This document shows, piece by piece, positions 1 to 64,000 of a stretch of DNA of 64,000 bases; the stretch's first letter is position 1; each line of letters begins with the position of its first letter. The stretch spans positions 3,004,040 to 3,068,039 of the forward strand of contig NZ_KV917376.1 of assembly GCF_002019695.1 (NCBI RefSeq), read 5' to 3'. Both the position numbers and the translations under genes were made by a program. Under the pieces are notes generated by a model. It was given only the letters and a program-made list of their open reading frames with translations, ran no database searches and had not been told where the DNA came from. The DNA is from Evansella clarkii. GTDB lineage: Bacteria > Bacillota > Bacilli > Bacillales > Salisediminibacteriaceae.

Positions 1-1101
1 AGAGAAGTTATTGAGTCGCCGCAAATGAAAGAGAAGAATAATAAGCTTGCGATTGCCCTTGGCCGTGATATCTCCGGGGAAGCGGTGGTAGCTGAGCTGA
101 ATAAGATGCCGCACTTACTTGTTGCGGGAGCCACAGGAAGCGGAAAAAGTGTATGTATCAACGGCATAATTGTCAGCATACTTATGAGAAGCAAGCCACA
201 TGAGGTGAAGCTGATGATGATTGACCCTAAAATGGTGGAGCTGAACGTATACAATGGAGTGCCACACCTGCTGTCTCCAGTAGTTACAGACCCTAAGAAA
301 GCTTCTCAGGCTCTCAAAAAGGTTGTTAATGAGATGGAAAGGCGTTATGAATTATTTGCTTATTCAGGAACGAGGAACATTGAAGGGTATAACGCCTACA
401 TTGCGAAGGAAAATAAAAAACGGGACGAAACAGAGCAGTATCAGCCCCTGCCTTATATCGTAGTAATTGTGGACGAGCTTGCTGATCTCATGATGGTTGC
501 TTCCTCAGATGTGGAAGACTCGATCACAAGGCTTGCACAAATGGCCAGAGCTGCAGGAATCCATTTAATTATTGCTACCCAGCGCCCGTCAGTGGATGTA
601 ATAACCGGGGTGATTAAAGCAAATATCCCTTCCAGAATTGCTTTCGGTGTTTCCAGTTCAACAGATTCACGAACGATTCTTGATGGTAATGGAGCTGAAA
701 AGCTGTTAGGCAGAGGGGATATGCTGTTTCTGCCGGTAGGAGCTAATAAAGCAACAAGAATACAGGGAGCGTTTTTATCTGATGAGGAAGTGGAACGAAT
801 TGTTAACCATTGCATCGAGCAGCAGAAAGCACAGTATGCTGAGGAAATGATGCCCCAGGAAGGAGAAGAAACAGTTTCCGGAGAGGTTGATGATGATTTA
901 TACGACGATGCAGTAAATCTGATTGCGGAGATGCAGACTGCTTCGGTGTCCATGCTTCAGAGACGGTTCAGGATCGGATACACAAGGGCCGCAAGACTTA
1001 TCGACGAAATGGAAGCAAGAGGTATTGTCGGCCCTTACGAGGGAAGTAAACCTAGAGAAGTATTAATCGGTAAACCGGAAAATAGTGAAATTTCAGGTTG
1101 A
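1..1101 (+). CDS. spoIIIE: DNA translocase SpoIIIE/FtsK, C-terminal part (5' truncated by window edge)
   Basis: The reading frame is open from base 1, so the gene begins upstream; 366 residues are visible. They contain the FtsK/SpoIIIE motor: Walker A GATGSGKS near visible residue 44 and Walker [15 protein letters not shown] near 152. The C-terminal winged-helix gamma domain lies in roughly the last 65 residues ([20 protein letters not shown] onward) and in this family reads polar DNA sequences. The protein pumps chromosomal DNA through the septum during sporulation and division. The following gntR and ymf genes match the spoIIIE locus of B. subtilis, which favours SpoIIIE over the paralogue SftA. 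A hairpin terminator follows directly. Confidence 0.93.
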
Positions 1102-1114
1102 TTCACAACATTCG

Positions 1115-1150
1115 AGAGGCTGGGACAAAACAGCCTCTTATAATTTTTTA
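1115..1150 (+). terminator. Rho-independent terminator after spoIIIE
   Basis: Inverted repeat AGAGGCTG / CAGCCTCT (1115-1122 and 1131-1138) with loop GGACAAAA, followed by an AT-rich stretch ending in a T run. It sits 13 bases after the stop codon. Confidence 0.7.
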
Positions 1151-1170
1151 TAGTCTTACATATTATTTCA

Positions 1171-1189
1171 TGGTACATTAATTATACCA
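1171..1189. promoter_or_regulatory. Imperfect inverted repeat upstream of the GntR gene, possible operator
   Basis: TGGTA and TACCA arms spaced by nine AT-rich bases lie about 36 bases before the gntR start. GntR/HutC regulators often bind such sites and autoregulate. Position and symmetry are seen; the role is inferred. Confidence 0.3.
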
Positions 1190-1225
1190 GTATACTTTGA
1201 GTGCTTTTATGAGGGGGGAGTTCCA

Positions 1226-1945
1226 ATGATTAAGTCAGACCACAGGCCGCTTTACCTCCAGGTTATTGATAAAATTAAAGAAGATATAGATAAAGGTATT
1301 TACGAAGCGGGAGAGAGACTCCCTTCAGAATTTCAGCTGTCCAGACAGCTTGGAGTCAGCAGAGCGACATTAAGAGAAGCTTTGCGAATGCTTGAAGATG
1401 AAAATATTATCATTCGTAAGCATGGTGTAGGAACATTTATAAATTCTAAACCATTATTCTCGTCCGGTATTGAAGAACTGTTCAGTGTCACGGATATGAT
1501 TCAGAGGGCAAATAAAAAGCCGGGAACTATATTTTTATCTTCTGTAGTTTCTCCGGCTTCAGATGAGGACAGAAACCGGTTTAATAATGCAAAAGTTAAT
1601 GAAATGACCATTATTGAGCGTGTAAGAACAGCAGATGAAGAGCCAGTTGTATATTGTCTTGATAAAATACCGAAGATGTACCTTCCTGATGCTGTATCTC
1701 ATCATCAGCAATCTATTTTCGAACAGCTGGAAGATGCGGGAATCGCAATCAGCCATGCGGTAACTCAGATTGAACCTCTCGGTTATCATGATGAAATATC
1801 TGAGATTCTGCAATGCGGACCTGAAACGGCTCTGCTGGTATTAAAGCAGCTTCACTATGACGAAGAAGAACGTCCTGTATTGTATTCACTAAACTATTTT
1901 CGTGCAGACAAATTTAAATTTCACGTTGTCCGAAAACGTGTATAA
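1226..1945 (+). CDS. ymfC: GntR/HutC-family transcriptional regulator (YmfC-like)
   Basis: 239 residues with an N-terminal winged helix-turn-helix (about residues 10-70; recognition region [19 protein letters not shown]) and a C-terminal UTRA ligand-binding domain (about 95-235). A strong GAGGGGGGAG ribosome-binding site precedes the ATG. It lies just after spoIIIE as ymfC does in B. subtilis. The effector is unknown; UTRA domains usually bind small metabolites. An inverted repeat upstream may be its own operator. The gene stands alone between two terminators, so it is probably monocistronic. Confidence 0.88.
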
Positions 1946-1957
1946 TTTTTATGTAAC

Positions 1958-1990
1958 CCTCTGGCCCCGCAGCCAGAGGTTTTTTTGTTT
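1958..1990 (+). terminator. Rho-independent terminator after ymfC
   Basis: CCTCTGGC / GCCAGAGG stem (1958-1965 and 1972-1979) followed by seven T residues. Confidence 0.88.
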
Positions 1991-2053
1991 TATGAATAAT
2001 AAATAACAAAATTAAACAAACAATATACTGGAACACGAAGGAGGAAGAAGGCT

Positions 2054-2182
2054 ATGGCTTATGTATATACGGCTTTTATTTTACACCCTGAAGAATACCT
2101 GGAAGTGACAGGAGATCCGACCAGAACCTTTGTGCAGCAACCAGATATAACGTCGAGATGGCAAGAGGCTGAATATGAATAA
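2054..2182 (+). CDS. Small 42-residue protein, translationally coupled to the next gene
   Basis: An ATG at 2054 is preceded by a strong GAAGGAGGAAGAAG ribosome-binding site and opens a 42-codon frame (starts MAYVYTAFILHPEEYLEV, ends QEAEYE). Its stop codon overlaps the ATG of the next gene by eight bases, which suggests translational coupling. The peptide is soluble and acidic with no membrane segment. I do not recognise a family. In B. subtilis this position holds ymfD/ymfE, which are unrelated. Confidence 0.5.
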   Translation: MAYVYTAFILHPEEYLEVTGDPTRTFVQQPDITSRWQEAEYE

Positions 2183-2642
2183 GAAAGTTAAGAAGCTGGA
2201 AGCGATTTTGTGGAGTATCGCGCTGCCAGGTTTTGCCCAGATCCTTAACGGTAAATTTATAAAAGGAGCTTCCTTTGTCCTGCTTGAAATTATTATTAAT
2301 GTAATCAGCAGGTTCAATCTTGCGATCATGTATTCGTTTCAGGGGTTCATTTACGAAGCTATTGATGTGATAGATTTCCAGTGGCTCATGTTCTATCCAT
2401 GTTTGTATATGTTTTCTATGTGGGACGCCTACCGTGACGCTGAAGGTGAAACCGGGCCTTATTCCTATCTGCCTTTTGCCTTCGGTGCATATCTGGTTAC
2501 TGTAGGCCTGATGTATTCCACGCAGCTGAGGATTTTCGGTGTCCTGCCAGGTCCCGTTTTCCTGCCGATGCTGTTCCTGATACCGGGTCTTGCCATTGGT
2601 TTTCTTATCAGGAGTGTTTTGTTAAGACTTGCTTCCTCTTAA
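2175..2642 (+). CDS. Conserved multi-pass membrane protein of unknown function
   Basis: 155 residues with about four hydrophobic segments (near residues 10-25, 30-50, 65-85 and 95-150). The N-terminal part ALPGFAQILNGKFIKGASF resembles the G-x-x-Q-x-x-x-G-x-x-x-x-G pattern of TM2-type proteins. No catalytic motif is visible. The start overlaps the stop of the preceding 42-codon ORF, so the two are likely one operon. Similar proteins occur as conserved hypotheticals in Bacillaceae; no function is assigned. Confidence 0.75.
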   Translation: MNKKVKKLEAILWSIALPGFAQILNGKFIKGASFVLLEIIINVISRFNLAIMYSFQGFIYEAIDVIDFQWLMFYPCLYMFSMWDAYRDAEGETGPYSYLPFAFGAYLVTVGLMYSTQLRIFGVLPGPVFLPMLFLIPGLAIGFLIRSVLLRLASS

Positions 2643-2802
2643 CAAAGCCAATAAGTATGAAGTTTTAAAAAAAATAACATAATACCGGTAATTTCCAGCT
2701 TAATTTTTGCATTGGCATAGTTCTTTTAGCTAAAATCATAGTTATAAGTAATTACTCATCCTGGTAAGCACAGACAAAAGAGAGAAAAGGGAGGAAGTCC
2801 AA

Positions 2803-4098
2803 TTGCGCGAACATACAATTCATGATTTTGAAACGGGCTCATTAAATGTGCATGTACTGCCATCAACCACGTATAAAACAAATACGCTGCTGCTTCATAT
2901 GAGATCTTCTCTTGATAAAGACACTGTTACAAAAAGGGCACTGCTGCCTTATGTCCTTCAAAGCGGTACGGAAAAGCATCCATCAAGAAAAGATATTCGT
3001 CATGAGCTTGACGAATTGTACGGAGCAACACTTAATGTGGATGTTTCTAAAAAAGGTGAAAACCACTTGATGACATTCAAGATGGAAGTTGCTAATGAAA
3101 AGTTTTTGACGGATGACCGGCCGCTGCTTGAGCGGGCCATCGAGATGCTTGCTTCTGTCGTTCTTCACCCGAGAACGTTAAATGACGCTTTTGACAAATC
3201 TATCGTTGATGGAGAAAAACGGGCGTTAAAACAAAAACTGGCTTCTGTGTATGATGATAAAATGAGATACGCAAATAAGCGTTTAACAGAAGAAATGTGT
3301 GAGGATGAACCGTTCAGTCTGTTTGTCCTTGGAGATTCAGAGGATCTCTCAGAAATTGATGAAAAATCCTTATATGATTATTATCTAGAAGCAATTGAAA
3401 ACGACCAGCTTGATTTATACATTATTGGTGATGTAGAGGAATCAGAAATGGAAACCTTAATTTCCAGACATTTTGGCGCTCTGGGAAAAAACGAGCGAAA
3501 AGAGAAAAAAGTAAATAAAGCGGTGCAGAAACACAGGGAAAATTCCCGTGAAGTAATTGAGGAACAGGATGTTCAGCAAGGGAAGCTTCATATAGGCTAC
3601 CGTACTTATACAACGTACGACGATGCTGATTACTTTCCTCTGCAGCTGTTTAATGGAGTGTTCGGAGGATTTTCCCATTCGAAATTATTTATTAACGTCA
3701 GGGAAAAGGCCAGCCTTGCCTATTATGCGGCTTCAAGAGTGGAAAGCCATAAAGGCCTGCTCATCGTGATGTCAGGTATAGAAAGCAATAAATTTAATGA
3801 TGCAACGGAAATCATTTTTAAACAGATGGAAGATATGAAAAAGGGGAATTTCTCTGAAGATGATTTAGAGCAGACAAAAGCTGTATTGAAAAACCAGCTT
3901 CTGGAAACAATGGATGTTCCGAGAGGGTTCATCGAACTGGAGTATCATAACAGGCTGTCAGGCACGGAACGCCCGCTTTCCGGCTGGATGGATGAAATCG
4001 ACAGTGTGACGAAGGAAGATGTTGTAAGGGTTGCAGAGAAAATAAAGCTTGATACGGTTTATTTCCTGAAGGGGAAGGAGGAAGCAGGTAATGAATAA
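2803..4098 (+). CDS. ymfF: M16-family peptidase-like protein YmfF (non-catalytic partner)
   Basis: 431 residues of the M16 (pitrilysin/insulinase) fold. The zinc-binding HxxEH motif is absent (LLPYVLQSGTEKHPS lies where it would be), so this is the inactive half of an M16 pair. The start is TTG at 2803 behind GGGAGG. It overlaps ymfH by eight bases, implying a coupled heterodimer. In B. subtilis the ymfF/ymfH/ymfI group has been linked to 5-aminopentanol modification of translation factor EF-P. The step done by the peptidases is not clear to me. Confidence 0.88.
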   Translation: MREHTIHDFETGSLNVHVLPSTTYKTNTLLLHMRSSLDKDTVTKRALLPYVLQSGTEKHPSRKDIRHELDELYGATLNVDVSKKGENHLMTFKMEVANEKFLTDDRPLLERAIEMLASVVLHPRTLNDAFDKSIVDGEKRALKQKLASVYDDKMRYANKRLTEEMCEDEPFSLFVLGDSEDLSEIDEKSLYDYYLEAIENDQLDLYIIGDVEESEMETLISRHFGALGKNERKEKKVNKAVQKHRENSREVIEEQDVQQGKLHIGYRTYTTYDDADYFPLQLFNGVFGGFSHSKLFINVREKASLAYYAASRVESHKGLLIVMSGIESNKFNDATEIIFKQMEDMKKGNFSEDDLEQTKAVLKNQLLETMDVPRGFIELEYHNRLSGTERPLSGWMDEIDSVTKEDVVRVAEKIKLDTVYFLKGKEEAGNE

Positions 4099-5386
4099 AG
4101 TAACATTTGATCAGCTGCAGGAGACTCTTTACCATGAAGAGCTTCCAAACGGACTATCAGTATATGTACTCCCAAAAAAGGGATTCAATAAAACCTTTGC
4201 TACGTTCACAACGAAATATGGGTCTATTGACAACCATTTCATACCTCTTGGCAAAAAGGATGCTATTAAGGTGCCGGACGGGATTGCACATTTTCTGGAG
4301 CATAAACTGTTTGAAAATGAAGAAGGGGAAGATGTATTCCAGCAGTTCAGCAAACAGGGAGCATCCGCTAACGCATTCACGAGCTTCACACGAACAGCGT
4401 ATTTATTCTCAAGTACGATGGAGATAGAAAAAAATCTGGAAACATTGCTTGATTTTGTCCAGGACCCTTATTTTTCAGAGCAGTCAGTGGAAAAAGAAAA
4501 AGGGATTATTGAACAGGAAATTAAGATGTATGATGATAATCCGGACTGGAGAAATTACTTCGGGCTAATCAGCAGCATGTATGAATATCACCCGGTGAAA
4601 ATCGATATTGCAGGTACAGCGGCATCTATTAACGACATTACGAAAGATATGTTATATACGTGCTATGAAACGTTCTATCACCCGAGCAACATGGTTGTAT
4701 TTGTAGTAGGGAACCTGGAACCGGAGAAAATAATCGAACAAATCAGGAACAACCAGGCGAAAAAGGATTTTAAGGCACCGGAGAAGATCGAGCGCTTTTT
4801 CGAAGCCGAACCAGAGGAAGTGCATGAAAAAGAAACGACCATTAAGATGAATGTAAATACTGGGAAATCGTTAACAGGCTTTAAAGATAAAAGGCCTGAT
4901 AAGCAGGGCACCGACCTGCTGAAGCACGAACTGTCCATTCAGCTGCTGCTGGAAATGATGTTCGGGCAGAGCAGCGAAAATTATCAGAAGCTTTTTGATG
5001 AAGGACTTATTGACGACAGTTTTTCTTTTGATTATTCAGGTGAATACGGTTTCGGCTTTTCTGTTATCGGAGGAGATACAGACCACCCTGAAAAGCTGGC
5101 GGGCCGTGTAAAAGAGATGACAAATGAATTCATTTCCGGGAATATCGATAAGGGACAGATGGAGAGTATCAGAAAGAAAAAGATCGGATACTTTCTCCGT
5201 TCCCTTAACTCACCGGAATTTATCGCAAACCAGTTTACACGCTACCAGTTTAATAAAATGGATCTTTTTGAAGTCATCCCAACACTGGAGTCACTAACGG
5301 AGCAGGATCTTGAAAATGCTATGAAAGAGCATTTTAATACAGAAACTCAGATGAGTATATGTTATATAAAGCCAAAGGGAGAGTAA
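4091..5386 (+). CDS. ymfH: M16-family zinc peptidase YmfH (catalytic subunit)
   Basis: 431 residues with an intact zinc-binding HFLEH (HxxEH) near residue 68. A downstream glutamate ligand is expected in the EKEKGIIEQEIKMY region near 140-155. Together with the overlapping ymfF it should form an M16 heterodimer with one active and one inactive subunit, as in mitochondrial processing peptidase-like complexes. It is followed one base later by ymfI, so ymfF-ymfH-ymfI form an operon. Linkage to EF-P modification is established for the B. subtilis locus; the substrate remains inferred. Confidence 0.92.
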   Translation: MNKVTFDQLQETLYHEELPNGLSVYVLPKKGFNKTFATFTTKYGSIDNHFIPLGKKDAIKVPDGIAHFLEHKLFENEEGEDVFQQFSKQGASANAFTSFTRTAYLFSSTMEIEKNLETLLDFVQDPYFSEQSVEKEKGIIEQEIKMYDDNPDWRNYFGLISSMYEYHPVKIDIAGTAASINDITKDMLYTCYETFYHPSNMVVFVVGNLEPEKIIEQIRNNQAKKDFKAPEKIERFFEAEPEEVHEKETTIKMNVNTGKSLTGFKDKRPDKQGTDLLKHELSIQLLLEMMFGQSSENYQKLFDEGLIDDSFSFDYSGEYGFGFSVIGGDTDHPEKLAGRVKEMTNEFISGNIDKGQMESIRKKKIGYFLRSLNSPEFIANQFTRYQFNKMDLFEVIPTLESLTEQDLENAMKEHFNTETQMSICYIKPKGE

Positions 5387-5387
5387 C

Positions 5388-6122
5388 ATGAAGGAGAAAC
5401 CAACAGCGTTTATTTCCGGCGCGAGCGGTGATATTGGCGGTGCAATTGCAAGAAAGCTTGCAGAAAAAGGCTTCGATCTTATACTGCATTACAATAAAAA
5501 TAAAGAACGGGCCTTGCAGCTGAAATCAGAACTGGAGGCAGACAGGGAAACTGTCTGCCTCCTTTATCAGGGGGATTTCACCCGGCCGGCGGAAGCACTG
5601 AGGGACCTGAAGGCACTGAATACTGCGCCGGAAATTATCATACATAACAGCGGGACTTCCAGGCAGGGGCTTATCACCGATCTGCCGGCGGAAGAAGTCA
5701 CCCTTGGTTTTACAGAAGGGCTTATCACACCATTTTTAATAACGCAGGCTTTTCTCCCGGAGATGATAAGAACGAGAAAAGGAAAGATTATTGTGATTTC
5801 TTCCATCTGGGGCCTCACGGGAGCCTCCTGCGAGGTTTTGTATTCCACCGTAAAAGGCGGACTGAATACGTTTGTTAAAGCCCTTGCTAAGGAAACGGCC
5901 CCGAGTAATATTCAGGTAAACGGTATAGCCCCAGGGGCGGTGAGGACCCAGATGCTCAATGGCTTTTCAGAGGAAGAACTGGCCATGCTTGAGGAAGAAA
6001 TACCTGCAGGAAGGCTTGGAACTCCTGAAGAAATTGCTTCCGCCGCAGCTTTTCTTGCTTCTGATGAGAGCAGCTATATCAACGGACAAATCCTGTCGGT
6101 GAACGGAGCATGGTATTGTTAA
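5388..6122 (+). CDS. ymfI: Short-chain dehydrogenase/reductase YmfI (EF-P modification reductase)
   Basis: 244 residues, a classical SDR: cofactor loop SGASGDIGGAIA near residue 10, catalytic Ser in VISSIWG, and catalytic YSTVK near 150. The C-terminal SYINGQILSVNGAW block is typical of FabG-like reductases. In B. subtilis YmfI reduces the precursor on EF-P to the 5-aminopentanol form. The gene follows ymfH by one base. It could be mistaken for a fatty-acid 3-oxoacyl-ACP reductase, but synteny supports YmfI. Confidence 0.9.
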   Translation: MKEKPTAFISGASGDIGGAIARKLAEKGFDLILHYNKNKERALQLKSELEADRETVCLLYQGDFTRPAEALRDLKALNTAPEIIIHNSGTSRQGLITDLPAEEVTLGFTEGLITPFLITQAFLPEMIRTRKGKIIVISSIWGLTGASCEVLYSTVKGGLNTFVKALAKETAPSNIQVNGIAPGAVRTQMLNGFSEEELAMLEEEIPAGRLGTPEEIASAAAFLASDESSYINGQILSVNGAWYC

Positions 6123-6242
6123 GACGGCTTAAGGGACCATAATTAAAATGCAGGGCATCAGAATCGTTTACAGGAAAATGAATAATTATCTTCCCGAGAG
6201 AAAAAACTAACGTTGAATTACATCTTAAGGAGGAAAATTACC

Positions 6243-6491
6243 ATGTCTGTATTAGATAACTGGCAGCAATGGAAAGAGTTCCTTGGCAGCAGGCTTGACC
6301 AGGCGAAGAGTGAAGGAATGACGGAACCTGTTATTAATGAAGTTGCCTATCAGGTTGGAGAATACCTGGCAGAACAAGTTGATCCTAAAAACGAGCAGGA
6401 ACGGGTACTCGCCGATCTTTGGAACGTGGCTTCTGAAGAAGAACAGCACGCTATCGCCAACATGATGGTTAAGCTGGTACAAAATCAATAA
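6243..6491 (+). CDS. ymfJ: DUF3243 protein YmfJ
   Basis: 82 residues, counted from the ATG at 6243, which has an AAGGAGG ribosome-binding site eight bases away; an in-frame upstream start at 6213 lacks one. The C-terminal block ADLWNVASEEEQHAIANMMV matches YmfJ of B. subtilis as I recall it. Function is unknown. Helical, cytosolic, no membrane segment. It is closed by a strong terminator. Confidence 0.88.
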   Translation: MSVLDNWQQWKEFLGSRLDQAKSEGMTEPVINEVAYQVGEYLAEQVDPKNEQERVLADLWNVASEEEQHAIANMMVKLVQNQ

Positions 6492-6496
6492 TCTGA

Positions 6497-6526
6497 AAAA
6501 GTGCCGCAGCTGCGGCACTTTTTTAT
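6497..6526 (+). terminator. Rho-independent terminator after ymfJ
   Basis: Perfect palindrome AGTGCCGCAGCTGCGGCACT (6500-6519) flanked by A and T runs. Confidence 0.92.
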
Positions 6527-6529
6527 TAA

Positions 6530-6875
6530 GGTCACGAGAGGCTTTCCAATACACGCCACTATTGACCGGAAATGATGCCGCGAGATGAGTAATTCACCCT
6601 ATGATTATAAAAGCAGCTTCGTATCTCTTCGCTTTAAAGCTCCTCAATTAGCGGGTTTTCTTTAATTTGTATAAGGGTAATGGTAAAAATTCAGTGAACA
6701 ATTTTATTGAAAATAGGCAAATTTTCGCTAAAATCCGACGTTCATAAGAAATCTCTTTAAATAGGGAAAAAAATCGATTATGATTAAAGTTAGAGAAAAT
6801 GGACCATAAGGTCAAACCTTTGTTATGTCAGTATCGAAAACACAGACGACCTGAAGGAGAGAAAGGAGTTGGCCG
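6530..6875. other. Intergenic gap between ymfJ terminator and ymfK
   Basis: AT-rich in its second half. I see a short inverted repeat AAGGTcaaACCTT near 6808-6820 and a good ribosome-binding site (GGAGAGAAAGGAG) at the end. No gene, RNA or convincing promoter could be assigned. Confidence 0.5.
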
Positions 6876-7649
6876 ATGGAGGAGAAGCAGTGGTACTTAG
6901 AATATCAGATTAATGAAAACCGTCCAGGTCTCCTTGGTGAAATTGCCTCATTGCTGGGGATGCTGCAAATAAACATTGTCACAATTAACGGTGTTGAACA
7001 TCAGCGAAGAGGAATGCTGATTAAAAGCAAAAATGATGAAGCAATTATGCGCCTGAAATATATTCTGGAAACGATGGACATTATAACATTAAGGAAGATA
7101 AGGGAGCCGAAGCTGCGGGACGTACTTGCAGTCAGGCATGGCCGGTACATCGAAAGGGATGAAGACGAGAAAAAACTGTTTCGTTTTGTAAGAGCGGAAT
7201 TAGGTCTTCTCGTTGATTTCATGGCGGAGCTGTTTAAAAAAGATGGCCACCGCCTGGTAGGGATCAGAGGGATGCCCCGGGTAGGAAAAACGGAATCTGT
7301 CGTAGCTGCGAGTGTATGTGCGAATAAACGCTGGTCTTTCCTTTCTTCAACACTATTAAGGCAGACGATTAGAAGCCAGCTCGCTGATGATGAACTATCG
7401 GAAGATCATATTTATATCATAGACGGAATCGTTTCCACAATGCGGGCATCAGAAAGGCACCAGATGCTGGTGAGTGAAATCATGCGGCTTCCTGCGACAA
7501 AAGTTGTGGAGCATCCGGATATATTTGTAAGAGAAACAGAGTATTCACTCGATGATTTCGATTATATTATTGAATTGCGCAGCGAAGAAGGGGAAAAAAT
7601 CACATATGAAGCTGTAGAATCAGGCTTCTCTTCCTTTGATATAAGCTAA
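6876..7649 (+). CDS. ymfK: DUF3388 protein YmfK with ACT-like N-terminus and P-loop
   Basis: 257 residues. The N-terminal 75 resemble an ACT-type regulatory fold (ENRPGLLGEIASLLGMLQIN). A P-loop-like GMPRVGKTES lies near residue 130, followed by a DIIDG-type segment (HIYIIDG) that could be Walker B. This is the DUF3388 family, kept next to rodZ in Bacillus. Function is unknown; the layout suggests a ligand-sensing nucleotide-binding protein, which is inference. It ends 20 bases before rodZ. Confidence 0.85.
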   Translation: MEEKQWYLEYQINENRPGLLGEIASLLGMLQINIVTINGVEHQRRGMLIKSKNDEAIMRLKYILETMDIITLRKIREPKLRDVLAVRHGRYIERDEDEKKLFRFVRAELGLLVDFMAELFKKDGHRLVGIRGMPRVGKTESVVAASVCANKRWSFLSSTLLRQTIRSQLADDELSEDHIYIIDGIVSTMRASERHQMLVSEIMRLPATKVVEHPDIFVRETEYSLDDFDYIIELRSEEGEKITYEAVESGFSSFDIS

Positions 7650-7669
7650 GTTGGTAGGTGGTGTTACGA

Positions 7670-8566
7670 TTGTCAGAATTAGGAATGCGGCTGAAGGCCG
7701 CACGGGAAGAAAAGGGCTATTCGCTGGAAGAACTCCAGACGATTACTAAAATACAGAAACGATATTTAACAGCAATTGAGGAGGGGGACTTTTCCCGCCT
7801 CCCAGGAGACTTCTACGCTCGTGCTTTTGTAAAAAGGTACGCGGACGCAGTAGGTATTGATCCTGAAAAACTCTTTGAAGAGCACAGTGGTGAACTGCCT
7901 CAGCCTAAACGGGAACCTGCAGAACTCCCGCCGCGGGCGACAAGGTCTAAACCGAAAATAATGAAGAAAAAAACTAAATTCGCTGCCCTGGTGCCGACTT
8001 TGTTTGCAGTAATTTTCATTACAGCTATCGCTGTGGGAATCTGGGCATTTGGCCAGAGGGATGGCGCTGAAGAGCCTGTGGGCATCCCCCGGGAAGAACA
8101 GCAAGGAACCTCTGAAATGGATATTCCGGCTAATAATATTGACGAAAATGAAGAGAATAATAACGGGGAAAATGCTTCTGATGCAGATAATAATGAGCCT
8201 GAAAACGCAAATGAAGAAGAGGATGAAGAATCTTCCCCTGAACAGTCTCTGGAATTTGAAGAGTCCCAGGGCAATAATGCCATTTATACGTTATCAAACA
8301 CTGACAATTTCGAAGTGAGGCTTGAATTTAGCGGTGACAGCTGGCTTCAGCTCACTAATGGTGATGGGGAGAGTCTTCATATGCAGACTCACTCAGCCGG
8401 GGATGAAGAAGAGTTTGATTTTTCCGGGGAGGAACAAATTGAGTTCAACCTGGGGCATACCCCAACTGTTGATATTTATATTAATGATGAGCTTCTGGAA
8501 TATGAGCTGGAAGTGACACGACAGTATGTGACTGTCCATTTTGAACCTCTGGAACAGGAGGATTGA
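7670..8566 (+). CDS. rodZ: RodZ-like cell-shape protein (YmfM)
   Basis: 298 residues, counted from TTG at 7670, which sits seven bases after AGGTGGTG; a GTG at 7658 would overlap that ribosome-binding site. Order: N-terminal HTH_25 domain (LGMRLKAAREEKGYSLEELQ onward), a basic stretch, one membrane helix near residues 105-127, an Asn/Glu-rich linker of about 70 residues, and a C-terminal DUF4115 beta domain outside the cell. RodZ links MreB to the membrane and supports rod shape. It is next to pgsA as in most Firmicutes. Confidence 0.9.
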   Translation: MSELGMRLKAAREEKGYSLEELQTITKIQKRYLTAIEEGDFSRLPGDFYARAFVKRYADAVGIDPEKLFEEHSGELPQPKREPAELPPRATRSKPKIMKKKTKFAALVPTLFAVIFITAIAVGIWAFGQRDGAEEPVGIPREEQQGTSEMDIPANNIDENEENNNGENASDADNNEPENANEEEDEESSPEQSLEFEESQGNNAIYTLSNTDNFEVRLEFSGDSWLQLTNGDGESLHMQTHSAGDEEEFDFSGEEQIEFNLGHTPTVDIYINDELLEYELEVTRQYVTVHFEPLEQED

Positions 8567-8569
8567 TTA

Positions 8570-8603
8570 AAAGAGAGCTGGCAACCAGCTCTCTTTATTT
8601 TAC
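8570..8603 (+). terminator. Rho-independent terminator after rodZ
   Basis: AAGAGAGCTGG / CCAGCTCTCTT stem (8571-8581 and 8585-8595), three-base loop, then a T-rich tail. Confidence 0.88.
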
Positions 8604-8884
8604 ACTTTCAGAAACTATAATATTTCAGCCGTGAAGTTGATTCGAAGTAGTGATTTTAAGGAGAAGGTATAAGTGCAGCTACGCCTCTGTGTTCCCCTTA
8701 AGCCCCGGCCAATCGACGAGTTTTCTTTAGGTGTGTTTTTTTAGCTTAATACTTATTTAATTCCTCTTTTCCCGGTGCCGCTCATATTAGCATTATCGCT
8801 GTTATTCTGTTAAAATTGATAAAGCTCACGTACTGGAGCACAATGAGGCAAGCCCTGTCTTTAACAGAGTTAGGAGGATCCAAG
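8604..8884. other. Intergenic gap between rodZ and pgsA
   Basis: Holds a 23-codon GTG-initiated frame behind AAGGAG near 8660 that I do not trust, and a GC-richer patch at 8676-8720 that looks like a worn interspersed repeat. A GGAGG-type site at its end serves pgsA. No promoter could be called with confidence. Confidence 0.4.
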
Positions 8885-9463
8885 GTGAATATACCTAATC
8901 AAATTACTATATCTCGTATTTTCTTAATTCCCGTGTTTATGATTTTTCTGCTCGTTCCGTTTGGGTGGGGTGAAATAGCACTGCTCGGGACTGAGATACC
9001 CGTTTCACATTTAATTGCTGCAATTATTTTTATTATTGCTGCTTCTACAGACTGGCTGGACGGGTATTACGCCAGGAAACATAATCTCGTTACCAATATG
9101 GGGAAATTTCTTGACCCCCTCGCTGACAAACTCCTTATTACTGCTGCTTTTGTGTCATTAACAGGTCTGGATATGTTTCCTGCATGGGCCGCTGTTCTGA
9201 TCTTAAGCCGTGAATTTGCGGTAACCGGGCTCAGGCTGGTTGCTTCCGGAGAAGGCGAAGTAATCGCCGCAAGCAACTGGGGTAAATGGAAAACGGTCAG
9301 CCAGATCGTCGCTGCTTCGGCAATTATGCTACATAATATTATTTTTGAAATGCTGGCAATACCTTTTGCTGAAATAATGGTGTATGCAGCAGTTATTCTC
9401 ACCCTTATTTCGGGTATTGATTATTTTATAAAAAATAAACATGTTATAAAAAATACAAAGTAG
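8885..9463 (+). CDS. pgsA: CDP-diacylglycerol-glycerol-3-phosphate 3-phosphatidyltransferase
   Basis: 192 residues from GTG at 8885 behind AGGAGGA; an upstream ATT-type extension to 8816 has no ribosome-binding site. It carries the full CDP-alcohol phosphotransferase motif DG(x)2AR(x)8G(x)3D(x)3D, seen as DWLDGYYAR...GKFLDPLAD near residues 45-70. Several membrane helices follow. It makes phosphatidylglycerol-phosphate, the committed step to phosphatidylglycerol and cardiolipin. cinA follows 21 bases later. Confidence 0.96.
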   Translation: MNIPNQITISRIFLIPVFMIFLLVPFGWGEIALLGTEIPVSHLIAAIIFIIAASTDWLDGYYARKHNLVTNMGKFLDPLADKLLITAAFVSLTGLDMFPAWAAVLILSREFAVTGLRLVASGEGEVIAASNWGKWKTVSQIVAASAIMLHNIIFEMLAIPFAEIMVYAAVILTLISGIDYFIKNKHVIKNTK

Positions 9464-9484
9464 TTTACCGGAAGGTGAAAACTG

Positions 9485-10741
9485 ATGAATGGAGAAATAG
9501 TCGCAGTAGGATCTGAACTCCTTCTGGGCCAGATTGCCAATACAAATGCCCAATTCCTTTCAGAACAGATGAACCAGCTTGGGATTAATATTTACTATCA
9601 TTCTGTAGCAGGAGATAACGAGGGAAGATTGGCAGCCGTTATAGAAAACGCACGTAAAAGATGCGATCTCGTAGTACTTACCGGAGGGCTTGGACCTACG
9701 AAAGATGATTTAACAAAAGAAACATTAGCCGAAGTATTGGGCAAAGAACTAATATACGATGAGACTGCAAAAAGAAGAATAACTGATTATTTTAAGAAGA
9801 CTGGCAGATACATGGCAGAAAATAATCTGCAGCAGGCTCTTGTTCTGGAAGATTCTGTAGTTTTCCAGAACGACCACGGCCTGGCATGCGGCATGGCTGT
9901 TAAAGAGGATGGCTGTTTGTTCATTCTTCTGCCCGGGCCTCCTAAAGAATTAAAGCCAATGTTTAATAAGTATACAGTCCCGTATATAAAGAGTCAGCTG
10001 AAGTACACAACTTTCATTCAGTCCAGAGTGCTCCGCTTTTTTGATATTGGTGAATCTCAGCTTGTGGAGCAGATCGATGACTTAATTGAAAACCAGGTGA
10101 ACCCTACCATTGCTCCGCTTGCGGGGGATGGGGACGTAACACTCCGTTTAACAGTAAAAGGCAGCGATGAAGGGGAGAACGAAAGAAAGCTCAATGATCT
10201 GCAGGAAACAGTTCTTGCCCGGCTTGATAAGTATTTCTATGGTATAAACGATGACTCTCTTTTTAAGCAGGTATTCCTGCAGCTTAAAGAGAGAAAGGCG
10301 ACGCTTGCTGCTGCTGAGAGCCTTACAGGGGGTCTCTTTTCTGCAGAGTTAACAAATATCCAGGGTGCTTCAGGTATCTTTAAAGGCGGCTTTGTTACGT
10401 ATACAAACGAAGGGAAAGCGAATACACTTGATGTAGCCAGGGAAATTCTTCACAAACACGGGGCAGTCAGCCGGGAATGCGCAGAGGAAATGGCAAAAGG
10501 AGCAAGACTCAAAGGAGAATCTGATTACGGGATAAGCTTTACAGGCGTGGCCGGACCAGATTCTTCTGAAGGTAAGCCACCCGGGCTAGTATATATTGGT
10601 ATTTCTTCCCGGGAATCTGCCGAAAGCTATGAGCTCAGGCTTGCTGGAAGCAGAACGGGTGTGAGAGAGCGTTCCGTTAAATATGGAGCGTATTATTTGA
10701 TACAATTCTTGCGTAAGGAAATGGAAAAGGTGGATGGATAA
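9485..10741 (+). CDS. cinA: Competence/damage-inducible protein CinA
   Basis: 418 residues. The N-terminal MoaB/Mog-like domain (about 1-170) carries the GGLGPTKDD loop, and the C-terminal CinA domain (about 260-410) carries AAESLTGG. In other bacteria these domains have ADP-ribose pyrophosphatase and NMN amidase activity. In many Firmicutes cinA directly precedes recA and is co-transcribed under competence; here a DEAD-box gene begins two bases after the cinA stop and separates them. Confidence 0.95.
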   Translation: MNGEIVAVGSELLLGQIANTNAQFLSEQMNQLGINIYYHSVAGDNEGRLAAVIENARKRCDLVVLTGGLGPTKDDLTKETLAEVLGKELIYDETAKRRITDYFKKTGRYMAENNLQQALVLEDSVVFQNDHGLACGMAVKEDGCLFILLPGPPKELKPMFNKYTVPYIKSQLKYTTFIQSRVLRFFDIGESQLVEQIDDLIENQVNPTIAPLAGDGDVTLRLTVKGSDEGENERKLNDLQETVLARLDKYFYGINDDSLFKQVFLQLKERKATLAAAESLTGGLFSAELTNIQGASGIFKGGFVTYTNEGKANTLDVAREILHKHGAVSRECAEEMAKGARLKGESDYGISFTGVAGPDSSEGKPPGLVYIGISSRESAESYELRLAGSRTGVRERSVKYGAYYLIQFLRKEMEKVDG

Positions 10742-10743
10742 AT

Positions 10744-12324
10744 ATGAGATTTGAGGATTTTGAAATAGCAAGTGAAATAAAAAGGGCGATTAAAGATATG
10801 GGATTTGAAGCCCCTTCGCCAATTCAGGAAAAAGTAATTCCTGAAATTCTGAAAAAACAGGATGTTATCGGACAAGCACAGACCGGGACTGGTAAAACAG
10901 CTGCTTTCGGTATCCCTTTAATAGAACATGTAACAGAAGATAAGCATGTCCAGTCATTAATTCTGACACCAACAAGAGAGCTGGCAATCCAGGTAGCCGG
11001 GGAACTGCAGAAGCTCTCCAAATATAAAAATATGCAGGTTCTCCCTATATACGGCGGCCAGTCTATCGGCCATCAGATTCGCTCTTTAAAAAGAGGGGTG
11101 CAGGTTGTTGTAGGGACTCCTGGAAGAGTTCTGGACCATTTAAGCAGAAACACTCTCCAGCTGAGAAGTGTGCACACTCTTATTCTTGACGAAGCAGATG
11201 AAATGCTTGATATGGGATTTATTGAAGATATTGAAAAAATACTTCAGCAGGTAAACAGAGAGAGGCAGACACTGTTATTTTCGGCCACTATGCCTCCGCC
11301 GATCAGAAAGCTGTCCAATAAATATATGAACCGCCCGACACAGGTAACGATAAGTAAAGGGGAGGTAACCGCTCCTTCCATTAAACAGGTATATTATAAA
11401 GTTCTTGAGAAAAATAAGCTTGAATCTCTCTGCCGGGTAATCGACAGTGAAAATGTAGAGCTTGGTATCATTTTCTGCCGTACGAAAAAAGGTGTTGCTG
11501 AACTGACAGAAGCACTTCAGGCTCGCGGGTATATGGCTGACGGCCTTCACGGCGACCTGACTCAGTCACAGCGTGATCTCGTTATGAAGAAATTCCGGGA
11601 TTCGTCTGTAGAATTCCTGATTGCAACAGATGTTGCTGCCAGAGGTATTGATGTGGAAAATGTTTCCCACGTTATTAACTACGATATACCTCAGGACCCG
11701 GAGAGTTATGTGCACCGGATCGGGCGTACAGGAAGAGCAGGAAGAGAAGGTGCGGCTGTCACTCTCGTTACTCCGAGAGAAATGAAGCATCTCCGCTCTA
11801 TTGAATCAGAAATAAAAATGACTATCCCTTCTGAACGGATTCCTTCCGTGGAAGAAGTTGTTGAAAAACAGCAGCATGTCTGGAAAGGACAGATCGTTGA
11901 CATGATTGAATCCGAAGAGGAAGAAGCCGGGTTGTACGATGCCATCGTTTCTGAGCTGCTTGAACAGTATCCGCCTGAAAAAATTGTTGCTTCCTTAATG
12001 AAACTGGCGTTCTATAATCATGACGATCTCAATGATGATGGGTATGATTTCGGAGAAACAGGTGCTCAGAAAGGCATGACGAGATTCTTTATTAATGTCG
12101 GGCGTAATATTGAACTGACGCCGAAAAAACTGGCGGCAGAAGTTTCTCACCTCGTGGGCATTCCGGAAACTGCAGTTGGCAGAATTGATATTTTTGAAAA
12201 CTTCACCTTTATGGAAGTACCTGAAGAGGTAGCGCCGTTCGTTTATGAAGGGCTTAAATATTCCAGGGTGAACGGAGCAAGAATTAATCTTGAGCCTGCG
12301 AAGCCACGTCCGAAAAGGAAATAA
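10744..12324 (+). CDS. DEAD-box ATP-dependent RNA helicase with DbpA-type RNA-binding domain
   Basis: 526 residues with all helicase motifs: Q motif, AQTGTGKTA, PTRELA, TPGR, DEAD, SAT, ATDVAARGIDV and HRIGRTGRAG. The C-terminal 75 residues form a DbpA/CsdA-type RNA-binding domain (RFFINVGRNIELTPKKL onward) and end in a basic tail. It should unwind structured RNA in ribosome assembly or mRNA turnover. It resembles DeaD/CshA-class enzymes, though I would not choose a symbol. It is unusual in lying between cinA and recA, two bases after cinA, so it shares that operon. Confidence 0.93.
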   Translation: MRFEDFEIASEIKRAIKDMGFEAPSPIQEKVIPEILKKQDVIGQAQTGTGKTAAFGIPLIEHVTEDKHVQSLILTPTRELAIQVAGELQKLSKYKNMQVLPIYGGQSIGHQIRSLKRGVQVVVGTPGRVLDHLSRNTLQLRSVHTLILDEADEMLDMGFIEDIEKILQQVNRERQTLLFSATMPPPIRKLSNKYMNRPTQVTISKGEVTAPSIKQVYYKVLEKNKLESLCRVIDSENVELGIIFCRTKKGVAELTEALQARGYMADGLHGDLTQSQRDLVMKKFRDSSVEFLIATDVAARGIDVENVSHVINYDIPQDPESYVHRIGRTGRAGREGAAVTLVTPREMKHLRSIESEIKMTIPSERIPSVEEVVEKQQHVWKGQIVDMIESEEEEAGLYDAIVSELLEQYPPEKIVASLMKLAFYNHDDLNDDGYDFGETGAQKGMTRFFINVGRNIELTPKKLAAEVSHLVGIPETAVGRIDIFENFTFMEVPEEVAPFVYEGLKYSRVNGARINLEPAKPRPKRK

Positions 12325-12337
12325 GACAGAAACAGAG

Positions 12338-12390
12338 TCCAGCTGAATCTTCCTCACCTTCCGGAAGACTTCAGCTGGATGTGTTTTATT
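12338..12390 (+). terminator. Terminator after the DEAD-box gene
   Basis: Long hairpin: TCCAGCTGAATCTTCC (12338-12353) pairs with GGAAGACTTCAGCTGGA (12363-12379) with one bulge, followed by GTGTTTTATTATT. The gap that follows carries a separate recA promoter. Confidence 0.7.
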
Positions 12391-12426
12391 ATTAGATACA
12401 GAAGCTAAATCTTTTTGTAAAAAACA

Positions 12427-12466
12427 CGAACGAATGTTTGCAATTGTGATCCATATAGGTTAAAAT
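12427..12466 (+). promoter_or_regulatory. recA promoter with LexA (SOS) box
   Basis: LexA box CGAACGAATGTTTG (12427-12440, consensus CGAACnnnnGTTCG) overlaps the -35 TTGCAA (12438-12443). A 17-base spacer leads to -10 TAAAAT (12461-12466). LexA bound here would block sigma-A polymerase. The box differs from the lexA box at 48398-48411 by one base. Confidence 0.88.
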
Positions 12467-12531
12467 ACTATTAGAAAGTTAAATTGCTTTATACATTCTT
12501 CGCAATTTTATATATAAAAGGAGAGAGAAAC

Positions 12532-13575
12532 ATGTCAGATCGGAAACAAGCATTGGACATGGCCCTGCGCCAGATTGAGAAACAGTTCGGTAAAGGTTCA
12601 ATCATGAAACTAGGGGAACAGGCAGAACAAAGAGTATCAACTGTATCAAGTGGTGCTCTGGCACTTGATATCGCTCTTGGTGTCGGAGGATACCCTAAAG
12701 GAAGAATCGTAGAGATCTACGGACCTGAATCTTCAGGTAAGACAACCGTTGCCCTTCATGCTATAGCAGAAGTTCAGCGCAACGGTGGACAGGCTGCATT
12801 TGTGGATGCTGAGCACGCTCTCGACCCGGTATACGCACAGAAGCTGGGTGTAAACATTGACGAACTTCTTCTTTCCCAGCCGGATACAGGGGAGCAGGCT
12901 CTTGAAATCGCTGAAGCTCTTGTACGAAGCGGCGCTGTCGACATTATTGTCGTGGACTCAGTGGCTGCCCTTGTTCCTAAAGCGGAAATTGAAGGCGAAA
13001 TGGGAGACAGCCACGTTGGTTTGCAGGCAAGATTAATGTCTCAGGCTCTTCGTAAGCTTTCCGGAGCTATTAACAAATCAAAGACTATTGCAGTATTCAT
13101 CAACCAGATTCGTGAAAAGGTCGGGGTTATGTTCGGAAATCCAGAAACTACTCCAGGCGGACGGGCATTAAAGTTCTATTCCTCTGTAAGGCTTGAAGTA
13201 CGCCGGGCGGAAACGTTAAAGCAGGGTAATGATATGGTCGGTAACAAAACGAAAATAAAGGTTGTAAAGAATAAAGTTGCTCCTCCGTTTAAAGTAGCGG
13301 AAGTAGATATTATGTATGGACAGGGGATCTCCCGTGAAGGCTCCATTCTCGACATCGGCTCAGACCTTGATATTGTCCAGAAGAGCGGTGCATGGTATTC
13401 CTATAACGAGGACCGTATAGGGCAGGGAAGAGAGAATGCCAAACAGTTCCTGAGGGAAAATCCTGAGATCACAGATGCGATAGATAAGCAGATAAGAGAG
13501 TACCACGCCCTTGATGCTCCGAAGGAAATTCCTGCGGATTCCGAAGATGAGGATATGACTCTCGATTTTAAATAA
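12532..13575 (+). CDS. recA: Recombinase RecA
   Basis: 347 residues from ATG at 12532, eleven bases after AAAGGAG; the longer frame from 12484 runs through the leader and is not used. Walker A GPESSGKT lies at 64-71, Walker [11 protein letters not shown] near 140, and the acidic C-terminus ([12 protein letters not shown]) is typical. It coats single-stranded DNA, drives strand exchange and triggers LexA self-cleavage. The SOS box lies directly upstream. Confidence 0.98.
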
Positions 13576-13606
13576 GTTATAATTGAGTGTGACTTTAGCA
13601 AATAAT

Positions 13607-13658
13607 AGAAAGCCCGGATAACTGATTCTGCAGAAGATCAGCCGTCCGGGCTTTCTCA
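13607..13658 (+). terminator. Hairpin terminator after recA
   Basis: AGAAAGCCCGGA (13607-13618) pairs with TCCGGGCTTTCT (13645-13656). The loop is 26 bases and there is no long T run, so termination may be partial. Confidence 0.65.
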
Positions 13659-13830
13659 CTTGTATAATTCATGCTGGCTTCCCGAGGCAATCCGAATGAT
13701 TTTTCTTGTATTAAATATTACAGGTAATGGAAACCGCTCGCAAATAAACTGTAAACTCGTAATATTCCCTTTTTTATTGATCTTAATGCATAATTTGTCC
13801 AATGTTGCATGAATGACGCCTTACCAATGC

Positions 13831-13859
13831 TTGACATTGTAAATTATGAAGCATACAAT
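13831..13859 (+). promoter_or_regulatory. Sigma-A promoter for rny
   Basis: Consensus TTGACA (13831-13836), a 17-base spacer, and TACAAT (13854-13859). The predicted leader to the rny start is about 135 bases. The rest of the recA-rny gap shows nothing else. Confidence 0.85.
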
Positions 13860-14002
13860 TAGAAAGAATACTGCCTTACCTAAACACATACTCATACTGA
13901 ATGAGCTGTGCTGGATGTATACTTTTTTAATGAAAATGAACATGTGTAATTCCAATGAAATCAGCAACAAACAAAGAAATAGCATGAGGAGGTGAATCAA
14001 TC

Positions 14003-15565
14003 TTGAACATTATAGTTCAAATCCTCATTTTGCTATTCACTGCAGTGATCGGTATCTTGATCGGATACTTCGTTCGTAAATCTATCGCAGAAGCTAAAAT
14101 TTCCAGTGCAGAGCATCTCGCACAGCAAACGGTTGAAGATGCTAAGCGTGAAGCAGATGCCAGCAAGAAAGAAGCGATTTTGGAAGCGAAGGATGAAGCT
14201 CATAAAATCCGTATGGAAGCAGAGCGTGAAGTCCGGGATCGACGCAACGATATTCAGAAGCAGGAAAACCGGTTAGTTCAAAAAGAAGAAGTATTGGACC
14301 GAAAAAGTGAAACGTTAGACAAGAAAGAGGACGCTCTCGATAAGAGAGAAGAAGAATTGTCAAAGCGTCAGCAACAAATCGACGAGATGAATAGCAAGGT
14401 CGAGGAAATGGTAAAAGAACAACAACTGGAACTGGAACGCATTTCCGGCTTCTCAAGAGATGAAGCACGTGAAATCATCATGAAATCAGTGGATGAAGAA
14501 TTAACCCACGATAAGGCTGTTATGATTAAAGATGCTGTAACAAGGGCGAAAGAAGAAGCGGATAAAAAAGCAAAAGAAATTTTGTCTATGTCCATTCAGC
14601 GCTGTGCAGCAGACCATGTAACAGAAACAACAGTATCAGTAGTAAACCTGCCAAACGATGAAATGAAAGGCCGAATTATCGGGCGGGAAGGGCGGAATAT
14701 CCGGGCCCTTGAAACATTAACCGGAATAGACTTAATTATTGATGATACACCGGAAGCTGTAATTTTATCCGGTTTCGACCCGATTCGCCGGGAGATTGCG
14801 AAAACGGCTCTGGAAAAACTCGTTCAGGACGGAAGAATACACCCTGCACGAATCGAAGAAACAGTGGACAAAGCCCGTCGCGAAGTAGATGAACTGATTC
14901 GTGAATACGGTGAACAGACAACCTTCGAAATGGGGATACACGGACTCCACCCTGACCTTATAAAAATACTCGGCCGACTGAAGTTCAGAACGAGTTATGG
15001 CCAGAATGTGTTAAAGCATTCCATGGAAGTAGCTTATTTGAGCGGGCTGATGGCCGCAGAATTAGGGGAAGATGTTCAGCTTGCCCGTCGTGCAGGTTTA
15101 TTGCATGACTTAGGTAAAGCAATCGATCATGAAGTTGAAGGAAGCCACGTGGAAATCGGTGTTGAGCTTGCAACGAAGTACAAAGAACATCCAGTAGTAA
15201 TTAACAGTATTGCATCACATCACGGAGATACCGAAGCAACTTCAGTGATCGCAACCCTGGTTGCTGCAGCAGATGCATTATCAGCTGCCAGACCAGGAGC
15301 GAGAAGAGAAACGCTGGAAACTTATATTAAGCGTCTCGAAAAGCTTGAAGAAATTTCAGAGTCCTTTGAGGGCGTTGAAAAGACTTACGCTATTCAGGCT
15401 GGCCGTGAAGTCCGCATCATGGTGAAACCGGACTTTATTACCGACGAGGATTCGTACCGGCTTGCTCGTGAGATCACCAGGAAAATTGAAGATGAACTCG
15501 ATTATCCAGGTCACATAAAAGTAACAGTGATCCGTGAAACAAGGGCAGTTGAGTATGCAAAATAA
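14003..15565 (+). CDS. rny: Ribonuclease Y
   Basis: 520 residues from TTG at 14003 behind GAGGAGGTGA. Order: N-terminal membrane helix (residues 3-24), a long charged coiled coil (about 30-200), a KH RNA-binding domain ([17 protein letters not shown] near 215) and an HD domain ([12 protein letters not shown] near 370). It is the membrane-anchored endoribonuclease that starts bulk mRNA decay. Its RicA partner subunit is also encoded here (24592). Confidence 0.97.
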
Positions 15566-15591
15566 AGTGGCTTTCCGCCACTTTATTTTTT
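15560..15591 (+). terminator. Rho-independent terminator after rny
   Basis: AATAAAGTGG (15561-15570) pairs with CCACTTTATT (15578-15587), followed by TTTTT. The A-rich 5' arm would also let it work on the other strand. Confidence 0.88.
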
Positions 15592-15670
15592 ACATATTGG
15601 AATGAATTTCATATATAGGCTTTGAATAAAAAAGACGGACATTGCTTTTCGATTGCAGCGTAAGACGGCG

Positions 15671-15856
15671 GTGACTGTCTCTTCCTCTGCCAGCTTAGCT
15701 CCGTAGAATATCCGTCGAGACAACTCGACGCATTTGCGGTGAAGAAGATGCTCGTTCTTGCGGGAAAAGCATGAAAAGCTGAAAATCCATTTTTGCCGGC
15801 GTTCAGCCGTCAAAAATTAGTTGAAGCCGTGCCCGCAGAACGCGTCCGTCTGTAGC
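15671..15856 (-). repeat. Degenerate Bacillaceae interspersed repeat, copy 1
   Basis: This stretch matches the reverse complement of 41514-41660. Exact shared blocks include GTCTCTTCCTCTGC (15677-15690) and CGTCGAGACAACTCG (15713-15727), in the same order, with GTGCCCGC-type blocks at the far end. The family resembles a GC-rich interspersed sequence common in Bacillaceae genomes. It fills the rny-ymdB gap and produces only a spurious reverse-strand frame. Confidence 0.6.
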
Positions 15857-15934
15857 GTTAATCGAACAATAAAGTAACATTTTAAGATAATGTTCGTTTT
15901 AAAGATGAAAATCTTAAATTATGAAATTGATTCA

Positions 15935-15963
15935 TTGGGATATTTTAAACGTATGGATATAAT
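15935..15963 (+). promoter_or_regulatory. Putative sigma-A promoter for ymdB
   Basis: TTGGGA (15935-15940), a 17-base spacer, and TATAAT (15958-15963), about 100 bases before ymdB. A second TATAAT lies near 15989 without a clear -35. Confidence 0.5.
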
Positions 15964-16066
15964 GAACATATTATCCGGATCGTTACATATAATAGAATTT
16001 TACACACCATTCATGTAAACTCTATGGGTAAATTATCATAAATTGAACTAAAGGAGTCTGTAAAAA

Positions 16067-16861
16067 ATGAAAGTTTTATTTATTGGCGATATTGTCGGTT
16101 CACCTGGCAGGAATGCTCTTAAAGAATTTTTACCAAAAATTAAAGCGAAATTCCGGCCGGATGTCACCATCGTAAATGGAGAGAATGCCGCAGGCGGGAA
16201 AGGAATCACCGATAAAATATACCATGAGATACGTGAAGCGGGGGCTGATGTAATTACCCTAGGGAATCATGCCTGGGATAAAAAAGAAGTTTTTGATTTT
16301 ATAGATGATGCAGATTCCATAGTGCGTCCGGCAAATTTTCCGGAAGGTAACCCTGGGACCGGCTACGTAATAAAAAAAGCAGGGAATAAAAAAATTGCCG
16401 TAATAAACGGCCAGGGCAGAACTTTTATGCCTCCTATAGATGATCCTTTTCGTGTGATAGAAGATATTGTAGAAGAGGTACGGAAAAAAACTCCCTTTAT
16501 ATTCCTGGATTTTCATGCAGAAGCAACGAGTGAAAAACAGGCAATTGGGTGGTATCTTGATGGGAGAGTTTCCGCTGTAGTCGGCACCCATACACATGTC
16601 CAGACAGCAGATGAGCGAATCCTTCCGGGAGGAACGGCTTATATTTCAGACGCAGGGATGACAGGGCCTTATGACGGAATTCTGGGGATGGACAGAGAAG
16701 TAATAATTAATAAATTTCTGACAAATCTTCCAGGAAGGTTTGAAGTAACCGGAGGGCGGGAACAATGTAACGGAGTGTTTATTACGCTGAATAATAATAC
16801 CGGTCTGGCCGAATCAATCCAGAGAATTTCCATTAATGAAGACAGGCCCTTTTTTGACTGA
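16067..16861 (+). CDS. ymdB: YmdB metallophosphoesterase (cyclic-nucleotide phosphodiesterase)
   Basis: 264 residues. Metal ligands expected of the family are visible: D8 in FIGDIVG, NGENAAGG near 38-45, GNHAWD near 66-71, DFHAEATSE near 148, and GTHTHVQTAD near 173. In B. subtilis YmdB hydrolyses 2',3'-cyclic nucleotides and affects the switch between motility and biofilm. It sits after rny as in B. subtilis, but behind a 500-base gap and its own promoter. Confidence 0.95.
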   Translation: MKVLFIGDIVGSPGRNALKEFLPKIKAKFRPDVTIVNGENAAGGKGITDKIYHEIREAGADVITLGNHAWDKKEVFDFIDDADSIVRPANFPEGNPGTGYVIKKAGNKKIAVINGQGRTFMPPIDDPFRVIEDIVEEVRKKTPFIFLDFHAEATSEKQAIGWYLDGRVSAVVGTHTHVQTADERILPGGTAYISDAGMTGPYDGILGMDREVIINKFLTNLPGRFEVTGGREQCNGVFITLNNNTGLAESIQRISINEDRPFFD

Positions 16862-17031
16862 AAAACTTATTCTGATTTAAACAGGTTTCGAATATATACA
16901 AAAAGAGAAACAATTAATAAGCCATTTTTTTGAGTATCATAGCGATGTGGATAATAATTATAGAAATAATATCTGCTTCGATATGTTGTATTAATCTCTC
17001 AACCACCATTTAATCTTAAGGAGGTTCGAAA

Positions 17032-17292
17032 GTGGAAGTATTAAAAGTTTCAGCAAAATCTAATCCCAATTCTGTCGCTGGTGCTTTAGCTGGAGTCATT
17101 CGAGAAAGAGGAGCAGCTGAGATTCAGGCAATAGGAGCAGGTGCGCTCAATCAGTCAATAAAGGCAGTCGCAATAGCCAGAGGCTTTGTGGCTCCGAGCG
17201 GGATCGATTTAATTTGCATTCCTGCATTTACTGATATTCAAATTGATGGGGATGAGCGTACAGCAATTAAATTAATAATAGAACCTCGTTAA
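17032..17292 (+). CDS. spoVS: Stage V sporulation protein S
   Basis: 86 residues, the usual length, starting at GTG 17032 behind AAGGAGG. The sequence (MEVLKVSAKSNPNSVAGALA onward) has the Alba-like nucleic-acid-binding fold of SpoVS. It affects septation timing and coat assembly in sporulation. It follows ymdB as in B. subtilis. Confidence 0.96.
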   Translation: MEVLKVSAKSNPNSVAGALAGVIRERGAAEIQAIGAGALNQSIKAVAIARGFVAPSGIDLICIPAFTDIQIDGDERTAIKLIIEPR

Positions 17293-17310
17293 TTGAAAGA
17301 TTGCTAATTT

Positions 17311-17346
17311 CTGTCCGGCCTCAGCTGCCGGGCAGTTTTTTTTCGT
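17311..17346 (+). terminator. Rho-independent terminator after spoVS
   Basis: CTGTCCGGC (17311-17319) pairs with GCCGGGCAG (17327-17335, one G-T pair), followed by a run of nine T residues. Confidence 0.9.
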
Positions 17347-17400
17347 TTATGCCTCAGTGCTTTTTCATTGCTTTGATACCGGAACATCAGGATAATTCTG

Positions 17401-17610
17401 TTCTAGGCTGATGGAAGATGTGTTACAATAAAGGAGTAATAAAACCGGACCCAGATAAACGTATGTGCTTACATATTTTACCTGTTTACATTCCGTGTTG
17501 TTCTGTGGCACAGGATGCAGGGTCTTTTGTGAGGGGGAACGAGTACTTTTCTGGCGAAGTACATAACAATGTGTAAGCAAGCATAATTTCAATGAGACTT
17601 TTTAAATGCT
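17401..17610 (+). promoter_or_regulatory. Candidate structured leader upstream of the oxoacid oxidoreductase genes
   Basis: A weak promoter (TTCTAG, 17 bases, TACAAT at 17424-17429) could start an RNA whose TGCTTACA (17466-17473) pairs with TGTAAGCA (17572-17579). That would close a domain of about 110 bases. Inside it GTACTT / AAGTAC (17533-17538 and 17547-17552) forms a hairpin. A further AGCAT / ATGCT pair lies just after. I do not recognise a known riboswitch class; the pairing is seen, the role is inferred. Confidence 0.3.
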
Positions 17611-17629
17611 AAAAGGGGTGTATTGACAA

Positions 17630-19372
17630 ATGATCAAGCAGCTTTCCTGGAAAGTTGGCGGACAGCAAGGAGAGGGAATTGAAAGTACAGGAGAAATTTT
17701 TTCAACGGCTTTAAGCCGTCAAGGTTATTTCCTGTATGGGTATCGCCACTTTTCTTCACGTATTAAAGGGGGCCACACGAATAATAAAATTCGCGTGAGC
17801 ATCGAACCGATGAATTCTATATCAGATGATTTAGATATTTTAGTAGCTTTTGATCAGGAAACGATAGATTTAAACCACCATGAACTTAGCAGCAAAGGGG
17901 TAATTATTGGGGACAGCAAGTTTTCACCAAAGCTTCCGGAAGGATGTAATGCAAGACTTTATTCAGTGCCATTTACAGAGATTGCAACAGAGCTGGGGAC
18001 ATCTCTGATGAAAAATATGGTGGCAGTTGGTGCAACGAGCGCGCTGCTTGGCCTGAAGGCGGAAGTTTTCCAAAGTGTAGTTGATCAGATATTTGCCAGA
18101 AAAGGCGCATCTGTAGTAGAGAAAAATATGCAGGCCATCGTAAAAGGAATGGAGTATTTTACGAATGAAGCAGAGGGTCTTACAGGTGACTTCCAGCTTG
18201 AAAAAGCAGATGGTCAGAAGCGGATGTACATGATTGGAAACGACGCGATTGCATTAGGTGCCGTTGCCGGAGGGGCGCGTTTTATGCCGGCTTATCCAAT
18301 TACACCAGCATCTGAAATCATGGAATATTTAATTAAAAAGCTTCCGGAATTCGGCGGTACTGTTATTCAGACTGAGGATGAAATTGCAGCGTGTACGATG
18401 GCGATTGGCGCCAATTATGCTGGGGTAAGAAGTCTAACAGCATCTGCTGGCCCAGGCCTGTCATTAATGATGGAAGCTATCGGGCTTAGCGGAATTACCG
18501 AAACGCCATTAGTAGTTGTTGATACGCAGCGAGGCGGACCGAGTACAGGACTTCCGACTAAACAGGAACAGTCGGACCTCTTTGCAATGATTTACGGGAC
18601 TCACGGTGAAATTCCAAAAGTGGTTATAGCTCCTTCTACAGTTGAGGAAGCGTTCTATGACACTATTGAAGCTTTTAATATCGCGGAAGAGTATCAGGTG
18701 CCGGTTATCCTCCTGTCCGATCTTGCTCTTTCTCTTGGAAAACAGTCGGTTGAGCCGCTGGATTTCAGCAAAGTCGAAATCCGCAGAGGAAAGCTGGATT
18801 TAAATACAGAATTACCAGAGCTGGAAAAAGGACAGTACTTCAAGCGTTATGAAGTAACGGAAGACGGGGTTTCCCCTCGTGTACTTCCAGGCATGAAAAA
18901 CGGAATTTTCCACGTGACTGGTGTCGAACACAATGAACAGGGTAAACCTTCGGAAGCGCCTGAAAATCGTGAGGCGCAGATGGATAAGCGCATGAGAAAG
19001 TTAAATAATCTTACAGAAGTTTTCCCTGATCCAGTATATAAAGATGAGCGCCATGAAGAAGCGGACCTTCTCGTTCTTGGATTCAACTCCACAAGAGGGA
19101 CTATCCAGGAAGTGCTTCCCCGCCTAGAAGCAGACGGTCTGAAAGTCAACCATGGACAAATCAGGCTTCTTCATCCGTTCCCTGCAGATGAGGTACAGGA
19201 AATGGTGAAAAAGGCGAAAAAAGTTGTAGTTGTGGAAAATAATGCGACAGGGCAGCTTGCCAGCCTGATTAAGATGAATCTTGCGATGCAGGATATTCAC
19301 TCAATTTTAAAATACGACGGAAATCCGTTCCTTCCGGCAGAAATTCATACGAAATGCAAGGAGTTGTTCTAA
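17630..19372 (+). CDS. korA: 2-oxoacid:acceptor oxidoreductase, fused gamma-alpha subunit
   Basis: 580 residues. The N-terminal gamma domain (about 1-190; GGQQGEGIESTGEIF) is fused to the pyruvate:ferredoxin oxidoreductase alpha domain (about 205-580; PAYPITPASEIMEYL near 220). With the beta subunit one base downstream it should oxidatively decarboxylate a 2-oxoacid, most likely 2-oxoglutarate, to the acyl-CoA with ferredoxin as acceptor. No ferredoxin domain is fused. B. subtilis itself lacks this pair, but many Bacillaceae carry it between spoVS and miaB. Confidence 0.9.
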   Translation: MIKQLSWKVGGQQGEGIESTGEIFSTALSRQGYFLYGYRHFSSRIKGGHTNNKIRVSIEPMNSISDDLDILVAFDQETIDLNHHELSSKGVIIGDSKFSPKLPEGCNARLYSVPFTEIATELGTSLMKNMVAVGATSALLGLKAEVFQSVVDQIFARKGASVVEKNMQAIVKGMEYFTNEAEGLTGDFQLEKADGQKRMYMIGNDAIALGAVAGGARFMPAYPITPASEIMEYLIKKLPEFGGTVIQTEDEIAACTMAIGANYAGVRSLTASAGPGLSLMMEAIGLSGITETPLVVVDTQRGGPSTGLPTKQEQSDLFAMIYGTHGEIPKVVIAPSTVEEAFYDTIEAFNIAEEYQVPVILLSDLALSLGKQSVEPLDFSKVEIRRGKLDLNTELPELEKGQYFKRYEVTEDGVSPRVLPGMKNGIFHVTGVEHNEQGKPSEAPENREAQMDKRMRKLNNLTEVFPDPVYKDERHEEADLLVLGFNSTRGTIQEVLPRLEADGLKVNHGQIRLLHPFPADEVQEMVKKAKKVVVVENNATGQLASLIKMNLAMQDIHSILKYDGNPFLPAEIHTKCKELF

Positions 19373-19373
19373 T

Positions 19374-20240
19374 ATGGCTACCTTTAAAGACTTCCGAAAC
19401 AATGTAAAACCTAACTGGTGCCCAGGGTGCGGAGATTTTTCCGTACAGGCTGCTATTCAGCGTGCGGCAGCTAATGTTGGGATAACACCTGATGATCTTG
19501 CTGTAGTTTCCGGTATCGGCTGTTCAGGAAGGATATCAGGCTATATTAACTCCTACGGCTTCCACGGCATTCACGGGCGCTCACTTCCAATCGCACAAGG
19601 CGTGAAAATGGCCAACCGTGATTTGACAGTTATCGCGTCCGGTGGTGATGGAGACGGTTTTGCTATCGGTATGGGCCACACAATCCATGCGATCCGCCGT
19701 AATATCGATGTTACTTATATTGTCATGGATAACCAGATTTACGGACTGACAAAAGGGCAGACTTCCCCAAGAAGTGAGATGGGATTCAAGACGAAGAGTA
19801 CACCAAACGGTTCCATTGAATCTGCACTTGGTGTAATGGAGCTGGCCCTGTCTGCAGGTGCCGGATTTGTCGCCCAGAGTTTCTCCAGTGACCTGAAGGA
19901 ACTTACCTCCCTCATCGAACAGGGGATCGAGCATAAAGGCTTCTCCTTAATTAACGTATTCAGCCCATGCGTTACCTTCAATAAGGTGAACACATATGAT
20001 TGGTTTAAAGAAAATCTCACTTCACTATCAGATATAGAAGGCTACGATCCTGCAGACCGTGCTTCAGCTATGAGCACACTTATCAAGCATAACGGCCTTG
20101 TTAAAGGTCTGATTTATCAGGATAAAGAAAAGCCGTCCTATGAATCTCTTGTAAGTGGATTTAAAGATGAGCCTCTTGCCAGCCAGGATCTTGAACTGGG
20201 TGAAGAGCAATTTGAAAAACTTGTAAATGAATTTATGTAA
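19374..20240 (+). CDS. korB: 2-oxoacid:ferredoxin oxidoreductase, beta (TPP-binding) subunit
   Basis: 288 residues. The thiamine pyrophosphate motif is GGDGDGFAIGMGH...MDNQIYGLTKGQ (near residues 85-125), and CPGCG near 15-19 supplies cysteines for an iron-sulfur cluster. It starts at 19374, one base after korA, so the two are co-translated. The exact substrate (2-oxoglutarate or a broader range of oxoacids) cannot be decided from sequence alone. Confidence 0.9.
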   Translation: MATFKDFRNNVKPNWCPGCGDFSVQAAIQRAAANVGITPDDLAVVSGIGCSGRISGYINSYGFHGIHGRSLPIAQGVKMANRDLTVIASGGDGDGFAIGMGHTIHAIRRNIDVTYIVMDNQIYGLTKGQTSPRSEMGFKTKSTPNGSIESALGVMELALSAGAGFVAQSFSSDLKELTSLIEQGIEHKGFSLINVFSPCVTFNKVNTYDWFKENLTSLSDIEGYDPADRASAMSTLIKHNGLVKGLIYQDKEKPSYESLVSGFKDEPLASQDLELGEEQFEKLVNEFM

Positions 20241-20250
20241 TAAGTAACAA

Positions 20251-20280
20251 AAACGATGCCAAATTCGGCATCTTTTTTGT
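20251..20280 (+). terminator. Rho-independent terminator after korB
   Basis: GATGCC / GGCATC stem (20255-20260 and 20267-20272) followed by TTTTTTGTTTT. Confidence 0.8.
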
Positions 20281-20333
20281 TTTAAAAAGTCTGAGATGCT
20301 GGTCGTGGGCTGGAAAAACATCAGCGTTATTGA

Positions 20334-20447
20334 TTTATCGGCGAAGTTTTCGCATTTATCAGCGAAATCATTATTTTATCGGCGAAATACGAAATATATC
20401 GGCGAAATTTACAATTTATCGGCGAAAAGAAATTTTTCGCCTGATAA
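20334..20447 (+). repeat. Array of TTTATCGGCGAAA units, 20-21 bp period
   Basis: Five units at 20334, 20355, 20375, 20395 and 20415 match TTTATCGGCGAAA with at most one or two changes each, spaced 21, 20, 20 and 20 bases. A sixth, inverted copy (TTTCGCCTGATAA, 20435-20447) closes the array. The intervening 7-8 bases are AT-rich and differ. An inverted counterpart lies at 25137-25231. Frames across the array are spurious. Confidence 0.88.
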
Positions 20448-20493
20448 CCAACTACTCTTTTATATTTTTGTCCATACTCCATGGACTGTTCTG

Positions 20494-20522
20494 TTTACGA
20501 ATACACGCCCCCGTGCTAAAAT
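20494..20522 (+). promoter_or_regulatory. Putative sigma-A promoter for tdh-kbl
   Basis: TTTACG (20494-20499), a 17-base spacer, and TAAAAT (20517-20522), about 80 bases before tdh and just after the repeat array. Confidence 0.5.
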
Positions 20523-20603
20523 AAATTGAATCAACCTACAAAATAATAGATTCATAAGATCGTATAAAAGCAATCATATTTATTTTATAAAGGTGGGAAA
20601 CAA

Positions 20604-21647
20604 ATGGAGAAGAAAATGATGAAAGCGATCGTGAAGGAAGACAGAGCTCCAGGTGCTGTTCTCAGAGAAGTACCAGTTCCGGAAATCGGAGACCAGGAAG
20701 TTCTTATTAAAGTGAAAGCAACCTCTATCTGCGGCACTGACCTTCATATTTATACATGGGATGAATGGTCCCAAAGCAGGGTCAAGCCTCCTTATGTATT
20801 CGGCCACGAATTTGCAGGAGTAGTAGTGGAAAAAGGGAAACTTGTAAAGAATGTAGAAGTAGGGGACCATGTATCAGCAGAAACACATATTGTTTGCGGA
20901 CACTGCCCGCAATGTTTAACCGGCCAGGCCCATATTTGCGCAAACACAGAGATTATCGGTGTGGACCGTAACGGCTGTTTTGCAGAGTATGTAGCACTTC
21001 CAGCAGAAAACATGTGGAAAAACGATCCGGCACTGCCTTTCGACGTGGCTAGTGTACAGGAGCCGTTTGGAAACGCTGTGCATACAGTGCTGGCTGGAGA
21101 CGTGGCAGGTAAAACAGTTGCCGTTATTGGCTGCGGGCCGATTGGCATCATGGCTGTCGGAGTTGCAAAAGCAGCGGGCGCATCACAGGTTATCGCTTTT
21201 GACCTGAACGATTACCGCCTTGAACTTGCGAAAGAAATGGGAGCAACAACGATCGTCAATTCCAAAAATGAAGATCCACTTGAAGTTGCGTCCAGGCTTA
21301 CTGACGGAAACGGAATAGACGTGATTTGTGAAATGAGCGGCCACCCGATTGCTATGGATCAAGGTTTCAAAATGGTTACAAACGGCGGGCGCGTATCTAT
21401 TTTAAGCCTACCGGTAAGACCGGTTGAAATCGATGTTACAAATGATATTGTGTTTAAAGGAATCACTGTCCAGGGTATTACAGGACGCAAAATGTACGAA
21501 ACATGGCAGCAAGTTTCCGGCCTGCTAAGCTCAGGTCAGGTTGACGTAAAGCCAATGATTACCCATCACTTTCCTTTAGAAGAATTTGAAAAGGGTTTTG
21601 ACTTGATGAAAGCAGGAAAATGTGGAAAAGTGGTATTACACCCATAA
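20604..21647 (+). CDS. tdh: L-threonine 3-dehydrogenase
   Basis: 347 residues, zinc medium-chain dehydrogenase. Catalytic zinc ligands lie in SICGTDLHIYTWDEW (Cys43) and GHEFAG. Structural zinc cysteines lie in HIVCGHCPQCLTGQAHIC (near 98-115). The Rossmann loop is IGCGPIGIMAVG near 170. It oxidises threonine to 2-amino-3-ketobutyrate with NAD+. kbl follows 24 bases later and performs the next step, giving glycine and acetyl-CoA. Confidence 0.96.
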   Translation: MEKKMMKAIVKEDRAPGAVLREVPVPEIGDQEVLIKVKATSICGTDLHIYTWDEWSQSRVKPPYVFGHEFAGVVVEKGKLVKNVEVGDHVSAETHIVCGHCPQCLTGQAHICANTEIIGVDRNGCFAEYVALPAENMWKNDPALPFDVASVQEPFGNAVHTVLAGDVAGKTVAVIGCGPIGIMAVGVAKAAGASQVIAFDLNDYRLELAKEMGATTIVNSKNEDPLEVASRLTDGNGIDVICEMSGHPIAMDQGFKMVTNGGRVSILSLPVRPVEIDVTNDIVFKGITVQGITGRKMYETWQQVSGLLSSGQVDVKPMITHHFPLEEFEKGFDLMKAGKCGKVVLHP

Positions 21648-21671
21648 GTGAAAAAAGGGAGGACTGTACTA

Positions 21672-22847
21672 ATGAAAGGTTTTGAGTATTTAGAACAGGA
21701 ATTGCAGGAAATGAAGGAAGAAGGAGTATTTCGCTCTTTAGTGCCTTTAGAATCAGACCAGGCAGCTACAGTAGTAATTAACGGGAAAGAAGTTATACAG
21801 CTCTCTTCAAACAACTATTTAGGATTGACAGCGCACCCCCGTATGAAAGAAGCTGCAGTAAAAGCGGCTGAAAAATACGGTGCAGGTACTGGTTCCGTAA
21901 GAACTATTGCAGGTACCTTCTCTATGCACGAAGAGTTTGAGAAAAAACTTGCTGAATTTAAGCACACAGAAGCAACGCTCGTGCTGCAATCAGGTTTTAC
22001 AGCTAACCAGGCAATTCTGTCATCTATTTTAACAAAAGAAGACGTAGTGATTTCCGATGAGCTAAACCACGCTTCTATTATTGACGGTATCCGTCTTACA
22101 AAAGCTGCAAGAAAAATTTATAAGCATGTGGACATGGAAAGTCTTGAGGAAGCACTTAAGGAATCCCAGGGTTACCGTAAACGTCTCGTAGTAACTGACG
22201 GAGTATTTTCCATGGATGGAAACATCGCTCCTCTTCCTGAAATCGTAGAACTGTGTGAAAAATATGATGCACTCATTATGGTGGACGATGCTCATTCCAG
22301 CGGTGTTCTCGGTCGCAACGGACGTGGATCTGTAGATCACTTTGATCTTAACGGCCGCGTTCATATCCAGGTTGGGACGCTTAGTAAAGCAATTGGAGTA
22401 CTTGGAGGCTATATTGCCAGCACACAGGCTGTAAGAGACTACCTGATCCATAAAGGACGTCCGTTTCTTTTCAGCACTTCCCATCCTCCGGCAGTAACTG
22501 CGGCATGTTCTGAAGCCATCGATATATTACTGGAAGAGCCGGAAAGAATTGATCGTCTGTGGGATAACACAAAATTCTTTAAAGAAGGACTTCATAAACT
22601 TGGATTTAAGACAGGCAGAAGCGATACGCCAATCACTCCTGTTCTTGTAGGAGACGGTGCAAAATCTCATGAACTGTCTGACAAACTGTTAACTTACGGC
22701 GTTTTTGCCCAGGGAATCGCATTCCCGACAGTTCCTAAAGGATCTGCCCGTGTCCGCACGATCGTAACGGCAGAGCACACGAAGGAACAGCTTCAGGAAG
22801 CTCTTGATGCATTTGAAAAAGCAGGGAAAGAACTTGGGTTAATCTAA
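21672..22847 (+). CDS. kbl: Glycine C-acetyltransferase (2-amino-3-ketobutyrate CoA ligase)
   Basis: 391 residues from ATG at 21672, eight bases after AAGGGAGGA; the in-frame GTG at 21648 has no ribosome-binding site. It is an alpha-oxoamine synthase of fold type [11 protein letters not shown] binds the cofactor ring, and the PLP lysine is in [12 protein letters not shown] near residue 238. It cleaves 2-amino-3-ketobutyrate with CoA to glycine and acetyl-CoA. It pairs with tdh. BioF is a close relative, but the operon decides the call. Confidence 0.95.
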
Positions 22848-22857
22848 TCGAGTTTAA

Positions 22858-22918
22858 CAGGAAGACTGACTTTAAAAGCTGTTTTGTATTATGGCTTGCA
22901 GGTCAGTCTTCCTTTTTG
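22858..22918 (+). terminator. Hairpin terminator after kbl
   Basis: GAAGACTGAC (22861-22870) pairs with GTCAGTCTTC (22902-22911), and inner AAGC / GCTT extends the structure. It is followed by CTTTTTG. Confidence 0.75.
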
Positions 22919-23044
22919 TGTCGAAAAAATGAACGGGCCCACCCTGCTATTGTGATTCAGCGAAAAACCCTTTATACTTATAGGTTGTGAGACATATATC
23001 CAATGAAAGTCTGAAAAAAATCCAAAAAAGGAGTTTCGGTATAA

Positions 23045-24592
23045 ATGAATGAAGAACAGCGAAAACAGCAGACGCAGACTCTGGAAGGATCTGTTTCCGC
23101 GGACAAAAAATCCGGACTGGAAAAAGACTATTCCCAATATTTTCAGACGACCTATGTAGCGCCTGACCTGAAAAAGGCAAAGAAACGCGGAAAAGAAGAT
23201 GTTGAAATCCATTATGATTTTGATATTCCTGAAAATATGAAAGGGATCGGAAAAGGAAAGAAGTTTCTGATCCGCACTTACGGCTGCCAGATGAATGAAC
23301 ATGATTCGGAAAATATGGCAGGAATCCTTCTGAACATGGGATTTCAGTCCACTTCCAGCACAGAAGATGCAGATGTTATCCTTCTTAATACATGCGCTAT
23401 CAGAGAAAATGCTGAAAATAAAGTTTTTGGTGAAATTGGCCATTTAAAAACACTTAAACGGGACCGTCCCGAGCTTATTGTCGGTGTCTGCGGCTGTATG
23501 TCACAGGAAGAAGCTGTAGTAAACAGAATTCTCCAGAAGCACCAGCACGTTGACCTGATTTTTGGGACGCATAATATTCACCGCCTTCCGACACTGCTGC
23601 AAAACGCTATTTTTAACAAAGAAATGGTTGTTGAAGTATGGTCAAAAGAAGGGGACATCATTGAAAATATGCCCCGTGCACGTAAAGGACAGTTTCAGGG
23701 CTGGGTTAACATTATGTATGGGTGCGATAAATTCTGTACGTACTGTATCGTTCCGTATACACGTGGGAAAGAACGAAGCCGCCGCCCTGAAGATATTATC
23801 GAAGAAGTGCGCCACCTTGCACGAAATGGCTATAAAGAAATCACGCTTCTCGGTCAGAATGTGAACGCCTACGGCAAAGACCTGGCGGATATGGAATACG
23901 GACTCGGGGATTTAATGGACGAGATCCGTAAGATCGATATACCGCGGGTAAGGTTTACAACGAGCCATCCGAGGGACTTTGATGATCATTTAATCGAAGT
24001 TCTTGCCAAAGGCGGGAACCTTGTAGAGCATATTCATCTGCCTGTCCAAAGCGGCAACAGTGAAGTGCTGAAGCTGATGGCAAGAAAATATACACGTGAG
24101 CAATATGTAACGCTCGCAAATAAAATTAAAAAAGCTATACCACATGCTTCCTTTACAACTGATATCATTGTCGGATTCCCGAATGAAACAGAGGAGCAGT
24201 TTGAGGATACCCTTTCCCTTGTGAAAGAAATGGAGTATGACAGTGCATACACATACATTTATTCACCTCGTGAAGGCACTCCGGCTGCCAAAATGCAGGA
24301 TAATGTACCAATGGAAGTGAAGAGAGAGCGTCTGGCCAGGCTGAACGAAGTGGTTAATGAAATTTCGGCGAGAAAAAATAAAGAATACGAAGGACGGGTT
24401 GTTGAAGTTCTTGTAGAAGGGGAAAGCAAGAAAAACCCTGATGTTCTTTCCGGACGTACAAGAACTAACAAACTTGTTAACTTTAAAGGGCCGAAATCAG
24501 CAATTGGCCAGCTTGTAAACGTAAAAATAACAGAAGCTAAGTCATGGTCACTGGATGGCCAGGCAGCAGAAACGGCAGAGGTGAAAAACTAA
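23045..24592 (+). CDS. miaB: tRNA-2-methylthio-N6-dimethylallyladenosine synthase MiaB
   Basis: 515 residues with an N-terminal extension of about 65 residues typical of Bacillus. The UPF0004 domain holds the auxiliary-cluster cysteines in [20 protein letters not shown] and GVCGCM. The radical-SAM motif is GCDKFCTYC (CxxxCxxC) near 225, and a TRAM domain ends the protein. It adds the methylthio group to i6A37 of tRNA; MiaA, which makes i6A, is encoded at 33150. It overlaps ricA by one base. Confidence 0.97.
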
Positions 24593-25014
24593 TGGGAAAT
24601 TATTCAAAACAGGAAGTTGTAGACCGCGCGAAAGAACTAGCTAAGATGATCGCTGAGACAGAAGAGGTAGATTTCTTCAAACGTGCAGAGCTGCAGATTA
24701 ATGAGCATCTGAAAGTGCAGGAGATCATCGGAAAAATTAAATCGGAACAGAAAGAAGCGGTAAATCTTCAGCATTACCAGAAAACAGAAGCTTTGAAAGC
24801 TGTGGAGGAGAAAATTGATGCACTGCAGGATGAGCTGGACAGCATTCCTCTCGTAAAGGAATTTAAGCAGTCACAGCAGGAAGTGAATAATCTGCTTCAG
24901 CTTGTAAGCAGCACTATTTCCAATACAGTAACAAACGAAATTATTAAGTCAACTGGCGGAGATTTGCTCAAAGGGACTACTACAAAGAGTCCGTTTGACT
25001 CTCACGGCTGCTAG
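24592..25014 (+). CDS. ricA: RicA (YmcA) regulatory protein
   Basis: 140 residues from the ATG that overlaps the miaB stop (TAATG), with AGAGGTG upstream. It is helical (YlbF/YmcA family) and ends in a cysteine (SHGC). RicA, RicF and RicT form an iron-sulfur complex that helps RNase Y mature operon mRNAs and supports competence, sporulation and biofilm. Coupling to miaB and the cotE neighbourhood match B. subtilis. Confidence 0.93.
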   Translation: MGNYSKQEVVDRAKELAKMIAETEEVDFFKRAELQINEHLKVQEIIGKIKSEQKEAVNLQHYQKTEALKAVEEKIDALQDELDSIPLVKEFKQSQQEVNNLLQLVSSTISNTVTNEIIKSTGGDLLKGTTTKSPFDSHGC

Positions 25015-25030
25015 TATTTAATAAAAAATA

Positions 25031-25066
25031 CGGAAACCATCGTTCTTCGGGGCGGTGGTTTTTATG
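25031..25066 (+). terminator. Rho-independent terminator after ricA
   Basis: AAACCATCG (25034-25042) pairs with CGGTGGTTT (25053-25061), followed by TTTAT. Confidence 0.78.
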
Positions 25067-25136
25067 TTGCACAGGAGAGGCGGCAGGCAGCTGGTTTATG
25101 GCAGTTCTTCAGCTATGGGTTTACCATGTATTGGAT

Positions 25137-25231
25137 TTTAGCCGATAAACCAGGTGATTTCGCCGATAAAATTAATATTTCGCCGATAAATCACCCCACT
25201 TCGCCGATAAAAAAACAATTTCGCCGATATA
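25137..25231 (-). repeat. Inverted array of the TTTATCGGCGAAA unit, 20-21 bp period
   Basis: Read on the plus strand the unit is TTTCGCCGATAAA, at 25137, 25158, 25178, 25199 and 25219 (spacings 21, 20, 21 and 20). Units 2 and 3 are perfect; the first, fourth and fifth have one or two changes. It is the same family as 20334-20447 in the opposite orientation. The two arrays bracket tdh-kbl-miaB-ricA. Like the first array, it follows a terminator. Confidence 0.88.
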
Positions 25232-25375
25232 TTGGTAAAGCCTACGACAAATAATCCTCCGATCAAAATATTTCACGTACCGTATAATATTTAATAAATA
25301 AATCAAAAAAAACAATTCTCATTCATGAACCTCGTCTTGACGTCATATAAATAATTGAACTGTGGAGGAGAGTGC

Positions 25376-25483
25376 ATGCTAATGAGTGCTGGTATCTTGT
25401 TTTCTTTTTCTCTCAAACTTGAAAAAAGAAATCCAAGAACTATTTTTTCATCTTCTTCATACGATGAATTAGGCAGAGATTAA
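25376..25483 (+). CDS. Candidate 35-residue small protein upstream of cotE
   Basis: An ATG at 25376 is placed six bases after GTGGAGGAG, a strong ribosome-binding site, and opens a 35-codon frame (starts MLMSAGILFSFSLKLEKRNP). The nucleotides also form a T-rich/A-rich inverted repeat (cttgttttcttttt against gaaaaaagaaatccaag). The locus could therefore be a hairpin rather than a gene, or a leader peptide. Family unknown. No convincing cotE promoter could be fixed in the rest of the gap. Confidence 0.35.
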   Translation: MLMSAGILFSFSLKLEKRNPRTIFSSSSYDELGRD

Positions 25484-25589
25484 TTGACACATTGGTCATT
25501 TGTCTTGCATATGATGCAAGTGAAACCGTCTTGATTTTTAAGATTTTTAGTTTGCTGCGCGTCAATCAATTGTTTGAGGAGGGAAAAGC

Positions 25590-26162
25590 ATGTCACCAGC
25601 AGACAGAGAGCTAAATTACAGAGAGATAATAACGAAAGCCGTATGCGGCAAAGGAAGAAAGTTTTCGCAGGCGAGCCACGCTATCACACCTGCACAGCAG
25701 CCTTCAAGTATTTTAGGATGCTGGATCATTAACCACAAATATGAGGCAGTGAAAAAAGGAGACGCAATTGAGATTAACGGCCATTACGATTGCAACATTT
25801 GGTACTCCTACAGCAACAATACGAAAACGAACGTGGCGACTGAGACGGTTTATTATAAGGATGTAGTTCCTCTTACAATGCAGGATAAAAACGTCCTTTC
25901 AAACCAAATGGAAGTAGTTGCCAGAGCCATACAGCAGCCCAATACGCTGGAAGCTACCATCGCTTCAAATGGAAACGATGTAAATGTCCAGGTAGAGAGG
26001 GAATTCCTTGTAGAAGTGATCGGGGAAACAAAGGTTTGTGTATATGTAAACCCTGATGGAATCAGTGATGACTGGGATGAGAAAGTCTGGGATTATGATG
26101 TAGAAGATGAAGACTTTGAGGATCTTGACCCGAACTTCCTCATGGGTGATTTAGAAGAATAG
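25590..26162 (+). CDS. cotE: Outer spore coat morphogenetic protein CotE
   Basis: 190 residues from ATG at 25590 behind GAGGAGGG. The sequence ([17 protein letters not shown], then [11 protein letters not shown] near residue 46) and the strongly acidic tail ([12 protein letters not shown]) are those of CotE. It is the scaffold that places the outer coat around the forespore. Position between ricA and mutS agrees with B. subtilis. Confidence 0.96.
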
Positions 26163-26170
26163 TCTGCCAG

Positions 26171-26200
26171 GGAAGAAGAGTGGTCTTCTTCCTTATTTCT
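26171..26200 (+). terminator. Hairpin terminator after cotE
   Basis: GGAAGAAGA (26171-26179) pairs with TCTTCTTCC (26184-26192), then TTATTTCTTTT. Confidence 0.75.
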
Positions 26201-26344
26201 TTTGTATTAAAATAATCTGCAATATAGTGCCGGTCAGTATATAGCTGGAAATCCTCCAAGCCAGAAACATTCAGTTTCATAAAGGAAAACAGGACAACCT
26301 TTTTTGCCGCACGACTCAACATAAGCCAGGAAGGAGGGGAAAAC

Positions 26345-27406
26345 GTGAAACCGTGGGAGCAGCATTATGTTAAAACAATAAAAAAGGAACCCACTGCTGT
26401 TCAGTTAACCGTTACTGGAGAGGAATTCGTTCCTTTTACAATTGAATTTTCAGACGCAGAAAATAAGTGCCACCGGATCCACCGGCAAAAAGATGTTTCA
26501 AAATTTTATTCCGGAAAAGACATGCTCGATCTGGCAATGATGGCAGCTTACTATTCCGGCATACCCCATTTCACAGCAACAGTACAGCGTAAAGGGAAAG
26601 AGCTGGGCATAGTATCTCTTACTGAAGCTAAAACAGCACGGGAAATAGAATCAAAAGACGAAAATGCCGCTGAGAGCCCATTATCACTTTTAGGGGCTGA
26701 TCTGGAAATCATGCTTCTGAACAAAACAACAGGCAGATTTACAGCAGTTCCTATGCAGTATGATTTTCAAAAGGAAATCGGGGTTGACCAGGCATTAATA
26801 AGAAAAAACCATCATTTTTATCAGCCAGTCATTGAACTGAGAGCAAGGCCCCAGCCTGCTGGGAAAGCACTTCATGAAGAATTTCGCCGATTGAAACGGA
26901 TAATCGAGTCAAAAGCGAGGGCGAAAAAACTGGAAATCATATGTGAAGAAAATCCAGTCGGACGGTTTATGCTCGGGGGACATCTCCATGTTTCCAGCCA
27001 GAAGCCGACATACAGGAGAATTTCTCTTCTGGATTCACTGCTTACGATACCTCTGGCCTCGGCTCAGATATCTTCTTCTCTATCAAGAAGGCAGACATAT
27101 GGGCGGCTTGGAGCCTGCCGGGTCAATAAATTTAATGGGTTTGAATACCGTAGCCTGCCAACATGGTTCCATTTAATTGATAACGGGCTTCCATTTTTTC
27201 AGTGGTCAGAAACTTTACTTTTTAATGAAACTCTGCCTGCTTTTCCAGTATCTGACGAAACCGCCAAAGCATACTACACAGGAGACAGGCAGCAATTAAA
27301 AAGAGCGGCGCAGGAAAGCTTTGAGAAGATCTCCTCTTACTTAACAAAAAATGAAGATGTGAGACTGGAAGACTGGCAGCATTTTCTGAAAGAATTAACA
27401 GATTAG
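26345..27406 (+). CDS. Putative amidoligase (phage phiEco32-like COOH-NH2 ligase type 2 family)
   Basis: 353 residues from GTG at 26345 behind AAGGAGGGGA. Family-like motifs in order: GADLE (117-121), GVDQA (146-150), ELRARPQP (164-171), GGHLHVS (211-217) and YGRLGACR...GFEYRSLP (252-272). These match the conserved acidic, histidine and arginine positions of glutamine-synthetase-fold amidoligases as I recall them. Residues 1-110 are a separate poorly conserved domain. Such enzymes join a carboxyl to an amine using ATP. Placement between cotE and mutS suggests a possible spore-coat role, which is inference. Substrate unknown. Confidence 0.7.
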   Translation: MKPWEQHYVKTIKKEPTAVQLTVTGEEFVPFTIEFSDAENKCHRIHRQKDVSKFYSGKDMLDLAMMAAYYSGIPHFTATVQRKGKELGIVSLTEAKTAREIESKDENAAESPLSLLGADLEIMLLNKTTGRFTAVPMQYDFQKEIGVDQALIRKNHHFYQPVIELRARPQPAGKALHEEFRRLKRIIESKARAKKLEIICEENPVGRFMLGGHLHVSSQKPTYRRISLLDSLLTIPLASAQISSSLSRRQTYGRLGACRVNKFNGFEYRSLPTWFHLIDNGLPFFQWSETLLFNETLPAFPVSDETAKAYYTGDRQQLKRAAQESFEKISSYLTKNEDVRLEDWQHFLKELTD

Positions 27407-27484
27407 CAGATCGAAAAACGTATGTTATAATTGGTTTATGACTAATTATGTCTGTTATTTGGAAAATAAGTACGGAGGGTAAAA

Positions 27485-30145
27485 ATGGCAATTACAAAAC
27501 CAACTCCTATGATAGAGCAGTATCTACGAATTAAGGCAGAATACGATGATGCCTTTTTATTTTTTCGTCTCGGTGACTTTTACGAGCTGTTTTTTGAAGA
27601 TGCAAAAAAAGCTGCAAAAGAACTTGAGATCACTTTAACTCGCCGTGGAAAAGGGGAAGACAGTATCCCTATGTGCGGTGTACCATACCATTCGGCGGAA
27701 TCATACATATCACAGTTAATTAATAAAGGCTATAAAGTGGCTATTTGTGAACAGACGGAGGACCCGCAGCACGCGAAAGGGGTAGTAAGGAGAGAAGTAG
27801 TTCAGGTTATAACACCTGGAACTGTTATGGAAGGGACCATGCTGTCTGAAAAAGAAAATAATTATCTTCTTTGCGTATCCGCTTTTTCAGAAAATAAGTT
27901 CGCCCTGGCTGCCGCAGATATGTCAACAGGTGAATTTCTTGCAACGGTTCTCACAGGCAGTCTGGAAGACCTCATTCATCAGGCGGCTAAGTTCAAAGCG
28001 AAAGAAATAGTGCTATCCTCCGCTTTCCCTGAAGATGACCAGAAAGAACTAAAGCAAAGGCTTGGTGTTACGGTTTCTTATGAGGAGGAACTTGGTGGAG
28101 AAAGTATTACAGGCCTGCTTCTCGATGAGATAGAAGATGAAAAGGCAGGAGAAGCATGCCGGCGGCTGATTCAGTATGTAAACCGTACAACAAAAAGAAG
28201 CCTGGAACATTTAAAGCCGGCCGTTTACTTTCTGCCTGGTGAGTTTATGGGGCTTGACGCTCATTCAAAGAGAAACCTTGAGCTGACTGAAACCATGCGG
28301 GATAAGAAAAAACAAGGGTCCCTTTTATGGGTGCTTGATAAAACGGAAACAGCTATGGGAGGCCGGCTGCTGAAACAATGGCTGGAACGCCCCCTTGTTT
28401 CAAAGACTGCCATAGAGCAAAGGCATGGTCTTGTAGAAGCATTAATAGAGCATTTCTTTGAAAGAGAAACACTGAAAGAACAGCTGAGCGGTGTATACGA
28501 TCTGGAACGACTAGCAGGAAAAGTAGCTTTCGGCAACGTGAATGCAAGGGATATGATTCAGCTGAAGAGATCTCTGAGGGCAGTGCCGCAAATATTTGAA
28601 ACTGTAAAAGGCCTTTCTAATGAGTTTGCTTCCTCTCTTATAAACGGAGTGGATGACTGCAGCGATCTGGAACAGCTCCTTGACCAGAGCATTCAAGAAG
28701 ATCCCCCTGTATCCATAACAGAAGGTGAAATAATTAAGGATGGCTTTAATGCAGCATTAGATGAATACCGTGATGCGATGAGGAACGGTAAAACATGGAT
28801 CGCGTCCCTTGAGCAGAAGGAGCGGCAGGAAACAGGCATCAAATCTCTTAAAATCGGATTTAATAAAGTGTTTGGCTATTATATAGAAGTAACACGTTCC
28901 AACCTTGGTTTACTTCCGGAGGGAAGATATGAGAGAAAGCAAACGCTCGCTAATGCGGAACGGTTCATTACGGAAGAGCTGAAAGAAAAAGAAGCATTAA
29001 TCCTTGAAGCAGAGGAGAAAAGTGAAAAGCTGGAGTATGAATTATTTATGGAACTCCGTGAACAGGTAAAACTGTTTATCCGGCCTCTGCAGGAGCTTGC
29101 CGTTGTACTGAGTACCCTTGATGTTCTGCAGAGCTTCGGGGAAGTGGCAGAGCAAAACAGGTATGTAAAGCCTGAAATCCATCCGGAAGGCGGGGTTTAT
29201 ATAAAGGATGGCCGGCACCCGGTTGTTGAAAAGATGATCGACCAGGGCGAATATGTAAGTAATGACATTATCCTTGATGAGGAAGAGTCCATGCTGCTTA
29301 TTACAGGCCCTAATATGGCTGGTAAAAGTACATATATGCGCCAGCTTGCGCTCGTTTCCGTAATGGCGCAAATCGGTTCGTACGTCCCTGCAAGTTCCGC
29401 AGTGCTGCCGGTATTTGACCAGATTTTCACAAGAATTGGCGCTGCTGATGATCTCGCCCAGGGGCAGAGTACCTTTATGGTAGAAATGCTGGAAACAAAG
29501 CATGCTGTTTCCCGTTCAACAGATAAAAGCCTGATTCTCCTCGACGAAATCGGGCGTGGTACATCCACATATGACGGGATGGCCCTTGCACAGGCTATTG
29601 TAGAATACATTCATGATGAGATCGGGGCAAAAACTTTGTTTTCCACCCACTACCATGAATTAACTTCGCTTGCTGACAATTTGCCGAAACTAAAGAACGT
29701 TCATGTTTCTGCTATGGAAGAGGACGGTAAAGTTGTTTTCCTTCATAAAGTGGTTGACGGAGCAGCTGACAGAAGCTACGGAATCTATGTGGCCGAGCTT
29801 GCTGAACTTCCTTCCAGACTCATTTCCAGAGCGAAAACAATTCTGCATGAGTTTGAGAATGAGCAGCATACAGCGATTCGTTCAGAAAAACAGATTGCTT
29901 CGGAAGCGGTCCCTGAACAGGAAGAATCCAAAAACGGAATTATGCAGCTGACTTTATTTGGTGAGGAACCATCGGAAGAGAAAATATCCGCCAAAGTCCA
30001 TGAAGACACCGGTAAGCAGCTCTCCGAAGAAGAAAAGAAAATCATTCAGGAGCTCCAGTCGTTAAATCTCTTGCATGTTAGTCCGATTGAAGCAATTCAG
30101 CTGCTGGACAAACTGCAGCGTAAAGCAATGGGAAGACAGGATTAG
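27485..30145 (+). CDS. mutS: DNA mismatch repair protein MutS
   Basis: 886 residues. The N-terminal mismatch-recognition F-x-E is in [10 protein letters not shown] (near residue 33). ATPase motifs are GPNMAGKST (608-616) and [14 protein letters not shown]. The QLTLF motif at 821-825 is the sliding-clamp (DnaN) binding site known to target MutS to replisomes. It binds mismatches and small loops and recruits MutL. mutL begins 53 bases downstream. Confidence 0.98.
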
Positions 30146-30198
30146 GCTCCGGCAGAGTAAATTAGCAATAGAAGTTCTTAGAAAAAGGTGGTGGGACA

Positions 30199-32232
30199 AT
30201 GGGTAAAATATTTCAGCTGGATGATCAGCTTTCCAATAAGATAGCAGCTGGTGAAGTGGTGGAGCGGCCCGCCTCTGTAGTAAAAGAGCTCGTGGAAAAT
30301 GCAATTGATGCGAGCAGTTCTCAAATTCGTGTCGATATTGAAGAAGGAGGGCTGTCTCTCATCCGGGTACTTGATGACGGGGACGGCCTTGAAGAAGATG
30401 ATCTTGAGACTGCTTTTTACCGGCATGCCACCAGTAAAATCAGAAATGACAAGGATCTCTTCCGAATCGCCACACTTGGATTCCGGGGGGAGGCGCTGCC
30501 AAGTATAGCTTCTGTAGCAAAAGTGACGATGAAAACGAGCAACGGAGGCAGCCATGGGAGCGAGATAAAACTTGAAGGAGGAAAAATTCTCCACAAGGGT
30601 TCTTCCCCACCAAGAAAAGGTACGGAAATAGCGGTATCTGAACTGTTTTATAATACTCCCGCCCGGTTAAAATACTTGCGGACGATCCCTACCGAACTTG
30701 GGCATATTTCCGATGTGTTAAACAGGATGGCACTCGCGCATCCGGAGATTTCTTTCCATCTTACACACAATGGGAAACCGCTGCTGAAGACGGCCGGAAA
30801 CGGAGATCTCCTCAGGGTGATCGCTGCTATATATGGATCAGGAACTGCTAAAAAAATGCTGCCTCTGGAAGCCGAATCACTCGATTTTAAAATAGAAGGC
30901 TATATGGCACTCCCGGAAGTGACGAGGTCAAACCGGTCTTATATGACCACGATCATAAACGGCAGGTATATTCGTAGCTTTCCACTGATGAAGGCTGTCC
31001 AGGAAGGGTTTCACACCCTGCTGCCAATTGGAAAATTTCCAATTGCAGTGCTGAAAATTAACATGGATCCGATTTTAATCGATGTGAACGTACATCCATC
31101 AAAGCTGGAAGTCCGACTCAGTAAAGAGCAGGCGTTGCAGGAGCTTGTGACGGAAGCGATTAAAAAAGTTTTTCAAAAGACAAGGCTCATTCCTGAAGTC
31201 AACGCACCGAGGATAAAAAAACAGCAGTCGGAACAGCTTTCTTTTCAGCTGAGCCATGACGCTGGAGACAGTGTCCAGGGGAAAGAAGCAAAGGAGCAGA
31301 CCGCAGAATATAAAGATGGAGCGGACTATCCTTCTGGGAAGAAGGTTGGTGAGGCGGCAAACATCCCTGCAATGTCAGGATTGAACAGTGAGACCGAACA
31401 TACTTCCGTTTCTCAGGCAGAAGCAGAGAACGCTGGATATCCAGTAAATTCAGCCAATACAGCTTTTCATACTCCACAGCATCAGCAGGAAGAACAGAAA
31501 GGCAGCAGTTTCAATCCAGGGACCAGTGAAACGGAAATGGAGCAAGCTGTAGACACCTCTGTAATTCAGGAGCGTGACAGCGATACTTCTCAGGAAGAGC
31601 TGGAAGCACCTGGACAGGTTAACTCGGGTAGTTCCCCGGTTGATGAAAAGGAGCTGCCTGTTATGTATCCGATCGGTCAGCTCCATGGCACTTATATACT
31701 TGCCCAGAATGAGAATGGACTATATATTATCGATCAGCATGCGGCGCAGGAGAGAATTAATTACGAGTATTACAGAGAGAAACTGGCAAAGACAGCTCCT
31801 GAACTTCAGGATCTTCTCGTTCCTCTTACAGTAGAACTCACCCAGGCGGAAGAGGAAAGAGTCAAAGAGCGGGGGCATCTTTTAGAGAAGGCGGGGATTG
31901 TTCTGGAACCCTTTGGCTCAAGAACATATCTTGTCCGTTCCCATCCGGCCTGGTTTCCAAAGGGCCGTGAACAGGAACTTATCGAAGCAATGCTGGAGCA
32001 GGTTAAAGATAAGGAGACTGTTGATATAGGGAAGCTTCGGGAAGAAGCAGCAATATTGATGTCGTGTAAATCTGCCATCAAAGCCAACAGGTATTTAACT
32101 AAAGATGAGATATTCCGCCTTCTGGAAACGCTGCGTACATGTGAGGAACCATACACCTGTCCCCATGGGCGGCCTGTCATTATTCAGTACTCCACCTATG
32201 AAATGGAGCGCATGTTTAAACGGATTATGTAA
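30199..32232 (+). CDS. mutL: DNA mismatch repair endonuclease MutL
   Basis: 677 residues. The N-terminal GHKL ATPase shows ENAIDA, DDGDG and GFRGEAL. A poorly conserved polar linker spans about residues 340-480. The C-terminal nicking domain has [12 protein letters not shown] (512-523), the metal-binding DQHA(x)2E(x)4E motif, with [12 protein letters not shown] and CPHGRP. QDLLVP at 537-542 matches the clamp-binding motif of the B. subtilis protein. This is therefore the endonuclease-competent type found in bacteria without MutH. Confidence 0.97.
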
Positions 32233-32346
32233 AATAGGGAAGGGGAAGGATATATCTTTTAACAGGAAAATAGGTTTATATTTTCTTCCTTGCAGGTAAA
32301 ATAGTAATCTGCGGAAAAAATCAGCAATGCAGAAGAGGCTGAGTGT

Positions 32347-33138
32347 ATGAATAAATTACTTGTAACTACAGCTGGGCGACCTTCGGAAGAGACAGTGTAC
32401 AGAGCAAAGCAAACGGCGAGGAACCTGAACGCTATGTATATTGAAAGGAAAAAGAGGACGGTGAAACAATTACTTGAGGCACATCGTTCGCCTCTTATTA
32501 CAGCAGGGGCAGACAAGCTGGCTGTTTATCCTGCAGAACCAGATCGTCCTCCATTTTTCTTTCATCCTAATGCAGCTATGTTCCGGGCGAAACACTGGCT
32601 GAAAACAAAGGAGGACCCCTTAACGGACGCCTGCAGGATTCAACCTGGAGACAGTTTTTTCGACGCCACTCTTGGGCTTGCTTCTGACTCCATTCTCGCC
32701 AGCCTCGCAGCTGGAGTAACGGGAGAGGTGACAGGAGCAGAGCAATCTGAAATTATAGCTTATATTGTAAAACAAGGAATGAAGGAGTATAACAGCGGTC
32801 TCGCTGAAGTTGATGAAGCAATGAGAAGAGTTCGTGTTACAGGCACTTCCCACTTTGACTGGTTAAAAAAACAGTCAGATAACTCTGTTGATATCATCTA
32901 TTTTGATCCTATGTTTGAAGAGGCGGTATCCGGTTCAGACGGGTTTGATGCAATGAGGCCTTTTACTGTGCATCAGCCGTTAACCGGGGAAGCTGTGGAG
33001 GAAGCCTTGAGAGTGGCGAAAAAACGTGTTGTGCTAAAAGACCATTTTCGGAGCAGCAGATTCAGCCGGTTTGGTTTTGAAGTGCAGGTCAGGCCTTCAG
33101 CAACCTATCATTTTGGTGTAATTGAATTAAACGGCTAA
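32347..33138 (+). CDS. Class I SAM-dependent methyltransferase, RsmJ-like
   Basis: 263 residues. SAM-binding region FFDATLGLASDSILAS (about residues 100-116), catalytic-type IIYFDPMFE near 180, and C-terminal KDHFRSSRFSRFGFEV. The D-A-T-x-G-L and Y-F-D-P-M-F patterns are those of the DUF548/RsmJ family, which methylates G1516 of 16S rRNA in Escherichia coli. The substrate in Firmicutes is unproven. It ends 11 bases before miaA. Confidence 0.78.
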   Translation: MNKLLVTTAGRPSEETVYRAKQTARNLNAMYIERKKRTVKQLLEAHRSPLITAGADKLAVYPAEPDRPPFFFHPNAAMFRAKHWLKTKEDPLTDACRIQPGDSFFDATLGLASDSILASLAAGVTGEVTGAEQSEIIAYIVKQGMKEYNSGLAEVDEAMRRVRVTGTSHFDWLKKQSDNSVDIIYFDPMFEEAVSGSDGFDAMRPFTVHQPLTGEAVEEALRVAKKRVVLKDHFRSSRFSRFGFEVQVRPSATYHFGVIELNG

Positions 33139-33149
33139 GGTGGAATTAA

Positions 33150-34070
33150 ATGATGAAGCTAATAGTTATTGCCGGTCCGACAGCTGTTGGGAAAACAGAC
33201 ACTGGTATCTCCCTTGCGAAGGCGTTCAACGGGGAAGTGATCAGCGGGGACTCTATGCAGGTGTATAAAGGGATGGACATTGGAACGGCAAAAGTGACTC
33301 CGGAGGAAATGGACGGCATCCCCCATCACCTGATTGATATAAAAGATCCAAGAGACTCGTTTTCTGCAGCGGAATTTCAGGAGCGAGCCAGACAGTTAAT
33401 TGAGGAAATTAATAATAAAGGAAAGCTGCCTATCATTGTTGGGGGAACCGGACTTTATTTAAATGCGGTGATTTTCGACTATGATTTTTCAGAGACAGAG
33501 GGAGACCTGGAATACCGAAAGGAAATGGAGGAGTTTGCCCGTCAGCACGGAGCTGAAGCCTTACATAATAAACTGAAAAGCATTGATCCTGCCAGCTACG
33601 GGCAGCTGCATCCTAATAACGTCCGGCGAATTATCCGGGCGCTGGAAGTATATAAGCTGACAGGCAAAACAATCGCAGAAAGGCCTGGGCAGCCTGATAA
33701 ATCTCCTTATGATACTGCTTTGATCGGGCTGACGATGGAGCGGGAATTATTATATGAGCGAATCAATAAACGAGTAGATCTGATGGTTGATCAGGGGTTG
33801 ATTGAAGAAGCTGAGCGTCTTTACCACGCTGGTATCAAAGATTGCCAGTCGGTTCAGGCAATCGGGTATAAGGAAATATATGAATTCCTCGAAGGAAGGC
33901 TTTCCAGAGAGGACGCCATTGAACTGTTAAAGAGAAATTCCAGGAGATATGCTAAACGGCAGCTCACATGGTTCCGGAATAAAATGGACTTAACCTGGTT
34001 TGACATGACTGGAGACCGAGAAAAAAAGCTGAAAGAAATTCACCAATTTGTGAAGGAAAGCTGTTATTAA
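33150..34070 (+). CDS. miaA: tRNA dimethylallyltransferase MiaA
   Basis: 306 residues. P-loop GPTAVGKTD (residues 8-16), DSMQVYKGMDIGTAK, IIVGGTGLYLNAV, and KRNSRRYAKRQLTWFRN near the end are diagnostic. It transfers the dimethylallyl group to A37 of tRNAs reading UNN codons. MiaB in this window performs the following methylthiolation. hfq follows after about 45 bases, as in many bacteria. Confidence 0.97.
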   Translation: MMKLIVIAGPTAVGKTDTGISLAKAFNGEVISGDSMQVYKGMDIGTAKVTPEEMDGIPHHLIDIKDPRDSFSAAEFQERARQLIEEINNKGKLPIIVGGTGLYLNAVIFDYDFSETEGDLEYRKEMEEFARQHGAEALHNKLKSIDPASYGQLHPNNVRRIIRALEVYKLTGKTIAERPGQPDKSPYDTALIGLTMERELLYERINKRVDLMVDQGLIEEAERLYHAGIKDCQSVQAIGYKEIYEFLEGRLSREDAIELLKRNSRRYAKRQLTWFRNKMDLTWFDMTGDREKKLKEIHQFVKESCY

Positions 34071-34116
34071 TAGCGAATATAGATAATAATGTAAATAGAG
34101 GGAGGCCTGCTTGACG

Positions 34117-34359
34117 ATGAAACAGCAACCAGTAAATATTCAGGATCAATTTTTGAACCAATTAAGAAAAGAAAATATTCCAGTAACGGTTTTCTTATTG
34201 AACGGTTTCCAGCTCCGTGGCTTTGTAAAAAGCTTTGATAATTTCACGGTAATTTTAGATACGGACGGAAAACAGCAGTTAGTTTATAAACATGCTATCT
34301 CTACTTTTTCACCACAAAGAAACGTTCAGCTTAATAATCAGGAAAACAATAACGGATAA
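34117..34359 (+). CDS. hfq: RNA chaperone Hfq
   Basis: 80 residues from ATG at 34117; a TTG at 34111 in the same frame is closer to GAGGGAGG and may be used instead. Sm1 ([20 protein letters not shown]) and Sm2 (YKHAIST) motifs are clear. The C-terminal tail is short and Asn-rich. It forms a hexamer that binds small RNAs and mRNAs. It is convergent with the recombinase gene on the other strand across a shared terminator. Confidence 0.96.
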
Positions 34360-34360
34360 A

Positions 34361-34398
34361 AAACAAGCTTCCACTTGCTTTGTGGAAGCTTGTTTTTT
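34361..34398. terminator. Bidirectional terminator between hfq and the recombinase gene
   Basis: AAACAAGCTTCCAC (34361-34374) pairs perfectly with GTGGAAGCTTGTTT (34382-34395), with A and T runs on the outer sides. It can serve both convergent genes. Confidence 0.92.
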
Positions 34399-34433
34399 AA
34401 AATTTATTCCCCATATCGGATCGCTTATGCAGG

Positions 34434-35393
34434 CTAGCTTATAAATCCTCTTTCTTTAATCTGCAAGGCCCATTCCGCCAGGTCGTCAAGAGGCTGTGTT
34501 GTTTCAAATGCCAGCTCATCCCGTAGCGTCTTTTTGTCTATTCCCTGGATGAGCTGATTAATTATATACGTTTTTCTCAGCTGCTGTGCTGATTTATTCG
34601 GCAGGCCTGCGCGCTGCATCTCCTGGCGAATCATTTTCTGGAGAGAAACTTCCGTGAGATTTTTAGGGCGGTTATTTTTATAATCCCAGCGGTATGTTCC
34701 TCTCTGATAGTCAAAAGCAATCAGGAATGGGGCATTGTCATACCGGTTAGGTCTTACTGGCTCGGGCACACTCATATAATATTGAAACAACTTCCTGCGG
34801 TCTTCCGGGTCAATGGTTTTTTTTCGTTTTTTCCCTTTTCGGCTGATTAGCTCAAGTTCATTTGAAGTGAAATGAATATGATCAAGTGTCAGGTTGGTGA
34901 GCTCCTGAATGGTTAGGCCGTAAAATATGATCAGGCGGAAAACAGCTTCATTTCTGTCTCTGATTAAATGGCGGTATTTAAGCTGGTTTTCAGTCAGCCC
35001 TCTGTCCGAAGGTAAAGTTTCAAAGATTCTTTCCACTTCTTCCGGCAGTAAAAACGGCGGCTCATCCGAAGAAAGGGTAACCTTTGTTTCATTAATAAAA
35101 CCTTCAATTAAATTAACAGCCAGGTAATCTTCAAAATATAAAAACCATTGTCTGAGCACCGCCAGTATCCTTCTTATAGTGGCTGGAGCGTAACCAGCTT
35201 CTTCTGTTAAATACGAGTAATAAGCAGCGCCTTCGTCTTTTCCAGGCAGTCTTTGCTCTTTCTCATCATCACCCGCTTTTTCCAGCCAGGTAAAAAACTG
35301 TATAAGGTCATACCGGTAACGTCTCAAGGTGCTCGGCTGTTTTTCTGGAGAAAGGTAACTGATAAACCGTACAATTTCCTTTTCATAGTCCAT
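34434..35393 (-). CDS. Tyrosine recombinase-like protein with degraded catalytic residues
   Basis: 319 residues from ATG at 35393 (a GTG at 35405 is the longer option). The N-terminal SAM-like core-binding domain (about 1-100) and the C-terminal integrase fold are recognisable. The active-site pattern is not intact. FYGLTIQEL near 157-165 has Thr where Arg I of G-L-R is expected. SAQQLRKT near 268-275 keeps Arg but has Gln for the His of HxxR. LAFETTQPLDDLAEW near the end lacks the L-G-H and the nucleophile Tyr. It may be a DNA-binding relative that no longer recombines. It replaces the nrdEF region of B. subtilis. Confidence 0.75.
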   Translation of the reverse strand: MDYEKEIVRFISYLSPEKQPSTLRRYRYDLIQFFTWLEKAGDDEKEQRLPGKDEGAAYYSYLTEEAGYAPATIRRILAVLRQWFLYFEDYLAVNLIEGFINETKVTLSSDEPPFLLPEEVERIFETLPSDRGLTENQLKYRHLIRDRNEAVFRLIIFYGLTIQELTNLTLDHIHFTSNELELISRKGKKRKKTIDPEDRRKLFQYYMSVPEPVRPNRYDNAPFLIAFDYQRGTYRWDYKNNRPKNLTEVSLQKMIRQEMQRAGLPNKSAQQLRKTYIINQLIQGIDKKTLRDELAFETTQPLDDLAEWALQIKERGFIS

Positions 35394-35599
35394 ACACTTC
35401 ACCACTTTTGTAAGGATTAGTTAATTAGAGTATAATTCACTTTACTGAACTTTGTCCTGTAAAAACTTTTTATTGTAAGCTTTGGAGATATTTTTACATC
35501 AGCAGGTTTTGCGTAGGCATTTGTCACGTGTACGCACTGTCTGCGTATAGTAGTTGTGAGAGAATAATTTCCACTATACAATAGAGGATGGTGACCTCG

Positions 35600-36556
35600 A
35601 TGGAACAGACAGCCAGAATGAGAAAAAAAGGGCAGATAAATGTTGTTCTTAAAAAGACAGCAAATGAGCCGGCCCTTCTCTCACAGCATACATCCGATCT
35701 TCTCCAGAAGCCGGAACACCACGCGTATAAAGAGATACAGCGTGAGCTTGAAGCTTTCGTCGGGCTTTCCGGAATAAAGGAATTTATGAAAGAAATATAT
35801 GCCTGGCTTTATTTAAACCAGAAACGAAAGGAAAATGGCCTGAAAACCGGTAAACAAGTACTTCATATGGTTTTTAAGGGTAATCCGGGGACTGGAAAAA
35901 CGACCGTAGCCCGTCTGGTGGCGAAAATGTTTAAAGAGATGGGCGTGCTCGAGAAAGGGCATTTAATTGAAGCTGAGAGAGCTGATCTCGTAGGTGAATA
36001 CATTGGGCATACTGCACAGAAAACAAGGGACCTCGTGCAAAAATCTCTCGGTGGAATACTTTTTGTAGATGAAGCTTATTCCCTGGCACGGGGCGGGGAA
36101 AAAGATTTCGGAAAAGAAGCGATAGACACCCTCGTTAAAGCGATGGAAGACCAGCAGCATGCTTTTGTACTCATATTAGCAGGTTATCCAAAGGAAATGG
36201 ACCGGTTCCTGAAACTGAATCCTGGTCTGCCTTCCCGCTTCTCCATGAAAATTACTTTTCCTGATTATACAGTCGACGAATTAGTAAAAATGGCAGAAAA
36301 AATGGTGCAGGAAAGAGATTATAAACTGGAAGATCGTGCAATAGAAACGTTAAGAGACTTGCTCGCCTTCATGAAAAGCAAGCATGAGGAGCATTTCAGC
36401 AATGGAAGGTTTATTAGAAACCTTCTGGAAAAATCAATCCGTGCTCAGGCAAAAAGGCTGCTTGATGAAGAAAGTTATGAAAGAGATCAGCTTATGTTAA
36501 TTAAAAGCGCTGATCTTACAGCAGCCTTCCACAGCAGCGACCTGAAACTTGGATAA
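35600..36556 (+). CDS. spoVK: Stage V sporulation protein K, AAA ATPase
   Basis: 318 residues from ATG at 35600; a second ATG at 35588 lies inside the ribosome-binding region. Single AAA module: Walker [10 protein letters not shown] near 97, Walker [20 protein letters not shown] near 160, and [17 protein letters not shown] near 275. It is of the CbbX type. It is needed for spore maturation in B. subtilis, and its precise substrate is not known. It overlaps the following hflX region, as in B. subtilis (spoVK-ynbA). Confidence 0.94.
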
Positions 36557-36576
36557 TGCAGAAAGGGGAGCTAAAT

Positions 36577-37851
36577 TTGGAGCCTCGTGTAAACATAGAC
36601 GAAGAAAAAGTATTGCTGGTTGGGCTTAAAACACAAACAACGGACGAAGAAGCGTTTCTCTACCGGATGGAGGAGCTGGCGGCACTTGTTAAAACAGCTG
36701 GAGGCAAGGTAGCAGCTGAAGCAATTCAGAATAAAGACCGTCCTGATTCTGCCACTTATATAGGTAAAGGCAAGGTAGAGGAAATCACAGCAGTAATCGA
36801 AGAGAAGGAAATAGAGCTCGTAATCTTCAATGATGAGCTCTCTCCTTCCCAGCTAAGAAATTTAACTGACAGACTTGATGTAAAGATTATTGACCGCACC
36901 CAGCTTATCCTTGATATTTTTGCGCAGCGTGCAGGATCTAGGGAAGGGAAACTGCAGGTAGAGCTTGCCCAGCTTAATTACCTTCTCCCACGGCTGCGGG
37001 GGCAGGGCCAGATGCTTTCCCGTCTCGGGGGCGGAATTGGTACAAGGGGCCCTGGGGAAACCCAGCTGGAGACAGACCAGCGGCATATACGAAACAGAAT
37101 GACAGATATTCGCCATCAGCTTGAGCAGATAGTTTCTCATCGTGAAAGATACCGAAGCAGAAGAAAAAGAAATCAGGCGTTTCAAATTTCCCTTGTCGGC
37201 TACACGAATGCAGGGAAATCCACTTTACTGAGTATGCTGGCGGAAGCAGATGTTTATGTGGAAGATCAGCTGTTTGCCACTCTGGATCCAACGACAAAAA
37301 AAATGAAGCTGCCATCGGGAATCGAAGTGCTCCTTACTGATACAGTAGGGTTTATCCAGCAGCTTCCTACTGCACTGATTGCTGCGTTTCGATCTACTTT
37401 AGAAGAGGTAAAAGAAGCGGACTTAATTTTGCATGTTGTAGATGGAGCAAACCCTGATTTTCCAAACCACGAGAAGACCGTTTATAAGCTGTTAGAAGAA
37501 CTGGAAGCGGACAAGATACCACTTCTTACTGTTTATAATAAAAGAGATTTACTGAAGAGTGATTTCTTTGGCTTTACAGAGGGGCCATCTGTTTTAATAA
37601 GTGCCAGGGAGAAAGAAGATCTGGACAAGCTTCAGCGGAAAATCGAAAGTGTGATGGAGGAAAATTTCTCCCCGTACGTTATTCACATAAATGCAGCCGA
37701 GGGAAAATGGCTCCATCGTCTTCAGAAAGAGACAATTGTTTCTGAGCAAAAATTTGTGGAGGATAATGAACAGTATATCGTGAGGGGTTACGCACACCCG
37801 GACACAGCTATTTACCATGAAATGCAGAAGAGATCTGGCAGAGGAGAGTAA
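36577..37851 (+). CDS. hflX: GTPase HflX
   Basis: 424 residues from TTG at 36577, six bases after AAGGGGAG; an ATG at 36556 overlapping the spoVK stop is the alternative. The HflX N-terminal domain carries IGKGKVEEI and [14 protein letters not shown]. The GTPase has GYTNAGKST (G1), DTVGFI (G3) and NKRD (G4). It splits stalled or hibernating ribosomes after stress. It ends one base before ynbB. Confidence 0.95.
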
Positions 37852-37852
37852 G

Positions 37853-39130
37853 ATGAACGAAAACATAAAGAATTTACAACTGCTTGAAGAGTTTGCGGAA
37901 AAAGCACAGAAGGACCTGGCTCCGCTTTTTTATGAAACAGAGAAAATAAGTGAAGCAAATCAGCGGAAAGTGTTAAAGGCTTTCCGGGAACATCAAGTTT
38001 CAGAGTTCCATTTTAACCCATCGACAGGCTATGGGTATGACGATTCCGGCAGAGAAACACTGGAAAGTATTTATGCCCAGGTGTTCGGCGGAGAAGCCGC
38101 CCTTGTGAGGCCCCAGATCGTATCGGGGACACATGCAATCAGCACAGCTCTGTTCGGCCTGCTCCGCCCGGAAGATGAGCTGATTTATATAACAGGTAAG
38201 CCTTATGATACCCTTGAAGAAGTTATCGGGTTAAGAGGAGATATTGATGGGTCCTTAATGGATTTTGGCATCACTTATAAATATGTACCTCTTAAAGGTG
38301 ATGGCGGAGTGGACTATGAAAATGTGCAAAGCCAAATTACCCCCAAAACAAAAGTAATCGGGATTCAGCGCTCAAAAGGGTATGATAACCGCCCATCGTT
38401 CACCATTGATGAAATAGGGGAAATGGTCCGGTTTATAAAGGAAAAAAATGAAGAACTTATTGTTTTTGTTGATAACTGCTACGGCGAGTTTGCAGAGATG
38501 CAGGAACCTGGAGATGTGGGAGCCGATGTGACGGCTGGCTCGTTAATAAAAAATCCAGGGGGAGGCCTCGTAAAAACAGGTGGCTATCTTACAGGTAAGG
38601 AAAAGTATATTAAAAAATGCGCCAACCGCCTTACTGCACCAGGAATAGGCAGTAAGGGAGGAGCTTCGCTTTACAGCCTCCTGGAAATGTACCAGGGACT
38701 TTTTCTGGCTCCCCACGTAGTAAGCCAGGCACTAAAGGGGGCGATGTTTACGTCCCGGTTTTTATCTCTTGCAGGCATGGAAACTTCTCCGGCCTGGGAC
38801 GAGCCAAGGACTGACTTAATTCAGTCTGTCAGCTTTCCGGATAAAGATATGATGGTTGCTTTTTGCCAGGCAATACAGGGAGCTTCCCCTGTTGATGCTC
38901 ATGTGAGCCCGCAGCCAAGTCCGATGCCAGGGTATGAAGATGATGTCATCATGGCTGCCGGAACTTTTATCCAGGGTGCGAGCATTGAACTTACAGCGGA
39001 TGGGCCGCTGCGGCCTCCATACACTGCCTATGTACAGGGCGGGCTTACATATGAACATGTTAAAATTGCAGTAACTGATGCAGCGGCACGGCTTCTCAAA
39101 GAGGGGTTGCTTCGATTAAAAGAGGATTAA
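37853..39130 (+). CDS. ynbB: YnbB, PLP-dependent methionine gamma-lyase-like protein
   Basis: 425 residues from ATG at 37853, five bases after GAGGAGAG. Cys/Met-metabolism fold: FVDNCYGEFAE near 200 and the PLP lysine in GSLIKNPGGGLVKTGGY near 232. Once annotated as an aluminium-resistance protein. In B. subtilis ynbB is among the genes needed for 5-aminopentanol modification of EF-P, which links it to ymfF, ymfH and ymfI at the start of this window. Its reaction is not established to my knowledge. Confidence 0.92.
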   Translation: MNENIKNLQLLEEFAEKAQKDLAPLFYETEKISEANQRKVLKAFREHQVSEFHFNPSTGYGYDDSGRETLESIYAQVFGGEAALVRPQIVSGTHAISTALFGLLRPEDELIYITGKPYDTLEEVIGLRGDIDGSLMDFGITYKYVPLKGDGGVDYENVQSQITPKTKVIGIQRSKGYDNRPSFTIDEIGEMVRFIKEKNEELIVFVDNCYGEFAEMQEPGDVGADVTAGSLIKNPGGGLVKTGGYLTGKEKYIKKCANRLTAPGIGSKGGASLYSLLEMYQGLFLAPHVVSQALKGAMFTSRFLSLAGMETSPAWDEPRTDLIQSVSFPDKDMMVAFCQAIQGASPVDAHVSPQPSPMPGYEDDVIMAAGTFIQGASIELTADGPLRPPYTAYVQGGLTYEHVKIAVTDAAARLLKEGLLRLKED

Positions 39131-39133
39131 ACA

Positions 39134-39180
39134 GGCAAGTAAGAGGGAAGGAGTAATAATATCCTTTCCTCTTTTCTTGC
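39134..39180 (+). terminator. Hairpin terminator after ynbB
   Basis: The sequence from GCAAGTAAGAGGGAAGGA pairs with TCCTTTCCTCTTTTCTTGC across a short loop, with one or two mismatches. The tail is only moderately T-rich. Confidence 0.65.
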
Positions 39181-39213
39181 TGCTGTGACGGGCTTTGTGA
39201 AAATGTTTTGTTT

Positions 39214-39270
39214 TGTCAGAAAAATTAACGTGTCAGATAATCTGACACGATTTAACACAGGATAAATAAT
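39214..39270 (+). promoter_or_regulatory. glnA promoter with two abutting GlnR/TnrA boxes
   Basis: Consensus TGTnA-N7-TnACA. Box 2, TGTCAGATAATCTGACA (39231-39247), is a perfect palindrome. Box 1, TGTCAGAAAAATTAACG (39214-39230), matches at nine of ten fixed positions and touches box 2. A promoter fits with -35 CTGACA (39242-39247, inside box 2), a 17-base spacer and -10 AATAAT (39265-39270). Repression by GlnR under good nitrogen supply is expected. Confidence 0.8.
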
Positions 39271-39429
39271 GTCCGTTAGAATACAGTTAAGCTAATAGTT
39301 AAACGAGTTACATAGTGAGCAGATCAATTTGATTTGCCGACTCGTTTACAACAGTAAGGAAAGTGGAAGGTTAGACTTACTAAGCCACACGACAAAGTGG
39401 CACAACATTCTGAGGAGGAGAAATTTTAC

Positions 39430-40767
39430 ATGAGCAAGTTTTCTAAAGAAGATATTTTACGAATGGCAGACGAAGAAAATGTACGATTTATCAGACTCCA
39501 GTTTACAGATTTAATGGGAATCATTAAAAACGTAGAAATTCCTGTTACCCAGCTTACTAAAGCGCTGGATAACTTAATGATGTTTGACGGATCTTCCATC
39601 GAAGGTTTTGTTCGAATTGAAGAGTCCGACATGTATTTATATCCTGATCTGGACACATGGGTTATCTTCCCGTGGACGCCGGAGAAAGGGAAAGTTGCAA
39701 GGCTTATCTGTGACGTATACAACCCGGATGGAACTCCATTCGCCGGAGATCCCCGCGGAGTATTGAAAAAGGTACTGAAAGAAGCGGAAGACCTTGGATT
39801 TACTGATTTCAACATCGGTCCTGAACCTGAATTTTTCTTATTCAAAAATGATGAAAAAGGTGAGCCGACTCTGGAGCTTAATGATAAAGGCGGATATTTC
39901 GACTTGGCGCCGACTGATCTTGGTGAAAACTGCCGCCGTGATATCGTGCTTGAACTGGAAGACATGGGCTTTGAAATTGAGGCTTCCCACCACGAGGTAG
40001 CACCAGGACAGCATGAAATTGACTTTAAATATGCTGATGCGGTAACTACATGCGATAACATCCAGACATTCAAACTCGTTGTTAAGACAATCGCCCGTAA
40101 ACACGGCCTGCATGCAACATTCATGCCTAAGCCATTATTCGGTGTTAACGGAAGCGGAATGCACGCCAACATGTCCCTCTTCCGTGAAAACAATGAGAAT
40201 GCTTTCTTCGATCCTGACACAGAAAATCAGCTGAGTGAAACGGCTATGCAGTTCCTTGCAGGGACATTAAAACACGCAGATGCCTTTACTGCAATTACTA
40301 ATCCGACAGTTAACTCTTATAAGCGTCTTGTTCCTGGCTATGAAGCACCTTGCTATATCGCCTGGTCAATGCGTAACCGTTCACCGCTTGTAAGAATTCC
40401 TTCTTCCAGAGGTATCAGCACACGTATTGAAGTACGCAGTCCGGACCCTGCAGCGAATCCTTACCTGGCAATGGCGGCTCTTCTTGCAGCCGGCCTGGAC
40501 GGAATCCGCAATGAAATGACTCCTCCGGAAGAAACGAACCGAAACATCTATGCAATGGATGAAGAGGAGCGTGATGCAGAAGGTATTAAAGCACTGCCAG
40601 CTACGCTGAAGGAAGCGATTAACGCACTGAAAAAGAACGAAGTTATCACAAAATCCCTTGGAGAGCACGCTTTAGAGCACTTTGTAGAAGCAAAAGAAAT
40701 CGAATGGGATATGTTCAGAACCCAGGTCCACCCTTGGGAGAGAGAACAGTATATGAGCACGTATTAA
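39430..40767 (+). CDS. glnA: Glutamine synthetase, type I
   Basis: 445 residues from ATG at 39430 behind GAGGAGG; the longer frame from 39397 lacks a site. Signature blocks [42 protein letters not shown] and NRSPLVRIP are present. [12 protein letters not shown] keeps the arginine used for glutamine feedback in the Bacillus GSI-alpha class. It makes glutamine from glutamate and ammonia. In B. subtilis glnR lies immediately upstream; here ynbB is followed directly by the glnA control region. Confidence 0.97.
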
Positions 40768-40768
40768 G

Positions 40769-40815
40769 AATAAAAAACCCTTAGAGCCATAAAGGTTCTG
40801 AGGGTTTTTTATTCG
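40769..40815 (+). terminator. Rho-independent terminator after glnA
   Basis: Long stem from AATAAAAAACCCTTAGAGCC (40769-40788) to GGTTCTGAGGGTTTTTTATT (40794-40813). It works in both directions. Confidence 0.92.
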
Positions 40816-40896
40816 TGGGTTAATTTTTATGCAGATGTTTTTTGACTACTTGCCCTCAATATACCCACATAAAAAAGCCAAAAAAAAAATTAAAAG

Positions 40897-41142
40897 TTAC
40901 TTCAACACATCATTCATATGATCTTCGTATTTGCCAAGTGTATCTTGCTCAATTTTCTTAGAGATATCAGAATATATATCAGCAGTTGTTTGATAACTTT
41001 TATGTCCTAGCCGCCTTTGTACATATTCAAGGCTTTCGCCTGCTTCCAAAAGCATTACAGCATGTGTATCTCTAAGCGCATTATGGGTATTTGAGGGAGT
41101 CCCCCACGTTTTAAAATCCGTTCCAATGCGTTGAAAAAGATA
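40897..41142 (-). pseudogene. Remnant of a phage-type tyrosine integrase (C-terminal 82 codons)
   Basis: Reverse-strand translation from about 41142 to the stop at 40897-40899 gives a typical integrase C-terminus: HNALRDTHAVMLLEAG (HxxR), then RRLGHKSYQTTADIYSDIS (LGH and nucleophile Tyr). An in-frame stop at 41143-41145 cuts the N-terminal side, and no integrase continues upstream. It is therefore a broken gene, evidence of a past mobile element beside glnA. Too short to be listed as an open frame with a start. Confidence 0.75.
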
Positions 41143-41505
41143 CTAAGCAAAAAGTTAAGCAGCTAATGGAGAAACACAATGATAACTTATTTGGTAAAAA
41201 ATGCTTAGCCTATTCACTTGGCTAGCGGCAATCACTTTACATGCTTATGGTTTTAGTAAGTTTATTATTATCCTTGCTAACAGAAAATTAGATGCTGCCA
41301 GCTTTGTTGATCAGAGAAAGAAAGCATTAAAGACTCCATATATATAAAATACATTTGGTGAGTTAGTAATCCAGGTAAGAGAACAGTTAATAAACTTGAA
41401 TTAGTGTTAGATAATGAGAGAAAGATTTAGGCTTATTCTTCTGGTTCCTCTGTGTGTGGCGCTTAAATCATACTAAAAGGAGCGACTTCTTTATTTTTCA
41501 AATTT
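41143..41505. other. Remnant sequence, no intact gene
   Basis: Short plus-strand frames read like fragments of real proteins: VKQLMEKHNDNLFGKKCLAY, then a stop, then a second frame of 48 codons from 41201. None has a ribosome-binding site or a recognisable family. I read it as decayed accessory DNA. Confidence 0.4.
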
Positions 41506-41513
41506 ATTAAAAT

Positions 41514-41660
41514 AGCTCGAAAGAGTGGCAGGCGGCGACTCCCGCGGGAAAAGCAACAGCTGAAGACCCCGCAGGGACGAGCGTTACCTCACGAATCCGC
41601 TGCGAGTTGTCTCGACGTATACACTCTAAAGCGATGCTCGCAGAGGAAGAGACACCCTCT
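41514..41660 (+). repeat. Degenerate Bacillaceae interspersed repeat, copy 2
   Basis: It contains GGCGGCGACTCCCGCGGGAA and CCCCGCAGGGACGAGC blocks, typical of a GC-rich sequence scattered through Bacillaceae genomes. Its reverse complement aligns with 15671-15856, sharing a 15-base block (41603-41617) and a 14-base block (41640-41653). It is much GC-richer than its surroundings and sits between remnant DNA and the transporter operon. Confidence 0.6.
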
Positions 41661-41971
41661 TTTACTTTAGTAAAGTATTGTTTAACTCAGGTTATAAAAA
41701 CGGAGCGGTAAAAACTTTTACCTGAACCTCCATTTTCAAAAGGTGTGAATTTAAGTTGCAACTTTAACTATAAAAGCAAAGAAGCCCTATAATGGTCCTC
41801 TTTTTTGCTCGATGACCGAAAACGGGGCGGCTAAAATCCCTGTTAGCTGTTAATATTCTTCATTAGTTATAATCCTGACAATGTAAGGGCGTGATCGCAT
41901 AACTTATGACAAAAAGTTATTGAAAAAACTAAAAAAACAACAAAAAGAAAGGAAATTACCTATTTTTGTAA

Positions 41972-42000
41972 TTGACTGTAAGGGAATTATCACTTATAAT
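41972..42000 (+). promoter_or_regulatory. Sigma-A promoter for the tct operon
   Basis: TTGACT (41972-41977), a 17-base spacer and TATAAT (41995-42000), about 120 bases before tctC. The long leader leaves room for regulation, but no operator was recognised and no two-component genes are adjacent. Confidence 0.8.
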
Positions 42001-42120
42001 GACAAATAATATTCAGATGATTTTTAAAAATTAATTATTTCTTTAAAGAGGGAATCATCAGATCATTTGAGATATGTAATTTATTATTACATAATTACTT
42101 TTTAAAAAGGAGAGAGACTA

Positions 42121-43089
42121 ATGAGGAAGTGTAAGTGGTTGTTAAATTGTTTCATGCTCGTTGCTGCGGCCCCTCTGATTCTCACCGCTTGCGGCGGTGA
42201 CGAAGGATCGGCTGAAGACTATCCAAACCGGGAGATTGAAATGGTTATTCCCTGGGATCCAGGTGGAGGAAGTGACATTGAGGGCCGGGTAGTTGTTGAT
42301 CATTTAGAAAACACGATAGACGAGTCAATTGTTGTAGTAAACATTCCAGGGGTCGGCGGTACAGTAGGTATGGAAGAGTTACTGGAAAGAGACGCGAATG
42401 GATATAATATCGGGCAATTGCATGAAGGTCATATCGTTGCTCACCATTCAGGTGTTACCCAGATAAATTACGACGATTTCGTTCCTATTTCTTCCATGTC
42501 TGCATCTGACCAGATACTGACTGTTTCGAGTGAACTTGGAGTAGATTCTCTTGAAGAATTCATTGAATATGGGCAGGAAAATCAGATTAATTTTGGTGGT
42601 ACAATAAGCGGGATCCCCCGTGTCTGGGTGGAACAGTTAGGTAGAGAACTGGATATTAATTATAACTTAGTTGGTTATGAAGGCTTGGGGGAAGCAATTC
42701 AGGCTCTTGCAGGAGGACATGTTGATGCAGTTATCGCCGATTATCCATCGGCGTCAGAGTTTGTTGAAGCTGGACATATGAAGTTCATAGCTATTGGAAC
42801 TGAAGAACGTTCAGATGCTGTTCCAGATGTGCCAACACTAATTGAAAGCGGCATCGATTTCACTATGGGAATTAACCGGGGATATGTAGCCCCGGGTGGT
42901 ACAGATCCGGAGATAATAGCTATTTTAGAAGAAAAATTTGAAGAAGTTGCTAATAGTGAAGAATTCAGAGATGAAATTGAATCACTTGGTGCCAGTGTGA
43001 ATTATATGGGGCACGAAGAATTCACAAATTACCTTGAAGAGCAAAACAGGATTATTGAAGAAGTTATTTCCAGTATTGAACTCGACTAA
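42121..43089 (+). CDS. tctC: Tripartite tricarboxylate transporter substrate-binding lipoprotein (TctC family)
   Basis: 322 residues. The signal peptide ends in the lipobox LTAC (Cys23 or nearby), followed by an acidic linker. The mature part has the Bug/TctC fold with IEMVIPWDPGGGSD and NIPGVGGTVGMEEL in the family positions. It binds a carboxylate outside the cell and delivers it to TctA/TctB. The substrate cannot be told from sequence: citrate, tricarballylate and aromatic acids are all known. An RNA hairpin follows, which may favour its higher expression. Confidence 0.92.
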   Translation: MRKCKWLLNCFMLVAAAPLILTACGGDEGSAEDYPNREIEMVIPWDPGGGSDIEGRVVVDHLENTIDESIVVVNIPGVGGTVGMEELLERDANGYNIGQLHEGHIVAHHSGVTQINYDDFVPISSMSASDQILTVSSELGVDSLEEFIEYGQENQINFGGTISGIPRVWVEQLGRELDINYNLVGYEGLGEAIQALAGGHVDAVIADYPSASEFVEAGHMKFIAIGTEERSDAVPDVPTLIESGIDFTMGINRGYVAPGGTDPEIIAILEEKFEEVANSEEFRDEIESLGASVNYMGHEEFTNYLEEQNRIIEEVISSIELD

Positions 43090-43119
43090 GTACTGACAAC
43101 AATACAAATATTAATTCCG

Positions 43120-43141
43120 GAGGGCGATTCTCATCGCCCTC
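43120..43141 (+). promoter_or_regulatory. Intercistronic hairpin between tctC and tctB
   Basis: GAGGGCGAT (43120-43128) pairs with ATCGCCCTC (43133-43141). No T run follows, so it may stabilise the tctC mRNA or cause partial attenuation rather than stop transcription. Confidence 0.6.
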
Positions 43142-43183
43142 TGCTCGTTTAAATTACCATATTCAAACGGAGGTACTAAGATT

Positions 43184-43666
43184 ATGGGAGAAATAGTGAT
43201 TGGTATATTGATAATCCTGCTTTGCCTTCTACTCTACTTTAATTCGGACGGCTTTCCGCAAATAAATGAAACCCACCTGGATCCTGGGTCTTATCCCCGC
43301 CTGGTGGCATCCATATTATTTATACTTTGCCTGCTGTTACTGATCCAAAAAGTGAGAAACATGATTTCAGGCAGGGATGAACGTATCAGGGGAAACTTTC
43401 GTGATAATCTGAATTACATATGGACGGAGTACAGATTAGTAATTATCACCTTTGCTGTATTAGTTTTGTATATTGTTTTTATTACCATCCTGGGCTTTAT
43501 TATTTCAAGCATTCTATTCATTGTAGCTACAGCATTAATTATCGGTCCTAAAAAGAAAAAGGATATCGTGATTGCGGGTACGGTTTCGGTTATGGTGACA
43601 CTAGGCTTGTATTTCTTTTTTGAGACCGCACTTAATGTACGGTTTCCAAATGGATTATTATTTTAG
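43184..43666 (+). CDS. tctB: Tripartite tricarboxylate transporter small membrane subunit (TctB family)
   Basis: 160 residues with four predicted membrane helices: 3-20, 37-55, about 83-105, and 108-145 as a pair. HLDPGSYPRLVA near residue 31 is typical of TctB. It pairs with TctA in the membrane. The order tctC-tctB-tctA and the 23-base gap to tctA support one operon. Confidence 0.88.
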   Translation: MGEIVIGILIILLCLLLYFNSDGFPQINETHLDPGSYPRLVASILFILCLLLLIQKVRNMISGRDERIRGNFRDNLNYIWTEYRLVIITFAVLVLYIVFITILGFIISSILFIVATALIIGPKKKKDIVIAGTVSVMVTLGLYFFFETALNVRFPNGLLF

Positions 43667-43689
43667 TTTTTAAGTAAGGAGGTGCAGCT

Positions 43690-45198
43690 ATGCTTGAATT
43701 ATTTGTACAGGGAACAGCGGAAATTTTTCAATTTCATATATTAATAATTATCCTCCTGGGTGTTGTTGCAGGAATTGTTGCTGGTTTAATCCCAGGTTTT
43801 TCAGTAACCATGGCAATAGTACTTACACTGCCATTAACTTTTGGTATGGATCCGGTTGGCGGAATAGCAGCTATGATCGGAGTGCTTGTCGGCGGAATGT
43901 CCGGAGGGCTGATTACAGCAACTTTACTGGGTATTCCCGGAACACCTTCAGCTGTGGCTACCACTTTTGACGCTTACCCAATGGCAAGAAAAGGACAGCC
44001 TGGAAAGGCACTTTCTATTGGAATATGGGCTTCATTTTTAAGTTCGATAGTAAGCTTTTTTATACTTATTACGATAGCTCCTCAGATAGCCAGCTTTGCA
44101 CTAATGTTCGGACCGTGGGAAATGTTCTCATTGATTGTTGCGGCGTTAACGATTATCGCTGGTGTAACAGGTGAATCAATATTAAAAGGACTGATCGCCG
44201 GAGTGTTCGGTCTATTGATTGCTACAATAGGCGCAGATCCGATTGTCGGTGTTTCAAGATTTTCTTTTGATATACAGATGCTTCGCGCCGGCATACCTTT
44301 TTTAGTTGTTTTAATAGGAATGTTTGCTATCTCACGTTTGTTAAACTCAATTGAACGAACTGAGCTGGAAAAAGACCATAAAAAGAAACAGGAAGATAAA
44401 ATTAAAGATATTAAATTCATTCTGAAACCGAAAGAGACACTGATAAATGTTGTAAAAAGACCACTAAACTTAATCCGATCTTCTGTTATAGGGGCGGTCA
44501 TTGGTGCTATTCCTGGGGCAGGTGGCAGTATTGCCAACATTATTGCTTATGATCAGGCGAAGAAATGGTCGAAGGAATCAAAAAAGTTTGGTGAAGGCCA
44601 CGAAGAAGGGATTGTAGCTTCAGAAGCTGGAAATAACTCAACTGTCGGCGGGGACCTAATCCCTACGCTCGCCCTTGGTATACCAGGTTCAGCTGTGACT
44701 GCTGTTCTGTTATCAGCTCTGATGATCCATGGAATCAATCCAGGGCCGCTCTTAATGACTAATGAGCCATCTATAGCGGGAAGCATTTTCATCGCGTTTC
44801 TTGTGGCTTCCTTTTTCATGCTGATTACACAGTTTTTAGGCATCCGTTTTTTTGTCAGAGTAACAGAAATACCAACTCATATATTAGTTCCTGTTATACT
44901 AATGCTTTGTGTTATTGGAACATATGTGTTAAACAACCGGGTTACAGACTTGTATTTATTGCTTATTGTAGGGGTGGTTGGCTACTTTTTTGCAAAGTAT
45001 AAATTTGCCCTTGCTCCTGTGATTATTGGGGTCATCCTCGGACCGATTGCAGAGGTGAACCTTAGAAGAGCTTTTATGGCGAATCCCGACTGGACATTAT
45101 TTTTTTCCCGGCCTATATCACTGACATTCTTGATACTGGCTGTGTTAATGATTTTATTTACAGTCTGGCAGACCAGAAGAGTAAATGCCCAAACGTAG
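43690..45198 (+). CDS. tctA: Tripartite tricarboxylate transporter large membrane subunit (TctA family)
   Basis: 502 residues with about 11-12 membrane helices. The GLIPGFSVTMAIVLTLPLTFG and GMSGGLITATLLGIPGTPS blocks, and the later GAIPGAGGSIANIIAYDQAK and GIPGSAVTA, are the conserved re-entrant-type segments of TctA. It moves the substrate using an ion gradient. In a halophilic host this would probably be sodium, which is inference. Confidence 0.93.
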   Translation: MLELFVQGTAEIFQFHILIIILLGVVAGIVAGLIPGFSVTMAIVLTLPLTFGMDPVGGIAAMIGVLVGGMSGGLITATLLGIPGTPSAVATTFDAYPMARKGQPGKALSIGIWASFLSSIVSFFILITIAPQIASFALMFGPWEMFSLIVAALTIIAGVTGESILKGLIAGVFGLLIATIGADPIVGVSRFSFDIQMLRAGIPFLVVLIGMFAISRLLNSIERTELEKDHKKKQEDKIKDIKFILKPKETLINVVKRPLNLIRSSVIGAVIGAIPGAGGSIANIIAYDQAKKWSKESKKFGEGHEEGIVASEAGNNSTVGGDLIPTLALGIPGSAVTAVLLSALMIHGINPGPLLMTNEPSIAGSIFIAFLVASFFMLITQFLGIRFFVRVTEIPTHILVPVILMLCVIGTYVLNNRVTDLYLLLIVGVVGYFFAKYKFALAPVIIGVILGPIAEVNLRRAFMANPDWTLFFSRPISLTFLILAVLMILFTVWQTRRVNAQT

Positions 45199-45210
45199 AA
45201 TCTTCCTTTT

Positions 45211-45238
45211 CCCGGTGCCGTTTTGGCGCCGGGATTTA
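45211..45238 (+). terminator. Hairpin after the tct operon
   Basis: CCCGGTGCC (45211-45219) pairs with GGCGCCGGG (45225-45233, one G-T pair). The tail is weak (ATTTACAATTTT). Confidence 0.6.
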
Positions 45239-45442
45239 CAATTTTCTGCTTATCCGGATGACCAGGAAAAGTCCCTGTTTTAAGATGGGCTGAAAGTTTG
45301 TACATACTTTAAAGTAGTATTCCCTCATAGGTCGTTAGAGCCAATATTACTCAAAAAAATCTTTTTTAACCTGTTTTATGAAGATGAACGGGCTTTATGC
45401 GTTAAAATTATATTTGAATCCATAATCAAGGAGAGGATACAT

Positions 45443-45718
45443 ATGAAAAAAATTAAAAAAGCATTTGTTATGTCACTTACTGCAGCTTTTATTTTTGGTG
45501 CAGCAGCAGGCGTGTCAGCACACGAGCATAAGATTATTACACCAAATGGAAACGAAGTTATCATTAAAGAAGAACCATTTCACGGCACAGATCCTACTAA
45601 TGGTAAGATTTTAAACAACAAGCATTATGACGACCAGCGTGGCCTCCACCCGATTCATTATATGCTTCATACTGGTCCGGGAAGCGATAAACGGGCAATT
45701 GAGGTTGTAGTTAATTAG
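45443..45718 (+). CDS. Small secreted protein of unknown function, histidine-rich
   Basis: 91 residues. Residues 1-26 form a signal peptide with a typical AxA site (GVSA followed by HEHK). The mature part of about 65 residues has seven histidines, beginning HEH and including FHGTDP, KHYDDQRGLHPIHY and LHTGPG, and no cysteine. GGAGAGG lies upstream. I do not recognise a family. The histidines could bind a metal such as copper or zinc, but that is inference. A terminator follows immediately. Confidence 0.75.
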   Translation: MKKIKKAFVMSLTAAFIFGAAAGVSAHEHKIITPNGNEVIIKEEPFHGTDPTNGKILNNKHYDDQRGLHPIHYMLHTGPGSDKRAIEVVVN

Positions 45719-45738
45719 AAGTCAGCCGAAAAATAATA

Positions 45739-45777
45739 AAAAGAGTATCACACCGTTTAGGTATGATACTCTTTTTT
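45739..45777. terminator. Bidirectional terminator, insertion site of the group IIC intron
   Basis: AAAAGAGTATCACACC (45739-45754) pairs with GGTATGATACTCTTTT (45760-45775) with one mismatch; the run TTTTTT ends at 45777. The group II intron starts at the next base. Before the insertion this hairpin would also have lain about three bases beyond the lexA stop on the other strand. Confidence 0.88.
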
Positions 45778-47641
45778 GTGTGCCCGGCATGTGCATACGC
45801 TTTAGGGTTCAAGTCCCGAACAGTGAAGGTCGTTGTAACTGCTAGCTAAAGGCAAGGGTGTCCGGGGCGACTCGGAATCTGAAGGAAGCCGGAGGCAAAT
45901 CTCCGACCCGAGGAACACGAATCTCATACAAGGCTGTCGGGTCTGGATGAGGCTGCAAAACAAGTCAAAGTCCTAACGACCGAAGGATCCGGCAGTAAAT
46001 GAGGCGGGTATATGGAGAGGAAGTTTATGCACTTACCCGGGGAGGTCTGACAGGAACGCCGTACAAATGCGGTAACTGATTCCAGGAGGAATCACTGAAC
46101 TGTCAGAAGTCAGCCGAAGCCATAGTACCACAGATTTCTAGATTTTGTGGGAAGGGCTGAATCATGAAAAGAGTGCTCATCCACCTGCGTACGTATCATT
46201 CGATGACACAGAACATACCAGCTTGCCTAGGAAGCAGAGGTGAATCCCTCCAGGGCTTAGGAAGCGTGGAGAATGATACCACACAATGGAAAGGAAGAGC
46301 CACGTGGAGGTTAATGTGATGTTGGAAGAGATATTACACCGAGACAATTTGAATAAAGCATATCTCAAGGTAGTCCAAAATAAAGGGAGCCAGGGCGTTG
46401 ACGGCATTACCACTGCGGAACTGAAATCCCAGATCTCCGAAGAATGGTCTGCCATCCGCCAGGGGCTCTTGTCGAGAACCTACCAACCGTCACCGATCCG
46501 CCGAGTCGAAATCCCGAAACCGGACGGGGGTAAACGGAAGTTAGGGATCCCGACTGTCATGGACCGTCTGATCCAGCAATCCATTAATCTCTACCTTCAA
46601 CGAATCTACGATCCGACATTTTCTAAGAACAGTTACGGTTTCCGCCCGAAACGACGAGCCCATGATGCCGTGTTGAAAGCAAAACAGTATATCAACGAAG
46701 GGTACACATGGGTGGTCGATATTGATCTGGAGAAATTCTTCGACAAAGTGAACCACGACCGGTTGATGCGAACGTTAAGTTACCGTATTAGCGACAGAAG
46801 GGTGTTGAGTATCATCCGGAAATACCTTCAGGCAGGAATCATGGAAAACGGATTAGTTAGGCAAAACGACATGGGGACTCCCCAAGGGAGTCCATTAAGC
46901 CCGCTTCTCTCAAATATTGTCCTGGATGAATTGGACAAAGAACTGGAGAAACGGAGTATTCGTTTTGTCCGCTATGCGGACGACTGCCAGATTTATACAG
47001 GGTCAAAGAAAGCCGCAGAGCGTACCCGAAAGAACATGATTACCTTCATTGAAGATAAACTGAAGCTAAAGGTAAATCGGGAAAAGAGCGCGGTAGACCG
47101 TCCGTGGAAACGAAAGTTCCTGGGGTTCAGCTTCACAGCTTCTTCTAAAGGAAAAGCGAAAATAAGAATACACAGGAAATCAATCCAACGGGCAAAAGAT
47201 CGAATCCGTGAGATTACTTCCCGAAAGAAAAGTATTCCTATGGAATACAGAATTGGCAAGCTGAACCGGTTTATCGTCGGCTGGAGAAATTATTTCCGAC
47301 TGGCGGAAACACCCTCGGTATTAAAGGAATTAATGAAGTGGATAAGAAGAAGACTTCGAATGGTACGATGGAAAGAATGGAAGAAACCGAAAACGAAAGT
47401 CAGAAACTTAATCGCCTTAGGAGTATCGAAGCAGAAGGCTTATGAATGGGGAAACACAAGAAAAGGCTACTGGCGAGTCGCCTGTAGCCCAATTCTTCAC
47501 CATACGCGTAATGACGCCTACTGGCGCAGGATGGGTTTGAAATCGTTGATATAACGTCTGATTTTCATGAAACCGCCGTATACGGATCCGTACGTACGGT
47601 GGTGTGAGAGGTCGGGGGTTAATCACCCCCTCCTACTCGAT
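45778..47641 (+). mobile_element. Group IIC intron with encoded reverse transcriptase
   Basis: It starts GTGTGCCCGGCATG directly after the T run of a terminator, the usual target of group IIC introns. Domain I segments (AGTCCCGAAC, GCAAGGGTGTCCG, GGAATCTGAAGGAAGC, TTACCCGGGGAGGTCTG) match the Oceanobacillus iheyensis IIC intron as I recall it. Domain V lies at about 47570-47603 (AACCGCCGTATACGG ... GTACGTACGGTGGT) and domain VI at about 47607-47641, ending CTACTCGAT. Length is about 1.86 kb. The ORF is intact and all domains seem present, so it may be active. Ends may be off by a base or two. Confidence 0.9.
46319..47554 (+). CDS. ltrA: Group II intron reverse transcriptase/maturase
   Basis: 411 residues from ATG at 46319, eight bases after GTGGAGG; 46286 is an in-frame upstream ATG without a site. 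RT motifs include NKGSQGVDGIT, YGFRPKRRAHDAV, GTPQGSPLSPLLSNI and the catalytic YADD in VRYADDCQIY. A maturase X/GIIM domain (KLNRFIVGWRNYF onward) ends the protein. There is no endonuclease domain, as is usual for class C. It helps the intron fold, splice and insert. Confidence 0.96.
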   Translation: MLEEILHRDNLNKAYLKVVQNKGSQGVDGITTAELKSQISEEWSAIRQGLLSRTYQPSPIRRVEIPKPDGGKRKLGIPTVMDRLIQQSINLYLQRIYDPTFSKNSYGFRPKRRAHDAVLKAKQYINEGYTWVVDIDLEKFFDKVNHDRLMRTLSYRISDRRVLSIIRKYLQAGIMENGLVRQNDMGTPQGSPLSPLLSNIVLDELDKELEKRSIRFVRYADDCQIYTGSKKAAERTRKNMITFIEDKLKLKVNREKSAVDRPWKRKFLGFSFTASSKGKAKIRIHRKSIQRAKDRIREITSRKKSIPMEYRIGKLNRFIVGWRNYFRLAETPSVLKELMKWIRRRLRMVRWKEWKKPKTKVRNLIALGVSKQKAYEWGNTRKGYWRVACSPILHHTRNDAYWRRMGLKSLI

Positions 47642-47644
47642 TGC

Positions 47645-48268
47645 TTAGTGCACGGAGCGGAAAACTCCGATAACTTTTCCGAGGATGTGGACATTTCTTA
47701 AGATAATTGGTTCCAGAGTGGAGTTCTCCGGCTGGAGCCTGATATAATCCTTTTCTTTGAAGAAGCGCTTTACTGTAGCTTCTTCGTCTTCGGTCATAGC
47801 AACAACAATATCTCCGTTTGAAGCATCCCTCTGCTGGCGTACCACAACATAGTCGCCATCAAAGATCCCCGCTTCAATCATAGAATCTCCGGAAATTTCA
47901 AGAATGAAAGAATTTTCATCCTGTACGAAACTGGCTGGCAGAGGAAGATATTCTTCGATATTTTCAATAGCAGTAATGGGCTGCCCGGCTGTAACCTTCC
48001 CTATGATTGGAACATAAATAGAAGGGCTTTCTGTAACATTCTGAACTTCCTTTTCCGCGCCGATTATTTCTATCGCTCTCGGCTTAGTAGGGTCACGGCG
48101 AATATATCCTTTTTTTTCAAGCCTTGAAAGGTGCCCGTGTACAGTAGAGCTGGAAGCAAGTCCAACAGCTTCCCCGATTTCACGAACAGAAGGGGGATAT
48201 CCCCGTTTACTGACCTCATCCTTAATAAAATCCAGTATGTCCTGTTGACGTCTCGACAGTTTTGTCAT
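47645..48268 (-). CDS. lexA: LexA repressor
   Basis: 207 residues. The winged helix-turn-helix spans about 28-55 ([20 protein letters not shown]). The self-cleavage site is Ala94-Gly95 in KVTAGQP, the catalytic Ser129 is in SGDSM, and Lys167 is in EATVKRF. It represses SOS genes until RecA filaments promote its cleavage. The stop codon is four bases from the 3' end of the group II intron. The promoter at 48372-48411 carries a LexA box, so it is autoregulated. Confidence 0.98.
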
Positions 48269-48371
48269 TTTACCACACCTCGTTTTCTGTAAAAATAGAA
48301 GAATTTATTTCAATAAGTCATGATCGGCAGTGTTCATTACTGAAAAATATAGGAATCTATTAATTAGGAAC

Positions 48372-48411
48372 ATTATACCATGTGAAAAAATAATGTGCAA
48401 ACATTCGTTCT
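48372..48411 (-). promoter_or_regulatory. lexA promoter with LexA box
   Basis: Read on the minus strand: -35 TTGCAC (48400-48395), a 17-base spacer and -10 TATAAT (48377-48372). LexA box AGAACGAATGTTTG (48411-48398) overlaps the -35, the same arrangement as at recA. Confidence 0.88.
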
Positions 48412-48416
48412 GTTTA

Positions 48417-48464
48417 TTGACACGAACAGACGTTCTTTGTATAATAAATGCGAACAAACATTCT
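48417..48464 (+). promoter_or_regulatory. yneA-yneB-ynzC promoter with two LexA boxes
   Basis: TTGACA (48417-48422), a 17-base spacer and TATAAT (48440-48445). Box CGAACAGACGTTCT (48423-48436) fills the spacer and box CGAACAAACATTCT (48451-48464) covers the start region. Together with the lexA-side box there are three sites in 67 bases, so tight SOS repression is expected. Confidence 0.92.
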
Positions 48465-48482
48465 TATTACGAGGTGATTTGG

Positions 48483-49440
<958 letters not shown>

Positions 49441-49441
<1 letters not shown>

Positions 49442-49472
49442 GCCCCTTAACTTGCAAGGGGCCTTATTGTTG
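49441..49472 (+). terminator. Terminator after yneB
   Basis: GGCCCCTT (49441-49448) pairs with AAGGGGCC (49456-49463), followed by TTATTGTTG. Stop codon and stem touch. Confidence 0.8.
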
Positions 49473-49571
49473 TGTAGGATTAAAAATGTAAATCAAAAGG
49501 TAAAGATAAGTATAAACTTTTTCATACAGCCCTGTTCAAGGGAATGTTTAGAGTAACCTGGAGGTAATGGA

Positions 49572-49820
49572 ATGTTAGATAAAAACAAACTTGACAGAAT
49601 AAATTTCCTGGCCAGAAAAGCAAAAACCGACGGCCTCACTTTAAAAGAACAGAAAGAACAGAAGAAACTTCGGGAGGAGTATCTAAAAAGTGTAAGAAGT
49701 TCTTTCAAGAATCAGCTTAAATCCATTAAGGTAGTTGATCAAGAAGGAACCGATGTTACTCCTGAGAAATTGAAAGAGGAAAAGAGAAAAAATTTCGGCG
49801 GTAATGGTTTCAGGCACTAG
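49572..49820 (+). CDS. ynzC: YnzC, DUF896 protein
   Basis: 82 residues behind GGAGG; a helical hairpin (INFLARKAKTDGLTLKEQKEQ and REEYLKSVRSSFKNQL) typical of DUF896. It belongs to the SOS yneA operon in B. subtilis but here lies after a terminator, so read-through or its own promoter must serve it. Function unknown. Confidence 0.92.
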   Translation: MLDKNKLDRINFLARKAKTDGLTLKEQKEQKKLREEYLKSVRSSFKNQLKSIKVVDQEGTDVTPEKLKEEKRKNFGGNGFRH

Positions 49821-49907
49821 TTTTGCTGTCTGTTGTATCTTTGACTGCAAGTATGGAAACAGCTGTAAAAAGAAATCAGCTCCTTTTCACATGAATTACC
49901 GTTTAAT

Positions 49908-49938
49908 GGCTATCCTAAATGGGTAGCTATATTTTTTA
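49908..49938 (+). terminator. Weak terminator after ynzC
   Basis: ATGGCTATCC pairs with GGGTAGCTAT (with G-T pairs), followed by ATTTTTTAT. Confidence 0.55.
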
Positions 49939-50014
49939 TGCCTGCCACCCAGTAACTTATGAAAAATCTGTGAATAAGCATTTGTAATTCCGGGTAAAAG
50001 CCATACGTAATCTG

Positions 50015-50043
50015 TTGTCTAAACCAGATAGAAAGTATATGAT
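50015..50043 (+). promoter_or_regulatory. Sigma-A promoter for tkt
   Basis: TTGTCT (50015-50020), a 17-base spacer and TATGAT (50038-50043), about 50 bases before the tkt start. Confidence 0.65.
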
Positions 50044-50092
50044 GGTTAAGTAGCAGATTACACCACTATCTCCAATGAAAGGATGACTTTTT

Positions 50093-52093
50093 ATGTCTGG
50101 CAATATTGATAACCTCTCTATTAATACGATTCGTACATTATCAATCGATGCAATTGAAAAGGCTCAGTCCGGCCATCCGGGCATGCCGATGGGGGCTGCT
50201 CCAATGGCGTATACCCTTTTTGCAAAATATATGAATCATAATCCGAAGAATCCGGATTGGTTTAACCGCGACCGGTTCATCTTATCTGCAGGCCATGGAT
50301 CAATGCTGCTTTACAGCTTACTGCACCTTCACGGTTACGACGTAACAATGGAGGACCTGAAAAACTTCAGGCAGTGGGGAAGCCGCACACCGGGTCACCC
50401 TGAATACGGCCACACCCCAGGAGTTGAAGCTACTACCGGTCCTTTAGGCCAGGGTGTTGCGATGGCAGTTGGATTTGCAATGGCGGAAAGGCATTTAGCT
50501 GCAACTTATAACCGCGATCGCTTTAATGTAGTTGATCATTATACATACAGCATTTGCGGCGATGGCGATTTAATGGAAGGCGTTTCTGCCGAGGCTGCTT
50601 CTTTAGCTGGCCACCTGAAACTGGGCAGACTAATTGTAATTTATGATTCAAACGATATTTCTCTCGATGGGGATCTTCACGAATCTTTTTCAGAAAGCGT
50701 AGAAGATCGCTTTAAAGCATATGGATGGCAGGTAATCCGTGTAGAAGACGGAAATGATCTTGAAGCTTTGGAAAATGCGGTGGAACAAGCGAAAGAAGAT
50801 GACCGCCCAACTCTTATTGAAGTAAAAACGGTTATCGGCTATGGTTCACCTTCGAAAAGCGGGAAGTCTGCTTCCCATGGAGCACCATTAGGTGAAGAAG
50901 AAGCTAAAATGACGAAGGAAGCATATAAGTGGACTTTCGAAAAAGATTTCCATGTTCCTGATGAAGTAGCTGAACATTATAATAAGCTTGCGGAAGAAGG
51001 AGCTAAAAAGGAAAAAGAATGGAATGAAATGTTCGACGAGTACAAGCAGGAATATCCTGAGCTGGCAGAGCAGCTGTCTCTCGCTATTAAAGGGGAACTT
51101 CCTGAAGGCTGGGATAATGATCTTCCGGAATTCGCCACTGGGGACAAGGTCGCTACAAGGGAATCAGGCGGGAAAGCGCTGAACGCCCTTGCCAAAAATG
51201 TTCCTTATATGTTTGGCGGTTCAGCAGACCTTGCTTCTTCAAACAAAACGATGCTTAAAGATGAGAATGACTTCTCGAGAGATAACTACGCCGGAAGAAA
51301 TATCTGGTTCGGTGTAAGGGAATTTGCAATGGCTGCTGCTGCAAACGGTATGGCACTCCACGGTGGAGTAAAGCCATATGCAGCAACATTCTTCGTGTTC
51401 TCTGATTATCTCCGCCCTGCAATGCGTCTATCAGCATTAATGCAGGTACCTGTGACTTATGTATTTACTCATGACAGTATAGCAGTTGGGGAAGATGGCC
51501 CTACACATGAGCCTGTTGAACAGCTCCCTGCTTTACGGGCAATGCCTGGAATCTCTGTCATTCGCCCTGGAGACGGGAATGAAACGATTGCTGCGTGGAA
51601 ACTTGCAGTGGAAAGCAAGGATGAGCCAACTGCTCTTGTTCTGACGCGCCAGGGACTTCCAACACTGGAAGGAACGAAGGAGAAAGCATATGAAGGTGTT
51701 AAAAAAGGCGCCTATGTTGTTTCGGAAGCTAACGGTGAGCCAAACGGACTTCTCCTTGCAACCGGTTCTGAAGTTCCTCTTGCAGTAGATGCTCAAAAAG
51801 CACTTGAAAAAGAAGGCATTTACGTAACTGTTGTCAGCATGCCTAGCTGGGACAGATTTGAAAAGCAGAGCAAGGAATATAAAGAATCAGTTATTCCTCC
51901 TCATGTTACCGCCCGCTTAGGTATTGAGATGGCTGCATCTCTTGGCTGGGAACGTTACACAGGAGATAAAGGTTCAGTGCTGGCGATTGACAAATTCGGG
52001 GCTTCAGCACCTGGAGACAAAGTAATCAAAGAATATGGTTTTACAGCTGAAAACGTTGCAGCTCAGTTCAAACAGCTATTGGACAAACAATAA
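50093..52093 (+). CDS. tkt: Transketolase
   Basis: 666 residues, full length. N-terminal TPP-binding domain ([38 protein letters not shown] near 155), a central pyrimidine domain ([36 protein letters not shown] near 465) and a C-terminal domain. It moves two-carbon units between sugars in the non-oxidative pentose phosphate pathway. The gene has its own promoter and terminator. Confidence 0.98.
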
Positions 52094-52104
52094 TATACAC
52101 CCTG

Positions 52105-52136
52105 GGACACACAGAAATTTGTGTGTCCTTTTTTTG
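52105..52136 (+). terminator. Rho-independent terminator after tkt
   Basis: GGACACACA (52105-52113) pairs with TGTGTGTCC (52120-52128), followed by seven T residues. Confidence 0.92.
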
Positions 52137-52150
52137 TTGTTTAATATAAA

Positions 52151-52238
52151 GGCTCTGTTAAACTTAGTTGTTGATTTTCATTACAGGACGCTCGCGTAAA
52201 TCAACTATAAAAAATCAACCTTAGTCTATATACAGAGC
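52151..52238. repeat. Small palindromic, MITE-like element
   Basis: The left arm (52151-52178, starts GGCTCTGTTAAACTTAG) is an imperfect inverted copy of the right arm (52209-52238, ends CTATATACAGAGC): GCTCTGT pairs with ACAGAGC and TTGATTTT pairs with AAAATCAA. The 30-base centre has a GACGCTCGCG patch. No coding capacity. Sits between the tkt terminator and sirA promoter. Confidence 0.55.
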
Positions 52239-52385
52239 AAAGGTAATCTTATCTTGTAAAAATTTATTCGACTTATGCACGAGCATTTTACAAAGGAGCC
52301 AAAAAGGGTATTTATAATACAAAATCAGTGCCGAAGATAGAATTTTCAAACTTTAGACAAAATTAGTCATTTTATGAGACAGATT

Positions 52386-52418
52386 TTGACATCATGCAGT
52401 GAAGAGGTCCGCTATACT
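52386..52418 (+). promoter_or_regulatory. sirA promoter, Spo0A-activated type
   Basis: TTGACA (52386-52391) and TATACT (52413-52418) are separated by 21 bases, too long for unaided sigma-A. The -35 is embedded in TTTGACA, one change from the Spo0A box TTCGACA. This is the layout of Spo0A-activated promoters such as spoIIG, and sirA is a known Spo0A target in B. subtilis. Confidence 0.55.
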
Positions 52419-52451
52419 TAGTGAAAGACGAACGACGGGGAGCTGAAAATA

Positions 52452-52922
52452 ATGAGAGAATATCATATCTATAAAATTCGGGAAGATGTCGCGTTAGATT
52501 ATTATGGAATGGAAACGAAATTATTTCAGCTTTTTCAGGAAAACAGGGAAGCTAAAGGAAGATTAAAGGAAGCTACTGAAAAACAGATCCAGTATATTAT
52601 CCAGCAAATTAACAAATTAGAGGTCCAGGATCATTTAAATAAATATTTAAATGAAACAGAAGGCTATATTATAAGAGATAATAAGCATTATATTATGTCA
52701 CCAAAGAGAAGAAGCCAGGCAGGGTTAGCTATATATAAAATGCATATTAAACTCTTTTCAGAGGGTAGCCAGGATTCGGAAGCCTGTTTTTTCGAAGCAT
52801 TGCGAAGTTACGATGGCACGTTTATTGCAATGGATTTTTCAAGAGAGCAATATGGCTGGCTAAAACCGTTAAAGTCTATGGAGATTGCTGAATTGTCAGA
52901 GTCAAATAAGGCATTTAAATGA
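52452..52922 (+). CDS. sirA: SirA, sporulation inhibitor of replication
   Basis: 156 residues. Conserved features such as TEKQIQYI (near 42-49) and AMDFSREQYGWLKPLK (near 124-139) agree with YneE/SirA of B. subtilis as I recall it. SirA binds domain I of DnaA and blocks new rounds of replication on entry to sporulation. It lies between tkt and yneF as expected. Confidence 0.92.
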   Translation: MREYHIYKIREDVALDYYGMETKLFQLFQENREAKGRLKEATEKQIQYIIQQINKLEVQDHLNKYLNETEGYIIRDNKHYIMSPKRRSQAGLAIYKMHIKLFSEGSQDSEACFFEALRSYDGTFIAMDFSREQYGWLKPLKSMEIAELSESNKAFK

Positions 52923-52938
52923 ATCTAATTAAATACTC

Positions 52939-52967
52939 TTTAATTGTTCCGGGCAATAGGTTATAAT
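52939..52967 (+). promoter_or_regulatory. Putative promoter for yneF
   Basis: TATAAT at 52962-52967 with a poor -35 (TTTAAT) 17 bases upstream. Confidence 0.4.
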
Positions 52968-53034
52968 ATATAAGGTCCAAACCGATGTTTGATATATTTG
53001 GAAGACAACATAGAGAGAAGGAGGGTCACCGAAT

Positions 53035-53247
53035 ATGTGGATGTATATTCTAATCGGTGTCATCGCTCTGTTGGCAGGAATCGCCATTGGTTTCTTTATT
53101 GCCCGACAGTATATGATGAGTTATATGAAAAAGAATCCGCCAATTAATGAAAAAATGCTGCGAGTTATGATGATGCAAATGGGCATGAATCCATCGCAGA
53201 AGAAAATTAATCAAATGATGAAAGCAATGCAGAATAATACGAAATAA
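53035..53247 (+). CDS. yneF: YneF, UPF0154 membrane protein
   Basis: 70 residues with one N-terminal membrane helix (4-24), then a Met- and Lys-rich cytoplasmic tail ([20 protein letters not shown]). Starts at ATG 53035 behind GAAGGAGGG. Conserved in Firmicutes after sirA; function unknown. Confidence 0.93.
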
Positions 53248-53392
53248 TAAGGAGTGCGGGGAAGAACTATCTTCCTCTTCTCCCGTGAAGCCCCACGTAT
53301 CCAACAGGATTAGGGCAGGGACTAATTCCGTATTATCATGCTGGAGTGCAACACTTCGGCGCCAATATTTATACCGAAAATAATATTTAAGT

Positions 53393-53420
53393 AAACACTC
53401 CGTTTTCAGGAGTGTTTTTT
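53393..53420 (+). terminator. Terminator between yneF and mnmH
   Basis: AAACACTCC (53393-53401) pairs with GGAGTGTTT (53409-53417), then TTT. Confidence 0.82.
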
Positions 53421-53518
53421 ACATGTATAAACGATAGTTCGAATGAGAAGAAGATTTAGACAGTAAGCAGCTTCTTAGCAATAAATATGGCTGGAGCAAT
53501 TAAAGGCAGGTGATATTC

Positions 53519-54595
53519 ATGCTGGCGGCACTGCATGAATTACAAATAACTTATAAAGAATTAAATAAAAACAACAACTACCTTATCGACGTCAGATCAC
53601 CAGGAGAATTTAAAGAATTTCATGTTCCTGGCTCTGTTAACATACCGCTTTTTACAAATGAAGAAAGAAAGCAAATAGGAACTTTATATAAACAGGTGAG
53701 CCCTGATGTAGCAAAAAAACAAGGTATTTCTATCTTTTCAGAAAAGCTTCCTCAATTTTATGATACATGGACATCGCTTATTAACTCCAATCCTGGGAAA
53801 GAAGCAGTGGTAATGTGTGCCAGAGGAGGCATGAGAAGCGGTGCGTTTGTATCAATGATGAGCTCTCTTGGACTGCCAGTACGCCAGCTTACAGGAGGGA
53901 TTCGCTCAGTCCGGAAGAACGTTACTGAGGAGTTAAACGAGCTCGCAAAAATACCTTGGCGAACGGTTGTTTTGTCGGGCAATACAGGAACAGGAAAAAC
54001 GAAATGGTTAACTATGCTCGAGTCAAAAGGATATCCGGTTCTTGACCTGGAAGGCATTGCAAAACACAGAGGCTCCATATTTGGCCACGTAGGATTAGAA
54101 CCAAGAACTCAAAAACAATTTGAATACCATCTCGTTCACAAGCTTAAAGAACTTGAAGGGAAGAGAATTCTGGTAATGGAAGCGGAGAGCAGGAGAATTG
54201 GCAATATTATTGTACCGGATTTTTTGATTGGTTTAAAAAAGCAGGGAAAAGCGATTCATTTAGAGGATAATATCAAAAGCAGAGTGGAGCGGATTTATGA
54301 GGACTATGCCCCGCTGAAACATCATGATGACCTTTATGAAGCATACGGGAGTATTAAAAACAGACTTACTGCTGAAACGAGAGAGGAAATCGACTATGCT
54401 TTCTCACAAAAAGATTACCGTAAAATTTTCCGCTTACTGTTACTAGACTATTACGATTTGAGGTACCACCATTCGGAAAAATATTATAACCTTCATAGCA
54501 AAATCAGCCTTTCCGGTCTGGGTGAAGCAGAGGCTGTAAAAGTGATTGAACAGGAAGTCGAGGGTTATGTTAAGAAACAGGCGGGCTCGTTATAG
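53519..54595 (+). CDS. mnmH: tRNA 2-selenouridine synthase (rhodanese-P-loop fusion)
   Basis: 358 residues from ATG at 53519 behind GGCAGGTGA; GTG 53510 is the alternative. The N-terminal rhodanese domain has the catalytic Cys100 in VVMCARGGMRSG. The second domain has the P-loop SGNTGTGKT (153-161). This is the MnmH/SelU/YbbB architecture, which geranylates 2-thiouridine in tRNA and then replaces sulfur by selenium. It needs selenophosphate, but no selD is visible in this window. It sits where ccdA lies in B. subtilis. Confidence 0.9.
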   Translation: MLAALHELQITYKELNKNNNYLIDVRSPGEFKEFHVPGSVNIPLFTNEERKQIGTLYKQVSPDVAKKQGISIFSEKLPQFYDTWTSLINSNPGKEAVVMCARGGMRSGAFVSMMSSLGLPVRQLTGGIRSVRKNVTEELNELAKIPWRTVVLSGNTGTGKTKWLTMLESKGYPVLDLEGIAKHRGSIFGHVGLEPRTQKQFEYHLVHKLKELEGKRILVMEAESRRIGNIIVPDFLIGLKKQGKAIHLEDNIKSRVERIYEDYAPLKHHDDLYEAYGSIKNRLTAETREEIDYAFSQKDYRKIFRLLLLDYYDLRYHHSEKYYNLHSKISLSGLGEAEAVKVIEQEVEGYVKKQAGSL

Positions 54596-54658
54596 AGTGG
54601 TATATTAGAGTACTGCAAAGCTTTTCGGTTAAAGAAAACTAAATATCGCCCTTGAAAA

Positions 54659-54718
54659 AATTTCCGGAGAAGTAAAATTAAGAAAAGTTTAACTTTTCCG
54701 GAGATTTTTCTTTTGGTA
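54659..54718 (+). terminator. Hairpin terminator after mnmH
   Basis: CCGGAGAAGT pairs with ACTTTTCCGG across an AT-rich loop, followed by AGATTTTTCTTTT. Confidence 0.6.
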
Positions 54719-54738
54719 TGATTGTAATGTCTTTTTGC

Positions 54739-54897
54739 TTTATCCCGATGTAACCGTCCGTAAAACTCCCGCCTCAAAACAGGAGTGGAATCGAAGAAGT
54801 TCAGTCGGGAGATGACGGACGCTAACATCCCGATTGGTTCAACTAACAATCAGTGGGGGATGAATAACACCCCACTGATCGAAGGTTCACTTTATAA
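54739..54897 (+). repeat. Structured 160-bp repeat, copy A
   Basis: It begins TTTATCCCGATGTAACCGTC and ends GGTTCACTTTATAA. CGTCCGT and CTCCCG in the left part pair with CGGGAG and ACGGACG further on. A second hairpin is ATCAGTGGGG / CCCCACTGAT. The frame that runs through it into the ABC gene (from 54785) is an artefact. Copies B and C are at 60761 and 61532. Confidence 0.85.
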
Positions 54898-54931
54898 TTC
54901 TTTAGTAACAGATGAAAGAGAGGTGCATTCT

Positions 54932-56689
54932 ATGCGGGTCTTCTTAGACTTAATGTGGTATTTTAAAAAGGAAAAATGGAACTACGGCGGGGGTATCCTC
55001 GTACTTGCCCTCGTATCTTTGTTATCTTTGCTTCCGCCTTATGTGGTAGGAGTAATTGTTGACCACATTGATTCAGGCACATTAACAGAAGAGGTCTTAC
55101 TGAGGTGGATGCTCCTGTTGTTTGGTGTTGCAGTAACCGTTTACATACTAAGGTACTTATGGAGAATACTGATTTTTGGTTCGGCAATCCGCCTGGCCAG
55201 GCTTTTGCGTAACCAGTTGTATGATCATTTTTCTCGAATGTCTTCTTCCTTTTTCCAGAAAAGGAGAACTGGGGATCTGATGGCCCACTCCACAAATGAT
55301 ATTCGGGCAATCGAGCAAACCGCAGGAGCGGGCGTTCTTACTCTTGTAGATTCCATTACTATGGGCGGCTTCGTCATTATCACAATGGCTGTCACGATCA
55401 GCTGGGAACTCACATTGATTGCATTGCTTCCTATGCCGGTGATGGCGTATGCTACGAGCAAGTATGGCTCCATGCTTCATGCGAGGTTTACAAAAGCCCA
55501 GGCAGCCTTCTCTTCCCTGAATGACAAAGTTCAGGAAAGTATGACCGGTATAAGGGTTACGAAGACGTTTGGCTATGAAGAAGAAGACGTAAAAACTTTT
55601 AAAAAAGAATCAGATGACGTTGTGGAAAAAAATATTCACGTAGCGAAAGTAGACGCGCTTTTTGACCCGACGATTTCAATAATTGTTGGATTGTCCTTTT
55701 TCCTATCTATCGTTTTCGGAGCGAGATACGTAGTGATGGATGAGCTTACTATTGGTCAACTTACGAGTTTCACCGTTTATCTCGGGCTGTTAATATGGCC
55801 CATGCTCGCATTTGGCTGGCTGTTTAATATCGTCGAGCGGGGCAGGGCTTCCTATGACCGGGTATCCGCACTCCTTAAAGTGAAACAGGATATTGTCGAT
55901 AAGCCTGGAGCTTCTGAGGAACCGCCGGCAGGGGATATTGAATTTAAGGTTAACCGGTTTTCCTACGAAAGCAGTGTTGAGGATGCATTAAGGGATATTC
56001 ACTTTCGTTTGGAACGGGGGCAGACTTTAGGCATTGCAGGCCGGACAGGAAGCGGGAAAACTACGCTCATCAAAACAATTATGAGAGATTCGGACATTGA
56101 AGACGGGGAAATAATTTTCGACGGTAAGCCGGTCGATAATTACACACTTGATGCTTTACGAGCGTCAATCGGCTATGTGCCTCAGGACCATTTTCTTTTT
56201 TCCGCAACCATCGCAGATAACATCAGCTTTGCCAATCCGGAAGCAGGCTATCAGGAAATTATTCAGGCTGCAAAGCTTGCGGCTATCCATGATGATATTA
56301 TCCGATTTGAGGAAGGTTACGAAACAATTGTAGGTGAGCGGGGAGTCACTTTATCCGGGGGGCAAAAGCAGCGAATATCCATCGCAAGGGCGCTTCTTTC
56401 CAACCCTGAACTGCTGATTCTTGACGATTCGTTGTCGGCGGTCGATGCAAAAACAGAGGAACAGATCCTCCAGGCACTCCGTGATATACGCAGAGGGAAA
56501 ACGACTTTTATTACTGCCCACAGACTCAGTGCTATTAAACATGCAGACCTGATTCTCGTACTGGATGACGGTAAAATAGTCGAACAGGGGGACCATGAGG
56601 AGCTGATGGCCGGCAATGGGTGGTACAGGAAAATGTATGAACACCAGCAGCTGGAGTCGCTCGTAGAGAGAGGGGGACAGTCCTCATGA
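54932..56689 (+). CDS. Heterodimeric ABC exporter, degenerate-site subunit (YheI-like)
   Basis: 585 residues from ATG at 54932, six bases after AGAGGTG; the frame upstream to 54785 is repeat sequence. Six membrane helices fill about residues 1-320, then an ATPase with Walker A GRTGSGKTT (near 371), an intact signature LSGGQKQR (near 475) and Walker B LLILDDS (near 492). Asp replaces the catalytic Glu, so its own ATP site is non-catalytic. It overlaps its partner by four bases. It resembles multidrug exporters YheI/YheH and BmrC/BmrD. Confidence 0.92.
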   Translation: MRVFLDLMWYFKKEKWNYGGGILVLALVSLLSLLPPYVVGVIVDHIDSGTLTEEVLLRWMLLLFGVAVTVYILRYLWRILIFGSAIRLARLLRNQLYDHFSRMSSSFFQKRRTGDLMAHSTNDIRAIEQTAGAGVLTLVDSITMGGFVIITMAVTISWELTLIALLPMPVMAYATSKYGSMLHARFTKAQAAFSSLNDKVQESMTGIRVTKTFGYEEEDVKTFKKESDDVVEKNIHVAKVDALFDPTISIIVGLSFFLSIVFGARYVVMDELTIGQLTSFTVYLGLLIWPMLAFGWLFNIVERGRASYDRVSALLKVKQDIVDKPGASEEPPAGDIEFKVNRFSYESSVEDALRDIHFRLERGQTLGIAGRTGSGKTTLIKTIMRDSDIEDGEIIFDGKPVDNYTLDALRASIGYVPQDHFLFSATIADNISFANPEAGYQEIIQAAKLAAIHDDIIRFEEGYETIVGERGVTLSGGQKQRISIARALLSNPELLILDDSLSAVDAKTEEQILQALRDIRRGKTTFITAHRLSAIKHADLILVLDDGKIVEQGDHEELMAGNGWYRKMYEHQQLESLVERGGQSS

Positions 56690-58503
56690 TAGAGAGACAT
56701 AAACACTTACTGGTGCCGCTTCCCCAGGGGCCGGTCTTTAAGCGGCTGATGGCATACGGCAAACCACATCTGAAGTGGATTCTTATTGCCTTTCTCCTTC
56801 TTGTTGGCGGGACAGGGGCGGAGATTTTAGGACCTATTTTAATTAAAATTTTTATTGATGATTTTTTAACACCGAGAGTTTTTGAGCTGCAGCCTTTAAT
56901 CATGCTTGGAGCAGGCTATTTGCTGCTTCATGTTTCAGCTGCAGTTATGAATTATTCCCAGCTGCTTTTATTTCAGAAAATCGCATTAAGGATCATCCAG
57001 CAGCTGAGGATTGATGTGTTTGCAAAGGTGGAAAAGCTGGGACTGTCTTTCTTCGACCAGTTTCCTGCGGGCGGACTCGTTTCACGGATTACGAACGATA
57101 CAGAACAAGTGAAAGAGCTGTACGTCAGCGTGCTTGCAATTTTTGTCCAGAACATCGTTTTCCTTATAGGTATATTTATCGCTATGTTTGTGCTGAATGT
57201 GCAGCTGGCACTGTTCTGTCTTGTTATATTGCCGCTGATTATTCTCGTAATGCAGCTTTACCGCCGTTTTAGTTCCAAGTATTATGCTGAGATGAGCGAG
57301 AAGCTGAGCCAGCTGAATGCCAGGCTGAACGAATCAATTCAGGGAATGGCGATCATTCAGGTTTTCCGGCAGGAGCGCCGAATGAACAGAGAATTTCAGA
57401 AGACAAACAAGGAGCATCATGATGCTTATTTCAAAAGCATTAAACTGGATGGACTTCTTCTCCGCCCGGCTGTTGATTTCATTTCTATCATGACCCTTGT
57501 CCTTGTGCTGAGCTTTTTTGGAATTACTTCTTTGAACAGCCCTGTTGAAATCGGAGTTCTTTATGCATTCGTCAATTATCTTGACCGTTTCTTTGAACCG
57601 GTAAACCAGATGATGCAGAGGCTGTCTATTTTTCAGCAGGCAATGATTGCCGCAGGGCGTGTCTTCCGGCTTATGGACCATGATGAGCTCGCTCCGGTAA
57701 AACAAGGTGAAGGAGATCCGGAGATAAAGCGCGGTGTTATTGAATTCCGTAATGTGACTTTTTCTTATGATGGCAGGCAGGATGTCCTGAAGAATATCAG
57801 CTTTACTGTAAATGAAGGAGAAACACTTGCCCTTGTCGGCCATACAGGGAGCGGAAAGAGTTCCATTATTAATCTTCTGATGAGGTTTTATGAGATAAAA
57901 CAGGGAGAGATCCTGATTGACGGAGTGCCGCTGAAAAATTATGATGACAGTGAGCTCCGTAAAAAAATGGGGCTCGTGCTTCAGGATCCGTTCATGTTTG
58001 TAGGAGACATAGCTCATAATATCCGGTTGTTTGATGAGAATATTTCAGATCTTGATGTAAAAGAGGCAGCGGAATTTGTTCATGCTGATAATTTTATTGA
58101 TCGGCTTTCCTCTGGTTACAATACAAAAGTTGGAGAACGGGGCACTACTTTTTCCAGCGGCCAGCGCCAGCTCATTTCTTTTGCCAGGACGATGGCTAAG
58201 AAACCGAAAGTACTTGTTCTCGATGAAGCTACCGCAAGTGTTGACACAGAAACGGAAACGCTTATACAGGCAGCTCTTGAAAAAATGCGAAGAGGAAGAA
58301 CCACTATTGCAATCGCACACAGGCTTTCCACTATAAAAGATGCGGATCAGATACTGGTACTTCATCAAGGTGAGATTGTTGAACGGGGAACTCACAATGA
58401 GCTTCTTGAGCAGAGAGGGCTGTATCATAAAATGTACCTTCTTCAGCAAGGTGCAGAAAAACTAGAGGGCAAAATGGAAGAAATGAAAGCAGAACAGCTG
58501 TGA
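56686..58503 (+). CDS. Heterodimeric ABC exporter, catalytic-site subunit (YheH-like)
   Basis: 605 residues. Six membrane helices (about 20-330), then Walker A GHTGSGKSS (near 386), a degenerate signature FSSGQRQL (near 488) and Walker B VLVLDEA with the catalytic Glu. The pattern is complementary to the upstream subunit: the working ATP site uses this Walker A/B and the other subunit's LSGGQ. It exports hydrophobic compounds or lipids; the substrate is unknown. Confidence 0.93.
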   Translation: MIERHKHLLVPLPQGPVFKRLMAYGKPHLKWILIAFLLLVGGTGAEILGPILIKIFIDDFLTPRVFELQPLIMLGAGYLLLHVSAAVMNYSQLLLFQKIALRIIQQLRIDVFAKVEKLGLSFFDQFPAGGLVSRITNDTEQVKELYVSVLAIFVQNIVFLIGIFIAMFVLNVQLALFCLVILPLIILVMQLYRRFSSKYYAEMSEKLSQLNARLNESIQGMAIIQVFRQERRMNREFQKTNKEHHDAYFKSIKLDGLLLRPAVDFISIMTLVLVLSFFGITSLNSPVEIGVLYAFVNYLDRFFEPVNQMMQRLSIFQQAMIAAGRVFRLMDHDELAPVKQGEGDPEIKRGVIEFRNVTFSYDGRQDVLKNISFTVNEGETLALVGHTGSGKSSIINLLMRFYEIKQGEILIDGVPLKNYDDSELRKKMGLVLQDPFMFVGDIAHNIRLFDENISDLDVKEAAEFVHADNFIDRLSSGYNTKVGERGTTFSSGQRQLISFARTMAKKPKVLVLDEATASVDTETETLIQAALEKMRRGRTTIAIAHRLSTIKDADQILVLHQGEIVERGTHNELLEQRGLYHKMYLLQQGAEKLEGKMEEMKAEQL

Positions 58504-58548
58504 AAAACTGATTAATAGAGGTGATACACAGCAGAAGGGGGAGTTATA

Positions 58549-58986
58549 ATGGCAGATATACATCAGGAAATCAAAGTAGATGCACCGCTGAGCGATGTAT
58601 TTGCTTTTCTGGCTAATCCGGCAAACCGAACAGAGTTATATGTAAACGTTGCGGAGGTAACGAAGCTGGGAGAAGGAAAAGGCTGGGTAAAAGGAGACCG
58701 ATTTAAGGAAATAAGGGACCTGTCAAACCGAAAAGTAAGTACAGATTACAAAATTGTGGATTTGCATCATAACCAGAGGGTTGTTTACGAAAGCAGTGCG
58801 GCCGGTATGAAGATGGTTTATGAATATTTTTGTGAAGAAGTCGGAGAGGGCACCAGGGTAAGATTTACTGCTAATATCAAGACAACAGGCATCCGTACAA
58901 AGTTAACCCGTCCTCTGCTCATCCGGATGCTTAAGAAAGAAGAACATGACCACCTGATTAATTTGTACGATCAGCTTACGTCATAG
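58549..58986 (+). CDS. SRPBCC (START/Bet v1-like) ligand-binding protein
   Basis: 145 residues behind GAAGGGGGAG. The sequence (IHQEIKVDAPLSDVFAFLAN onward) has the polyketide-cyclase/SRPBCC fold with a hydrophobic pocket and a long C-terminal helix (residues 120-143). No catalytic residues can be assigned. It follows the ABC pair by 45 bases and could be co-transcribed with it. Confidence 0.8.
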   Translation: MADIHQEIKVDAPLSDVFAFLANPANRTELYVNVAEVTKLGEGKGWVKGDRFKEIRDLSNRKVSTDYKIVDLHHNQRVVYESSAAGMKMVYEYFCEEVGEGTRVRFTANIKTTGIRTKLTRPLLIRMLKKEEHDHLINLYDQLTS

Positions 58987-59007
58987 TGACAGTTGCCTTT
59001 GGGCAAC

Positions 59008-59052
59008 ACCTCCTCAACCATTGATATATATATAGGTTGGGGAGGTTTTTTG
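59008..59052 (+). terminator. Terminator after the SRPBCC gene
   Basis: ACCTCCTCAACC (59008-59019) pairs with GGTTGGGGAGGT (59035-59046, one G-T pair), followed by TTTTTG. Confidence 0.85.
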
Positions 59053-59082
59053 TTTACATAATGCCGTGTGTCAAAGTGGCGT

Positions 59083-59097
59083 GTGTCATAGTGACAC
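59083..59097. promoter_or_regulatory. Short perfect palindrome upstream of copZ
   Basis: GTGTCATAGTGACAC (59083-59097) is a perfect inverted repeat, nested in a wider AAAGTG ... CACTTT symmetry. It lies about 45 bases upstream of the copZ -35. It could be an operator; the regulator is unknown. Confidence 0.35.
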
Positions 59098-59142
59098 TTT
59101 CGTATATTCAAAAAAGTTTCCGCCGGCAAGTACATTTCTTCC

Positions 59143-59171
59143 TTGACATTTATACACCCGGGGGGTATGGT
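59143..59171 (+). promoter_or_regulatory. copZ promoter with CsoR-type copper operator
   Basis: TTGACA (59143-59148), a 17-base spacer and TATGGT (59166-59171). The spacer holds ATACACCCGGGGGGTAT (59152-59168), a GC-centred palindrome like the CsoR operators of copZA operons. Copper would release CsoR and allow transcription. Confidence 0.75.
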
Positions 59172-59283
59172 GGAAGTATAAAGAAATGAAATTTGCTAAC
59201 CTTATTTTTCATGGAGCTTGCAAAACAGCCACCAGGAAAATAAGCTTTATGAAATTACAGCAGCTGAAAGGAGTGTGGCAGAG

Positions 59284-59490
59284 ATGAAGAAAGATGTAAT
59301 TCAGGTCGAAGGTATGACATGCAACCATTGCAAAGCAGCAGTAGAAGGTACATTAAACAACTTAGATGGTGTAAAGGGTGCCGAGGTAAACCTAGAGGCG
59401 AAAAATGTAACTGTTGACTACGAAGAGAGTGTAGTAACAGTGGATAAAATGAAAGAGGAAATTGAAGACCAGGGATACGATGTAGTATAA
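59284..59490 (+). CDS. copZ: Copper chaperone CopZ
   Basis: 68 residues from ATG at 59284 behind AAAGGAG; the frame from 59218 is leader. One heavy-metal-associated domain with GMTCNHC (CxxC, residues 11-17). It carries Cu(I) to the CopA exporter, but neither copA nor csoR is nearby, unlike in B. subtilis. A terminator closes the gene, and a redox gene follows. Confidence 0.93.
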   Translation: MKKDVIQVEGMTCNHCKAAVEGTLNNLDGVKGAEVNLEAKNVTVDYEESVVTVDKMKEEIEDQGYDVV

Positions 59491-59501
59491 TGATAAACAT
59501 A

Positions 59502-59526
59502 AGACGCCGGCATTGCCGGCGTTTTG
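59502..59526 (+). terminator. Terminator after copZ
   Basis: ACGCCGGC (59504-59511) pairs with GCCGGCGT (59514-59521), followed by TTTGCTGTTTTT. Confidence 0.8.
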
Positions 59527-59568
59527 CTGTTTTTCTAACTTATTAAACAGATGCAGAAGGGGTTATCC

Positions 59569-60126
59569 ATGTCTTTACATAAAAAAATCCTTATTGTAAT
59601 TCTCGTTGCAAGTGCAGGAGCCTTTCTCTGGATGGAGCAGCAGCAGAACAATTTCACGAGCGGAACAGATGGGCAGAGTGCATCTCTCCCTCATCCTGGA
59701 CATTCAGCGCCTGATTTTACTCTTGAGCAATTATCAGGAGAAGGGCTGGTTCAGCTAAGTGAAGCCGCTGGAAACGCTAACGGGGCAGTGGTGTATTTCT
59801 GGACTTCCTGGTGCCCTTTCTGCTCTGCTTCAATGGAAGCGGTGGAAAATGCCCACAGAGTACACGGGGAGACTATTCATCTTATCGGTGTTAATGTTAC
59901 CAGTCAGGACTCAAAACAGGCAGCAGAAAACTTCCTTAAGAAACATAGCATCACTTTTCCCAATGTAATGGACCAGGACGGAGCTGTGGCAGATATGTAT
60001 TATGTTCCACCTGTTCCGGCTGTGTTTTTTGTTGACAGCGGCGGAACGATTACATCCAGGAAGACCGGGGCTGTGACAACCGGGGAACTGGAACAGGAAA
60101 TCAGCCGCTTAAAGGAGGCTGACTGA
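59569..60126 (+). CDS. Membrane-anchored TlpA/ResA-type thioredoxin
   Basis: 185 residues from ATG at 59569 (AGAAGGGG upstream; ATG 59551 is less likely). One N-terminal signal-anchor (about 4-21), then a thioredoxin fold facing outside, with the active site TSWCPFCSAS (WCPFC, near 80) and cis-Pro in VPPVPAVFF near 152. It should reduce disulfides, for example in apocytochrome c or copper proteins. The next gene begins two bases after its stop. It could be ResA- or CcdB/StoA-like; the membrane electron donor CcdA is not in the window. Confidence 0.85.
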   Translation: MSLHKKILIVILVASAGAFLWMEQQQNNFTSGTDGQSASLPHPGHSAPDFTLEQLSGEGLVQLSEAAGNANGAVVYFWTSWCPFCSASMEAVENAHRVHGETIHLIGVNVTSQDSKQAAENFLKKHSITFPNVMDQDGAVADMYYVPPVPAVFFVDSGGTITSRKTGAVTTGELEQEISRLKEAD

Positions 60127-60128
60127 TA

Positions 60129-60743
60129 ATGACTGAACCGTTTATTACATGGTCTGTTGGTCCGTTTACAATTTCAGCTCAGATGCTTTTCATTTTTATC
60201 GCGGCAGCAGCCGGATATGGGGTAATGAGCCTTTATCTGAAAAAACTGCACGTGGAAAACAGGGGAGAAATACTGGGCACCTTTTTAACATCGTTAATTA
60301 TCTGCGCAGTTATTTATAAATTGTGGCCGTTTATACTGGATCCTCAGCTGCTTATATCTCCAGGCAACCTGCTTTATTTTGCAGGAGGGCCATATGCGGT
60401 TTATGTTTCTGCAGGTGTTGCAGTAATTTACTTTTTTCTCCAGAGTATAAGAAAGAAATGGAGCCATCACAGCCTGGACAGTTTTATGGCTGCCATAACA
60501 ACCGCTCTGATTGTATTTTCCCTTGGTGTTAAAAACTATGGGCTGCCTTCCCCTTTTTCTTTTGGATATATGTATGAAGGAGTGATGTACCATGCTGTTA
60601 ATTTTTATTACAGCTGGTTGTTCCTTCTCGTACTGCTGGCAGCTTTAATACTCGTGCCTTCCAGTAAGAAATATGCCAGATCAATAACAATGCTCACAGG
60701 ACTGGTAATTGCTTATGGGCTGGCAGCGCCATTCCAGGTGTAG
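60129..60743 (+). CDS. Multi-pass membrane protein, distant relative of Lgt
   Basis: 204 residues, about seven membrane helices. The layout recalls prolipoprotein diacylglyceryl transferase: an N-terminal SVGPFTISAQMLFI, a central FAGGPYAVYVSAG where Lgt has the HGG loop, and C-terminal YHAVNFYYSWLFLLVLL where Lgt has R-x-P-x-x-x-Y. The catalytic His and Arg of Lgt are not present, so transferase activity is unlikely. It is coupled to the thioredoxin gene, and a role in its membrane function is inferred. Confidence 0.65.
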   Translation: MTEPFITWSVGPFTISAQMLFIFIAAAAGYGVMSLYLKKLHVENRGEILGTFLTSLIICAVIYKLWPFILDPQLLISPGNLLYFAGGPYAVYVSAGVAVIYFFLQSIRKKWSHHSLDSFMAAITTALIVFSLGVKNYGLPSPFSFGYMYEGVMYHAVNFYYSWLFLLVLLAALILVPSSKKYARSITMLTGLVIAYGLAAPFQV

Positions 60744-60760
60744 AAACTGATATAATTCGG

Positions 60761-60920
60761 TTTATCCCGATGTAACCGTCCGTAAATCTCCCGCCTTAAA
60801 ACAGCAGTGGAAGCGAAGATGTTTAGGCAGGAGATAACGGACGCTAACATCCCGATTGGTTCAACTAACAAACAGTGGGGGATGAATAAAATCCCCACTG
60901 ATTGAAGGTTCACTTTATAA
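60761..60920 (+). repeat. Structured 160-bp repeat, copy B
   Basis: Nearly identical to copy A: starts TTTATCCCGATGTAACCGTC, has ACGGACGCTAACATCCCGAT and the ATC/CAGTGGGG ... CCCCACTG hairpin, and ends GGTTCACTTTATAA. Differences lie mostly in loops or are paired changes. It begins 17 bases after the Lgt-like gene and ends 61 bases before ccdC. Confidence 0.88.
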
Positions 60921-60981
60921 AAATACGTGAGGATATGCTATACTATTAATCACAGAGGAAAAATGAGGGGGTGAATCTCCC

Positions 60982-61500
60982 ATGGTGGAAATTGTTTTAG
61001 GTGCAGGTGCTGTCATTATGGCTTTCTTAGCTCTCTTTGTGCGAATGAAATCCATGAAAAAACCAGCTAATGCAAAAAAAATTCTGATTCCGCCTGTTGC
61101 GATGTCAACGGGATTTTTAATGTTTTTGTACGAACCGGCACGTCCCACCTCGCTGGAGGTGCTTGAAGCAATAGCAGTGGGATTAATATTCTCCATTGTA
61201 CTGATTAAATTGTCTTCATTTGAAATAAGGGAAAATGCCGTCTATATGAAGAAATCAAAGGCATTCCCATTCATACTGCTTGGACTGCTTGCTGCAAGGC
61301 TGATCTTTAAAACAGTGCTCGGAATTCACTTTGAATATGAGGTACTGGCAGGCATGTTCTTTATTCTTGCATTTGCTATGATTCTTCCTTGGCGTATCGC
61401 TATGTATGTAAAATTCAGGCAAGTGGAAAGAGAACTTAAATCAAAACAGTTGAAAACTAAATTACCACTTAATATGCAAACAGAAAACCCGGCACCATGA
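60982..61500 (+). CDS. ccdC: Cytochrome c biogenesis protein CcdC (YneJ)
   Basis: 172 residues, about five membrane helices, DUF1453 family. The segment STGFLMFLYEPARPTSLEVL near 42-60 is typical. In B. subtilis it lies in the ccdA-yneI-yneJ cluster. CcdC itself is dispensable for cytochrome c synthesis there, to my knowledge. Here ccdA and yneI are absent from this position. GAGGGGGTGA precedes the ATG. Confidence 0.88.
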   Translation: MVEIVLGAGAVIMAFLALFVRMKSMKKPANAKKILIPPVAMSTGFLMFLYEPARPTSLEVLEAIAVGLIFSIVLIKLSSFEIRENAVYMKKSKAFPFILLGLLAARLIFKTVLGIHFEYEVLAGMFFILAFAMILPWRIAMYVKFRQVERELKSKQLKTKLPLNMQTENPAP

Positions 61501-61531
61501 GGATTTAATATCCTCAGGTACCGGGTTTTTG
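61486..61531 (+). terminator. Terminator overlapping the end of ccdC
   Basis: AAACCCGGCACC...AGGAT pairs with ATCCT...GGTACCGGGTTTTT. The stem includes the ccdC stop codon. Repeat copy C begins at the next base. Confidence 0.85.
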
Positions 61532-61686
61532 TTTATCCCGATGCAGCTGTCCGTAAAACTCCACCTTAAAAAATGGGTTGAAACAAAGATGTTCAATTGG
61601 GAGATACCGGAGGTTAACATCCCGATTAGTTCAACTAACAATCAGTGGGATGTACAGGACTCCCTCTGATTAAAGTTTCACGTTAT
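61532..61686 (+). repeat. Structured 160-bp repeat, copy C (diverged)
   Basis: Same order of blocks as copies A and B (TTTATCCCGATG, CTGTCCGTAAAACTCC, GGGAGATACCGG, TTAACATCCCGATTAGTTCA, AATCAGTGGG) but with many changes, and the second hairpin partly lost. An older copy. It abuts the ccdC terminator and lies at the 3' end of yneK on the other strand. Confidence 0.75.
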
Positions 61687-61707
61687 GCTGCCTGTTGTTC
61701 ACGGAGA

Positions 61708-62145
61708 TTATACCGACTCTTTAAAATACGGTTTGTACTGGTCAATATCAATCTTTTTCTCTTTGAGTTTTTTTACGAGAAACTTATGGTCACGTTTTGG
61801 GGTAGCCGCGATGTAACCTTTAATAATTAGTTCCTGGGTCATTTTGTCGGCCTTTTCTTTTAAAGCCATTTCTCCGATTTTGCCGGCTATAGTTCCTTTG
61901 GCAATATCACGGAACAGCTCAGGAACAGGTTCCACAAGTTCATCGAGGAGGGCTTTATCTTCCTCTGACCAAAGATGCCGCGTTTTCTCAATATAGTAAT
62001 CCTGCCAGTCAAGGTCAGATTTACCGTCTTCCTTAGGCAGTCTCTTAAGAAATTTCCTGAACATAAAAAAACCGCCGATACCAACAGTTGTTATCAAAAA
62101 GATCGACCAAAGCACGATCAGCCAAAAAAACAGATCACTTGGCAT
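61708..62145 (-). CDS. yneK: YneK, DUF2621 membrane-anchored protein
   Basis: 145 residues with one N-terminal membrane helix (6-28), then a charged cytoplasmic helical domain (DWQDYYIEKTRHLWSEEDK onward). Matches DUF2621/YneK, which lies by ccdC in B. subtilis, but here on the opposite strand. Function unknown. Confidence 0.88.
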   Translation of the reverse strand: MPSDLFFWLIVLWSIFLITTVGIGGFFMFRKFLKRLPKEDGKSDLDWQDYYIEKTRHLWSEEDKALLDELVEPVPELFRDIAKGTIAGKIGEMALKEKADKMTQELIIKGYIAATPKRDHKFLVKKLKEKKIDIDQYKPYFKESV

Positions 62146-62357
62146 CAGACATCACCTCTTCTTCCTACTGTAGTATATTGTACGATATTCCTGGCTTTCT
62201 GAAAAGGGAGAAAGAGATGTTTGTTGTTTCAATTCAAAAAGGATGAATAACTTTGCGAATGGAAACAACCAGGATAGACGCACTTGTTAACGGAAGTCAT
62301 TTGGGGCATCGCAGTGGCTTTTTTTGCTGCCGAAAAAATAAATTTTTGGAAACAGGT

Positions 62358-62386
62358 TTAACCTTTATCCATTTGGGTATTATAAT
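62358..62386 (+). promoter_or_regulatory. Putative promoter of the cold-shock gene
   Basis: TTAACC (62358-62363), a 17-base spacer and TATAAT (62381-62386), about 35 bases before the start codon. The leader is too short for the long cold-shock UTR type. Confidence 0.5.
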
Positions 62387-62420
62387 ACAGAATCTTGAAA
62401 GAAATATGGAGGGATATGTT

Positions 62421-62623
62421 TTGGCTGAAGGAACAGTAAAATGGTTTAATGCTGACAAAGGTTTTGGTTTTATCGAGCAAGAAGGTGGAGACGATATTTT
62501 CGTACATTTTTCCGCTATTCAGGGAGAAGGCTTTAAAACCTTAGAAGAAGGACAACGTGTTCAATTCGATGTCACTGACGGGGATCGTGGTCCTCAAGCG
62601 TCCAACGTCACTAAACTATAAAA
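62421..62623 (+). CDS. Cold-shock protein (CspA/CspB family)
   Basis: 66 residues from TTG at 62421 behind GGAGGGA; the long in-frame extension to 62253 is not real. RNP1 KGFGFIE and RNP2 DIFVHFSAI are intact. It is a single-domain RNA chaperone. Which paralogue (CspB, CspC or CspD) cannot be decided here. The stop codon TAA ends at about 62621. Confidence 0.94.
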
Positions 62624-62631
62624 AAGTCATG

Positions 62632-62664
62632 GAAAAAACACACCAATGCAGGTGTGTTTTTTCA
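62632..62664 (+). terminator. Terminator after the cold-shock gene
   Basis: GAAAAAACACACC (62632-62644) pairs with GGTGTGTTTTTTC (62651-62663). Works in both directions. Confidence 0.92.
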
Positions 62665-62800
62665 TTTGTATGAAAGCAAGTACTTTGTCAGTAATTTAAT
62701 TATAAGATAAAATAAATCAGGAGGCTTTCAGAGGGGAAGGTCTCCTTTTGTATTGGTAAAGAAGTGATAAAAGAATCGCAGAATAGAGGAGAAACAAAAA

Positions 62801-63559
62801 ATGAAATTAATTTCCTGGAATGTTAATGGAATTCGCGCGTGTGTCAAAAAAGGATTTATTGATTACTTCAATGAAGCTGATGCAGACATCGTTTGCCTGC
62901 AGGAAACGAAATGCCAGGCTGGCCAGATTAAACTGGATATGAAAGGCTATTATCAATACTGGAATTACGCTGAAAGAAAAGGTTATTCAGGAACTGCTGT
63001 TTTTACAAAAATAAAGCCGTTGACTGTTAGTTACGGCCTTGGTATAGAAGAACATGACCAGGAGGGCAGAGTAATAACACTTGAATTTGAACAGTTTTAT
63101 CTGGTAAATGTCTATACACCTAATGCAAAACGTGATTTAACGAGATTGTCATACAGGCTGCATTGGGAGGATGACATTCGAACATATCTCATGGAGCTTG
63201 ACAAGGATAAACCAGTAATTCTATGTGGGGATTTAAATGTAGCACATCAGGAGATCGACCTGAAAAACGCCCGTACGAATAGAGGAAACTCTGGTTTTAC
63301 TGAAGAAGAGCGCGGGAAAATGGACAACCTGCTTTCTTCAGGGTTTATCGACTCATTCAGGTATAAATATCCTGACCTGGAAGGGGCATACACATGGTGG
63401 TCCTACATGAGTAAAGTAAGAGAAAGGAATATTGGGTGGAGAATCGACTACTTTATTGTATCTGAGAAAATAAAGGACTTGATAAAGGAAACAGAAATCC
63501 ATGCTGAAGTTCTTGGAAGCGACCATTGTCCGGTAGCATTGGAAATCGAAACCGCCTGA
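62801..63559 (+). CDS. exoA: Exodeoxyribonuclease III / AP endonuclease ExoA
   Basis: 252 residues. Motifs in order: WNVNGIRA (residues 6-13), LQETKCQ (Glu metal ligand near 36), CGDLNVAHQEIDL near 146, and GSDHCPV near 242. It cleaves DNA at abasic sites and removes 3' blocking groups in base-excision repair. GAGGAGA precedes the ATG. Confidence 0.96.
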   Translation: MKLISWNVNGIRACVKKGFIDYFNEADADIVCLQETKCQAGQIKLDMKGYYQYWNYAERKGYSGTAVFTKIKPLTVSYGLGIEEHDQEGRVITLEFEQFYLVNVYTPNAKRDLTRLSYRLHWEDDIRTYLMELDKDKPVILCGDLNVAHQEIDLKNARTNRGNSGFTEEERGKMDNLLSSGFIDSFRYKYPDLEGAYTWWSYMSKVRERNIGWRIDYFIVSEKIKDLIKETEIHAEVLGSDHCPVALEIETA

Positions 63560-63639
63560 ATCATTCTCCTGGGTTATTGGTTGAAGCAAAAAGGGAATAG
63601 AAGCTTAACGTGCGCCATACAGGAGAAAGGAGCGGTAAG

Positions 63640-63804
63640 ATGAAGCGCTGGGCTTGTTTCACTGGTATCACAGCTATTTTAATTTTGTCTGCATGCGGGG
63701 AAAACAACATGGAACTTAATGAGCCAATTGAAGGGGAAGATGAAATTGAAACCCCGGATTCAATTCCTGAAGAAAATAATGTTCCTGATAATGTAAATGA
63801 ATAA
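63640..63804 (+). CDS. Small lipoprotein of unknown function
   Basis: 54 residues from ATG at 63640 behind AAAGGAG. The signal peptide ends in the lipobox LSAC (Cys19), and the mature part of about 36 residues is highly acidic (EPIEGEDEIETPDSIPEENN). No family recognised. A terminator follows closely. Confidence 0.72.
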   Translation: MKRWACFTGITAILILSACGENNMELNEPIEGEDEIETPDSIPEENNVPDNVNE

Positions 63805-63814
63805 GTACTTACTG

Positions 63815-63847
63815 CCCGCCACTTTTTTTATATGGCGGGTTTTTATA
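63815..63847 (+). terminator. Terminator after the small lipoprotein gene
   Basis: CCCGCCA (63815-63821) pairs with TGGCGGG (63833-63839), followed by TTTTTATATTT. Confidence 0.85.
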
Positions 63848-63912
63848 TTTGTTATGATAATCCATCACTTGAAAGCAGGGTTACTTCTTCAGGATTTCAA
63901 TAGGATAATCCG

Positions 63913-64000
63913 TTACTGAAAAGTAAGAAAGCCAATACCTATGAGCAACAATACTATTAAAGATACTGCAATAATCCATCCCATAATAAGCAGCTGCTGA
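63913..64000 (-). CDS. Possible C-terminus of a membrane protein (cut by window edge)
   Basis: The minus strand is open from the window end to the stop at 63915-63913. It encodes a strongly hydrophobic helix (MGWIIAVSLIVLLLIGIGFL) followed by TFQ and a stop. It could be the tail of a larger membrane protein or a tiny one starting at the internal Met. Too little is visible to name it. Confidence 0.35.
   Translation of the reverse strand, partial: QQLLIMGWIIAVSLIVLLLIGIGFLTFQ

Follow-up and report, generated by a model that had tools for sequence, protein, structure and literature searches.

The window, i.e., the whole stretch of 64,000 nucleotides that was analysed, carries two arrays of short direct repeats on either side of the genes tdh, kbl, miaB and ricA. 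The arrays were located by an approximate-match scan of the window, and the hairpins and the additional inverted unit were recognised by eye.

~20254..20280, plus strand: terminator-like hairpin and T run, upstream of array A
20334..20427, plus strand: array A, five direct 13-bp units starting at 20334, 20355, 20375, 20395 and 20415 (spacings 21, 20, 20 and 20)
~20428..20443, minus strand: degenerate inverted sixth unit with one extra base, after array A
~25036..25065, plus strand: terminator-like hairpin and T run, after ricA and before array B
25137..25231, minus strand: array B, five direct units starting at 25137, 25158, 25178, 25199 and 25219 (spacings 21, 20, 21 and 20)

With up to two mismatches allowed, TTTATCGGCGAAA matches the window 14 times against 2.38 expected, and 10 of the 14 matches make up arrays A and B; the maximum in shuffles of the window was 7, none of 100 shuffles reaching 14. 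The two five-unit arrays with 20/21-bp spacing described in the initial annotation are therefore confirmed. Its inverted sixth unit is present as well, but only in the degenerate form listed above.

Distribution, phasing and gene context of the arrays

This genome (G000) comprises 5.48 Mb in 7 contigs, and the window lies in the 5.2-Mb contig. The pair TATCGGC-N13/14-TATCGGC matches G000 57 times and its reversed control never; the genome has at least 19 array loci (17 mapped in fetched stretches, together with two TATTGG-type arrays cut by an insertion sequence). Sixteen of the 17 mapped arrays have five units, one of them split 3+2 by an insertion sequence, and the remaining one has six. In 13 of the 17, an inverted half unit is butted on the last unit, giving TTTATCGGCG-ACN-CGCC[G/A]ATA. 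Several families of the same length coexist in the genome, since the unit types include at least TATYGGCGA, CTTGTTGCGATTTC, TCAATGAACGAAA and CGTTGAT. The spacers, described initially as unconserved, recur among arrays, and there is a tendency for AT-rich spacers of 7 nt to alternate with GC-richer ones of 8 nt. The mapped loci are dispersed and lie at least 0.55 Mb from dnaA; relative to replication, 6 arrays are oriented with the fork and 11 in the opposite direction (by eye, with the terminus assumed opposite dnaA), from which no rule was drawn. Since the 5.2-Mb contig has at least 19 such loci, of which the window arrays are only two, and since the strand of the arrays obeys no evident rule, the bracketing of tdh-ricA appears to be incidental, and the special bracket proposed for these genes is not upheld.

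The spacing of the units is nearly invariant. Among 130 arrays at 110 loci, spacings of 20 and 21 occur 244 and 345 times, and those of 19 and 22 three times each; three units are found in 9 arrays, four in 25, five in 45, six in 28, seven in 5 and more than seven in 18, with a maximum of 16. The 88 arrays of the 71 named loci alone give distributions of the same shape. Because the three-unit pattern itself demands 20 or 21, scans with a free gap or without a fixed unit are fairer tests of phase. With the gap free at 4-34, nearly all cases among the matches listed, in 19 genomes, fall at 20, 21 or doubles, the exceptions there being single cases at 19, 22 and 31. A unit-agnostic scan of 412 kb of G000, most stretches of which were chosen for arrays, found 24 arrays of at least four units at lags 20/21 (two of them counted twice), compared with 4 and 5 at the overlapping lags 19/20 and 21/22 and at most one at other pairs between 12 and 34. 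Three of the 24, of other unit types, fall in the 147 kb not chosen for arrays. These scans agree with the spacing counts and support the helical phasing that had been proposed.

Gene neighbours were called with a crude ORF picker, and orientation was read in the array direction. At the 71 named loci, 21 arrays lie between convergent and 3 between divergent genes (p=0.0003 for 21:3), and 19 and 9 lie between co-directional genes; 15 of the 88 arrays are inside a called ORF and the rest outside, and some have no near neighbour. Adding 39 further loci gives 33 convergent, 6 divergent, and 26 and 19 co-directional (84 of 130 arrays). The corresponding numbers in G000 are 6, 1, and 8 and 3 (n=18, including one array of another unit type), and five of these 18 arrays overlap ORFs, in each case only small ones of 75-158 codons. 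The pooled ratio of convergent to divergent is 39:7 (p=2e-6), and that of the strands relative to co-directional genes is 34:22 (p=0.14). The arrays thus favour the 3' ends of genes with no clear strand choice. Regarding the earlier statement that both arrays follow terminators, the hairpins and T runs were seen by eye, and the 3'-end position is what the counts support.

Among relatives, the generalised core TATCRRCGA occurs twice at 20/21 in 56 of 397 sampled Bacillales genomes, covering 31 of 135 genera, and its reversed control in 2 of 397, with 1 and 6 matches. The further arrays anticipated in the genome and its relatives were thereby found. A three-unit scan of named genomes gave at least 119 stretches, with 71 of the 80 listed rows belonging to Bacillaceae or Planococcaceae; the genera among the matches listed include Neobacillus, Rossellomorea, Lysinibacillus, Cytobacillus, Robertmurraya and Salipaludibacillus. 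Salipaludibacillus and Lysinibacillus also have 41-bp dimers and long repeats.

An IS3-family element residing in the arrays

G000 has five copies of a 1.52-kb element, and a sixth is found in G003, a sister species that is 92% identical to G000 over 4.5 kb. Its membership of the IS3 family is indicated by orfB, which scores 200.7 bits with NF033516 against a cut-off of 160, and orfA gives a partial match below cut-off. Each of the six copies is located within a 20-21-bp array, and these arrays belong to three unit types that are unrelated to one another: TATYGGCGAAA (four copies), CTTGTTGCGATTTC (one) and TCAATGAACGAAA (one), the last being a weak case with a lag 20+21 count of 4 versus 3, but 15 at lags 40-42. 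The element faces both ways. The arrays predate the insertion in two cases, in which the array cut at G000 4214459 has an uninterrupted orthologue in G003, and the array cut in G003 has one in G000.

Searches with orfB retrieved 26 of 397 Bacillales genomes (E ≤1e-60), 2 of 18 genomes of one family (E ≤1e-95) and 25 of 398 genomes of the class (E ≤1e-78), the three samples overlapping. Arrays around the copies were detected by comparing lag counts at 20+21 with those at control lag pairs. In total, 27 copies of one IS3 subgroup in 13 genomes lie in or at the edge of arrays of unrelated unit sequences, a number that includes one weak case, one copy beside its array and one in a 51-nt array. Apart from those in G000 and G003, the array-borne copies are found in units unlike those of G000: six in G373 (one in a period-51 array), four in G344, two each in G252 and G080, and one each in G010, G212, G187, G103 (weak), G018 (a 41-bp dimer), G305 and G702. 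When 20 empty sites were joined, the lag 20+21 count exceeded every control pair in 18; the exceptions are L306 (4 vs 5 on the joined site, 9 vs 5 on the separate flanks) and L316 (period 51, 328 windows). For the other seven copies, the counts against control were 11/0 (L286), 22/2 (L288), 15/2 (L307), 73/2 (L308), 38/2 (L325), 8 vs 7 (L287, with 19 at lags 40-42) and 0 vs 2 (L294, with 22 at 40-42). At L308, the array flanks the element on a single side, stopping ~40 bp short of the insertion. A far-flank control also gave a signal at L286 (13), and all the other array copies given that flank test gave 0. The rule that this subgroup sits in arrays had been formed before G702 was tested, and G702 fits it; in G080, L308 had been flagged earlier, and L325 alone counts as new evidence.

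The insertion duplications are 4 bp long and have no common sequence, and their place relative to the unit is fixed within a genome. By eye, they abut the GCG edge in 6/6 copies of G000 and G003 and the ACTGTCS edge in 2/2 of G252, and precede TGANNNAAT in 3/4 of G344. None of 39 copies of more distant relatives lies in such arrays by lag counts: 15/15 gave 0-2 at lag 20+21, and a further 24/24 gave 0-4, a count that in the latter never exceeded the control maximum of the same copy. Four contrast copies have raised counts at lags 40-42 (L334, 8 vs 2; L350, 7 vs 5; L300, 3 vs 1; L321, 4 vs 3). Two other contrast copies have repeats nearby: L353, whose end is ~12 bp from a 21-repeat CRISPR-like array, and L338, which lies among ATGTTGCA palindromes. 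In an orfB tree of 26 rows, one branch parts array from non-array rows with support of 100/100; with 46 rows, one change still suffices (support 79/63), 11 of 12 array rows being grouped at 100/98 and G373 lying near the base. The finding that an IS3 subgroup is associated with arrays whose sequences are unrelated is new here.

Unit turnover and its explanations

Arrays of G003 occupy places orthologous to those of G000. Their lengths differ by about one or two whole periods in 5 of the first 11 aligned pairs, and unit number in G003 ranges from 3 to 6. In four unswitched arrays, 3 of 180 core sites differ between the species compared with 9 of 118 spacer sites (p=0.015). Four other arrays (G000 31549, 3900325, 4128096 and 4129290) have TATCGG in all units in G000 and TATTGG in 18 of 20 units in G003. 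These arrays have retained their spacing. Outside the switched position, 7 of 160 core sites differ, and the spacers are alignable, with 37 of 119 sites changed (31%) and spacer length and order retained. The array at 1694926 and array A of the window show the same difference: the orthologue of array A has five TATTGG-type units, and its spacers no longer align. The spacers of array B are conserved in G003. Over 19 arrays of G003, 42 of 92 units have T and are bunched by array (0/20000 permutations), compared with 5 of 87 units in G000; included in these counts are three spurious flanking units of G000, one of which has T, and one or more of G003. Where arrays have an inverted end unit, it has changed as well in 4 of the 5 that are switched or mostly so versus 1 of 8 others (p=0.03; p=0.010 without locus 3417903/L252, whose inverted unit is unchanged). 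This array-wide unit switch with spacing kept is new here, and it suggests either that a site and its reader change together or that an unusual homogenising process operates. Homogeneity of arrays is not general, because some genomes mix unit types within arrays. Most of 17 named genomes use one unit type throughout, and within-array homogeneity among the 17 is mildly above the permuted value (0.772 vs 0.736, reached in 37 of 5000 permutations), the strong case being G003.

CpG deamination as the cause of the switch is disfavoured, as a TCGG within one of the same array's spacers is unchanged and the arrays are bimodal.

The arrays might alternatively be neutral or selfish satellites, shaped by slippage, unequal exchange and short-tract conversion, with a period reflecting a mechanical preference and an insertion sequence that collects at harmless or odd-shaped DNA. 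The whole-period gains and losses, the 41-bp dimers and long repeats of Salipaludibacillus and Lysinibacillus, the last units, which are often unlike the inner ones, and the fast turnover implied by the divergence of switched-array spacers all speak for this explanation. However, spacing, spacer length and order all persist when the units change, the inverted unit tends to change with them, and harmlessness alone leaves the fixed insertion phase unexplained; we consider satellites an unlikely account of the arrays. A role as structured or decoy RNA is improbable. The reported transcription of the 52-nt repeats of B. coagulans (PMC8161180; PMC8625621) is in its favour, and of the four strands, the minus strand of array A (z -2.86) and the plus strand of array B (z -2.15) have better folds than most shuffles, but there is no clear choice of co-directional strand, no Rfam match to the arrays, and, by eye, no compensation in the spacer changes between species. 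That a transposase has spread the arrays as a REP-like mobile element of ~110 bp is very improbable. Although the dispersed loci, at least 19 in number, resemble one another in size and have a palindromic end, and two of them, at C1:4128096 and 4129290, are 1.2 kb apart and nearly identical, the other loci differ in their spacers and so are not recent copies, insertion with duplication was nowhere seen in clean form, the site in G000 that lacks the G003 2264547 array keeps CGGCGAAA at the junction (8 bases, which could be chance), and the whole IMG/VR scan matched one viral contig. The mobile repeat suggested initially is likewise opposed by the orthologous sharing, by the whole-period differences and by this one presence/absence site, which fits array loss.

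Putative protein lattices and comparison with known systems

On balance, we lean towards the arrays being putative clusters of binding sites for a sequence-specific protein, forming a short lattice that serves a transposase as a landing pad. Each 13-bp unit, with its core TATCGGCGA, would hold one protein or dimer; at a spacing of 20/21 bp, five or six proteins would touch on one helix face to form the lattice, the inverted half unit would cap it, and the transposase of the IS3 subgroup would read it. What is observed is the unit, the phase, the narrow unit number, the 3'-end position, the array-wide switching and the association with the IS3 subgroup. That each unit carries a protein is suggested by the conservation of the units relative to their spacers, by the tight phase and limited number of units, by switches that affect whole arrays and by a transposon that recognises how the arrays are built. 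The binding-site proposal of the initial annotation is supported as an interpretation of sequence. From these features, we infer protein binding, the lattice as its active form and the reading of the lattice by the transposase. Against the lattice stand the absence of the exact unit from most relatives (seven other members of the genus are without it, bar one lone pair match), the mixing of unit types within arrays in some genomes, and unit numbers that vary from 3 to 6 in G003 and reach 16 in other genomes. The transposase could be guided by DNA shape rather than by a protein, since predicted curvature, calculated with wedge parameters, is mildly raised (13 of 15 arrays above their own shuffles, mean z 1.2), and this is the main alternative to the lattice for transposon targeting. 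As for the role of a protein lattice, one can only guess at nucleoid or loop organisation, insulation of convergent genes or titration, with chromosome organisation favoured.

Transposons in arrays regardless of sequence, at one phase of the unit, suggest a shared physical state in the cell. It is quite possible, if somewhat less likely than not, that 20-21-nt arrays of unrelated units, and perhaps 51-53-nt ones too, are one kind of functional site in Bacillales, holding phased lattices of rapidly changing DNA-binding proteins, and that the IS3 subgroup recognises the lattice rather than the sequence and inserts at a fixed place of the unit. If this is true, the subgroup would offer a natural means of probing a chromosome-organising system that has yet to be described and in which the sequence of the sites is rewritten one array at a time. 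The question of function becomes testable in this way, because the transposase or its partner could lead to the factor concerned. Bacterial tandem repeats of this kind are an open puzzle, having constant length, variable sequence and no function assigned.

Iteron arrays and parS clusters are phased direct repeats bound cooperatively by one protein at origins or centromeres. The arrays described here are likewise phased and direct, but are dispersed and lie far from dnaA. CRISPR arrays also combine like units with unlike spacers, whereas the spacers here are 7-8 nt, recurring and not unique, and the arrays are dispersed and mostly of five units. REP and BIME elements are near-identical dispersed palindromic copies, and the spacers of the present arrays differ among loci bar one pair. 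IS1397 and ISKpn1 are insertion sequences that target REP elements. Insertion into dispersed intergenic repeats (PMC1525189) resembles the behaviour of the IS3 elements; REP targets share sequence, whereas the IS3 elements use unrelated arrays and make duplications without common sequence. Among the matches listed from the open-licence literature, there was no report of insertion sequences homing to such arrays or of a unit switch, and a search there for the unit words listed no relevant title.

The closest system in print is the bacterial 20-21-nt and 52-nt tandem repeats of Subirana and Messeguer (PMC8161180), described as "constant size, variable sequence" with no function, for which polymerising nucleoid proteins or small RNA were proposed; further sources in print are PMC6749651 and PMC8625621. 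The suggestion that no named system has this unit is accordingly qualified, as constant-size 20-21-nt repeats are published, and holds in that the unit itself is absent from the text and tables of PMC8161180. The repeats in that study are defined by a length of 20-21 nt and at least four repeats, as is found in the arrays. They are described as non-coding, and like the arrays they have several families per genome and a short conserved signal. They are patchy among Bacillus-like species, Bacillus subtilis 168 having one tandem repeat in all, and some genomes also have 52-nt repeats. Their families were called species-specific without sequence conservation, in contrast to the core TATCRRCGA, which is found here in at least 31 genera. 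To this description, the present analysis adds the helical phase, the five-unit architecture, the inverted cap, the unit switching and the group of insertion sequences.

Further repeat arrays in the E. clarkii genome

Besides the arrays of the window, the genome of E. clarkii (G000) contains additional 20-21-bp arrays, whose units are of other sequence types, at five sites (positions within the genome stretches named):

L037, 8521-8677: 20-21-bp array, other unit
L044, 10074-10145: 20-21-bp array, other unit
L049, 9967-10060: 20-21-bp array, other unit
L269, 10395-10467: 20-21-bp array, other unit
L272, 19657-19770: 20-21-bp array, other unit

The same genome also carries a period-52 tandem array (stretch L039, about 3200-4100; C1:2741.2-2742.1 kb), and a 20-21-bp array is located close by.

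Repeats in other genomes

In Cytobacillus purgationiresistens (L154, 6190-7001), phased arrays are contained in a larger tandem repeat of ~183 bp, which is present in five copies. A highly regular array of 13 TATCAGCGA units at a spacing of exactly 21 bp was found in a Chitinophagaceae MAG (L128, 7668-7928); this is perhaps a coding repeat unrelated to the phased arrays.

Repeats adjoining IS3-family copies

A distant relative of the IS in genome G522 (L338, C1) is flanked on both sides by ATGTTGCACTTAGTGCAACAT-type palindromes, and therefore its lineage may target a different intergenic repeat. A related IS3 copy in genome G634 (L353, C1:1407190-1411056) ends ~12 bp from a CRISPR-like array:

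L353, 2468 onward, reverse-complement coordinates: CRISPR-like array, 21 repeats of 30 bp, period ~66

One member of the array-associated IS group, in genome G373 (L316, C1:2328102-2331986), is harboured by a repeat array of period 51, which belongs to the 51-53-nt repeat class described by Subirana and Messeguer (PMC8161180).
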